Shown here: piece by piece, positions 1 through 32,392 of the stretch
How the letters are laid out: each line of letters opens with the position of its first letter
Numbering within the stretch: the stretch's first letter is position 1
Assembly (NCBI RefSeq): GCF_000336915.1
Contig: NZ_AOMD01000019.1
Location: 1-32,392 of the forward strand
Length of the DNA: 32,392 nucleotides
Source of the DNA: Halococcus saccharolyticus DSM 5350
Lineage (GTDB): Archaea; Halobacteriota; Halobacteria; Halobacteriales; Halococcaceae
Direction: 5' to 3'
Notes under the pieces: model-generated
What the model was told of the DNA's origin: nothing
Database searches by the model: none
Seen by the model: only the letters and a program-made list of their open reading frames with translations
Made by a program: the position numbers and the translations under genes

Positions 1-88
1 GGTCGACGATCGAGCGGTCGAGTTCGGGATCGTCGACCCGATCGAGGCGCTCCGTGACAGCCGCGCGGTCGATCTCGATGGCGGCCAT
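1..88 (-). CDS. MIP18/DUF59 metal-sulfur cluster assembly protein (C-terminus beyond window)
   Basis: Only the first 29 codons are present, reading off the left edge of the window. After a short acidic start comes VTERLDRVDDPELDRSIVD, which matches the opening of the DUF59/MIP18 (PaaD-like) domain, where a helix leads into a DPELxxxIVD motif. Proteins of this family assist iron-sulfur cluster assembly or transfer. The ATG overlaps the stop of the upstream amidohydrolase by one base (TGATG), so the two genes are almost certainly translationally coupled in one operon. DUF59 genes also occur beside amidohydrolases in bacterial propane/acetone monooxygenase operons, which is the contextual hint here. 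The domain call rests on a short N-terminus and would change if the missing part does not fit. Confidence 0.68.
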   Translation of the reverse strand, partial: MAAIEIDRAAVTERLDRVDDPELDRSIVD

Positions 89-1143
89 CAGTCGGCGGCG
101 GCCCCGCTCTCGTACTGATCCCCGAGATCGAACTGTGCGCTGATGTCGTCGTCGCGGAGCGCTTCCTTTTTGTCCTCGATGTCGATGTCGTAGAGTTCGG
201 CGGCGTTCTCGCCCATGATCTTCCGTTTCACCTCTGGCGTGAGCTCGACGCCGAACTCGTCGCGCTGGTCCTGGGTCATCTCCGCGTCCATCACGGCGGG
301 GATGAGCCAGTCGGGCTCCCAGATGGCGTAGTCCGAGCCGAAGAGGAGGTTGTCCTCGCCGACCCAGAACAGGAGTTCGCCGAGCATGTTCCCGAACTTC
401 CGGGGGCGATTTTGAGCAAAGGGTGCGACGACGGCCAACCCACCATACACGTTGGTCTCCTGGGTCGCGATGTGACAGAAGTCGTCGAGCCGCGGGTAGC
501 CGACGTGTTCGACGACGAAGTTGAGTTCCGGGAAGGAAGTGGCGGCGTCGTCGACGTCCGCCACGTCGAACGCGTCACGATTGAGGGGCCGGATCGTCGG
601 TCCCTTGTGTGGATGAATGTTCGTGATCCCGAGGTCGACACACTTTTCGAGGTACTCGAAGGCTTCCTCGGAGTCGAGCCGCCACCCCTTCGAGTCGCCC
701 CGCCACTCGGCGGTGTAGAGCTTCACGCCCTGGATGTCGTACTCCTCCTTCTGGCGTTCGAGTTCCCGGAGGCCGGCGTCGCCCTCGCGTGGATCGAACC
801 GCCCGTTGAGCACGAACCGTTCGGGGTACTCCTCGGCGAGTGCGGCGTTGTCGTCGACGGTGTTGAACCCCTCCGTGTAAAACTCGTTGAGGTGGGTCGG
901 CTGGAAAATCCCCATGTCGACATCGCCGTCCCGGAACAGGTTCTCGATCATCCGTTCCGAACTGTATTTGCGGTACTCCTCCAGGTCCCACTGGCGGTCG
1001 TCGGGGGTGAACGCCGCATGGTAGTCGTAGAAACACTGGATGAACTGTTCGCCGCCCTCGTGTTTGATGTTCGCCTCGCTCGCGTCCCAGTGGTGGACGT
1101 GGGAATCGATGACGAAGACGTCCTCGTCCTCGTGTCGGTACAT
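88..1143 (-). CDS. Amidohydrolase-2 family TIM-barrel hydrolase/decarboxylase-like enzyme
   Basis: The 351-residue protein opens with the strand VFVIDSHVHHWD, whose HxH pair (H15, H17) is the first metal-binding motif of the amidohydrolase superfamily. Later landmarks are NIHPHKGP, a VEHVGYPR segment and the FGSDYAIWEP motif, whose aspartate closes the metal site. The pattern is that of the Amidohydro_2 (ACMSD-like) group, which hydrolyses or decarboxylates carboxylated substrates; the substrate is unknown. I chose the ATG at 1143 because the motif begins a few residues later. The 41-residue upstream extension (NVSRPRNPPERGC...) is basic and unlike haloarchaeal coding sequence. A TATA-like element about 27 bases before this ATG fits a leaderless transcript. 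It is coupled to the MIP18-like gene and divergent from an alcohol dehydrogenase. Confidence 0.85.
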   Translation of the reverse strand: MYRHEDEDVFVIDSHVHHWDASEANIKHEGGEQFIQCFYDYHAAFTPDDRQWDLEEYRKYSSERMIENLFRDGDVDMGIFQPTHLNEFYTEGFNTVDDNAALAEEYPERFVLNGRFDPREGDAGLRELERQKEEYDIQGVKLYTAEWRGDSKGWRLDSEEAFEYLEKCVDLGITNIHPHKGPTIRPLNRDAFDVADVDDAATSFPELNFVVEHVGYPRLDDFCHIATQETNVYGGLAVVAPFAQNRPRKFGNMLGELLFWVGEDNLLFGSDYAIWEPDWLIPAVMDAEMTQDQRDEFGVELTPEVKRKIMGENAAELYDIDIEDKKEALRDDDISAQFDLGDQYESGAAAD

Positions 1144-1168
1144 GGCGGGTGGTGAATGGTCACACGCG

Positions 1169-1177
1169 ACAATATGT
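1169..1177 (-). promoter_or_regulatory. Putative TATA element of the amidohydrolase operon
   Basis: The minus strand reads CATATTG about 27 bases before the amidohydrolase ATG, the usual archaeal spacing for leaderless transcription. In the same divergent spacer, closer to the alcohol dehydrogenase, a 5-bp inverted repeat AGTGT-CATGA-ACACT (1253-1267) could be an operator, but it is short and may be chance. Confidence 0.4.
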
Positions 1178-1301
1178 CTTTGGTCATTTTTTTGGCATGA
1201 ATGGCTGCATCCTCGTTCGGGCGGGTTGCGCGGCCGACTGACGTTGCGGATGAGTGTCATGAACACTTTTGCCGATGACCGGAGTACTGGTGTGTGCTAC
1301 C

Positions 1302-2342
1302 ATGCAAGCAGCCAGGCTCCACGAGTACACCGAGGAGATGGACGACGCGCTCTCGATCGACGACGTCGACGCGCCACAGGTGAGCCAGGCCGACCACGTG
1401 GTCGTCGACGTCGAGGGCGCAGGCTGGTGTCAGACGGACAACCACGTCATCGAGGGGATGTGGGAGCAGTACATGCCCCAGGACCTCCCGATGACCCTCG
1501 GCCACGAGAACGCCGGCACGGTAGTCGAGGTCGGCGACGGCGTCTCGGTCGTTGAGGAGGGCGATCAGGTGATTTGCCACCCGGTGATGACCTGCGGAAC
1601 CTGCCGGCCCTGCCGGCTCGGCGAGGACATGTACTGCGAGAACGTCGCCTTCCCGGGGCTCTCGACCGACGGGGGGTTCGCCGAGTCGCTGCTCACGAAC
1701 GAGCGCGCCGTGATCCCGTTGCCCGACGGCGTCGACACGACCGACATCGCTCCCCACGCCGACGCTGGTATCACGGCCTACCACGCGGTGAAAAAGGCCG
1801 CTCGCGAGCTGAACCCAGGCGATCACGCGGTCGTCGTCGGTATCGGCGGACTCGGTCACATCGGGCTCCAGTGTCTCGACGCGATGAGCGCCGCCAGCAT
1901 CACCGCGGTCGATCTCAAGGACAGCGCGCTCGATCTGGCGACCGATCTCGGGGCGCACCACACCGTGAACCCCGACTCGACGGACGTCGCGAGCGAGATC
2001 GAATCGATCACCGACAGTGTCGGCGCACAGCAAGTGCTCGATTTCGTCGGCAGTGACGCGACCACCGCACTCGCGCCCGACGTCGTCGCGGCCGGCGGCG
2101 ACCACCACGTCGTCGGCTACGGCGGTCACGTCCACGAGCCTGCTCAGGCGCTCGTCAACGGCGAATTCAGCTACCGTGGCACGCTCGTCGGCCAGTACAC
2201 CGAGCTTCAGGAGCTCGTCGCACTGGTCGAACGCGGCGACGTCGATCTCCGGACCTCGCGGTACGGACTCGACGAGATCAACGACGTCGCCGCGAAGCTC
2301 GAGCACGGCGAGATCGAAGGGCGGGCCGTTATCACGCCCTGA
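1302..2342 (+). CDS. Zinc-dependent alcohol dehydrogenase (MDR family)
   Basis: A 346-residue medium-chain dehydrogenase/reductase. Catalytic-zinc residues are visible as C43 (GAGWCQTD) and H68-E69 (GHE). The structural-zinc cysteines are C98, C101, C104 and C112 in CGTCRPCRLGEDMYC. The nucleotide-binding fold carries GIGGLGHIG. The family oxidises alcohols or reduces aldehydes/ketones with NAD(P); the exact substrate is not evident. I used the ATG at 1302 because MQAARLHEY is the usual MDR beginning; the eleven codons before it look non-coding. Divergent placement 158 bp from an amidohydrolase and a MIP18-like gene recalls bacterial propane monooxygenase loci, where an alcohol dehydrogenase handles the 2-propanol. 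That substrate assignment is inference. Confidence 0.9.
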   Translation: MQAARLHEYTEEMDDALSIDDVDAPQVSQADHVVVDVEGAGWCQTDNHVIEGMWEQYMPQDLPMTLGHENAGTVVEVGDGVSVVEEGDQVICHPVMTCGTCRPCRLGEDMYCENVAFPGLSTDGGFAESLLTNERAVIPLPDGVDTTDIAPHADAGITAYHAVKKAARELNPGDHAVVVGIGGLGHIGLQCLDAMSAASITAVDLKDSALDLATDLGAHHTVNPDSTDVASEIESITDSVGAQQVLDFVGSDATTALAPDVVAAGGDHHVVGYGGHVHEPAQALVNGEFSYRGTLVGQYTELQELVALVERGDVDLRTSRYGLDEINDVAAKLEHGEIEGRAVITP

Positions 2343-2680
2343 AAGCCCTCGGAACTGCGCGGGCCATCGGCCCGCGCATCCGGCCTCACTGCGTTCGGCC
2401 GGACGCCTGGCGGCGGTTCCTCGCCCTTTTCATGTCCACCGGGAGAGCGAAGCTCTCCCGAGCCCTGCCTCACTTCGTTCGGCAGGACACCAGGACAGCA
2501 TTGCGCGACCCGCGCTGTCGCGCGGGCACGCGCTGAAGCCCCCGTCCCTCCCCGTGCGGCCGCGATAAACGCGGCCGCGTGGCTTCCTGACGCACCACTA
2601 CCGCCACCGCAACCGCTCCGCTACCGCCACCACACAGCGACCGCCAGCGCCGCCGCGCGATCTAGGAACGGGCAGCGAGG
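2343..2680. repeat. Intergenic hairpin array between convergent genes, with C-rich tail
   Basis: This 338-bp spacer contains no credible gene. It holds successive inverted repeats: 2357-2377 (9-bp stem, loop ATC), 2380-2402 (6-bp stem around TCACTGCGTTC), 2440-2460 (9-bp stem, loop GAA), 2464-2486 (6-bp stem around TCACTTCGTTC) and 2556-2578 (8-bp stem, loop GATAAAC). After them comes a C-rich stretch built of CCGCCACC/CCGCTACC units (about 2590-2650). The same composition recurs at 19003-19307, also between two convergent genes. Possible roles are bidirectional termination, RNA stabilisation, or being a non-autonomous palindromic repeat. The stems are directly visible; the function is inference. 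Confidence 0.75.
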
Positions 2681-3922
2681 TCAGATACCGAGGATCAGCG
2701 GCCCCATCAACACGCCCATCAAATGAACGCGCCGCGCGCGGAACTTCGCGGGGATCAGGCCGATCAGCGCGCTCGCACAAAACGCACCCACGCCGATCGG
2801 TCCGGCGAATAAGAACGCGAGTCCGAGCAGGAGACAGAGAACACCGATCGAGAGATGGGTGTACTCGACCCGTCCGACTGTCCGGAGATACCGGTCGCCG
2901 ACCCACGGCACCAGCACGAACCCGACGCCCGCCGCGAGGGCAACGCCCGAGAGCAGTAGGGGCAAATCGAGTGGCACATCCGTCGATTCGAGGGCAACTA
3001 GCACCCCGGTCCGGGGTGAACCAAGCGCGACAAGCGCGAACAACGCGAAAATCGTGTTACTTGTGTTGACACCGCTTGTCGCGACCAGAAAGCCACGTGC
3101 GCCGTCGTCCTCGGGTACTGCGGGCAGCGTCACCGTCGCCGCGACCGCTGCCGACACCCCTGGGAGATAGCCCACGATCGCGCCCGAGGCCGTCCCGACG
3201 ATCGCCGTCAACCCCACCGTGCGCCGCGGCGTCGTGACGGCGGCATCGGCCTGTTCGGGCACCCCGGCTCCGTCGAGTGCTTCGATGAGGACGGGTGCTC
3301 CAAATAGCCCCGCGAACAACGGCATCAGCATCCCGCCGGCGGCTAGCGGCGCGCTCGGCTCGATGTCGAGCGTGAGCCACCCGAGCCCCGCACTCAGGAG
3401 AAACGCGGCTGCACCCCCGATCCGCGCGACGTTCGACCGCTCGGTGACGACGAGGAAGACCGCGACGCCGCCCAAGACGAGCGGCAGATGCGCCCGTACC
3501 GTCGGATACACTGATACCATCAGTCGCGTCATCGGGATCGCGAGCGGCACCGCGAACGCGACCGCCAGCCCGCTCCCAAGCGCCGACAGGCGGAGCGCCT
3601 CCCGGCCGCGACCCTCGATTACCAGTCGATGGCCTGGCAGCGCCGAGGCCGCCATCGCGGCGTCGGGTACCCCGAGTGCGAGTGCCGGAACCACGTCGAG
3701 GAACGTGTGCGTCACGCCAGCAGCGAGCATTGCCGCCCCGACGTAGAGCGCCGGTCCCGGAACCTGCGGGGCGGCTGCCGCCAACAGCAGCGCGAAGTTG
3801 TTGGCGTGGAGTCCGGGCACGAGGCCGCTCACCGTTCCGAGTGCGATCCCACCGAGGACGAACCCGAGCGCCGGGAGTGCGGTTTCGGGCGCGACCACGA
3901 CGCTCCCGCCGAACGGACCCAT
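2681..3922 (-). CDS. TctA/DUF112-type membrane permease
   Basis: A 413-residue, very hydrophobic protein with roughly ten predicted membrane segments. It shows two related motifs typical of the TctA fold: GLVPGLHANNFALLL near residues 33-47 and GYLPGVSAA in the second half, each followed by an Asn/Thr-rich re-entrant-like stretch (TSGVNTSNTIFAL). In bacteria TctA is the large subunit of tripartite tricarboxylate transporters. Archaea commonly carry it alone, and no TctB or TctC homologue is present here either, so the substrate and energy coupling are unknown. It ends facing the alcohol dehydrogenase across the hairpin array. The start at 3922 gives a short N-terminal tail before the first membrane segment; no better alternative is evident. 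Confidence 0.78.
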   Translation of the reverse strand: MGPFGGSVVVAPETALPALGFVLGGIALGTVSGLVPGLHANNFALLLAAAAPQVPGPALYVGAAMLAAGVTHTFLDVVPALALGVPDAAMAASALPGHRLVIEGRGREALRLSALGSGLAVAFAVPLAIPMTRLMVSVYPTVRAHLPLVLGGVAVFLVVTERSNVARIGGAAAFLLSAGLGWLTLDIEPSAPLAAGGMLMPLFAGLFGAPVLIEALDGAGVPEQADAAVTTPRRTVGLTAIVGTASGAIVGYLPGVSAAVAATVTLPAVPEDDGARGFLVATSGVNTSNTIFALFALVALGSPRTGVLVALESTDVPLDLPLLLSGVALAAGVGFVLVPWVGDRYLRTVGRVEYTHLSIGVLCLLLGLAFLFAGPIGVGAFCASALIGLIPAKFRARRVHLMGVLMGPLILGI

Positions 3923-3978
3923 TCACCCCGCGGTGGCTGCGTCCCGGTATGTAAACGCTCGCACGGCTATCGGGTCGG

Positions 3979-4008
3979 TGAAAGAAAAGTGTGGGTCGAA
4001 CTGACCGC
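3979..4008 (-). terminator. Terminator after the L12 gene
   Basis: Just past the L12 stop, the minus strand has a small stem (GGTC-AGTTC-GACC, 3994-4006) followed by the T-rich tract TTTTCTTT (about 3981-3989). Archaeal termination mainly needs the T-tract; the weak stem may be incidental. It would end the L1-L10-L12 transcript before the TctA-like gene. Confidence 0.5.
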
Positions 4009-4011
4009 CGT

Positions 4012-4362
4012 TCAGCCGAAGAGTTCGCCGAGACCCTCGCCGCCAGCGTCGTCGTCCTCGTCGTCGTCCGCTTCGGCTTCCTCGGCTTCCTCTTCCTCGG
4101 CTTCGTCGGCCTCGTCGGCGTCGGCCTCGCCGCCAGCCCCGCCGGCTGCTGCGCCGCCCGCACCGCCAGCGCCGCCTGCGGGCACCGCGGCGGCCTGGTC
4201 GACCGCTTCCTCGATGTCGACGTCTTCGAGCGCCGCGACGAGCGCCTTCACACGCGACTCCTCGACGTCCGCACCGGCCGCGTCGAGCACGTCGGTCAGG
4301 TTGTCTTCGTTGATCTCTTCGTCCGTCTCGTTCAGGATGAGTGCTGCGTAAACGTATTCCAT
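4012..4362 (-). CDS. rpl12: 50S ribosomal protein L12 (P1, stalk protein)
   Basis: A 116-residue archaeal P1/L12. The first 60 residues ([12 protein letters not shown]... through [11 protein letters not shown]) form the helical dimerisation domain that docks on L10. A Gly/Ala-rich hinge (residues about 61-80) follows, then an extremely acidic Glu/Asp run ending in GLGELFG. That conserved tail contacts translation factors such as aEF2, and L10 ends in nearly the same sequence (GLGEMFG). The gene is last in the L1-L10-L12 operon, 42 bases after L10, in the standard haloarchaeal order. A T-rich tract follows the stop. Confidence 0.97.
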
Positions 4363-4404
4363 TGTTGTGGTGTTGTGGGTTGGGGTGTCTGTTTCGTGAT
4401 CGAG

Positions 4405-5469
4405 TCAGCCGAACATCTCACCGAGACCAGCGCCCGCGTCGCCGTCGTCGTCATCGTCGGACTCGTCGTCCGCGTCGGCATCGGGCTCGGTCTCCGCGTC
4501 GGCCTCGTCGTCGTTCGATTCGTCTGCGTCCGCATCCGCGCCTGCGTCAGCCGACTCCTCGACGACCTGCTCGCGGAGCTCCTCGGGGAGGGCCTCGTCG
4601 TCGTCGATGTGGGCCGCGAGCGCACGGACCTGTGCGTCCGCCTTGCTCACGAGCTCGTCGGCGATGTCGGGGCTCTCGATCGCGGCGTGGACGCCGAGGC
4701 TCCGCGCCTCGGTGCTCGCCTGGCCGAGCAGCGCGCCGGCCGTGCGATCGGTCGGATAGACCGCGTTGATCGAGAGGTTTCGAGCGCGAGCGGCCGCCGC
4801 CTCGACGTCCGCACGGTACTCGTCGACGTCGATCGCGAGCTCGTCGGGCTCGAACAGAATGCCGTCGGCGTAGACGGTCTTGAGGTCGAGTCCGACCTCC
4901 TTCGGCTCGATCCCGAGTTCGCCGAGCACGTTCGCGAGCTGGGCGGAGACCTCCTCGCCTTCCTCGAGAACAGTGGAATCCTCGGTGACGTGGATCGAGC
5001 CGTCCATGATCCGGGCGGCTGCGCCGACCTGCTGGAGCTCTCCGACGAACGGACCGGGATCGACGCCGGTGTCGCTCTCGGGGATCGTGATCGCGTTCGG
5101 CGCGATCTCGCCCGCGTTGATCGGGGCGGGCGTCTTCGACGCCTCCAGCTGGCGATAGAGCCCGAACGGGTTCTCGTCAGTACCGATCAGCCCGACCTGC
5201 CCTTCGATCTCGCTCGTGAGATCCGCGACGCCCTCGCCGGCCGCCTCGAGCGCACGCACGAGCAGGGTGTTCCGGGAGACTCGAAGCTCGGCCTCGCCGT
5301 GGAGCTCCCGGCGCATCGCCTGGAGCTGGCGGCTCGGGATCCCGCCGATCGAGACGACGCCGACGCTCTCGTAGGTCTCGATCAAGTCGGCGAGGTCCGC
5401 GACCTCCTCGCGCTTCCACTCCGGGATCGCCTCGGTCTGCCGGTCGCCCGCCTCGCTCTCGGCGGACAT
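4405..5469 (-). CDS. rpl10: 50S ribosomal protein L10 (P0, stalk base)
   Basis: A 354-residue archaeal uL10/P0. The N-terminal rRNA-binding domain shows the characteristic series [29 protein letters not shown] and [13 protein letters not shown]. The central domain and the helical spine that carries L12 dimers follow, and a long Asp/Glu-rich tail ends in GAGLGEMFG. Its ATG directly abuts the L1 stop (TAA then ATG, no gap), so translation is probably coupled. The length agrees with other haloarchaeal P0 proteins. Confidence 0.97.
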
Positions 5470-6108
5470 TTAGGCCACCTCCACGGAGGGCCCCATCGTC
5501 GTCTTGACGTACACCGTATCGATGTTGAGGGGTCCCTTCTCGAGGTCGGCCTCGAGTCGCCGGACGATGACGTCGATGTTGTCCGCGATCTCCGCGGCGG
5601 ACATGTCGTCGGCACCGACTCGGGTGTGGAAGGTTCGCCGGTCGCGGCTCCGGAGCTGAACGGTGTTTTTCATCCGTTCGATGGTCTCCACCACGTCGTC
5701 GTCGGGCTGGAGTGGGGTCGGCATCTTCCCCCGAGGACCGAGAACGGTCCCGAGGTAGCGACCGATGTCCTGCATCATGCTCGCTTCGGCGATGAAGAAG
5801 TCGGTCTCGCCAGCGAGGTCCTTCGCCTCGTCGTCATCGTCGCCAAGCTCCTCGAGATCGTCGCCGTCGAGTACGTCGTCGGCGACCTCCTCTGCCCGGA
5901 GGGCGGTCTCGCCCTCGGCGAAGACCACGATCCGTGTCTCCTGGCCGGTTCCTTCCGGAAGAACGATACTCTCGTCGACGCGGTTCGATGGGTCGTTGAG
6001 GTCGAGATCGCGCAGGTTGACCGCGAGGTCCACCGTCTCACTGAAGTTCCGCGGTGGGGCCTCGTCAAGCGCGCGCGTCACGGCCTCCTCTATGTCCTGA
6101 TCTGCCAT
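5470..6108 (-). CDS. rpl1: 50S ribosomal protein L1
   Basis: A 212-residue uL1, first gene of the L1-L10-L12 operon. Recognisable family segments are [16 protein letters not shown] near the N-terminus, [28 protein letters not shown] in the middle (the GPRGKMP motif is nearly universal) and a C-terminal [14 protein letters not shown]1 binds helices 76-78 of 23S rRNA at the E site. In archaea it also represses its own operon by binding a mimic of that rRNA site in the mRNA. The start is fixed by a strong Shine-Dalgarno (GGAGGTGG) about five bases upstream. Confidence 0.97.
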
Positions 6109-6110
6109 TA

Positions 6111-6199
6111 TCCACCTCCGTAGTACGCCTTCGTGGCTGCTACGGCGTGAAACAGGCGCTACCTGCCTCGGTTGGGAAAAGACCGATGCGACCCTTAAA
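6111..6199 (-). promoter_or_regulatory. Promoter and leader of the L1 operon with candidate L1 autoregulatory hairpin
   Basis: On the minus strand a TATA-like TTTAAGGGT lies at about 6192-6199, giving a predicted leader of roughly 60 bases, unusually long among genes here. In the leader CCGTAG (6140-6145) pairs with CTACGG (6118-6123) around a 16-base loop. The 3' arm runs directly into the Shine-Dalgarno GGAGGTGG (6111-6118). A structured leader overlapping the ribosome site is expected for L1 feedback control, known in Methanococcus and reported for halophiles. Which bases L1 contacts cannot be told from sequence alone. Confidence 0.5.
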
Positions 6200-6333
6200 C
6201 CCGTCGAAGCGGTCGTGGGACAACCGGGGATCGGCTATCGCTTTCGGGGCGATTCGATCGATATCGATCCAGCGAAGCTGACGATCTAGTCGACAACAAG
6301 AATGCGACGTATCCTCCGGGCCGCTCGCGCGGT

Positions 6334-6813
6334 CTACGACTCGGCGAGCGTCTCGTCGTATTCGCCGTCGTCGACTCGGTCGTCGAAGGTGCGTGCGTCC
6401 TCGCCCTCGATGGTAACGCCGAGGCTGACGCAGGTGCCGGCGACCTCTTTCGCGGCGTTTGCGGTGTCGTACGCGAGCAGGTCGGACTGTTTCTGCTCGG
6501 CGATCTGCTTGACCTGATCGACCGAGAGGTCGGCGACGAAGTTCTTCTGGGGTTCGCCGGAGCCGGTCTCGAAACCGGCCTCGTCCTTGACGAGCGCTGC
6601 GGTCGGCGGCACACCCACGTCGATCTCGAACGCGCCGTCGTCCTCGTACTCGACGGTGACGGGGACTTCGGTACCGTCGAACGCCTCGGTACGGTCGTTG
6701 ATCTCGCTGACTACCGCCTGCACGTCTACCGGCGTCGGACCGAGCTCGGGTCCGAGCGGCGGTCCCGGATCGGCCTCCCCGCCGGGAACGAGGACTTCGA
6801 TAGTTCCAGCCAT
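6334..6813 (-). CDS. rpl11: 50S ribosomal protein L11
   Basis: A 159-residue uL11. It opens with TIEVLVPGGEADPGPPLGPELG, the invariant proline/glycine-rich N-terminus that interacts with factors at the GTPase centre. The C-terminal half, with the KQIAEQK and AYDTANAAKEVAGTCVSLGVTIEG region, is the 23S rRNA-binding domain. It lies upstream of L1 in the standard archaeal order but is separated by 225 bp that include a promoter, so it is transcribed on its own. The TATA-like CTTAACC at about 6836-6844 sits roughly 25 bases before its ATG and back to back with the divergent GTPase gene. Confidence 0.97.
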   Translation of the reverse strand: MAGTIEVLVPGGEADPGPPLGPELGPTPVDVQAVVSEINDRTEAFDGTEVPVTVEYEDDGAFEIDVGVPPTAALVKDEAGFETGSGEPQKNFVADLSVDQVKQIAEQKQSDLLAYDTANAAKEVAGTCVSLGVTIEGEDARTFDDRVDDGEYDETLAES

Positions 6814-6924
6814 GCTTCCGGAAACCGCCGCCGCGAGGTTAAGGATTGTCTTTCGTCACGCGGTCGGCCCGCTCGCGACCCCGGAAGGAAGGACTTTTCG
6901 ACGCCCGCGGTTCATCAGTAGCCG

Positions 6925-8034
6925 ATGGGACTCGAAGGGGAGATCGAGGAGCTCCGCGAGGAGATCGCGGAGACCCCGTACAACAAGTCGACCGAGGCCC
7001 ACATCGGCCGGTTGAAATCGAAGCTCGCCGAGAAAAAGGAGAAGCTCGAAAACCAGTCGTCGGCGGGCGGTGGCCAGGGCTACTCGGTCGAACAGACCGG
7101 CGACGCGACCGTGGCGCTCGTCGGCATGCCGAGCGCCGGCAAGTCCACCCTGTTGAACGCGCTCACGAACGCCGAGAGCGAAGTCGGTGCCTACGAGTTC
7201 ACGACTCTCGATGTGAACCCCGGAATGCTCCAACACAAGGGCGCGAACATCCAGCTCCTCGACGTGCCGGGCCTGATCGCCGGTGCGGCGGGCGGCCGGG
7301 GTGGCGGTCAAGAAGTGCTCTCGGTGATTCGGACTGCCGACCTCGTGGTGTTCGTCCTCTCCGTGTTCGAGATCGAGGCGTACGCCAAACTGCACGAGGA
7401 GCTCTACCAGAACAAGATTCGACTCGACACCCGTCCCCCGAAGGTCCGGATCACCCGCAAGGGGAAAGGGGGTATCGACGTCACCATGGCTCCCGAGGTC
7501 GAACTCGACGAGAACACCGTCCGGGAGGTGCTCCGCGAGCGCGACTACGTCAACGCCGATGTCGCGGTGAGCGAGGCGGTCGACATCGACCGTCTGCTGG
7601 ACGGCGTGCTCGACAACCGGGTGTATCTCCCGTCGCTGGTCGCAGTCAACAAGGCCGACCTGATCGAGCCTGACTACCTCGAAACCGTCAATAGCGATCT
7701 CCGTGACCACGACATCGACCCCGACGACGCGATCTTCATCAGCGCCGAGGCCGAGAAAGGTCTCGACACGCTCCGTGAACGGATCTGGCAGCAACTCGAC
7801 CTCATCCGGATCTACATGGACAAGCCCGGCCGTGGCACCGACTACGAGGAGCCGCTGATGCTCCGTGCGGGCCAGACGGTGGGCGACGCCTGCGAGAAAC
7901 TCGGCGGCGAACTCGAAGATCGATTTCGGTTCGGTCGAGTGTCTGGTCCGAGCGCGAAACACGACGACCAGCAGGTGGGGAAGGACCACGAACTCGCAGA
8001 CGAGGACGTGCTTCGGATCGTCGCGCGCCGCTGA
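6925..8034 (+). CDS. DRG-type GTPase (Obg/DRG family, TGS domain)
   Basis: A 369-residue developmentally regulated GTP-binding protein. Residues 1-45 form a charged helical N-terminus (EIEELREEIAETPYNKSTEAHIG), the hallmark of DRG proteins. The G domain has GMPSAGKST (67-75), a switch-I-like TTLDVNPG, DVPGLIAGAAGGRGGGQE (G3 plus switch II) and NKAD (G4). An S5D2L-like insert carries the KGKGGI segment, and the C-terminus (LRAGQTVGDACEKLG... to HELADEDVLRIV) is a TGS domain. In archaea and eukaryotes these GTPases associate with ribosomes. It is divergent from L11 and its stop overlaps the ATG of the next gene by one base. Confidence 0.94.
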   Translation: MGLEGEIEELREEIAETPYNKSTEAHIGRLKSKLAEKKEKLENQSSAGGGQGYSVEQTGDATVALVGMPSAGKSTLLNALTNAESEVGAYEFTTLDVNPGMLQHKGANIQLLDVPGLIAGAAGGRGGGQEVLSVIRTADLVVFVLSVFEIEAYAKLHEELYQNKIRLDTRPPKVRITRKGKGGIDVTMAPEVELDENTVREVLRERDYVNADVAVSEAVDIDRLLDGVLDNRVYLPSLVAVNKADLIEPDYLETVNSDLRDHDIDPDDAIFISAEAEKGLDTLRERIWQQLDLIRIYMDKPGRGTDYEEPLMLRAGQTVGDACEKLGGELEDRFRFGRVSGPSAKHDDQQVGKDHELADEDVLRIVARR

Positions 8035-8489
8035 TGGCCGGCGTGTCCGCCCCGCCCGGCTCGTCGACTCCACGTCGCCGGCTGCTCGTTCTTCTCGCTC
8101 TCGGCCTCGTGCCGTGGACCGTGCTCGTCGGGAGCGAGGTGACGCTGCTCTTTCCGTTCGGACTCGTCAACGCGAACCCACTCCATCTCACGCCGCTTAA
8201 CGACTACCTTCGATTCGCGCGCGGGTTCGCGGCGCTGCCGAGATATCTCCAGGCGTGGCCGGTAAGCGTCGGGTGCTACCTCGCCGGGCTCGCAAGCGCC
8301 CTCGTCGGCGTCGTGTGGCGCGAGGACCCGCGCGTGACCGGTGGGCTGATCGCTCTCGCGGGCCTGAGCCACGTCAGCGTCGCCGTCGGGCTGTCGCGGG
8401 GAATCGGTCGCCTCGCACTCCCGATCGGTCCGGTGCTCGCGCTCGCGGTCGCATGGTGGTTCTACTGGCCGGCCGTGCGGCGTGGCTGA
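8034..8489 (+). CDS. Small integral membrane protein, possibly TIGR04206 family
   Basis: A 151-residue protein with about four hydrophobic segments: LLVLLALGLVPWTVLVG, a central SVGCYLAGLASALVGVV, GLIALAGLSHVSVAVGL and a C-terminal PIGPVLALAVAWWFYW. The VPWTVLVGSEVTLLFPFGLVN start resembles what I remember of the haloarchaeal TIGR04206 family, sometimes found near archaeosortase A; no archaeosortase is in this window. Function is unknown. The ATG shares one base with the DRG stop (TGATG), so expression depends on that gene. The family name is a recollection; membrane topology is clear. Confidence 0.72.
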   Translation: MAGVSAPPGSSTPRRRLLVLLALGLVPWTVLVGSEVTLLFPFGLVNANPLHLTPLNDYLRFARGFAALPRYLQAWPVSVGCYLAGLASALVGVVWREDPRVTGGLIALAGLSHVSVAVGLSRGIGRLALPIGPVLALAVAWWFYWPAVRRG

Positions 8490-8535
8490 TCCGTCCCGCC
8501 ATCGACTTCCCCGAGGACCGACACAGTTCGGCCAG

Positions 8536-8541
8536 CTATAA
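8536..8541 (+). promoter_or_regulatory. TATA element for the first MOSC gene
   Basis: CTATAA lies about 25 bases before the ATG at 8566, fitting a leaderless haloarchaeal promoter that would start the MOSC-YqcI-hydrolase-VOC run. Confidence 0.5.
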
Positions 8542-8565
8542 GACGAACCGGGCTCTCCAGCGGGT

Positions 8566-9051
8566 ATGAGTGGCCGCGTGCGATCGATCCACATCGCCAG
8601 CGAGCAAGGAGCCGAACCGGAGTCGGTCGCGGCGGTCGAAGCCGTCGCCGACGCCGGACTCCGCGGTGATCGATACTTCAGCGACGCCGGCACGTTCGCT
8701 GAGCGGACGGGCGGTGATCTCACACTCATCGAGAGCGAGGCCCTCGCGGCCGTCGAACGGGACGACGGGATCGAACTCGAACCCGGAGCGCACCGCCGGA
8801 ACATCACCACCGAGGGCGTTCGACTCAACCACTACGTGAATCACCGGTTCCGCGTCGGCGAGGCGACGTGTCTCGGCGTCGAACTCTGCGAGCCGTGTTC
8901 GTACCTGGAACAGCATCTCGGGGAACAGGGCGTCCGTGAAGCGCTCGTCCATCGTGGCGGCCTTCGCTGTCGTATCGTCGCCACCGGCCGGATCCACACC
9001 GGCGACACCATCGAACCGATGGAAGGGGAATCCACGAAAAGCGATGGATAA
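8566..9051 (+). CDS. MOSC domain protein (paralogue 1)
   Basis: A 161-residue single-domain MOSC protein. Family marks are GLRGDRYF, LTLIESEAL, HRRNITTEGV and ELCEPCSYLE, whose cysteine is the residue expected to carry sulfur or bind molybdenum cofactor, then RGGLRCRIVATGRIHTGDTIEP. Stand-alone MOSC proteins belong to the molybdenum-cofactor sulfurase C-terminal superfamily and are thought to handle sulfur or N-hydroxylated substrates (YiiM, mARC). A second MOSC protein lies at 16406-16927 with the same motif order. Only 27 bases separate this gene from the YqcI/YcgG gene. The neighbour belongs to a family with known N-oxygenases, so N-O chemistry is possible but unproven. Confidence 0.9.
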   Translation: MSGRVRSIHIASEQGAEPESVAAVEAVADAGLRGDRYFSDAGTFAERTGGDLTLIESEALAAVERDDGIELEPGAHRRNITTEGVRLNHYVNHRFRVGEATCLGVELCEPCSYLEQHLGEQGVREALVHRGGLRCRIVATGRIHTGDTIEPMEGESTKSDG

Positions 9052-9078
9052 AAGCCCGCAGAACACCTGTGTGCAACC

Positions 9079-9924
9079 ATGACTGACCGGGTGGTCGGTC
9101 GGCTGCAAGATCAGGCAACCGTCGAGCAGCGCGTCGCGAGTGGGGACGCACCCGAGTGGGTCGTCGCCCACTGGCACTCCTTTCGTGACGGGCTGTTGGG
9201 CGAGCGAAACGACACGCCGTTTCCCTGCTTTTTCGGTGCCGAGTCGGTCCGGAACAGCGAGCCGCTGTACACCGCGGTCCCCTCGATGACCGAGAAGGAC
9301 GCGCTGCTCGGTCTCGGACGGACGCTCCTCGACTACATCGACACCTATCGCGACCACAACGATCGTGCCTCGCTGGTCGCGTTCTTCGAACCGCCTGACG
9401 GGGAGTTCGCGGAGCAGGAGTACCACGAACATCTCTGGCACGTGCTCCAGTTCCTCCACGTTCACGACCCTGAACCCTGGCCCGAGGAGATCCCGACCGA
9501 CCCCGACGATCGCCACTGGGAGTTCTGCTTCGGTGGGGAGCCGATGTTTCCGACCTGTCGCGCGCCGTTCTACGAGCAGCGAAAGAGTCGGTACTCGCCG
9601 ATCGGACTGGAGATCACGTTCCAGCCGCGCGCGCTGTTCGAGAACCTCGGCGTGACGGCGGAGACGAAGGCGGGACAGCAGGCCCGGGACCTCATTCAGG
9701 ATCGTCTCGACGGTTACGACGGCGTCTGTCCGCACGCCGACCTCGGTGACTGGGGGGTCGAGGGCGACCGGGAGTGGCCGCAGTACATGCTGTCGGAGAA
9801 CCCAGAGCAAGCGCCGGACGAGCCACCGATCACCGTCACCCGCGAGCATCCCAAATCCGATCGACTGCGCGGTCCGGATCGACGGCCGCCGACTCACCGC
9901 TCGTCGCCGAATCCTGCCCGATGA
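9079..9924 (+). CDS. YqcI/YcgG family protein, possible heme-dependent N-oxygenase-like enzyme
   Basis: A 281-residue member of the YqcI/YcgG family. The characteristic early motif FPCFFG (C50) is followed by alternating Trp/His segments such as [13 protein letters not shown] and [15 protein letters not shown]. Some relatives (DcsA, GntA in natural-product pathways) have been described as arginine or guanidine hydroxylases, at least some heme-dependent; whether this protein shares that activity is unknown. The last 22 residues ([19 protein letters not shown] region) are basic and proline-rich, unlike the acidic body, yet the ORF stop overlaps the next start in an ATGA arrangement, which supports this as the true end. 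The ATG is close behind the MOSC gene. Confidence 0.82.
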
Positions 9925-10496
9925 CGGTCGGTCACGCCGGGGAGCCCGTATTGTTGCTCATCGATTTCCAGCAGGGGTTCGCCGATCCGGCGTGGGGAAC
10001 CCGCAACAACCCGGATGCCGAGCAGAACGCGGCGCGATTGCTCGCGGCGTGGCGCGAGCGCGACCGTCCGATCGTCCACGTCCGCCATGACTCGACGGAG
10101 CCGACGTCGCCGCTCCGTAGCGGCGAATCCGGATTCCGATACAAGGAGGGCCTCGAATCCTGTGACGGCGAAGCAGAGTTCACGAAGCGCGTCAACGGCG
10201 CGTTCGTCGACACCGGTCTGGAGGCGTGGCTCCGTGAGCGCGGACACGACACGCTCGTCGTCTGTGGTCTGACGACCGACCACTGCGTGTCGACGACGAC
10301 ACGAATGGCCGAAAACCGTGGGTTCGACGTTTCGCTCGTGCGGGACGCGACGGCGACGTTCGACCGAACGCTCGACGACGAGGCGTTCGACGCTGAGACG
10401 GTCCACCGCACGGCGCTGGCACATCTCGACGGCGAGTTCGCCACGATCGTCTCGACGGACGAAATCGTCGATACGACGAAATCCACCCAGCAGTAA
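9921..10496 (+). CDS. Isochorismatase-like cysteine hydrolase
   Basis: A 191-residue protein of the isochorismatase-like hydrolase family. The catalytic triad is readable as D15 ([10 protein letters not shown]), K89 (FTKRVNGAF) and C122 ([12 protein letters not shown]), with the cis-peptide-like GLTTDHC motif intact. Such enzymes are amidases (nicotinamidase, ureidoacrylate or N-carbamoyl hydrolases) or hydrolyse vinyl ethers; the substrate cannot be told here. The chosen ATG at 9921 begins [15 protein letters not shown] and overlaps the YqcI/YcgG stop by four bases (ATGA), implying coupled translation. A longer in-frame upstream reading is basic and lies inside the preceding gene. Confidence 0.9.
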
Positions 10497-10585
10497 CGTT
10501 TCACGAGATCGTGCTGCGGGGCCGTTTACCGTGGCACTCGGTGTACGCCAGTAGTCTTTTCGCCCCCGAAGGCGAACGGCGGTGC

Positions 10586-11353
10586 ATGGACGCAACTCTC
10601 GACCACACGATGATCCGGGTCGAAGATCTCGAAGCATCGATCGACTGGTACGGCGACCACCTCGATTACGTCGAACACGGCCGGATGGAGGCCGATACGT
10701 TCACCAACGTCTTCTTGGGCCCCGAAGACGTCCACGACGAGGGCGCGCTGCTCGAACTCACGTACAACCACGACGGGCGCTCCTACGAAGTGGGCGACGC
10801 GTGGGGCCACATCGCGGTTCGAGTGCCCGAGGGAGAGCTCGAATCCGCCTACGACGAGCTGATGGAGGAGGGCGTCGAGGACTACCGCGACCCCGAATCC
10901 TGTGGCGGGCGCTACGCGTTCGTGAAGGACCCCGACGGCCACGAGATCGAGATCGTCCAGCGCGACCACGGCGCGCGCTGGAGCCTCGATCACACCATGA
11001 TGCGCGTCGAGGACGCCGACCGAAGCCTCGGTTTCTGGACCCGGAAGTTCGAGTACGACGAGCTTCCGGCGGGGCGGTGGGAGGCCGACTCCTTTGCGAA
11101 CTACTTCGTCGAACCCGAGGGTGCGGCTGACGAGGCGATGAGCGTCGAACTCACCTACAACTACGACGGACGCTCCTACGAGATGGGCGACGCGTGGGGC
11201 CACGTCGCGGTCCGAGCCGACGACCTCGACGACGCGTGGGAGACGCTGATGACCCGCGACGCCGAGGACTACCGCGACCCTGAATCCTGCGATCACCAGT
11301 ACGCGTTCACGAAGGACACCGACGGTCACGAGATCGAAGTCGTGACGCGGTAG
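10586..11353 (+). CDS. Tandem-domain VOC family (glyoxalase I-like) protein
   Basis: A 255-residue protein made of two consecutive vicinal-oxygen-chelate domains. Each has the same order: LDHTMIRV / LDHTMMRV (metal His), ELTYNHDGRSYEVGDAWGH / ELTYNYDGRSYEMGDAWGH (Glu and His), and a C-terminal GHEIEIV / GHEIEVV (Glu). These are the four metal ligands of glyoxalase I, which isomerises the hemithioacetal of methylglyoxal with a thiol. With gshA nearby, gamma-glutamylcysteine would be a logical thiol (inference). The two halves are very similar even at DNA level, so the fusion arose by internal duplication. I used the ATG at 10586, since MDATLDHTMIRV is the domain's natural start. Confidence 0.9.
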   Translation: MDATLDHTMIRVEDLEASIDWYGDHLDYVEHGRMEADTFTNVFLGPEDVHDEGALLELTYNHDGRSYEVGDAWGHIAVRVPEGELESAYDELMEEGVEDYRDPESCGGRYAFVKDPDGHEIEIVQRDHGARWSLDHTMMRVEDADRSLGFWTRKFEYDELPAGRWEADSFANYFVEPEGAADEAMSVELTYNYDGRSYEMGDAWGHVAVRADDLDDAWETLMTRDAEDYRDPESCDHQYAFTKDTDGHEIEVVTR

Positions 11354-11386
11354 CGACGAACCCGACCATTTTGATACTCAAACTGG

Positions 11387-12178
11387 TTACTTCGTCGTCT
11401 CCTCCCCTTTGGTGAAGGCTCGTACTGCGGCCGTGATGCGGTCGGGCGCTTCCGTTGGCCCGCTGTGACCGAGGCCGTCGAACTCGACGAGGCGGCTCGT
11501 TGGGAGAGCCGCATCGACCGAACGGACGCTTTCCCGGAGGTGAGACGGTCCTTCAGTTCCGGTAAGCAAGAGTACGGGCACGTCGACATCGAGCGTATCG
11601 GGAAGGCGGTGTTGTTCGAGGGCACGATCCATACGGACCGTGTTCTCTACGTTTTCGACGCATGCAGGCCAGAGCGGCCACTCGTCGAGCCACCCATGGA
11701 AGTCGTCGATATCGCCGCCGTGAAGCACCTCACGGAGATGAAGTTTCATCGCCTCACGATGTTGCCCCTCGTCGAGTCGTGTCTGCATCTCGGCTGCGAG
11801 ATCGGCTCGTGCTCTGTATTCGCCGACGAGATACGCCGGCTCGTAGGCGACGACCGATTCGATCGGTGCGCTCCGTGCAGCTTCTATCGCCTGAAGACCG
11901 CCGAACGAGTGCCCAAACAGCCCTGGATCACCATCGACAGCATCAATGACTGCACATGCGTCCTCGACCTCCTTCTGGAGACTGTACTCGTCATCATCGC
12001 CGCTGTCCCCACGTCCTCGTCGATCTGGAAGAACGATCGTGAAGTCGTCTGCAAAGCGGGGAACGATCGGCTTCCAGTAGTGTCGGGTGGCCCCGCCGTG
12101 GAGGAGGACCAGCGGTGGCCCCTCTCCATGTTGTTCGTATGCAATGCTTGTTCCATCAGCCGATGTGACTGTCTGCAT
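11387..12178 (-). CDS. Alpha/beta hydrolase
   Basis: A 263-residue alpha/beta-hydrolase-fold protein. The oxyanion-hole motif LLHGGATRHYW and strand PDRRGRGDSG are followed by the nucleophile elbow GHSFGG (S91) and a C-terminal catalytic histidine in DGLGHSGP. The acid is probably a glutamate in the LLLTGTEGPSHL turn rather than the usual aspartate. The substrate is not predictable. The ATG at 12178 (MQTVTSADGTSIAYEQHG) is preferred; 37 more in-frame upstream codons cross a strong TATA element and are unlikely to be translated. A Bat-type regulator lies 89 bp upstream on the same strand and may control it. Confidence 0.9.
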   Translation of the reverse strand: MQTVTSADGTSIAYEQHGEGPPLVLLHGGATRHYWKPIVPRFADDFTIVLPDRRGRGDSGDDDEYSLQKEVEDACAVIDAVDGDPGLFGHSFGGLQAIEAARSAPIESVVAYEPAYLVGEYRARADLAAEMQTRLDEGQHREAMKLHLREVLHGGDIDDFHGWLDEWPLWPACVENVENTVRMDRALEQHRLPDTLDVDVPVLLLTGTEGPSHLRESVRSVDAALPTSRLVEFDGLGHSGPTEAPDRITAAVRAFTKGEETTK

Positions 12179-12235
12179 CGGTGGACTCTGGTACGAAGCC
12201 GCTTCAGCTATCTCTGTCTCCAATCCGTGCGGCAG

Positions 12236-12243
12236 TTTATATA
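12236..12243 (-). promoter_or_regulatory. TATA element of the alpha/beta hydrolase gene
   Basis: The minus strand reads TATATAAA, one of the best TATA boxes in the window, 58 bases before the hydrolase ATG. The predicted transcript has a leader of about 30 bases. It separates the hydrolase from the regulator upstream, so the hydrolase can be expressed alone. Confidence 0.65.
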
Positions 12244-12267
12244 CCACCCGTCGAGACGAGGTCACTC

Positions 12268-12954
12268 TCACTCCGGTAGTGGCGGCCACGTCGAGGCGAC
12301 GGTCGTTTCGACGAGGTGGGTCTGTGCGCGTCGGAGCCGTTCGGAGAGCGACGACGCGGTGATGTCGAGTTCGGTGGCGACATCGTTGAGCGACGCCGAC
12401 CGCGGAATTTCGAAGTGTCCCATCTCGTAGGCGATCCGGAGTGCCTCACGCTGACGATCAGTGAGTCCGTCACCCGGTGCTTCGGCTTCGCCGTCGCGAG
12501 TGAGTCGCTGTAGAGTGAACTCGCCGTTTCGCTGCCAGAACGCACGAAACTCGTTCAATACATCTCTGTCCGCGAACCAGCCGGTCTGGACCCAGCCGGT
12601 TGGCGTGACGCGGATCCGTTCGATGATGGAGTCGGTGGTGGCGAGCGCGCGGAGCGCCGAGAGATCCTCGATGTGTCCGCCGAGTTGGGAGTGCTCCCCG
12701 ATCGCCGGCTGAACCTGATACTGACATGTCTCGCCTGCCCGTCCGACAAGTGTGTACGACGCCACGAACGCCGCCGACTCGAAGGCACGCTCCACCGACT
12801 CGTTCGTCCCGCCAGTCACGTGGACAATGAACAAGGGACGATCACCGTGGTTGTACTGGAGTTCGACCTCCAGCGTCGCCTCCCGCACAGCGGCTGCGAC
12901 TTCTACGAGCGGCAGAACCTCGCAAGTGATCTCGTACTCGGCGACGAGTCCCAT
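12268..12954 (-). CDS. Bat-type HTH-10 transcriptional regulator
   Basis: A 228-residue haloarchaeal regulator. The C-terminal 55 residues (LTDRQREALRIAYEMGHF, then IPRSASLNDVATELDITASSLSERLRRA) are a textbook HTH-10 domain, the DNA-binding module of the bacterio-opsin activator family. The first 150 residues correspond to the beta-rich sensor-like domain found in stand-alone Bat-like proteins; no PAS or GAF domain is seen. I chose the ATG at 12954 (MGLVAEYEI); ATGs at 12981 (MTSVGYRMD) and upstream are possible. The downstream hydrolase on the same strand is the likeliest local target, though ligand and regulon are unknown. Confidence 0.88.
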   Translation of the reverse strand: MGLVAEYEITCEVLPLVEVAAAVREATLEVELQYNHGDRPLFIVHVTGGTNESVERAFESAAFVASYTLVGRAGETCQYQVQPAIGEHSQLGGHIEDLSALRALATTDSIIERIRVTPTGWVQTGWFADRDVLNEFRAFWQRNGEFTLQRLTRDGEAEAPGDGLTDRQREALRIAYEMGHFEIPRSASLNDVATELDITASSLSERLRRAQTHLVETTVASTWPPLPE

Positions 12955-13268
12955 GTCCATCCGATAGCCAACAGAAGTCATGAGCGTGTTGTTATCTTCG
13001 AGCAAGCTAATGTGGTACTGTTCGGTAGTCGTACCTGTTTAGCGTAGTTTCGTCTATTCGTTTCGGGGAGAGCCGATCGCCGCAGCGTTACGGCTCCAGC
13101 ATCGTTTTTCCGTTCGACGAAGCCGTTCTCCGACGACTTTCGTCCCCTTCTCTTCCCGACTGTAGGGGCCAAAACTACACCGTTACGAGACACACCTCAG
13201 ACACCAGTGACGGGGAAACGCGCCGAAATCCTGCAGCTTTAATCCGGCGACCCGGTATCACGGGCGAG
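12955..13268. other. Intergenic region between the Bat-like regulator and gshA
   Basis: No credible gene is seen in this 314-bp divergent spacer. Its base composition is noticeably less GC-rich than the genes around it. On the plus strand CTTTAATCC (TTTAAT at 13238-13243) lies about 26 bases before the gshA ATG and is a probable TATA element. The regulator's promoter should lie within 12980-13060 but no single element stands out. Confidence 0.5.
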
Positions 13269-14387
13269 ATGGACGTGGGTTCGGCCGAGAACTTCACTCG
13301 GATGGGAACGCTGGGCGTCGAAGAGGAGTTTTACATCGTCGACGACGCGGGCCGACCCACGTCGGCCACCGACGAACTCGTCTACGAGAGCGAGCCGCCC
13401 GGCGTGCTCGACGGCCGTCTCGACCACGAGCTATTCAAATTCATCGTCGAGACGCAGACTCCGACCTGCGAGGGACTCGACGAGGCGCGCGAGCAGATCG
13501 TTACCGTTCGGGAGGCTCTGGTCGAGTACGCTGCGGCACACGACTACGATATCGCGGCAGCAGGTCTCCACCCTGCTGCTCGGTGGCGAGAACTCGAACA
13601 CGCCGAGAAACCTCGCTATCGCTCCCAGCTCGATCGCATCCGGTATCCACAGCACCGCAACACCACTGCTGGGGTTCACGTCCACGTCGGGGTCGACGAC
13701 GCCGAGAAAGCGACTTGGATCGCGAACGAGCTTCGGTGGTACATGCCGATCATGCTGGCGCTGTCGGCGAACTCCCCGTACTGGGAGGGGTACGACACCG
13801 GCCTCGCGTCGGCGCGCGCGAAGATCTTCGAGGGACTCCCCAACACCGGGATGCCGACCGCGTTCGCTGGCTACGAGGAGTACGCCCGGTTCGAACGGCT
13901 GATGGTCGAAGAAGGCTCGATCGCCGACCGCGGCGAACTCTGGTACGACGTCCGGCCGCACACCGGTCACGGCACGGTCGAGCTCCGCGCGCCCGATGGC
14001 CAGGCAGACGCCGAACGGGTGATCGCGTTCGTCGAGTACGCCCACGCGCTCGTCCTCGATCTCGCCGAACGCTACGAGGACGATCCGAACCCGTGGGCTG
14101 CGTATCGATCGAGTGGAGGCGCAAACGCAGTCGGAGGCGGCGGGCTCCGGCGTGAAATCCTCGACGAGAACAAGTGGCGCGCGCTGCGGGACGGCCACGA
14201 TGCGTCGTTCATCGACCGCGACGGGACGGGCACGATCAGTCTCGAAGCCGTTGTCGATCGAGAAGTCGACCGACTCGGCGTCGAGGGACTCCGCAGGCTT
14301 CTCGATACGGAGAGCGGCGCGACGGCCCAACGACGCTACCGGCGCGACGGCGGTCTCGACGCCGTGTGTGCGGCGCTCATGTTGTAG
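13269..14387 (+). CDS. gshA: Glutamate-cysteine ligase
   Basis: A 372-residue GshA of the YbdK/GCS2 type used by haloarchaea, which ligate glutamate and cysteine to make gamma-glutamylcysteine, their main low-molecular-weight thiol. Evidence includes [12 protein letters not shown] near the N-terminus (metal/ATP-binding glutamates), [23 protein letters not shown], the [11 protein letters not shown] segment, [10 protein letters not shown] and [11 protein letters not shown]. No glutathione synthetase is present, consistent with the pathway stopping at gamma-Glu-Cys. The start at 13269 follows a TATA-like element by about 26 bases. The thiol it produces could serve the glyoxalase-like and persulfide-handling proteins elsewhere in the window. 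Confidence 0.95.
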
Positions 14388-14398
14388 GCGAGGAAGTC

Positions 14399-14404
14399 TT
14401 TTAT
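14399..14404 (+). promoter_or_regulatory. TATA element for the winged-helix gene
   Basis: TTTTAT lies 27 bases before the ATG at 14431, immediately after the gshA stop, indicating an independent leaderless promoter. Confidence 0.5.
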
Positions 14405-14430
14405 CTCGCGAGCGGCTGGTTCTCATAGTT

Positions 14431-15048
14431 ATGACCGCCGATGACGCGCCCACCGACGACACAGGCGACGAGAACGAGACGGCGGACGACGAGATCGAAC
14501 CCGCCGACGTGCGCGCGGAGCTCGACCGCCAGCGATCGAGCAGCGGCGCGACCGGCGCGGTGAATCGGACGGGCGACGACCGGAGTGAGGGAACCGAGGA
14601 GTTCGATGAGGGGATCGTGGAGCTGCTCTCGACGGCGCTCGACACCGACCGGGCTGCACGAGTGTACATCGAAGTCCGGCGTCGTCCGTCCGCGACCGCC
14701 GAGGAGATCGCAGCGGGCACCGGGCTGTATCCCGACTCGGTCCGTGAGATGCTCGCCGAACTCCGCGACGAGGGTGTCGTCGAGCGACACACTCACACCA
14801 CGGACAGCGAAGACGACGCGTTCGAGTACACCGCGATCCCGCCGAGCGAGCTCGTTCGCGTGATGATCGATCGGGTCCGCGACGAGTTCGATGCCCGGCT
14901 CGGCCTCGATCAGCTCCCGGATGGACGTTCCGAGCCGACTCGTCGTACCTCACGGAGCGATCCTGTGACGATCACCGTCGAGGAAGCCGACGAAGCGAGT
15001 GACGAGACGCCGGACAGCGACGAGGCGGACGACACCGACGAGGGATGA
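14431..15048 (+). CDS. Winged-helix transcriptional regulator (haloarchaeal, TrmB/MarR-like)
   Basis: A 205-residue protein with a central winged-helix domain flanked by very acidic, presumably disordered ends. Residues about 60-135 contain LLSTALDTDRAARVYIEVRRRPSATAEEIA, then GTGLYPDSVREMLAELRDEGVVERH, the pattern of helix-turn-helix plus wing seen in TrmB/MarR-like haloarchaeal regulators. No effector domain is recognisable. The tail is almost all Asp/Glu/Thr/Ser. The ATG at 14431 is chosen because of its upstream TATA element; sequence before it is basic and overlaps gshA. The regulated genes are unknown. Confidence 0.8.
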   Translation: MTADDAPTDDTGDENETADDEIEPADVRAELDRQRSSSGATGAVNRTGDDRSEGTEEFDEGIVELLSTALDTDRAARVYIEVRRRPSATAEEIAAGTGLYPDSVREMLAELRDEGVVERHTHTTDSEDDAFEYTAIPPSELVRVMIDRVRDEFDARLGLDQLPDGRSEPTRRTSRSDPVTITVEEADEASDETPDSDEADDTDEG

Positions 15049-15199
15049 GTCGAACGTCGGTCGACGCAGCCGCGCTCGGGGCTTGAGGAGCTATCCCTGT
15101 TCTTCGAGGGTACAGCGCGCTCGATAGCCGGCCAGCAGTGTATTGCCCGATCGATCGTGGAGTCGAAGCCACTAAATCGTGGGCACGCCTCCGCCGGGT

Positions 15200-15688
15200 A
15201 TGGATGTCGCGCTCGGCGGGACGTTCGATCCGGTCCACGATGGCCACCGCCGGCTGTTCGAGCACGCGTTCGAGCGTGGCGACGTCACCGTCGGGCTGAC
15301 GAGCGACGATCTCGCCGCCGAGACCAGACACGAGGAGCGGTACGTCCGCCCGTTCGAGAAACGCCGAGAGGACCTCAACGCCGAACTCGCCGCACTCGCC
15401 GAACGGTACGACCGAACGTACGAGATCCGTCGTCTCGACGAGCCGACCGGGATCGCGACCGAAGAGGGATTCGACGTGCTGGTGGTTTCGCCCGAAACCG
15501 AGACGGGCGGCGAGCGAGTGAACGAGATCCGCCGCAAGAACGGGCTCGACCCGCTCGACATCGAGGTGGTCGATCACGCCCACGCCGAAGACGGTGACAT
15601 CATTTCGAGTACGCGGATCGTCCGGGGCGAAATCGATCAGTATGGAGCGCTCACGCCCGAACGCGAGGGGCGTCCACGACCTGAGTGA
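15200..15688 (+). CDS. coaD: Phosphopantetheine adenylyltransferase (archaeal type)
   Basis: A 162-residue nucleotidyltransferase. The N-terminus MDVALGGTFDPVHDGHRRLFE contains the (T/H)xGH-type ATP-binding motif, and the C-terminal IISSTRIVRGEI is the second conserved motif (ISSTRI). The intervening VGLTSDDLA and RRLDEPTGIA segments match archaeal PPAT. The enzyme transfers AMP to 4'-phosphopantetheine in coenzyme A synthesis. The chosen ATG at 15200 places the motif at its normal position; a CTAAATC element about 25 bases before suggests leaderless expression. It ends 17 bases from a convergent TFB-like gene. Confidence 0.93.
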   Translation: MDVALGGTFDPVHDGHRRLFEHAFERGDVTVGLTSDDLAAETRHEERYVRPFEKRREDLNAELAALAERYDRTYEIRRLDEPTGIATEEGFDVLVVSPETETGGERVNEIRRKNGLDPLDIEVVDHAHAEDGDIISSTRIVRGEIDQYGALTPEREGRPRPE

Positions 15689-15705
15689 CTCGGCGGGTCG
15701 ACTTT

Positions 15706-16014
15706 TTACCACGATGGCGGGTCGAGCCCCGCTTCGTCGAGCAACGGTCGCCAGCGTTGCTGAATCGTGAGCCGAGAGACGCCGACCGCCTCAGCGACCG
15801 CACGCTGGGATCGCCGGTCGCCCGCGATCAGTCCGCCGGCGTAGAGGCTGGCCGCAAGCGCCGCCGGTTTCGAGCGCTCGCCGTCGGGGACCGTCGAGAG
15901 GAACAGGTCGGTCGCGCGCTCGCGGGCGGCCGCGTCGAGATCGAGCGTGTCGGCAGCGGCGTCGAGGTCGTCGAGCCACGCCTCGTTTTCGACCCGGTCG
16001 CGCGCCCGGTACAT
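15706..16014 (-). CDS. Short TFB-like protein (single cyclin-repeat)
   Basis: At 102 residues this is about a third the length of a normal transcription factor B. The region RSKPAALAASLYAGGLIAGDRRSQRAVAEAVGVSRLTIQQRWRPLL resembles the second cyclin fold of TFB, including the helix-turn-helix that contacts the B-recognition element (SQRAVAEAVGVSRLTIQQRW). There is no N-terminal zinc ribbon or first cyclin repeat, so it could not recruit RNA polymerase in the usual way. Such mini-TFBs are known in haloarchaea but their function is not; competing for the TBP-DNA platform is one possibility. It lies downstream of a small membrane peptide gene. Confidence 0.8.
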   Translation of the reverse strand: MYRARDRVENEAWLDDLDAAADTLDLDAAARERATDLFLSTVPDGERSKPAALAASLYAGGLIAGDRRSQRAVAEAVGVSRLTIQQRWRPLLDEAGLDPPSW

Positions 16015-16062
16015 ACCCGCCGTTACGGCGTGAGCGGGGTAAGTGTTCGCTGTCGGTTCGTC

Positions 16063-16287
16063 TCAGTCGCCGCCCCCGCCGAACAGCCGTCGAATCGTTC
16101 GCAGCAGATCCACGATCGCTTCGAGGAGCCGATCTATGGTCTCGATGATCCCCACCAACCAATCGAGCTGGAGCACGAACGCGTTCGAACCGATCGTGGC
16201 AGGGACGATCGGCGCTCCACCAGTGACGACGACACCCACACTCGTGAGAGCCGCCATCGCCGCGAGCGTGACGACTAAGGACTTCAT
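16063..16287 (-). CDS. Small membrane or exported peptide
   Basis: A 74-residue protein I do not recognise. A hydrophobic N-terminus (MKSLVVTLAAMAALTSVGVVV) could be a signal peptide or membrane anchor. A second hydrophobic stretch (FVLQLDWLVGIIETIDRLLEAIVDLL) has amphipathic-helix character and is followed by RTIRRLF and a glycine run. I prefer ATG at 16287; an in-frame GTG nine bases further upstream is possible. It precedes the TFB-like gene on the same strand by 48 bp. It is probably real because its composition is not a mirror of a gene on the other strand. Confidence 0.55.
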   Translation of the reverse strand: MKSLVVTLAAMAALTSVGVVVTGGAPIVPATIGSNAFVLQLDWLVGIIETIDRLLEAIVDLLRTIRRLFGGGGD

Positions 16288-16405
16288 GCGTCGCACTCCG
16301 TTTTGCTCCGTTCAAAACGTGTGGGTTGACATCGCCGGCTCTCGCCGCGCGGCCTGTACTTGCCGGGGCCGAAGCGTTATGCCCGCCGCGGACCGACGGC
16401 GAGCC

Positions 16406-16927
16406 ATGACCGGCGTCGTCGAGACGATCTACACCACGCCCGAAGGATCACAGCCGATGGAGGAAGTCGAGGAAATCGAGGCTGTCGAGCGTCAGGGGCT
16501 GCGTGGCGATCGGTACATGAAGGGCACAGGCTACTACTCGGGGATGGACGAGTGTGAAGTCACCTTCATCGAGAGCGAGGCCATTCGAGAGATCAAAGAC
16601 GAGTTCGATATCGATCTCACCGACGGGCGACACCGCCGGAACGTCGTCACCAGCGGCGTCTCGGTCCACGACCTCCTCAACCGTCAGTTCACGGTCGGCG
16701 ACGTGACCTTCGAAGGGACGCGCCCGCGTCCACCGTGTGCCCACGTCGAGCAGGTCGCCGACGAGGAAGGCGTCGCACGCGCGCTCAAGAACAAACGCGG
16801 CGGGATCTGTGCGAGCGTGGTCGAGGACGGGACGATCCACGTCGGCGACGAGCTCACCGTCCTTGACGACGGCGAACACAGCGAGGGCGTAGCCGATGCG
16901 ATCAAGAACCGCCTCGCGGGCCAGTAA
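16406..16927 (+). CDS. MOSC domain protein (paralogue 2)
   Basis: A 173-residue MOSC protein with the same landmarks as the one at 8566: GLRGDRYM, VTFIESEAI, HRRNVVTSGVSVHDLLN, then PPCAHVEQVADEEG with the conserved cysteine, and KRGGICASVVEDGTIHVGDEL. It has an additional short C-terminal helix. As with the paralogue, it is probably a sulfur-carrying or molybdenum-cofactor-related enzyme of unknown substrate. The two proteins are similar but diverged well beyond a recent duplication. The start at 16406 (MTGVVETIYTTPEG) gives the normal beginning; the next gene is tRNA-Leu 40 bp downstream. Confidence 0.9.
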   Translation: MTGVVETIYTTPEGSQPMEEVEEIEAVERQGLRGDRYMKGTGYYSGMDECEVTFIESEAIREIKDEFDIDLTDGRHRRNVVTSGVSVHDLLNRQFTVGDVTFEGTRPRPPCAHVEQVADEEGVARALKNKRGGICASVVEDGTIHVGDELTVLDDGEHSEGVADAIKNRLAGQ

Positions 16928-16937
16928 ACGACAGGTT

Positions 16938-16949
16938 CTTTTTGCGGTC
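16938..16949 (+). promoter_or_regulatory. Probable tRNA-Leu promoter element
   Basis: CTTTTTGCGGTC starts 30 bases before the tRNA. The identical 12-mer occurs 32 bases before the dacZ start (17364-17375), so position and sequence both suggest a promoter element. Its T-tract could also end the MOSC transcript. Confidence 0.4.
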
Positions 16950-16967
16950 ACGGGAAGGCGGTGTTGA

Positions 16968-17052
16968 GCGCGGGTAGCCAAGCCAGGCCAACGGCGCAGC
17001 GCTTAGGACGCTGTCCTGTAGAGGTCCGCCGGTTCAAATCCGGTCCCGCGCA
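16968..17052 (+). tRNA. tRNA-Leu (anticodon UAG)
   Basis: An 85-base class II tRNA. The acceptor arms GCGCGGG (16968-16974) and CCCGCGC (17045-17051) pair perfectly, with discriminator A at 17052 and no encoded CCA. The anticodon stem CAGCG/CGCTG encloses loop CTTAGGA, reading anticodon TAG, for CUA leucine codons. The long variable arm (TCCTGTAGAGGTCCG region) and T arm CCGGTTCAAATCCGG are intact. No intron is seen. Two copies of its 3' end follow downstream. Confidence 0.96.
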
Positions 17053-17290
17053 TCGAGCGAACGAAGTGAGCGAGAGCAGGCACGGACTTGAACTCTATCA
17101 CGAGCGAGCGGAGCGAGCGAAGTGATTCCGGTTCGAATCCGGTCCCGCGCAGTGAGTGGAGTGAGCGTAGCGAACGGAACGAGCGAGCAGGAGCGATTGG
17201 AACCCTGCAAGTCACAGCCCGCACAGGCGAGCGAAGCGAGCCGAGCAGGACTGTCTTGCCCCGGTTCGAATCCGGTCCCGCGCATCCACT
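17053..17290 (+). repeat. Duplicated tRNA 3' ends with palindromic spacers
   Basis: Two extra 24-base copies of the T-arm/acceptor end, CCGGTTCGAATCCGGTCCCG plus CGCA, lie at 17128-17151 and 17261-17284. The tRNA's own copy (17029-17052) differs at one base (TTCAAAT against TTCGAAT). Spacers of 75 and 109 bp contain GAGCGAACGAAGTGAGCGAG and GCGAGCGAAGCGAGC palindromes. No integrase or other gene fits. The copies look like residual attachment sites or a repeat amplified at the tRNA end. Short reading frames here that translate as RGTGFEP are artefacts of the tRNA end. Confidence 0.85.
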
Positions 17291-17294
17291 TTTT
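17290..17294 (+). terminator. T-tract terminator after the last tRNA-end copy
   Basis: TTTTT follows the third copy of the tRNA 3' end by five bases. No such tract follows the functional tRNA itself, so the native terminator appears to have been pushed about 230 bp downstream. Confidence 0.55.
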
Positions 17295-17363
17295 GCTGAT
17301 AAGCCACTCGTCGACAACTATCGTCGGAAGCGACGTTCGAGTACGCGAAGCCGTGTCACAAAC

Positions 17364-17375
17364 CTTTTTGCGGTC
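17364..17375 (+). promoter_or_regulatory. Probable dacZ promoter element
   Basis: CTTTTTGCGGTC lies 32 bases before the dacZ ATG and duplicates the 12-mer found before tRNA-Leu at 16938. It may be an atypical TATA/BRE region. Confidence 0.4.
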
Positions 17376-17395
17376 CCGGCGGCCCGTATCGGGTA

Positions 17396-18208
17396 ATGCC
17401 GACTGTACGCGACCTCCTCGGCGACATCGTCGACGAAGTCGAGACGGTGCTGTTGTTCTCGCCGAGTTCCTCGTACTACGAGCGGTGTCAGGAGGTCGAG
17501 GACATCTCGACGGTCGTGGTCGCGCCGGACAACGGGGTTGGCGCGGAGCGGTACGTCGAACTACCTCTGGAGTTCGCCGATCTCTCCGAGCGCATCCGGT
17601 TCGGGATCGAGGGCGCGCTCGACGAGGGGCACATCGACGAAGGCGACGAGGTAGCGTGTGCGACGAAGCTGTTCGACGACGTGATCGACAGTGTGAGTCG
17701 GGCGCGGGCGGGCGACCTCGACCAGTCGGGCGTCTACGATCTGTTCACCAACTCCCGCGGCGATCCTGAAGTCATCCGGGACGTGCTGGATGTGGCAGTT
17801 GAACTCGGACAGAAGGGCCAGAAAGGCAAACCGGTCGGGGCGCTGTTCGTCATCGGCGACGCCGGGAAGGTGATGAACAAGTCCCGACCGCTGTCGTACA
17901 ACCCCTTCGAGAAGAGCCACGTCCACGTCGGCGATCCGATCGTGAACGTGATGCTGAAGGAGTTCTCCCGGCTCGACGGGGCGTTCGTCATCAGTGACGG
18001 CGGCAAGATCGTCTCGGCGTACCGCTATCTCGAACCCAGCGCGGAGGGCGTCGACATCCCGAAAGGGCTCGGGACGCGTCACATGGCCGCGGGGTCGATC
18101 ACGCGTGACACCAACGCGACCGCGGTCGTACTGAGCGAGAGCGATCGACTGGTGCGGGCGTTCAAGGGCGGCGAGCTGATCCTCGAACTCGATCCGGAGG
18201 AGTACTGA
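17396..18208 (+). CDS. dacZ: Diadenylate cyclase, archaeal DacZ type
   Basis: A 270-residue protein whose C-terminal half is a DAC (DisA-N) domain: PVGALFVIGDAGKVMNKSR, then RLDGAFVISDGGKIVSAYRYL with the DGA motif at 194-196, and GLGTRHMAAGSI with the RHx motif at 228-230. These residues bind ATP and metal to make cyclic di-AMP. The N-terminal 115 residues (PTVRDLLGDIVDEVETVLLFS...) match the extra domain of the haloarchaeal DacZ described in Haloferax, where c-di-AMP is essential and affects osmotic balance. The stop overlaps the next start (TGATG), coupling it to an MscS-like channel. Confidence 0.93.
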   Translation: MPTVRDLLGDIVDEVETVLLFSPSSSYYERCQEVEDISTVVVAPDNGVGAERYVELPLEFADLSERIRFGIEGALDEGHIDEGDEVACATKLFDDVIDSVSRARAGDLDQSGVYDLFTNSRGDPEVIRDVLDVAVELGQKGQKGKPVGALFVIGDAGKVMNKSRPLSYNPFEKSHVHVGDPIVNVMLKEFSRLDGAFVISDGGKIVSAYRYLEPSAEGVDIPKGLGTRHMAAGSITRDTNATAVVLSESDRLVRAFKGGELILELDPEEY

Positions 18209-19002
18209 TGGCGCTGCTGGCCCAGTCCGTAGTGCAGGACCTCCTCACTCGGAACCTCGATCTCGTGCTCCTCGCGGTCATCCTCGTCATCGGGGGGCTG
18301 GTCGCGTACCTCGTCGCACGATCGGCGTATCGCCTCCTCGTCGCTGCCGGAGTCGCTGACGTCGTCGAGGGGACTGCCTCCGAACGTGCCGCCCAGCGAC
18401 TCGGCACATCCACCGTCGCCCTCCTCTCGTGGGTCCTCGGTCTCTTCGTCTTCGTTCTCGCTGCGGTGCTCGCGCTCGGCGTCGCCGCGCTGTTCGACAT
18501 CCAGAGCTATCTGATCGACTTCATCGATTTCCTGCCGGATCTGTTCATCGCCACGCTCATCGTGATCGTCGGGCTGATCCTCGCCGATCGGGCGGAGCTA
18601 CGGGTCGCCGAGCGACTGGGAAACTACAAGTTCACCTCGACGGGAGCGCTCGGCCTGGTTCCGGGGGTCGTGAAATACAGCGTGATCTACATCGCGGCGC
18701 TTGTCGCGCTCGGCCAGATCGGTGTCGCCGACGACGCACTGCTCGTGCTGCTCGCGGCCTACGTCTTCGGCGTCGTCTTCCTCGGTGGGCTCGCCGGCAA
18801 GGACCTCCTCGCAGCGGGTGCGGCAGGGACCTACCTCCTGCTCAATCAACCCTATGCCATCGGCGACGAGGTGCGCGTCGACGACATGCACGGCGTGGTC
18901 CAGGAGGTCGACGTGTTCGTCACCCACGTCGAAAACGACGGCGAAGAGTACATCATCCCGAACCACCGGGTCTTCCGGACGGGCGTCGTGCGCGTCCGCT
19001 GA
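18208..19002 (+). CDS. Mechanosensitive (MscS-like) ion channel protein
   Basis: A 264-residue membrane protein. Four to five hydrophobic segments cover residues about 15-210, beginning LVLLAVILVIGGLVAYLVA. The end (NQPYAIGDEVRVDDMHGVVQEVDVF... to EYIIPNHRVFRTGVVRV) is the beta domain conserved in MscS channels, while the large alpha/beta C-terminal domain of bacterial MscS is missing. It is therefore a minimal MscS-like protein. Translational coupling to dacZ suggests that c-di-AMP production and channel level are linked in osmotic homeostasis; the association with DacZ is also known in other haloarchaea. Direct gating by c-di-AMP is not shown. Confidence 0.87.
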   Translation: MALLAQSVVQDLLTRNLDLVLLAVILVIGGLVAYLVARSAYRLLVAAGVADVVEGTASERAAQRLGTSTVALLSWVLGLFVFVLAAVLALGVAALFDIQSYLIDFIDFLPDLFIATLIVIVGLILADRAELRVAERLGNYKFTSTGALGLVPGVVKYSVIYIAALVALGQIGVADDALLVLLAAYVFGVVFLGGLAGKDLLAAGAAGTYLLLNQPYAIGDEVRVDDMHGVVQEVDVFVTHVENDGEEYIIPNHRVFRTGVVRVR

Positions 19003-19307
19003 ACCTTTTTACTTCGTCGGGTGCGCTCGCTCCCTGCGGTCGCTCGCCCACCACTCTCTGCTCGCGGGCCGAAGGCCCGCTCGCATGGTCCGAGAGACGC
19101 TTCGCGTCCCTCGCTACTCGCAAAAACGTTCATGAAAAACACCCGCTCGCTCACTGCGTTCGCTCGCGGTAGAACTGCTGGCGCTTTCTGCAACCGCACA
19201 GCACCGCCGAAGCCCTCGGCCCGCTCCGCGGGCCTCGCCCTTCACCCACTAGGAACCGCTACCGCCCCGCACCGCCACCCACTACAGCCCCGCCACCGCA
19301 GCCACCC
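19003..19307. repeat. Second intergenic hairpin array between convergent genes
   Basis: This spacer has no credible gene. A T-tract (CCTTTTTAC, just after the channel stop) is followed by stems at 19064-19080 (7 bp, loop GAA), 19096-19108 (5 bp, loop TTC), the CGCTCGCTCACTGCGTTCGC palindrome near 19145, and 19218-19234 (7 bp, loop TCC). It ends in a C-rich tract with CCGCTACCGCC and CGCCACCGC (19256-19315). The plan of hairpins followed by CCGCCACC-like units is the same as at 2343-2680. Termination or transcript-end stabilisation is a reasonable guess. Confidence 0.75.
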
Positions 19308-19805
19308 TCACGCCTCCGTCGCCGGCACGCCAGCGACCGTCGCGCCGGGCGGCACGTCCTCGGCGACGAGGGAGTTCGCAGCCACGCGCGCGTTGGCACC
19401 GATCTCGACACCGGGCAGGACGATCGCGCCAGCGCCGATCATCGCGCGCTCGCCGACGACCACCTCGCCGGTGCGGTACTCGTCCTGGAGATACTCGTGA
19501 CACAGCAACGTGGCGTCGTAGCCCACGATCGCGTGGTCCTCGATCGTGATGAGTTCGGGCCAGAACACGTCGGGTGTGGCTTCGAGCGCCCACGAGACGC
19601 CCTCGCCGACCGTGATCCCGAGCCGCCGGAGCGCCCAGTTTTTCACCCGGAGGAAAGGTGCGAGCCGCGCAACGAGAACGAACAGATAGTTGTGGACGAT
19701 CCGCCACAGCGACCTCGCCTCGGGCCAGTGCTGGAGGGAGTTTCGGGGGCCGGGCGTCGGATGCACAGTCGTCCGATCCCGGCGGGAGTCGGTGTCGTCG
19801 GTCAC
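19308..19805 (-). CDS. Hexapeptide-repeat (left-handed beta-helix) acyltransferase
   Basis: A 165-residue protein. After a charged N-terminus and a hydrophobic helix (LWRIVHNYLFVLVARLAPFL), the C-terminal half shows imperfect hexapeptide repeats: ITIEDHAIVGYDATLLCHEY, GEVVVGERAMIGAGAIVLPG and VEIGANARVAANSLVAEDV, ending PPGATVAGVPA. This is the signature of LbetaH acyltransferases, in which a histidine (here within LLCHEY) usually acts as base. The N-terminal hydrophobic helix suggests membrane association. The acyl donor and acceptor are unknown. It shares strand with purD but is separated by 61 bp. Confidence 0.88.
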   Translation of the reverse strand: MTDDTDSRRDRTTVHPTPGPRNSLQHWPEARSLWRIVHNYLFVLVARLAPFLRVKNWALRRLGITVGEGVSWALEATPDVFWPELITIEDHAIVGYDATLLCHEYLQDEYRTGEVVVGERAMIGAGAIVLPGVEIGANARVAANSLVAEDVPPGATVAGVPATEA

Positions 19806-19866
19806 GATCGACCGTTCGGCCGCCGGTGTCTTGAATCCGCAGACCGCATACGCCCAGCGACGAACA

Positions 19867-21231
19867 CTACTCGGCGCGCAGTTCGTCCATGTGATCGATC
19901 CGTGATTCGACGAGCGCTGCCGTGCCGATGTCGTGGCGGACGCGGAGTCCGTCGGTCCCAGCCTCGGTCAGCGTCTCGTCGACGATCTCCTCGGCGGTTG
20001 CGATGGTATCGGCGACCCCGACCACCGCGAACGCCCGCGAGGTAGTGGTGTAAATGCCGTCGTCGCGCTCGTCGACGCTGGCGTAGTAGAGTTCGACCCG
20101 CGGCGACGTGCCGCCGTCCGCGGCCGCCGATCCGCTGGCGTCGCCACCGGCCGCGAACCGCTGGTTGATCGTCTCGACGACGCCCTCGTCGACCTGGATC
20201 TTCGCCCCTGCGTCCGGATCGGTGGGATAGCCGTCGGGCACCGCGTACTTGCAGACCGTGGCCCGCGGCGCGAAGTCGAGATCGGGCAGCGGATCGCCGT
20301 CGCGCGCCGCGACGAGCACCGAGAGCAGGTCGGTGTCGAGCACCGGGAGGGTGTTCATCGCCTCGGGGTCGCCGAAGCGCGCGTTGAACTCCACGACCTT
20401 CGGCCCGTCGGCGGTCAGCATGAACTGGCCGTAGAGCACACCAGTATAATCGTCGAGCGCGGCGACCGTTTCCTCGACGATCTCGACGGCCGCCCGGTAG
20501 TCCTCGGTGGTCATGAACGGGAGTTCGAACCCGCTGTCGGTGTAACTCCCCATACCTCCCGTATTGGGGCCCTCGTCGCCCTCGTAGGCACGTTTGTGGT
20601 CCTGGACCGCCGGGGTCGTGCGCACGTCGTCGTTCGCCACCAGCGCCTGAACAGTAAATTCCTCGCCGACGAGGCGCTCTTCGAGCACCACGCGGTCGTA
20701 CTCCGAGTTGCGGAGGTACCCTTTGGCCTCCTCGGGCGTGACCTGGTCACCGATGACGCGGACGCCTTTCCCGCCGGTCAATCCGGCTGGCTTCACTACG
20801 AGATCGCCGTCGTGGTCGTCGATGTACTCACACGCGCGCTCCATATCGTCGAACGTCTCGAAGGCCGGAGACCCGGGGATGTCGTGCTCGCGCATAAACC
20901 GCCGCTGGTAGGCCTTGTCGGTCTCGATCCGTGCCGCCTCGGCGTGCGGTCCGAACGGGAACACGCCGGCGTCGGCAAGCGCGTCGGCCACACCGGCCTC
21001 CAGGGGCGTCTCGGGGCCGACGACCGCGAGCGTCGCACCGACCTCCTCGGCGTAGGCGACGACAGCCTGTGGGGTGGTGGTGTCGAGCGTTGCGAACCCC
21101 GCGGCGAGGCCCGCGATGCCCGGGTTCCGGTTTTCCGCACAGGCGAAAAGCGTCGCGTCCGTGTCGGCGAGCGCGTGCGCGATGGCGTGCTCGCGCCCGC
21201 CGCCGCCGACGACCAGAACGGTCTCGCTCAT
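19867..21231 (-). CDS. purD: Phosphoribosylamine-glycine ligase (GAR synthetase)
   Basis: A 454-residue PurD catalysing the second step of purine synthesis. The N-domain starts ETVLVVGGGGREHAIAHAL. The ATP-grasp domain contains DLVVKPAGLTGGKGVRVIGD, VVLEERLVGEEFTVQALV, DEGPNTGGMGSYTDSG and KVVEFNARFGDPE, all diagnostic for GARS. The protein is somewhat longer than most PurD because of a Gly/Ala/Asp-rich insertion in the C-terminal domain (AAGGDASGSAAADGG). A TATA-like CTTTACAC at about 21257 precedes the ATG by roughly 25 bases. Confidence 0.97.
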   Translation of the reverse strand: MSETVLVVGGGGREHAIAHALADTDATLFACAENRNPGIAGLAAGFATLDTTTPQAVVAYAEEVGATLAVVGPETPLEAGVADALADAGVFPFGPHAEAARIETDKAYQRRFMREHDIPGSPAFETFDDMERACEYIDDHDGDLVVKPAGLTGGKGVRVIGDQVTPEEAKGYLRNSEYDRVVLEERLVGEEFTVQALVANDDVRTTPAVQDHKRAYEGDEGPNTGGMGSYTDSGFELPFMTTEDYRAAVEIVEETVAALDDYTGVLYGQFMLTADGPKVVEFNARFGDPEAMNTLPVLDTDLLSVLVAARDGDPLPDLDFAPRATVCKYAVPDGYPTDPDAGAKIQVDEGVVETINQRFAAGGDASGSAAADGGTSPRVELYYASVDERDDGIYTTTSRAFAVVGVADTIATAEEIVDETLTEAGTDGLRVRHDIGTAALVESRIDHMDELRAE

Positions 21232-21395
21232 GCGCGATAGGCTCCGCCGGCGGGTGTAAAGATTACCCTTCCCGGCGTCGACACCACACGGTCGCCGGTG
21301 TCGTCAGCACGGTGTGACCCAACGGACAGCGACGGTGAAATCGCAAGCACTCTCGCTAACCCTCGTGCTCCCGTGCTTCCCGGTGGAGATACCGA

Positions 21396-22205
21396 ATGTT
21401 CTACCACGACGACGAACTCCAGTACGAGGTCGAGGTCGAGGAGCCGAACCCCAAGTTCGCGAAGATGCTCCAGCAGGCTATCGGCGGAGCCGAAGGCGAG
21501 ATGCGCGTCGCGCTCCAGTACATGTTTCAGGCGTTCGCGGTGCCCGCCGAGAAGAGCGAGTACCGCCGGCTGCTGATGGAGACCGCAACCGAGGAGCTGG
21601 GACACATCGAGATGCTCGCCACTGCGGTCGCGAAGAACCTCCAGGGCGCGTCCGACGAACAGCGCGAGGCCGCCCGCGAGGACGCCGTCATCGCGGAGAT
21701 GATGGACAGCGGCCAGCCCCGACAGGCACTTTCCGCTGGTCTCCACGCGATGCCGGTCGACTCGAACGGCACGCCGTTCAACGGCGGCTGCGTCGTCGCG
21801 AGCGGCAACCTCGCCGCCGACATGTACGCGAACGTGATGGCCGAATCCACAGGTAGGTTGCTCGCCACCCGGCTCTACGAGATCACCGACGATCCCGGGA
21901 TGGAGGACATGCTTTCGTATCTGATCGCTCGGGACACGATGCACCAGAACCAGTGGCACGCCGCGCTCGAAACGATGGACGACCACGTCCCGGTACCCAA
22001 CAGCTTCCCCCAGGAAAAGGAAAACCAGGACCACAACTACGAGTTCATGTCCACGTACAGAGACGAGCAGCCGGATCCCGAAGAGCGCTGGACGCAGGGT
22101 GAATCCGTCGACGGCAACGGGGAATTCTCCTACGGCGAACAGCCCGGCGGCGGCGAACCCGACCTCGACGAAGTCATCGAGGCGATGCACAACGAGATCA
22201 ACTGA
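21396..22205 (+). CDS. Manganese catalase
   Basis: A 269-residue dimanganese catalase, which breaks down hydrogen peroxide without heme. Expected metal ligands sit in a four-helix ferritin-like core: E35 (GAEGEMRVALQY), E67 and H70 (TATEELGHIEML), E150 (AESTGRLLATRLYE) and H183 (RDTMHQNQW). The glycine/acid-rich C-terminal 60 residues fit the tail seen in haloarchaeal homologues. A ribosome-binding-like GGTGGAG lies just before the ATG. It stands alone, with unrecognised small genes downstream. It would protect the cell under oxidative stress and desiccation. Confidence 0.95.
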   Translation: MFYHDDELQYEVEVEEPNPKFAKMLQQAIGGAEGEMRVALQYMFQAFAVPAEKSEYRRLLMETATEELGHIEMLATAVAKNLQGASDEQREAAREDAVIAEMMDSGQPRQALSAGLHAMPVDSNGTPFNGGCVVASGNLAADMYANVMAESTGRLLATRLYEITDDPGMEDMLSYLIARDTMHQNQWHAALETMDDHVPVPNSFPQEKENQDHNYEFMSTYRDEQPDPEERWTQGESVDGNGEFSYGEQPGGGEPDLDEVIEAMHNEIN

Positions 22206-22219
22206 GTCGATCCCCTCCG

Positions 22220-22226
22220 TTTATAT
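22220..22226 (+). promoter_or_regulatory. TATA element for the 94-residue protein gene
   Basis: TTTATAT lies about 26 bases before the ATG at 22249, right after the Mn catalase stop, indicating independent leaderless transcription. Confidence 0.6.
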
Positions 22227-22248
22227 CCGCCCGCCGAGACGCCCCCAT

Positions 22249-22533
22249 ATGGCAGACGTGACTATCGACATGGGCGACCGAGAGCTCGACGACGCTGCCG
22301 ACGAGCTGACCGCCGCCCGCGACGACTTCGATGACGGAACGCTGTCGGTCGATCTCCATGACCTCGACGCGCCGACCGCGTTCGCCTTCTTCGAGGGCGC
22401 GCTCGACGCCGGCTACCGCGTCACGATCGCCGGGCTCGAATCGGAACCGACCGGCCACCAGACGATCGTCGAGATGCTTCAGGACGACGAGATCGTCCAC
22501 ATCGAGACGCTCTCCCTCGAACTCGGCGTCTGA
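22249..22533 (+). CDS. Acidic protein of unknown function
   Basis: A 94-residue, very acidic protein I do not recognise. It reads as alternating short strands and helices (TIDMGDRELDDAADELTAAR, then TAFAFFEGALDAGYRVTIAGL, then IVHIETLSLELGV), compact and soluble with no cysteine or membrane segment. A strong TATA element 26 bases upstream of the ATG and normal haloarchaeal composition argue that the gene is real. The neighbourhood (Mn catalase upstream, convergent hypothetical downstream) offers only weak hints. Confidence 0.75.
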   Translation: MADVTIDMGDRELDDAADELTAARDDFDDGTLSVDLHDLDAPTAFAFFEGALDAGYRVTIAGLESEPTGHQTIVEMLQDDEIVHIETLSLELGV

Positions 22534-22615
22534 GGAGTTACGTTCTCCCCGTCGGCTGACCGCCCGCGAACCGAACGTGCCGCAGTCCACCGAACACTAC
22601 TGCGTCGGTTCGCTA

Positions 22616-23110
22616 CTACTCGGTTTCCTCGGCATCCGTGTTCCAGACGGCCTGGTTCTGGAGTGCGGCGGCGGTGTTCTGGATCGACCGCATTGTGGCC
22701 GCGGTCGCCATCACCGAATCCATCACCGCCTGCTGACTCGCGCCGTCCGGGTAGAGCCGGTGTTCGAGCAGGATCGAGTGGACCGCAGGGAACTCACACG
22801 GGTCGCCCTCGGCGTCGAGAAATGTATAGAAGCCCGGTGCAGTCGCGAGGATGGGGCCCAGACGGTTAAGCAGTTCCTGGCGATCCTCGTCGTCCTCGAC
22901 TAACGCCGCGACACGCTCGGTGTCGAACGTACACTCTCCGACCACCCGCAACGGGCCCCACGTCTCCTCCTTGATGACGTGAAGCGGTAGCCGGGAGAGC
23001 CGGAGTCGGAGGTTGAACGCCGCATTATCGGTGGTTTCGTGCTCGACCTCCTGAACGACCTTCTCGTCGAGCCACGCCTCCGTCTGTTCGCGACTCAGGT
23101 GATCGACCAT
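22616..23110 (-). CDS. Conserved-looking protein of unknown function (DUF2299-like?)
   Basis: A 164-residue soluble protein. It begins LSREQTEAWLDEKVVQEVEH, has a central beta-rich section (FNLRLRLSRLPLHVIKEETWGPLRVVGECTF) and a helical C-terminus rich in Ala, Met and Gln (AVMDSVMATAATMRSIQNTA). The overall layout resembles archaeal DUF2299, a chaperone-like alpha/beta fold, but I cannot confirm it. A CTTATCC element about 27 bases upstream of the ATG supports transcription on the minus strand, divergent from the DUF255 gene. Confidence 0.7.
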   Translation of the reverse strand: MVDHLSREQTEAWLDEKVVQEVEHETTDNAAFNLRLRLSRLPLHVIKEETWGPLRVVGECTFDTERVAALVEDDEDRQELLNRLGPILATAPGFYTFLDAEGDPCEFPAVHSILLEHRLYPDGASQQAVMDSVMATAATMRSIQNTAAALQNQAVWNTDAEETE

Positions 23111-23209
23111 TCACGATCGTGGGTTCGGATCGGATAAGAAGGTGCTGCCGTCGAGCGCCGTGTCGCCGGGGAGCGAGCGTTTACCCGTGACGGGGCGCGT
23201 AGGTGAGCC

Positions 23210-25375
23210 ATGAACGCCACCGAGCGAAATCGATTGGAGGAGGAGGGGAGTCCGTATCTCCGCCAGCACGCCGACAACCCCGTCAACTGGCAGCCGTGGG
23301 ACGACGACGCGCTGGCGGCAGCCCGCGAGCGCGACGTCCCGATCTTCCTCTCGATCGGCTACTCGGCGTGTCACTGGTGTCACGTCATGGAAGACGAGAG
23401 CTTCGAGGACGAGGCGGTAGCCGAGCGACTCAACGACGACTTCGTTCCGATCAAGGTCGATCGCGAGGAGCGGCCCGATCTCGACCGACTCTATCAGACG
23501 ATCTGCGGGATGGTCTCGGGCCAGGGTGGGTGGCCGCTGTCGGTGTGGCTCACGCCCGACGGTCGACCGTTCTACGTCGGCACGTACTTCCCTCGCGACG
23601 CGAAGCGCGGCCAGCCCGGCTTCCTCGACCTGCTCGACTCGATCGCGGAGTCGTGGGAAGACGACCGCGAGGACGTCGAGGGTCGCGCCGACCAGTGGGC
23701 GGGTGCGATGGCCGGCGAGCTGGAGGCGACGCCCGAGCAGCCAGGCGACCCACCAGGCAGCGACCTGCTCGAAACCGCCGCCCAGCAGGCAGTCGAGAGC
23801 GCCGATCGCGAGTATGGGGGGTTCGGTCGCGGCCAGAAGTTCCCCCAGACGGGCCGGCTCCATCTCCTCATGCGAGCTGCCGAACGAACAGGGAGAGCGG
23901 TCTTCGACGAGGTCGCCCGCGAGACGCTCGACGCGATGGCCGATGGCGGGTTGCGAGATCACGTCGGCGGCGGCTTCCACCGGTACACCACCGACCGCGA
24001 GTGGACGGTGCCCCACTTCGAGAAGATGCTCTACGACAACGCCGAACTCGTCCGGGCGTACCTCGCGGGCTACCGCCGGACAGAGGCTGAACGCTACGCC
24101 GAGGTCGCCCGCGAGACCTTGGGATTCGTCGAACGCGAGCTCCACCACCCCGACGGGGGATTTTTCAGCACGCTCGACGCTCAGAGCGAGGACGAATCCG
24201 GCGAACACGAAGAGGGGGCGTTCTACGTCTGGACGCCCGACGAAGTTCACGACGCGGTCGACGACGAGTTCGCGGCCGACCTGTTCTGCGAGCGCTACGG
24301 CGTCACCGAGACGGGGAACTTCGAGGACGGAACGACGGTGTTGACACTCAGTGCCGACATCGAGGACTTAGCCGACGAGCACGACACCACTGCCGAGGAG
24401 ATCGAGGCGGAACTCGAACGCGCCCGCGAGACGGTGTTCGCAGCACGAGCCGAGCGCGCACGTCCGGCACGCGACGAGAAAATTCTGGCGGGATGGAACG
24501 GCCTGATGATCTCGGCGTTCGCCGAGGCTGGGCTCACGCTCGACGCGCGCTTCGCCGACACCGCCGTTACGGCGCTCGACTTCATTCGCGAACACCTGTG
24601 GGACGACGAGGAAAAGCGCCTCCAGCGGCGGTACAAGGACGAGGACGTGAAGATCGACGGCTACCTCGAAGACTACGCGTTCCTCGCGCGCGGCGCGCTC
24701 AACTGCTACGAGGCGACCGGCGATGTCGACCACCTCGCGTTCGCGCTCGACCTCGCGCGCACGATCGAGACGGAGTTCTGGGACTCAGAGGAGGAGACGC
24801 TCTACTTCACCCCGCAGACGGGGGAGTCGCTCGTCGCGCGGCCTCAGGAGCTCGACGACCAGTCGACGCCCTCCAGCACCGGGGTGGCGGTCGACGTCCT
24901 GCTCGCGCTGGACCACTTCACTCCCGACGATCGTTTCGAGGGGATCGCCACAACGTCCCTCGAAACCCACGCCAAGACCGTCGAATCGAGTCCGCTCCGG
25001 CGCGCGTCGCTCGCGCTCGCGGCCGATCGTCACGCCGCCGGGTCGCTCGAATGGACGGTCGTGAGTGATGGGGTCCCCGACGCCTGGCGCGAGCGGATCG
25101 GTCGAAGCTACCTCCCGCGTCGACTCCTCGCGCGGCGACCACCTTCCGACAAGGAACTCGCCACGTGGTGCGACCGGCTCGGACTCGACGACCCGCCGGC
25201 GATCTGGGCCGATCGGGACCAGCGCGACGGCGAGCCCACGGCGTACGTCTGTCGGTCGTTCACCTGCTCGCCGCCGCAGACCGACATCGAGGACGCGCTG
25301 TCGTGGGTAGAACGGCTCGCGTCCGACACGGATGCGGACCCAGAATCGACTCCAGCGGACGACCGTTCGCGTTAG
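23210..25375 (+). CDS. DUF255/YyaL-type thioredoxin-domain protein
   Basis: A 721-residue protein of the YyaL/SPATA20 family. The N-terminal third is a thioredoxin-like DUF255 domain with RLEEEGSPYLRQHADNPVNW and the motif SACHWCHVMEDESFED (CxxC-type C-H-W-C), followed by PIKVDREERPD and GGWPLSVWLTPD. The remainder has the six-hairpin-glycosidase-like alpha/alpha barrel, e.g. DHVGGGFHRYTTDREWTVPHFEKMLYDNA and DEKILAGWNGLMI. Function is not established in prokaryotes. It ends overlapping by four bases the convergent small thioredoxin gene, which also has a redox CxxC. A GTTTACC element lies about 30 bases before the ATG. Confidence 0.93.
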   Translation: MNATERNRLEEEGSPYLRQHADNPVNWQPWDDDALAAARERDVPIFLSIGYSACHWCHVMEDESFEDEAVAERLNDDFVPIKVDREERPDLDRLYQTICGMVSGQGGWPLSVWLTPDGRPFYVGTYFPRDAKRGQPGFLDLLDSIAESWEDDREDVEGRADQWAGAMAGELEATPEQPGDPPGSDLLETAAQQAVESADREYGGFGRGQKFPQTGRLHLLMRAAERTGRAVFDEVARETLDAMADGGLRDHVGGGFHRYTTDREWTVPHFEKMLYDNAELVRAYLAGYRRTEAERYAEVARETLGFVERELHHPDGGFFSTLDAQSEDESGEHEEGAFYVWTPDEVHDAVDDEFAADLFCERYGVTETGNFEDGTTVLTLSADIEDLADEHDTTAEEIEAELERARETVFAARAERARPARDEKILAGWNGLMISAFAEAGLTLDARFADTAVTALDFIREHLWDDEEKRLQRRYKDEDVKIDGYLEDYAFLARGALNCYEATGDVDHLAFALDLARTIETEFWDSEEETLYFTPQTGESLVARPQELDDQSTPSSTGVAVDVLLALDHFTPDDRFEGIATTSLETHAKTVESSPLRRASLALAADRHAAGSLEWTVVSDGVPDAWRERIGRSYLPRRLLARRPPSDKELATWCDRLGLDDPPAIWADRDQRDGEPTAYVCRSFTCSPPQTDIEDALSWVERLASDTDADPESTPADDRSR

Positions 25376-25749
25376 TTCGTCGGCTCGGGCGCGTCGAGCT
25401 GTTCGGCGAGGTGGACGATCGGCGGTTCGGGTTCGTCCTCCACGAACCGTGCGACCTCCTCGCCGTCGCGCTCGATGACGACCGTGGGGATGTATTCGAT
25501 GTCGTATTCGGCGACCAGTTCGCCCTGCTTGTCCTGATCCAGTGCGTACTCCTCGATCCGGTTCTCGGGGACGCCAGCCTCGTCGAGCGCCGCCGCGAAA
25601 TCCGGCAGGATGGCCCGGCAGTCCTTACACCAGTCGCCACCCCAGACCCGGACGGTGAGTTTGTCGGCGTGTTCGCCGACGGCGTCGATCGCGTCCTCGT
25701 AGCCCGCGGGGTTCCAGACCGGGTTCGGCGACATCGTTTCGAGACTCAT
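25372..25749 (-). CDS. Thioredoxin-family protein
   Basis: A 125-residue thioredoxin-fold protein. The active site is WGGDWCKDCRAILPDF, with WCKDC rather than the classical WCGPC, and the cis-proline is in EYIPTVVIERDGEEVARF. The variant CKDC suggests a redox potential or partner different from general thioredoxin. The start at 25749 gives a 30-residue lead-in; ATG at 25734 is also possible. The TATA element CTTATATC read in reverse (25773-25780) is about 25 bases before the ATG. Its stop overlaps that of the DUF255 gene by four bases in a tail-to-tail arrangement. Confidence 0.9.
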   Translation of the reverse strand: MSLETMSPNPVWNPAGYEDAIDAVGEHADKLTVRVWGGDWCKDCRAILPDFAAALDEAGVPENRIEEYALDQDKQGELVAEYDIEYIPTVVIERDGEEVARFVEDEPEPPIVHLAEQLDAPEPTN

Positions 25750-25772
25750 GGCCGGTCTTCGTCACCGGCCGG

Positions 25773-25780
25773 CTTATATC
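25773..25780 (-). promoter_or_regulatory. TATA element of the thioredoxin-family gene
   Basis: The minus strand reads GATATAAG, 25-30 bases before the ATG at 25749; typical leaderless spacing. Confidence 0.6.
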
Positions 25781-25867
25781 GTTGGTTCGACTCATTGAGC
25801 AGCCAGGGAACGACTGCCATCCAGTAGCCACGCAACGGTTATCCTGTTTGCCGTCCTTTCTATTTCC

Positions 25868-26218
25868 ATGAGTGATACCACATCTATCATTTCCAACAGG
25901 CCGTTCAGTATTATCGGAACGTTGGTAATACTCGTCGGACTGTTGGTGTTCGGCTACGGTCTCCTGCTCGTCCCGGTATCGGTACTCGGGGGTGGGCACA
26001 TCGCCGCCATCGGTCTCTCGCTGGTGCTTTCTGGACTGTTCGCCACGGAGTGGGCCGGTGACCGTTGGGGACTCTCGGCAGCGGACCGGCGCACGCTATC
26101 GCTGGCGTTCGGCGTGCTCGCCGGGCTCTTGCTGGTCGCGTTCGTAGTCGTCAACTTCGCGTCCTTCGAATCCGGCGGCGTCGAAACCGTCGTCGAATAC
26201 GTCGGGGACGGTTCCTGA
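25868..26218 (+). CDS. Small integral membrane protein, unknown function
   Basis: A 116-residue protein with three hydrophobic segments: FSIIGTLVILVGLLVFGYGLLLV, HIAAIGLSLVLSGLFATEW and LSLAFGVLAGLLLVAFVVVNF. The loop WAGDRWGLSAADRRTL is charged and likely cytoplasmic. No catalytic motif or family is recognised. It stands between the thioredoxin and a cysteine-synthase-like gene with its own space on both sides (about 118 and 115 bp). A T-rich CGTTTTTGCGG follows at 26257-26266 and may terminate its transcript. Confidence 0.7.
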   Translation: MSDTTSIISNRPFSIIGTLVILVGLLVFGYGLLLVPVSVLGGGHIAAIGLSLVLSGLFATEWAGDRWGLSAADRRTLSLAFGVLAGLLLVAFVVVNFASFESGGVETVVEYVGDGS

Positions 26219-26333
26219 TCGGTCGGCGTCGGCTGCGGTCCCAGTCGGCGGCATACGTTTTTGCGGCATCGTTTGCAACCACGATTCCCGAATCCCGTCA
26301 CCGGTTTAGGGACGCGTTCCGTACCGGTTGGTA

Positions 26334-27308
26334 ATGGACGACAGTATCCTCGACGCCATCGGATCGCCCCTCGTGCAGGTCGGTTCGCCCGAGGGTGCGA
26401 CCGTGGCCGCGAAGATCGAGTCGAAAAACCCCGGCGGGTCGGCGAAAGACCGTCCCGCGAAGGCGATGGTCGAGGCCGCAGAGCGCAAGGGGAGCCTCGA
26501 ACCCGGCGATCGACTCGTCGAGCCGACGAGCGGTAACACCGGGATCGGCCTCGCCGTCGTCGCGGCGGCGAAAGGCTACGATCTCACGGTCGTGATGCCC
26601 GCCTCGAAGTCCGAAGAGCGCCGACAGGTCATGGCGGCCTACGGCGCGGATCTCGAACTCGTGGATGGCGAGATCGAGCAAGCGAAAGAGCGTGCCGACG
26701 AACTCGAACGGCAGGGGATGGTCCAACTCCGGCAGTTCGAAAACCGTGCGAACGTCCGCGCTCACTACGAGACGACCGCAAAAGAGATCGTCGAGCAGGT
26801 CGAGGGACGCGACGTCGATGCGCTCGTCGCCGCGGTCGGCACCGGCGGTACGCTTACCGGGATCGCTCGCCGGCTCCGCGAGGAATTTCCCGCGATGGAA
26901 GTCGTTGCGGTCGAGCCGGAAGCGAATGCTGTGCTTTCGACCGGCGAGTCGGGGATCGACGAGTTCGAGGGAATGGGGCCGGGGTTCGTGAGCGAGATAC
27001 TGGGTCGAGAACTGATCGACACGGTCGAAACCGTCGGAATCGACGCTGCGGAAGCCGAGTGTCGCCGCCTCGCGCGTGAGGAGGGAATCATCGTCGGCCA
27101 GTCGAGCGGCGCGGCGAACCTTGCCGCCCGTCGGGTCGCCGAGCGGCTCGCGAGGCCCGAACTCGACTGCCCGCCCGCCCCGACGGAGCTTCGGGCCGAC
27201 GGGAGCGGCGAGGCGGCCACCACCGAGTACGACGACTGCCCGCTGGTCGTCACCGTCTTTCCCGATAGCGGCGAGCGCTATCTCTCGACCGGGATGTTCG
27301 ACGAGTAA
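26334..27308 (+). CDS. PLP-dependent cysteine synthase family enzyme
   Basis: A 324-residue fold-type II PLP enzyme. The PLP-binding lysine lies in NPGGSAKDRPAKAM, the substrate loop is EPTSGNTGIGLA, and the phosphate-binding glycine loop is VGTGGTLTG. The C-terminal IVGQSSGAANLAA and TVFPDSGERYLSTGMF complete the CysK/CysM pattern. It would add sulfide (or another nucleophile) to an activated serine; the true acyl donor, O-acetyl- or O-phosphoserine, cannot be told. The ATG at 26334 is preferred to a TTG six bases earlier. Located in a region rich in thiol and sulfur genes, it probably supplies cysteine to GshA. Confidence 0.9.
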   Translation: MDDSILDAIGSPLVQVGSPEGATVAAKIESKNPGGSAKDRPAKAMVEAAERKGSLEPGDRLVEPTSGNTGIGLAVVAAAKGYDLTVVMPASKSEERRQVMAAYGADLELVDGEIEQAKERADELERQGMVQLRQFENRANVRAHYETTAKEIVEQVEGRDVDALVAAVGTGGTLTGIARRLREEFPAMEVVAVEPEANAVLSTGESGIDEFEGMGPGFVSEILGRELIDTVETVGIDAAEAECRRLAREEGIIVGQSSGAANLAARRVAERLARPELDCPPAPTELRADGSGEAATTEYDDCPLVVTVFPDSGERYLSTGMFDE

Positions 27309-27359
27309 TCGGCCGATCTCGTTGGAGACGGTTCACCGCCGTTCGTGACAGACTAAAAA

Positions 27360-27367
27360 CTTATATC
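27360..27367 (+). promoter_or_regulatory. TATA element of the SdpI-family gene
   Basis: CTTATATC lies about 27 bases before the GTG start at 27390, in an A-rich context, fitting a leaderless promoter. Confidence 0.65.
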
Positions 27368-27389
27368 GACACGACTCGTAGCTCGCGTC

Positions 27390-28034
27390 GTGAAACACCG
27401 CCGTCCCCGGATCATCGGGGTTGCAGCGATCGTGCTCGCCGGCCTCGCGAGCGTCGTCGTCTATCCGGAGCTCCCGGCCAGAATGGCGACCCACTGGGGT
27501 GCGAGCGGCGAGGTCGACGGCACGATGTCGCGGCTTGCGGGTGCGTTCTTCCTCCCGGTGTTCACCATCGGCGTCTACGTGGTCTTGCTGGTCGCGCCGC
27601 GTCTCGACCCGAACGACCAGAACATCGAGTCGTTCCGGGACGCGTACGAGTGGTTCGCCGCCGGGATAGTGTGGTTTCTGGGCTACGTCCACGGGCTCAC
27701 GCTGCTCTGGAACCTCGGCGTCCAGCCACCCATCGGTGCGGCGCTCGCTCCGGGTCTCGCCGCGATGCTCTACACGAGCGGACTCCTCGTTGAGCACGCC
27801 GAACCGAACTGGATCGCTGGTGTCCGCACTCCGTGGACGCTCGACGACGAGGGGGTATGGGAGCGAACCAACCACCGGGCCGCGCTCGCGCTGAAACTCG
27901 CGGGTGTGCTCGCGCTCGGCGGACTTGTTTTCCCTGGGGCTGGCTTCGTGTTCTTCCTCGTCCCGCTCGCGGTCGCCGTCGTGTACGTCACCATCTACTC
28001 CTACGTTGTGTACAGACGCCAGCGAGCGACGTGA
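27390..28034 (+). CDS. SdpI/DUF1648-family membrane protein
   Basis: A 214-residue protein with about six membrane segments. The N-terminal VVVYPELPARMATHWGASGEVDGTMS is a DUF1648 signature (P-x-x-HW...GxxDG). The later loop AGVRTPWTLDDEGVWERTNHRAA is the SdpI hallmark (RTPWTL...W..TN). SdpI in Bacillus is an immunity protein and signal transducer for the SdpC toxin. No toxin gene is evident here, and archaeal SdpI homologues have no defined role. The start is GTG, fixed by the TATA element 27 bases upstream. The downstream neighbour is convergent with a 9-base gap. Confidence 0.87.
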   Translation: MKHRRPRIIGVAAIVLAGLASVVVYPELPARMATHWGASGEVDGTMSRLAGAFFLPVFTIGVYVVLLVAPRLDPNDQNIESFRDAYEWFAAGIVWFLGYVHGLTLLWNLGVQPPIGAALAPGLAAMLYTSGLLVEHAEPNWIAGVRTPWTLDDEGVWERTNHRAALALKLAGVLALGGLVFPGAGFVFFLVPLAVAVVYVTIYSYVVYRRQRAT

Positions 28035-28043
28035 GGGGTCCCC

Positions 28044-29195
28044 TCAGGCCGCGCAGTTGTTCGCGCCCGTTTCGAGCATCGTCGCCGCACGCGAACTTTC
28101 GACACTCTCGACGCCACGATTGATCGCGATCACCGTCTCGTAGTTGTCGGGCTTCTCGGGAACGTTCTCGATCATCCGCTCGACGAATGCCGTCCGATCG
28201 AGGGCCACGAGGTCGAGTCGGTCCTGTACTTCTCCGAGGGATCGCCCGACGAGCTTGCCTGGCGCGGCGTTCTCGTAGGTGCCGTCGCTGTTCACGGTGA
28301 CGTGGCCCGGTAGGACGGTGAGTTCTGTGGGGAGTTCGAGCAGCGTGTCGTGAAGCGTCTCGTACTGCATCTCCGCACCGTCCTCGGCCCCTTCGTCGCC
28401 GAATTCGAGCTCCGTGCGACCGATCGAATCGAGAAACAGACTATCCCCGGTGAGCACGGCGTCGTCGCCGACACGATACGCGACCATCTCGGTGGTGTGA
28501 CCGGGTGCGCCGAGGGTCTCGATCCCAGTATCGCCGACCGTAATCGTCTCGCCGTCGGCCAGCGGTTCGAACTCGTAATCGAGGTCGCGCTCGGCCGCGC
28601 GTTCGCCGAGATGATAGGGGACACCGAGTCGTGTCGCGAGCATCCGTCCGCCGGAGAGATGGTCGGCGTGGACGTGGGTGTCGAGAACGTGAGTGATCGT
28701 CATTCCGTGCTCGGCGGCGGTGGTCACGTACTGATCGGTGTGTCGCGTAGGGTCGACGACAACCGCCTCGCCCGCGCGTTTCGAGCCGACGAGATAGGAG
28801 AGACAGCCCTTCGCCCGACGCTGGAACTGCACGATCACGAGATCGTCGCTCGTGGTGTCCACGCGGGCGGTCTCGTACAGCGCGTTCCACTCGCGCATTC
28901 CCCCTGTCACGACCGCGACGTCGTCGAATCCGTCGGCGTCGAGCTCGGCGGCGAGGATCGTCGACGTCGCACCCTTCCCGCAGATCGTGACGATCCGCTT
29001 ACCGTCCGCCACCGACGCGATCGCCTCGCGCTGGTCCGCCCCCAGCGTCTCCGTCGGCCCGAACGGGACGTTCACCGCGCCCGGCACGCGCCACGACTCG
29101 TAGCTGTCCGCCGGACGCGTGTCGACGAGTGTAAAATCGTCCACACCCGCGTCCTGTGCGTCAGCGACCTCTCTGGCAGTGATCGTCTCGAACAT
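28044..29195 (-). CDS. Rhodanese-metallo-beta-lactamase fusion (persulfide dioxygenase type)
   Basis: A 383-residue two-domain protein. Residues 1-110 are a rhodanese domain with active cysteine C72 in ICGKGATS. Residues about 117-330 are an MBL-fold hydrolase with HVHADH at 174-179, GAPGHTTEM, the ETHE1-like TGDSLFLDSIGRTEL and a C-terminal LPGHVTVN. ETHE1-like enzymes oxidise thiol persulfides to sulfite; the rhodanese would accept or deliver the sulfane sulfur. Unusually the rhodanese is N-terminal. The ATG at 29195 (MFETITAREVADA) is preferred over one 13 codons upstream. A paralogue on the other strand begins at 31598. Confidence 0.9.
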   Translation of the reverse strand: MFETITAREVADAQDAGVDDFTLVDTRPADSYESWRVPGAVNVPFGPTETLGADQREAIASVADGKRIVTICGKGATSTILAAELDADGFDDVAVVTGGMREWNALYETARVDTTSDDLVIVQFQRRAKGCLSYLVGSKRAGEAVVVDPTRHTDQYVTTAAEHGMTITHVLDTHVHADHLSGGRMLATRLGVPYHLGERAAERDLDYEFEPLADGETITVGDTGIETLGAPGHTTEMVAYRVGDDAVLTGDSLFLDSIGRTELEFGDEGAEDGAEMQYETLHDTLLELPTELTVLPGHVTVNSDGTYENAAPGKLVGRSLGEVQDRLDLVALDRTAFVERMIENVPEKPDNYETVIAINRGVESVESSRAATMLETGANNCAA

Positions 29196-29440
29196 CGTTC
29201 TGCTCGTCTGTACGGTATTGGGACAAATAAACATTCTTGCACACAGCTACTGGATCCACGAATCATCCGACAGACGACGCAGGCTGCGATTCAGGTCCGG
29301 TATTCACTACGTGCCGTTGTTCTCCGGTGGTCTCTCGGGGGCGTATCGGCCCGATCCGTCTCGGAGCGATCGTGCCCACCGTGCTGAGTGGAATCGGCTG
29401 GACGACCCGAGCACGGCGGCGGGTGAACGCCGACGGGTGG

Positions 29441-30001
29441 CTACTCGATCGTCGCGACCAGCAGAAACGTCTCCGGACGACTGATCTCGTGCTCGATCGC
29501 GAACCCGTGGTCACGGAGCGAATCCGCGGCCGCGTCGGCAGTGTATCGCTCGTCGAGCGGTGGGCCGTTCTCGCCGGTGCCCGTGGCAGTCCAGTCGACG
29601 ATGACGAGCCGTCCCGTGGGCCCGAGCACCCGGTGGATTGCCGCGAACGCGTCGTCACTCGCAAACTCGTGATAGGTCATCGTCGAGAATGCGGCGTCGA
29701 GACTGCCGTCCTCGAACGGGAGGTCCTCGATACCCGTCGTCACGAGTTCGACGTTCGCCGGCACGCCCTTCTCCCGGTAGTACTCGTGCATCGCCTCCTG
29801 GATGTCGACCGCATAGACCTCGCTCGCATGCGGTGCGACGTCGTCGGTGTAAAACCCTGTTCCGCTGCCGAGGTCGGCGGCAGCGTGGTTCGACGAGAGT
29901 GCGAGTGCCCCCAGCAGTTCCTCGGCCGAGAGGAACCGGTAGCGCCACGCTGCCTCCTCCAGCTTGTCGGCGTTGTCGACGTCGAACGTGTGATACCCCA
30001 T
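29441..30001 (-). CDS. SAM-dependent class I methyltransferase
   Basis: A 186-residue methyltransferase of the Methyltransf_11 type. Motif I is ADLGSGTGFYTDDVAP, the acidic second motif is VYAVDIQEAM, and the segment FEDGSLDAAFSTMTYHEF corresponds to motif IV. The sequence LGPTGRLVIVDW follows. The substrate is unknown; in a sulfur-handling cluster, methylation of a thiol or sulfur species is conceivable but not shown. The ATG at 30001 lies two bases after the stop of the DUF302 gene, so the two are co-transcribed. ATG at 30007 would overlap that stop. Confidence 0.9.
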   Translation of the reverse strand: MGYHTFDVDNADKLEEAAWRYRFLSAEELLGALALSSNHAAADLGSGTGFYTDDVAPHASEVYAVDIQEAMHEYYREKGVPANVELVTTGIEDLPFEDGSLDAAFSTMTYHEFASDDAFAAIHRVLGPTGRLVIVDWTATGTGENGPPLDERYTADAAADSLRDHGFAIEHEISRPETFLLVATIE

Positions 30002-30003
30002 CG

Positions 30004-30444
30004 TCACAGCGCCTCGAACGCTTCGTCGGCGAGTTCGCCGGTGTCTTCGATGATGTCGGCCATCGTGTCGCCGTCCGGTGCCATCCCGACGAGTCGGGCG
30101 ATCCGCATGATCGAAACGTGATAGACGGTCTGGACGCCGGGCTCTTCCTCCCAGATGACGACGTTGCAGGGAAAGAGCCCACCCATTCGGTTGTCGCTGG
30201 CGTCGAGCGCACGGTCGGCGATGGCCGGATTACACGCACCGAGCACGTAGTACGGGTCACGATCGGCATCGACTTTCTCGTTGAGGAGTTCCGACGGTGA
30301 GAACTCGCTGGGGATGCCGAACCCAGCGTCGGTGAACACCTCACGAACGTGTTCGATCGCGTCCTCGTGGCTCATCTCAAGGGTGGTTCGTTTCACACCG
30401 ATGTCGTCTTCGTCCAGTTGAGCCGGATCGATGGGTAGCGTCAT
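30004..30444 (-). CDS. DUF302 domain protein
   Basis: A 146-residue protein with the DUF302 pattern: KRTTLEMSHEDAIEHVREVFTDAGFGI, the EKVDADRDPYYVLGACNPAIADRAL segment, and MGGLFPCNVVIWEE. Two cysteines (GACNP, FPCNV) are at the conserved positions. DUF302 proteins are small, possibly heme- or metal-associated, and often sit beside sulfur and thiol genes; a precise function is unknown. Its stop and the methyltransferase start are separated by two bases. Confidence 0.9.
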   Translation of the reverse strand: MTLPIDPAQLDEDDIGVKRTTLEMSHEDAIEHVREVFTDAGFGIPSEFSPSELLNEKVDADRDPYYVLGACNPAIADRALDASDNRMGGLFPCNVVIWEEEPGVQTVYHVSIMRIARLVGMAPDGDTMADIIEDTGELADEAFEAL

Positions 30445-30519
30445 CGTGTAGAGTATTGTGTCTGTCGTGAAAATCGCTTTCGGTTCGTGAGATCCGCCAG
30501 TTGAGGGGAGCGGACCGAC

Positions 30520-31089
30520 TCAGACGAGCAGCTGGATATCGGCGTCGGCCATGCGCTGGAAGGCGCTCGCCGCGCCGACGCCCGTCTCGACGTCGTCGTA
30601 GAAGTCGGCGTCGTCGTAGTCCAGCAGATCGATCGTCATCTGGCACGCCTGAAGATCGACCCCACTGTCGAGTGCGGTCCGAACGAGCTCTTCGACGCTT
30701 GCGACATCGTTGTCGACGATGCGCCGCTCCATCAGCTTCGCAGTCGCCCGATCCATGCCGGGAAGCGCCCCGATGACGTTCGGAATCGGCATGTTGGGAT
30801 TGCCGACCGAGCTCAGCCCCAGTTCCTGCGAGTGTTCCTCGTGGAGGATTTCGAGCCCCCAGAACGTGTGAAACACCGTCACGTCCCAGCCGAAGGCTGC
30901 GGCCGTCGAAGCGAGGATCAGGGGCGGATACGCCATATCGAGGGTCCCCTTCGTCGCGATGATGACCATCCGCTGCTCGTCGTCGTCCCGAACCGCGGCG
31001 AGTTCGGCTTCGAGCTCCTCGATGCGTGCTTCGAGGGCTGCAACGTCCTCGACCGACTCGCCAGCGGCGGGCTGGGTCTCCGTGCTCAT
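30520..31089 (-). CDS. DsrE/DsrF/DrsH-like sulfur-transfer protein
   Basis: A 189-residue protein. Residues 13-40 are a predicted coiled coil (EDVAALEARIEELEAELAAV), followed by a DsrE-like Rossmann fold: QRMVIIATKGTLDMAYPPLILA, WDVTVFHTFWGLEIL and the motif LQACQMTIDLL, in which C149 is the likely sulfane-sulfur carrier. Relatives with the TKGTLDMAYPP segment are commonly called DsrE2-type and occur beside tusA. It lies 58 bp downstream of tusA here. The ATG at 31089 begins MSTETQPAAGES; upstream codons are basic and non-native. Confidence 0.92.
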   Translation of the reverse strand: MSTETQPAAGESVEDVAALEARIEELEAELAAVRDDDEQRMVIIATKGTLDMAYPPLILASTAAAFGWDVTVFHTFWGLEILHEEHSQELGLSSVGNPNMPIPNVIGALPGMDRATAKLMERRIVDNDVASVEELVRTALDSGVDLQACQMTIDLLDYDDADFYDDVETGVGAASAFQRMADADIQLLV

Positions 31090-31147
31090 CGCTGCCGCCC
31101 GACCGATCGATCGGTCGACGTGCGCGATCCGATCCCGTCGATAGCCG

Positions 31148-31393
31148 TCATGCGGTTTTCCGGACGTAGTGTTTGTACACGTCCGCATCCTCGGTCTGAT
31201 CGACCAGTTCGACGCCCGTCGTCGAGCCGGCCCACCCCTTGATGTCGCTCATGCTCCCGGCATCGGTCGCGAGCACTTCGAGTACCTCCTCGCTCCCCAG
31301 CCCGTCGACCGCCTGTTTGGTCTCGATGACTGGCATGGGGCAGTTCTCTCCCGTGACGTCGAGCGTCTCGGCAGTGTCGTGTTCGTCGCTCAT
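31148..31393 (-). CDS. TusA-type sulfur carrier
   Basis: An 81-residue TusA/SirA-family sulfur carrier. The motif ENCPMPVIETKQAV has the invariant CPxP with C18 as the persulfide-bearing cysteine, followed by LEVLATDAGSMSDIKGWA, standard for TusA. It accepts sulfur from a rhodanese or DsrE-like partner and passes it on to thiolation or oxidation enzymes. It is first in a minus-strand group with the DsrE-like, DUF302 and methyltransferase genes. The AT-rich upstream region (31394-31440) contains TTTAG and AATATT elements that may include its promoter. Confidence 0.94.
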   Translation of the reverse strand: MSDEHDTAETLDVTGENCPMPVIETKQAVDGLGSEEVLEVLATDAGSMSDIKGWAGSTTGVELVDQTEDADVYKHYVRKTA

Positions 31394-31526
31394 GTTTTAT
31401 CTTGCCTCTACTAAACAATATTGACTGAGCGTTTCAAAAGTCTTGTGCATCTACCGCACAGCCCTGGCCTAAAAATCATCAGAAGCAGAATAGACAGCGT
31501 TCTGACGTCGAAAGTCTCGAATCCAA

Positions 31527-31561
31527 CTATACTATATTGTATAGAATTCACTATTCTATAC
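31527..31561 (+). promoter_or_regulatory. Candidate operator before the second rhodanese-MBL gene
   Basis: A perfect 9-bp inverted repeat, GTATAGAAT (31539-31547) and ATTCTATAC (31553-31561), is separated by TCACT. A third half-site, CTATAC (31527-31532), forms a further dyad with GTATAG. This AT-rich patch contrasts strongly with the surrounding GC-rich DNA. It ends five bases before a TATA-like ACTTATC (31566-31572), 26 bases upstream of the ATG at 31598. Its position is that of a repressor or activator site. The regulator is not identified. Confidence 0.65.
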
Positions 31562-31597
31562 GAAGACTTATCGGGGCCGAACGGGTAGGCGGGTACG

Positions 31598-32371
31598 ATG
31601 AGTGACGAAGCGTTCCCCGACCCGGCCGTCGATGTCGAATCGATCGAGCCGAACGAACTGAAAGAGCGCATCGACGACAGCGAGGACGTGTTCCTGCTCG
31701 ACACGCGTTCGAGTGAGGCGTTCGAGGAGTGGCACATCGACGAACCGAACGTCACCGTCCGGAACGTGCCGTACTTCGAATTTCTGCTCGGCGACGTCAA
31801 CGACGGCGTCTTCGAGGAGATTCCCGACGATCGGGACGTGACGGTCCTCTGTGCGAAGGGCGATTCGAGCGAGTACGTCGCCGGCTTGCTGGCCGAACGC
31901 GGCTACGAGGTCCGTCATCTCGTACGCGGCATGAACGGCTGGGCGGATCTCTACGAATCCTATGAACTCGCCGTCGATGTCGACGCCACGGTCGTCCAGT
32001 ACCAGCGCCCCTCCAGCGGCTGTCTCTCGTATCTCGTCGTCAGCGGCGACGAGGCCGCAGTCGTCGATCCACTCCGGGCGTTCGTTGACACCTACCACCA
32101 GGACGCGCGCACGCTGGGAGCGGAGATCACGGCCGCGCTCGACACCCACATCCACGCCGACCACATCAGCGGAGTCCGTCGCGTCGCCGCAGGGACCAGT
32201 GCGGAAGCGTTCCTTCCCGCGTCCGCCGCCGAGCGTGGTGTTGACGACGACACTGCCTATGCGACGATCGAGAACGGCGAGACGATCGCCATCGGCGAGA
32301 CCGAGATCGAGGCGCTCCACACGCCCGGTCACACGTCGGGGATGACTGCCTACCGGGTCGAGAACGTCCGG
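31598..32371 (+). CDS. Rhodanese-MBL fusion protein, 3' truncated by the window end
   Basis: 258 codons are present, running without a stop into an adapter sequence. Residues 1-125 are a rhodanese domain with C85 (LCAKGDSS). The MBL domain starts near 135 with QYQRPSSGCLSYLV, HIHADH at 184-189, and ALHTPGHTSGMTAY. It has the same N-rhodanese/MBL order as the fusion at 28044, and so is likewise a persulfide dioxygenase candidate. The two are clearly paralogous but not near-identical. It is divergent from tusA, with an operator-like inverted repeat in between. True 3' sequence after VENVR is not known. Confidence 0.9.
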
Positions 32372-32392
32372 CTGTCTCTTATACACATCTCT
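32372..32392. other. Tn5/Nextera mosaic-end adapter (library artefact)
   Basis: Bases 32372-32390 are exactly CTGTCTCTTATACACATCT, the 19-base transposon mosaic end used in Nextera libraries, plus two further bases. It continues the open frame with LSLIHIS, and on the other strand yields the spurious MYKRQ peptide. It is not part of the genome; the natural gene should be taken to stop being known at 32371. Confidence 0.97.

Follow-up and report, generated by a model that had tools for sequence, protein, structure and literature searches.

Bacterial operons for diiron monooxygenases (SDIMO) of the propane and acetone type carry the accessory genes closest to those described here. The gene order after prmABCD has been published (PMC4428276, PMC6849523), and in one description prmABCD is followed by a metal-dependent hydrolase, a metal-sulfur cluster biosynthetic enzyme, an alcohol dehydrogenase (ADH) and GroEL (PMC4428276). 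An amidohydrolase and iron-sulfur cluster assembly genes are labelled in SDIMO operons in an excerpt of another work (PMC9213486), MSMEG_1975-1977 appear beside SDIMO genes in an expression table (PMC5445863), and the Adh1 of the Mim cluster has been termed a putative isopropanol dehydrogenase (PMC7176365). The first three accessory genes of Mycobacterium sp. AT1 are located apart from its SDIMO (PMC6849523). The excerpts of the prm/mim literature that we found give no role for the amidohydrolase or the DUF59 protein, and our literature searches found no account of these genes as a module in haloarchaea.

Gene layout at the contig end

The window analysed here is an entire contig (C19, 32,392 nucleotides) of Halococcus saccharolyticus DSM 5350. 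Near its left end lies the coding sequence of a 351-residue amidohydrolase (positions 88 to 1143, minus strand; PF04909, 161 bits), followed by the first 29 codons of a DUF59 (MIP18-like) gene (positions 1 to 88, minus strand), which is truncated by the contig edge. The ATG of the DUF59 gene is at 88-86 on the minus strand and shares one base with the amidohydrolase stop codon. On the other side, an intergenic region of 158 bases (1144 to 1301) separates the amidohydrolase from a medium-chain zinc ADH of 346 residues (1302 to 2342, plus strand; PF08240 92 bits, PF00107 77 bits), for which an alternative TTG start is present upstream at 1269. The layout is that of a divergent pair of transcription units, with the ADH on one side and the amidohydrolase-DUF59 pair on the other. 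An operon running off the left edge had been proposed in an earlier note on this DNA; the DUF59 gene is indeed cut by the edge, but because the ADH is divergent the trio does not form one operon. Among 23 relatives whose spacer was extracted for comparison, 21 have a length of 95-187 bases and the other two have 332 and 248 bases. The divergent promoter region contains A/T-rich stretches, and no clear common operator was found in it.

With the DUF59 protein of a same-genus genome as query, matches were obtained to the start of C19 and to another contig of the H. saccharolyticus genome, C18, the 3' part of the gene being located at the right end of C18 (G000:C18:246927-247433 of 247475). About 32 codons are absent between the two pieces. 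Beyond DUF59, C18 carries genes unrelated to the trio, which we would name, from our own reading of the sequences rather than by family search, as a photolyase-like protein (466-467 aa), a 'MTRVIVVGGGLAGL...' oxidoreductase and a 'METTAAFDGLECTDCG...' protein. Similar genes follow DUF59 in two loci of the same genus (L032 and L033), and this supports the joining of C18 to C19.

Search for SDIMO components

The earlier note had anticipated a haloarchaeal short-alkane or ketone oxidation locus with a diiron monooxygenase. A search of the organism's own genome with the SDIMO hydroxylase model PF02332 gave 0 matches, and SDIMO or GroEL-like genes were found in none of 29 haloarchaeal loci (27 genomes and 2 named plasmids). 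The control genomes of the PF02332 search gave no match; however, the same model matched 4 of 391 Halobacteria genomes, and therefore we consider the search to work. Extension to the left, where a hydroxylase, reductase, coupling protein and GroEL had been expected, covered 19 kb of C18 and produced no match to any SDIMO component or GroEL-like gene, and neither did the whole window (31 kb on the right). Using bacterial reductase and MmoB queries, tblastn found no reductase or coupling protein genes in the 29 loci, the window or the 19 kb to the left, and the same flanks contained no GroEL-like chaperonin.

In the same draw of 391 Halobacteria genomes, SDIMO was found in 4 and the amidohydrolase (threshold E at most 1e-60) in 123, with no overlap. 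The 4 SDIMO-bearing genomes had no trio at the SDIMO locus and no amidohydrolase at E 1e-60. The locus in the window is almost certainly not an SDIMO locus.

One annotated haloarchaeal SDIMO locus (G120, L078) contains TmoB- and Rieske-type components, IclR regulators and a catechol-dioxygenase-like gene. By this gene content, its SDIMO resembles a toluene monooxygenase and not the propane type.

Conservation in haloarchaea

Counted by tblastn, the amidohydrolase-DUF59 pair was adjacent in 29/29 haloarchaeal loci, and a divergent ADH was present in 24 of them (about 1.3 kb distant in L049). This retention marks the gene set as more than a chance arrangement: the divergent ADH and the amidohydrolase-DUF59 pair are a conserved haloarchaeal unit. 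The ADH was absent at L047, L048, L055, L056 and L059, the last of which has a contig end nearby, and another genome (G021) retains an ADH ortholog (78%) without the amidohydrolase; the ADH is therefore not obligatory. Clustering of neighbouring ORFs from 28 SDIMO-free bacterial and 32 archaeal loci showed that the trio alone spans the set, any other cluster being restricted to at most 6 loci. Because some of the ORF picks were wrong-frame shadows, with two clusters antisense to DUF59, we preferred the tblastn counts. The amidohydrolase genes were intact, with 65-80% identity in most of the 123 haloarchaeal genomes. Named records that carry the module include those of Halorarius halobius ZY10 and Halomicrococcus gelatinilyticus GSLN9. 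Co-occurrence of the module with acetone carboxylase (PF08882), which could catalyse a downstream step, was not significantly enriched over all hits (14/37 against 123/391, p 0.24), and reached significance solely with a cut that was chosen afterwards (10/14, p 0.002).

Bacterial relatives and phylogeny

Homologues of all three genes adjoin SDIMO genes in bacterial operons, so that the likeness to a prm/mim accessory set pointed out in the earlier note was borne out. The window amidohydrolase is 52-58% identical to plasmid-borne SDIMO-operon proteins of Caballeronia, Aminobacter and Paracoccus, and 50-61% identical across 28 bacterial rows, while the ADH is 44-48% identical to bacterial ADHs adjoining SDIMO genes. 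In Caballeronia, Aminobacter and Paracoccus the order is alpha, reductase, beta, MmoB, amidohydrolase, DUF59 and GroEL, with an ADH near. A Rhodococcus plasmid (JS3073) has alpha, reductase, beta, MmoB, an ADH-like gene, amidohydrolase, DUF59, ADH and GroEL, which is the actinobacterial order, and in a Rhodospirillales locus (L132) the trio precedes the SDIMO genes instead of following them. The accessory genes of the prm/mim (group V SDIMO) operons thus share with the haloarchaeal set the same pairing and the tight amidohydrolase-DUF59 order. However, their ADH (Adh1) lies in line whereas the haloarchaeal ADH is divergent, and the haloarchaeal set, unlike theirs, lacks genes for a hydroxylase, a reductase, a coupling protein or a GroEL-like chaperonin in its vicinity and has an amidohydrolase of a separate clade.

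Sets without SDIMO genes also occur in bacteria. Thermomicrobium roseum has DUF59, amidohydrolase and ADH in a row, and Peribacillus has amidohydrolase and DUF59; in both, the gene table, which is incomplete, lists no SDIMO genes within 9 kb, and tblastn agrees. In the Peribacillus amidohydrolase, Ala replaces the second His of the HxH motif. We examined 80 bacterial loci, the best matches to a Thermomicrobium-headed alignment among at least 571 relatives, so that the proportions given here are not prevalences. SDIMO or GroEL-like genes were present in 55 of these best 80 of at least 571 (53 with the alpha subunit) and not in 25. The two rows labelled SDIMO-linked without alpha were L113, with beta and MmoB, and L131, with a GroEL-like gene alone on a short contig. 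The amidohydrolase-DUF59 pair was found in 79 of these best 80, the 80th being cut by a contig end. The 25 SDIMO-free loci among them, of which 12 are flanked on each side by 5 kb or more of contig, carry DUF59 in 24 cases and an ADH in 17. SDIMO-free copies of the amidohydrolase occur in Chloroflexota, Poribacteria, Bacillota and Acidiphilium. Like the haloarchaeal set, the SDIMO-free sets (Thermomicrobium, Thermoflexus, Chloroflexus, Poribacteria, Bacillaceae) consist of DUF59, amidohydrolase and usually ADH; in contrast to it, their genes all point in one direction, and DUF59 comes first in 7/24 (again among the best 80 of at least 571).

For the amidohydrolase tree, 140 rows were collected and near-duplicates removed, leaving 56 rows plus 3 outgroup rows. 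In this 59-row tree the haloarchaeal amidohydrolases form one clade (support 96/99), and the SDIMO-linked rows form an actinobacterial and a proteobacterial group that lie among SDIMO-free Chloroflexota, Poribacteria and Bacillota. A single clade of SDIMO-linked rows was rejected (AU p 3e-5), as was a group of the haloarchaeal rows with two actinobacterial SDIMO-linked rows (AU p 0.0065), these tests having been run after the tree was seen, with the prm/mim clade named beforehand. The haloarchaeal rows thus do not fall in the prm/mim clade, where the earlier reading would place them, in a tree that did not include the proteins of M. smegmatis and Gordonia. With no SDIMO or GroEL genes nearby and the amidohydrolase in a separate clade, both the gene neighbourhood and the phylogeny speak against the earlier expectation. 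Because the base of the ingroup lacks resolution in this tree, the direction of change (recruitment or loss) can only be inferred. In a quick ADH tree, in which the only non-module ADHs were 14 haloarchaeal paralogues, the module ADHs were separate from these, and the haloarchaeal module ADHs formed one clade (95).

Predicted properties of the three proteins

The structure model of the amidohydrolase (pLDDT 90.7) is a barrel. Its best fold match was the uncharacterised 3irs (Z 26.7, rmsd 2.9, 270 aligned), and it resembles decarboxylases and ACMSD at Z about 20-22.6. Five residues, H15, H17, H177, H213 and D271, are invariant in 29/29 and, by our own count, H15/H17, H177, H213 and D271 are located at or just after strands 1, 5, 6 and 8, respectively. 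From the ACMSD pattern, we take these five to be candidate metal ligands. The family score, the barrel fold and the HxH/H/H/D residues are all features of the mononuclear type of PF04909, and we infer that the protein is a mononuclear metal-dependent enzyme of the decarboxylase/hydrolase type. Fold and HxH/H/H/D residues are shared with ACMSD and with the 5-carboxyvanillate and 2,3-dihydroxybenzoate decarboxylases, although the window protein is just 14-20% identical to PF04909 decarboxylases and hydrolases in structural alignments. Searched against PDB sequences, a profile of 8 members gave nothing at E 0.001 or better, and with 29 members 3irs was found at E 0.0012. The NCBIfam and PHROGs collections contained no family for it.

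The window itself holds 29 residues of the DUF59 protein, and intact haloarchaeal relatives match PF01883 (FeS_assembly_P) at 48-51 bits. A model of a bacterial member (pLDDT 94.5) has an N-terminal domain and a helical C-terminal part. The N-terminal domain is like CIAO2B (Z 11.2, rmsd 3.5, 109 aligned), and two cysteines, C54 and C224, do not vary among 28 bacterial rows. The module DUF59 protein shares the fold of this domain and a conserved Cys with CIAO2B/MIP18, SufT and PaaD, but differs from them in an additional helical portion, about 150 residues long, that has a second invariant Cys. With the curated PaaD and SUF models, the scores of the bacterial DUF59 proteins fall far short of the cut-offs.

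The closest solved structure to the ADH is the Aeropyrum enzyme 1h2b (335 bits), followed by several ADH entries at 187-200 bits; the secondary-alcohol enzyme ADH-A of Rhodococcus ruber matched at 191 bits. Like these secondary-alcohol dehydrogenases, the window protein belongs over its full length to the zinc ADH family, and its sequence makes it probable that it is itself a secondary-alcohol dehydrogenase.

Alternative explanations

It is extremely improbable that the window belongs to a short-alkane or ketone monooxygenase locus with its hydroxylase past the left edge. The accessory gene types do match those of bacterial SDIMO operons, including the published series after prmABCD (PMC4428276), but the genome, whose assembly is listed as 99.6% complete, has no PF02332 match, neither the 19 kb to the left nor the 31 kb to the right yielded any component, and SDIMO and the amidohydrolase never co-occur in 391 genomes. 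The trio might instead be what is left of an SDIMO operon after loss of the hydroxylase, either in decay or adapted to another use. SDIMO-free rows of Acidiphilium are nested next to an SDIMO-linked Acidisphaera row, from which loss or operon splitting seems to happen in some lineages, and the trio of Mycobacterium sp. AT1 is an example of separation from the SDIMO (PMC6849523). However, the haloarchaeal clade is apart from the SDIMO-linked groups, its genes are intact at the identities given above, and the candidate ligand residues are invariant, which makes a remnant unlikely, if the least improbable of the alternatives that we considered.

Two further alternatives concern the proteins themselves. 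The DUF59 protein could be a general Fe-S assembly factor, with the amidohydrolase as a bystander and the pair kept for metal homeostasis. Its domain matches CIAO2B-type proteins, and iron ABC transporter genes adjoin the Thermomicrobium copy; yet these transporter genes are not conserved at other loci, the bacterial proteins fall far short of the PaaD and SUF cut-offs, and the pair is kept in 29/29 haloarchaeal and 79/80 bacterial loci (the best 80 of at least 571, with the 80th cut by a contig end), so we regard this as improbable. More improbable still is that the amidohydrolase is a dinuclear oxygenase (ARO) such as PtmU3, AibH2 or SfbO, with iron supplied by the DUF59 protein. AROs, among them the dinuclear oxygenase AibH2, also belong to PF04909 (PMC10811679, PMC7782822, PMC10401708), SfbO (8sm6) was among the fold matches, and an iron-type partner protein adjoins the amidohydrolase. 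Nevertheless, AibH2 has a ligand His (His340) three residues past the last Asp (PMC7782822), where the window has the nearly invariant I274, positions being matched here by motif and not by superposition. Moreover, the beta-6 site is occupied by a His that follows a Glu, and not by Glu alone, and a reductase or Rieske gene is not a conserved neighbour.

Proposed role and significance

In bacteria, homologous sets occur both with and without SDIMO. The trio may well form a self-contained module of three genes, independent of any diiron monooxygenase, with the enzyme roles proposed below; the enzymatic details of this mechanism are tentative. The ADH would use NAD to oxidise small secondary alcohols to the ketones, and the amidohydrolase would catalyse a metal-dependent decarboxylation or hydrolysis in the same small-molecule pathway. 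The DUF59 protein, with its Fe-S-assembly-type domain and helical domain, would be the dedicated partner of the amidohydrolase, probably for metal loading or stability. That it serves the amidohydrolase is suggested by the fact that these two genes are the part of the module that stays together. Operons for SDIMO of the propane and acetone type would carry the module because the products 2-propanol and acetone enter it. In a broader and more doubtful version, the amidohydrolase and the two-domain DUF59 protein, as its dedicated metal-loading or structural partner, could represent an old independent enzyme system of secondary-alcohol and ketone metabolism in archaea and bacteria that SDIMO operons acquired at least twice.

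Alkane oxidation should not be called from accessory genes alone. The presence of the module without a monooxygenase in about a third of the sampled haloarchaea argues that the amidohydrolase and DUF59 proteins are not hydroxylase-assembly factors, and haloarchaea would allow their role to be probed free of confusion with a monooxygenase.

Genomic context of the module in the window

The DUF59 gene at position 1 of the window is one gene split between this contig and another contig of the same genome, C18, at its right end (G000:C18:247475). Because both ends break the same DUF59 gene, C18 and the window contig are neighbours, separated by a gap of about 100 bases. On the right side of the module, positions 2681-6108 hold a gene for a TctA-family protein (PF01970) and, after it, putative ribosomal stalk L12, L10 and L1 genes; these last three are named from the sequence alone.

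The DUF59 partner contains two invariant cysteines, C54 and C224 (numbering of the bacterial member L124:11021-11731), one within the DUF59 domain and the other within a C-terminal helix.

Diiron monooxygenases and placement of the module

A diiron monooxygenase (SDIMO) was found in four of the 391 Halobacteria genomes (loci L078, L079, L080 and L081), and only L078 (G120:C1:2866000-2885999) is annotated. This aromatic-type haloarchaeal SDIMO resembles toluene-4-monooxygenase and is adjoined by TmoB, Rieske, IclR and extradiol-dioxygenase-type genes.

A divergent copy of the amidohydrolase, 55% identical, lies in locus L187 (G334:C2:378000-396999) with a co-directional ADH. Its neighbours there read as a nitrilase-like and a glyoxalase/dioxygenase-like gene, names taken from sequence alone. 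On a plasmid of Rhizobium sp. N324, whose row has a long branch in the tree, the gene next after amidohydrolase-DUF59 carries the annotation lactoylglutathione lyase (L182, 8980-12269), with no SDIMO among the genes listed nearby. In a Rhodospirillales MAG (L132, 2957-13429), ADH-amidohydrolase-DUF59 lies upstream of the SDIMO genes rather than in the interval from MmoB to GroEL, an arrangement that would fit a module able to move as a block.

Follow-up and report, generated by a model that had tools for sequence, protein, structure and literature searches.

A gene-free hairpin unit ending in a copied tRNA 3' end, a candidate insertion cassette behind haloarchaeal tRNA genes

Two units behind tRNA-Leu(TAG) and their relatives in the genome

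Behind the tRNA-Leu(TAG) gene of Halococcus saccharolyticus DSM 5350 lie two units that contain no genes and each terminate in a copy of the tRNA 3' end. Similar units occur in most haloarchaeal genomes, at up to about 26 places in each, and would be new in either of two ways, as a minimal mobile element or as a class of tRNA-trailer RNA. From the comparison of sequences we tentatively favor the former, i.e., a haloarchaea-wide non-coding insertion cassette that is specific for tRNA 3' ends, which are classic landing sites for mobile DNA.

The window, that is, the whole stretch of 32,392 nucleotides that was analyzed, contains the locus detailed in Table 1. An initial annotation had reported that the terminal 24 bases of the tRNA recur twice, at steps of 99 and 133 bp, and this proved correct. 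Both extra copies are identical to the tRNA at 23/24 positions, the sole change being TTCAAAT to TTCGAAT, and TTTTT is found only after the last copy (17290–17294), with no run of four or more Ts in 17053–17289. The runner-up match to the 24-mer in the entire window, on both strands, reaches just 16/24, and the repeat is therefore not due to chance. An ordinary tandem repeat was also ruled out, as the spacers are unlike in sequence and alike in structure. A covariance model built from 28 hairpins matched unit 1 at 17081–17142 (E 1e-7) and unit 2 at 17191–17275 (E 1e-15), and the type of centre present in unit 2 was also found at tRNA-Leu in other families (L095, L102). Considered alone, the two units in the window have unexceptional folding energies (z −0.6 and −1.3). 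The core genes flanking tRNA-Leu(TAG) are those for a MOSC protein, the diadenylate cyclase DacZ (dacZ), and an MscS mechanosensitive channel, and no integrase gene was found among the flanking genes tested.

Table 1. Features of the tRNA-Leu(TAG) locus in the window
Feature	Position	Strand	Remark
tRNA-Leu(TAG) gene	16968..17052	+	master copy of the recurring 3' end at 17029-17052
Unit 1, 99 bp, adjoins the tRNA	17053..17151	+	not present in sister species G002
Hairpin A within unit 1	17053..17075	+	apex motif GA-AC..GT-GA
Inverted T-arm, unit 1	17083..17094	+	pairing partner is the copy at 17128-17140
Copy 2 of the tRNA 3' end	17128..17151	+	
Unit 2, 133 bp	17152..17284	+	also in G002, 95% identity
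Inverted T-arm, unit 2	17193..17205	+	
Hairpin B centre, unit 2	17207..17259	+	GCAAG-T-CACAGC ... GACTGT-CTTGC
Copy 3 of the tRNA 3' end	17261..17284	+	
Displaced trailer with TTTTT	17285..17294	+	TCCACTTTTTGC also directly 3' of the unit-free paralogue tRNA-Leu(GAG)

When the tRNA loci of this genome were taken one by one, similar tails were found at about one quarter of the tRNA genes. At least 13 units of 99–168 bp, one or two at each gene, lie behind 12 tRNA genes: Leu-TAG (two units), Ile, Tyr, Phe, Asn, Ser-TGA, Ser-GGA, Arg-CCT, Arg-TCT, Lys-TTT, Val-GAC, and the intron-bearing Trp. A related form that involves only the acceptor is present at Ala-CGC, Ala-GGC, and His. The covariance model returned 13 matches at E<1e-3 in the genome, all 13 behind tRNA genes.

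A second repeated module, CCACCTTTTGCTGCGCTC...GCTGGCAAAATCTGG.CCAAAAGCC, follows the last copy at many Halococcus tRNA genes (L002, L009, L019, L028, L029 (G000), L085, L090, L093); it resembles a hairpin of the terminator type and appears to have spread as well. A 17.9-kb contig (L050, G000:C3), possibly viral or plasmid, carries a cluster of divergent tRNA-Tyr, His, and Gln genes.

Anatomy, copied block, and distribution of the units

Each spacer in the window contains an inverted T-arm, the pairing partner of the copied tRNA end, and the unit therefore forms two hairpins, A (short) and B (long). It begins directly after tRNA base 73 with hairpin A, followed by hairpin B and the copy of the host tRNA, which starts at about the T-loop and stops at base 73. 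The 5' arm of hairpin B is the inverted T-arm, and the hairpin ends in the tRNA copy; between them come, in order, an unpaired spacer, the inner stem, a T-T mismatch, a CRCAG motif, a variable end loop, the other side of the inner stem, and a spacer before the T-arm. Units are mostly 101–182 bp long (median 127) and form arrays of at most five, and the sequence AGTCRCAGC is present in 132 of the 207 units.

The fold is supported by covariation. The inner stem varies in a compensatory way (one pair, for example, is G-C in 68 units and C-G in 50), and the covariation score of 0.272 is twice the value for shuffled sequences (0.126) and at least five times that for slid ones (0.02–0.05). The outer arms contain 188 G-U pairs against 56 A-C pairs, and of the 26 differing isoacceptors 25 have this excess; this favors the tRNA-sense strand, in the form of RNA or of single-stranded DNA, as the folding one. 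No strand bias is evident in the inner (L) stem, with 12 G-U and 12 A-C pairs. A K-turn or k-loop at the apex of the hairpin was considered and dropped, because the bases that should be unpaired covary in the sequences as A-U or G-C pairs.

Two loci depart from this plan. In a tRNA-Phe unit (L151, 1500–1665), the centre is inverted between its two arms, an arrangement that suggests DNA inversion at the T-arm repeats. At a tRNA-Ser(TGA) gene (L150, 1560–2760), 1.2 kb with a 279-aa open frame separate the first copy from a second copy with half a hairpin; this stretch is possibly a unit with cargo.

The copied block is specific to its host. Over positions 57–73, its identity to its own tRNA is 0.84–0.99, while at variable positions its identity to other tRNAs is 0.27–0.53; thus about 30 isoacceptors have each had their own tail copied. 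Identity is at background by positions 49–51 and near background at 74, and because positions 52–56 are universal bases, the left edge can be placed just between 52 and 57. The centres of the units are common to different isoacceptors, as for 134 of the 207 the best match in another genome lies at another isoacceptor. The remaining 73 best matches join the same isoacceptor, against 14 expected, an excess which points to much vertical descent.

At a cut-off of E<=1e-5, the covariance model found matches in 283 of 292 haloarchaeal genomes (97%), representing 73 of 77 genera. Hosts identified by name include Halococcus, Haloarcula, Halorubrum, Natrinema, Natronomonas, Halorussus, and Halobacterium. 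Across sampled genomes of the phylum, the model matched 22 of about 24 haloarchaea, at most 26 times in any one genome, and did not match any of about 124 non-haloarchaeal genomes. In the named genomes, 99 of the 109 strong matches lie no more than 900 bp behind a tRNA on the same strand. The other 10 are mostly at locus edges or at intron-containing tRNAs, and at least two are orphans (L182, L195). One array, behind a tRNA-Phe (L369, G168), has five units, of which three are nearly identical and occur in alternation.

Turnover and competing explanations

The arrangement at tRNA-Leu(TAG) is not fixed among the relatives, which have anywhere from 0 to 3–4 units there. In G002, exactly the 99 bp of unit 1 are missing while unit 2 is kept. 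Among congeners, comparison of all the tRNAs of the genomes G000, G002, and G003 showed sites that are exactly empty, with their flanks conserved, at Leu-GAG, Ser-CGA, Asp, Arg-CCG, and Leu-TAG. The units in these three genomes number 0, 1, and 2, respectively, at both Ser-CGA and Leu-GAG, 0, 1, and 0 at Asp, and 0, 1, and 1 at Arg-CCG. These sites back the part of the initial annotation that had proposed insertion at the tRNA end and a repeat unit, although all of them could be losses. In arrays with at least two units, the copy proximal to the tRNA is the closer one to it in sequence in 26 of 46 cases and the distal copy in 3, which fits entry of units beside the tRNA; gene conversion with the tRNA could produce the same gradient. 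Two alanine tRNAs of one genome carry a common unit at 98% (L177, L186).

The main rival to an insertion cassette is a functional RNA. The units would then be an ancestral structured element of tRNA precursors, acting in 3' processing, in termination, or as a small RNA, whose copy number rose through unequal crossing-over, with losses when copies recombined and exchange through gene conversion. We hold this to be possible, if somewhat doubtful. Covariation, the predominance of G-U over A-C pairs when the arms are read on the tRNA-sense strand, and the presence of units in nearly all genomes would suit such an RNA, as would the isoacceptor-specific similarity of units and the identical tandem units of G003 and G168. 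T-runs, moreover, are concentrated past the last copy, at 6.4 per kb compared with 1.7 per kb (none inside the array here), an excess that also bears out the earlier suggestion of a terminator displaced downstream. Less easily reconciled with an RNA function are the lack of strand bias in the inner stem, the inverted centre of the tRNA-Phe unit, the 9 genomes with no match, and the fact that the tRNAs bearing units differ even among congeners. A known RNA family was rejected, as Rfam holds no family for the unit and returned nothing but tRNA even at E<=1.

Serial integration and excision of tyrosine-integrase elements, which the initial annotation had offered as a source of the repeats, would leave the units as scars at the tRNA, and we consider this improbable. 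A partial copy of a tRNA 3' end does lie downstream of an intact tRNA, and the copied block is of the usual kind, since tRNA attachment blocks usually span the T-loop to the 3' end. At one locus (L253, ~2010–4040), a 2-kb element that separates tRNA-Lys(CTT) from an older hairpin unit encodes a 343-aa protein whose sequence suggests a tyrosine integrase, and partial tRNAs beside full copies are known from Haloferax gibbonsii (PMC7921747). However, all the units are gene-free and share one covarying structure, and in 20 relatives no distant copy bounding an insert was found at tRNA-Leu(TAG). The attP of the halovirus HSTV-2 at tRNA-Leu, the one virus group examined, is a plain match of about 40 bases beside a XerC/D-type gene and does not contain the unit hairpin. 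A dosage effect of integrases, counted as the general family PF00589, was likewise rejected: G020 has 26 units with 1 integrase match and G209 has 0 units with 13. Because the two numbers are unrelated, scars of integrated elements explain the units poorly. Carriage by viruses was also rejected, as the unit patterns had no exact match in 2.9 million viral contigs, and in phages and plasmids the matches were limited to the T-arm or to generic palindromes.

A Cas1- or transposase-like insertion with a long target duplication, in which the tRNA would be the analogue of a CRISPR leader, appears very unlikely to us. It would account for the host-specific copies at about 30 isoacceptors and for the apparent youth of the tRNA-proximal copies, and the Aciduliprofundum casposase recognizes a T-loop-like target motif, TCAAATC, at the 3' end of tRNA-Pro (PMC6614799). 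The 14–15 bp duplication made by that enzyme, however, starts downstream of the motif (PMC6614799), whereas the copy in our units includes the T-loop itself, and the units do not have the terminal inverted repeats of casposons.

Since each host has its own tail copied and the centres are common to different isoacceptors, we favor insertion with duplication of the region from the T-loop to the 3' end, or recombination there, guided by folded arms. A new cassette would enter beside the tRNA and duplicate about 17–22 bp of its host, or, alternatively, would enter by recombination at the T-loop. The recombination site would be the fold of inverted arm and T-arm on the tRNA-sense strand, with an anatomy comparable to that of an integron attC or of the CTX phage attP hairpin. 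Cassettes would be lost by recombination between direct copies, and transcription behind the tRNA probably covers the entire array as far as the displaced T-run. Several observations speak against a cassette: unit numbers are unrelated to integrase numbers, the patterns are missing from the viral contigs, best matches join the same isoacceptor more often than expected, the inner stem has no strand bias, and the two units in the window have ordinary folding energies. More speculatively, and with distinctly less confidence, the units could be minimal selfish cassettes of the whole class that recognize the tRNA through a folded complement of the T-arm, duplicate its tail on entry, and build tRNA-led arrays, being analogous to integrons or CRISPR arrays and of separate origin.

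Relation to known systems

Whatever their origin, the units would account for some of the partial tRNAs listed as remnants in genome papers. They are also a source of false tRNA calls and can inflate tRNA counts, as in the case of a tRNA-Ala called by ARAGORN within the units behind a tRNA-Pro (L154, 1368–1461). In the open-licence literature, the scope of our search, we came across no account of the unit, of how it folds, or of how widely it is spread. Haloarchaeal elements integrated at tRNAs have been described (PMC8371274, PMC3119063), and in Haloferax gibbonsii LR2-5 the main text treats the partial tRNAs as remnants (PMC7921747); the structure of the unit, its class-wide spread, and its covariation are not described in that main text.

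The attachment duplications of integrative elements, such as those with XerC/D-type halovirus integrases, likewise place a direct repeat of the 3' part of the tRNA behind an intact tRNA gene. The units differ from them in being 100–180 bp long, gene-free, and built around a conserved double hairpin, and in forming arrays at many tRNAs per genome. Casposons and CRISPR arrays resemble the units in that the target is duplicated on insertion, in the targeting of a tRNA 3' end, and in an apparent polarity beside a leader. The duplication in the units, however, is longer than that of casposons, covers approximately positions 53–73, and includes the T-loop motif, instead of being 14–15 bp downstream of TCAAATC, and the inserts, unlike those of casposons and CRISPR, are alike and structured; no element bearing cas1 was noticed.

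The integron attC and the hairpin attP of CTX phage consist of outer arms, an unpaired spacer, inner arms, and a variable end, and fold from one strand. The likeness of the unit to them, an imperfect hairpin in which unpaired spacers accompany an outer and an inner pair of arms, is anatomical only. Its core is GTTCRAATC and not the GTTRRRY and RYYYAAC boxes, and since the integron core-box consensus is not matched, the units are not classed as integrons. They also differ from integrons in having no cassette genes and in having a tRNA gene as the target.
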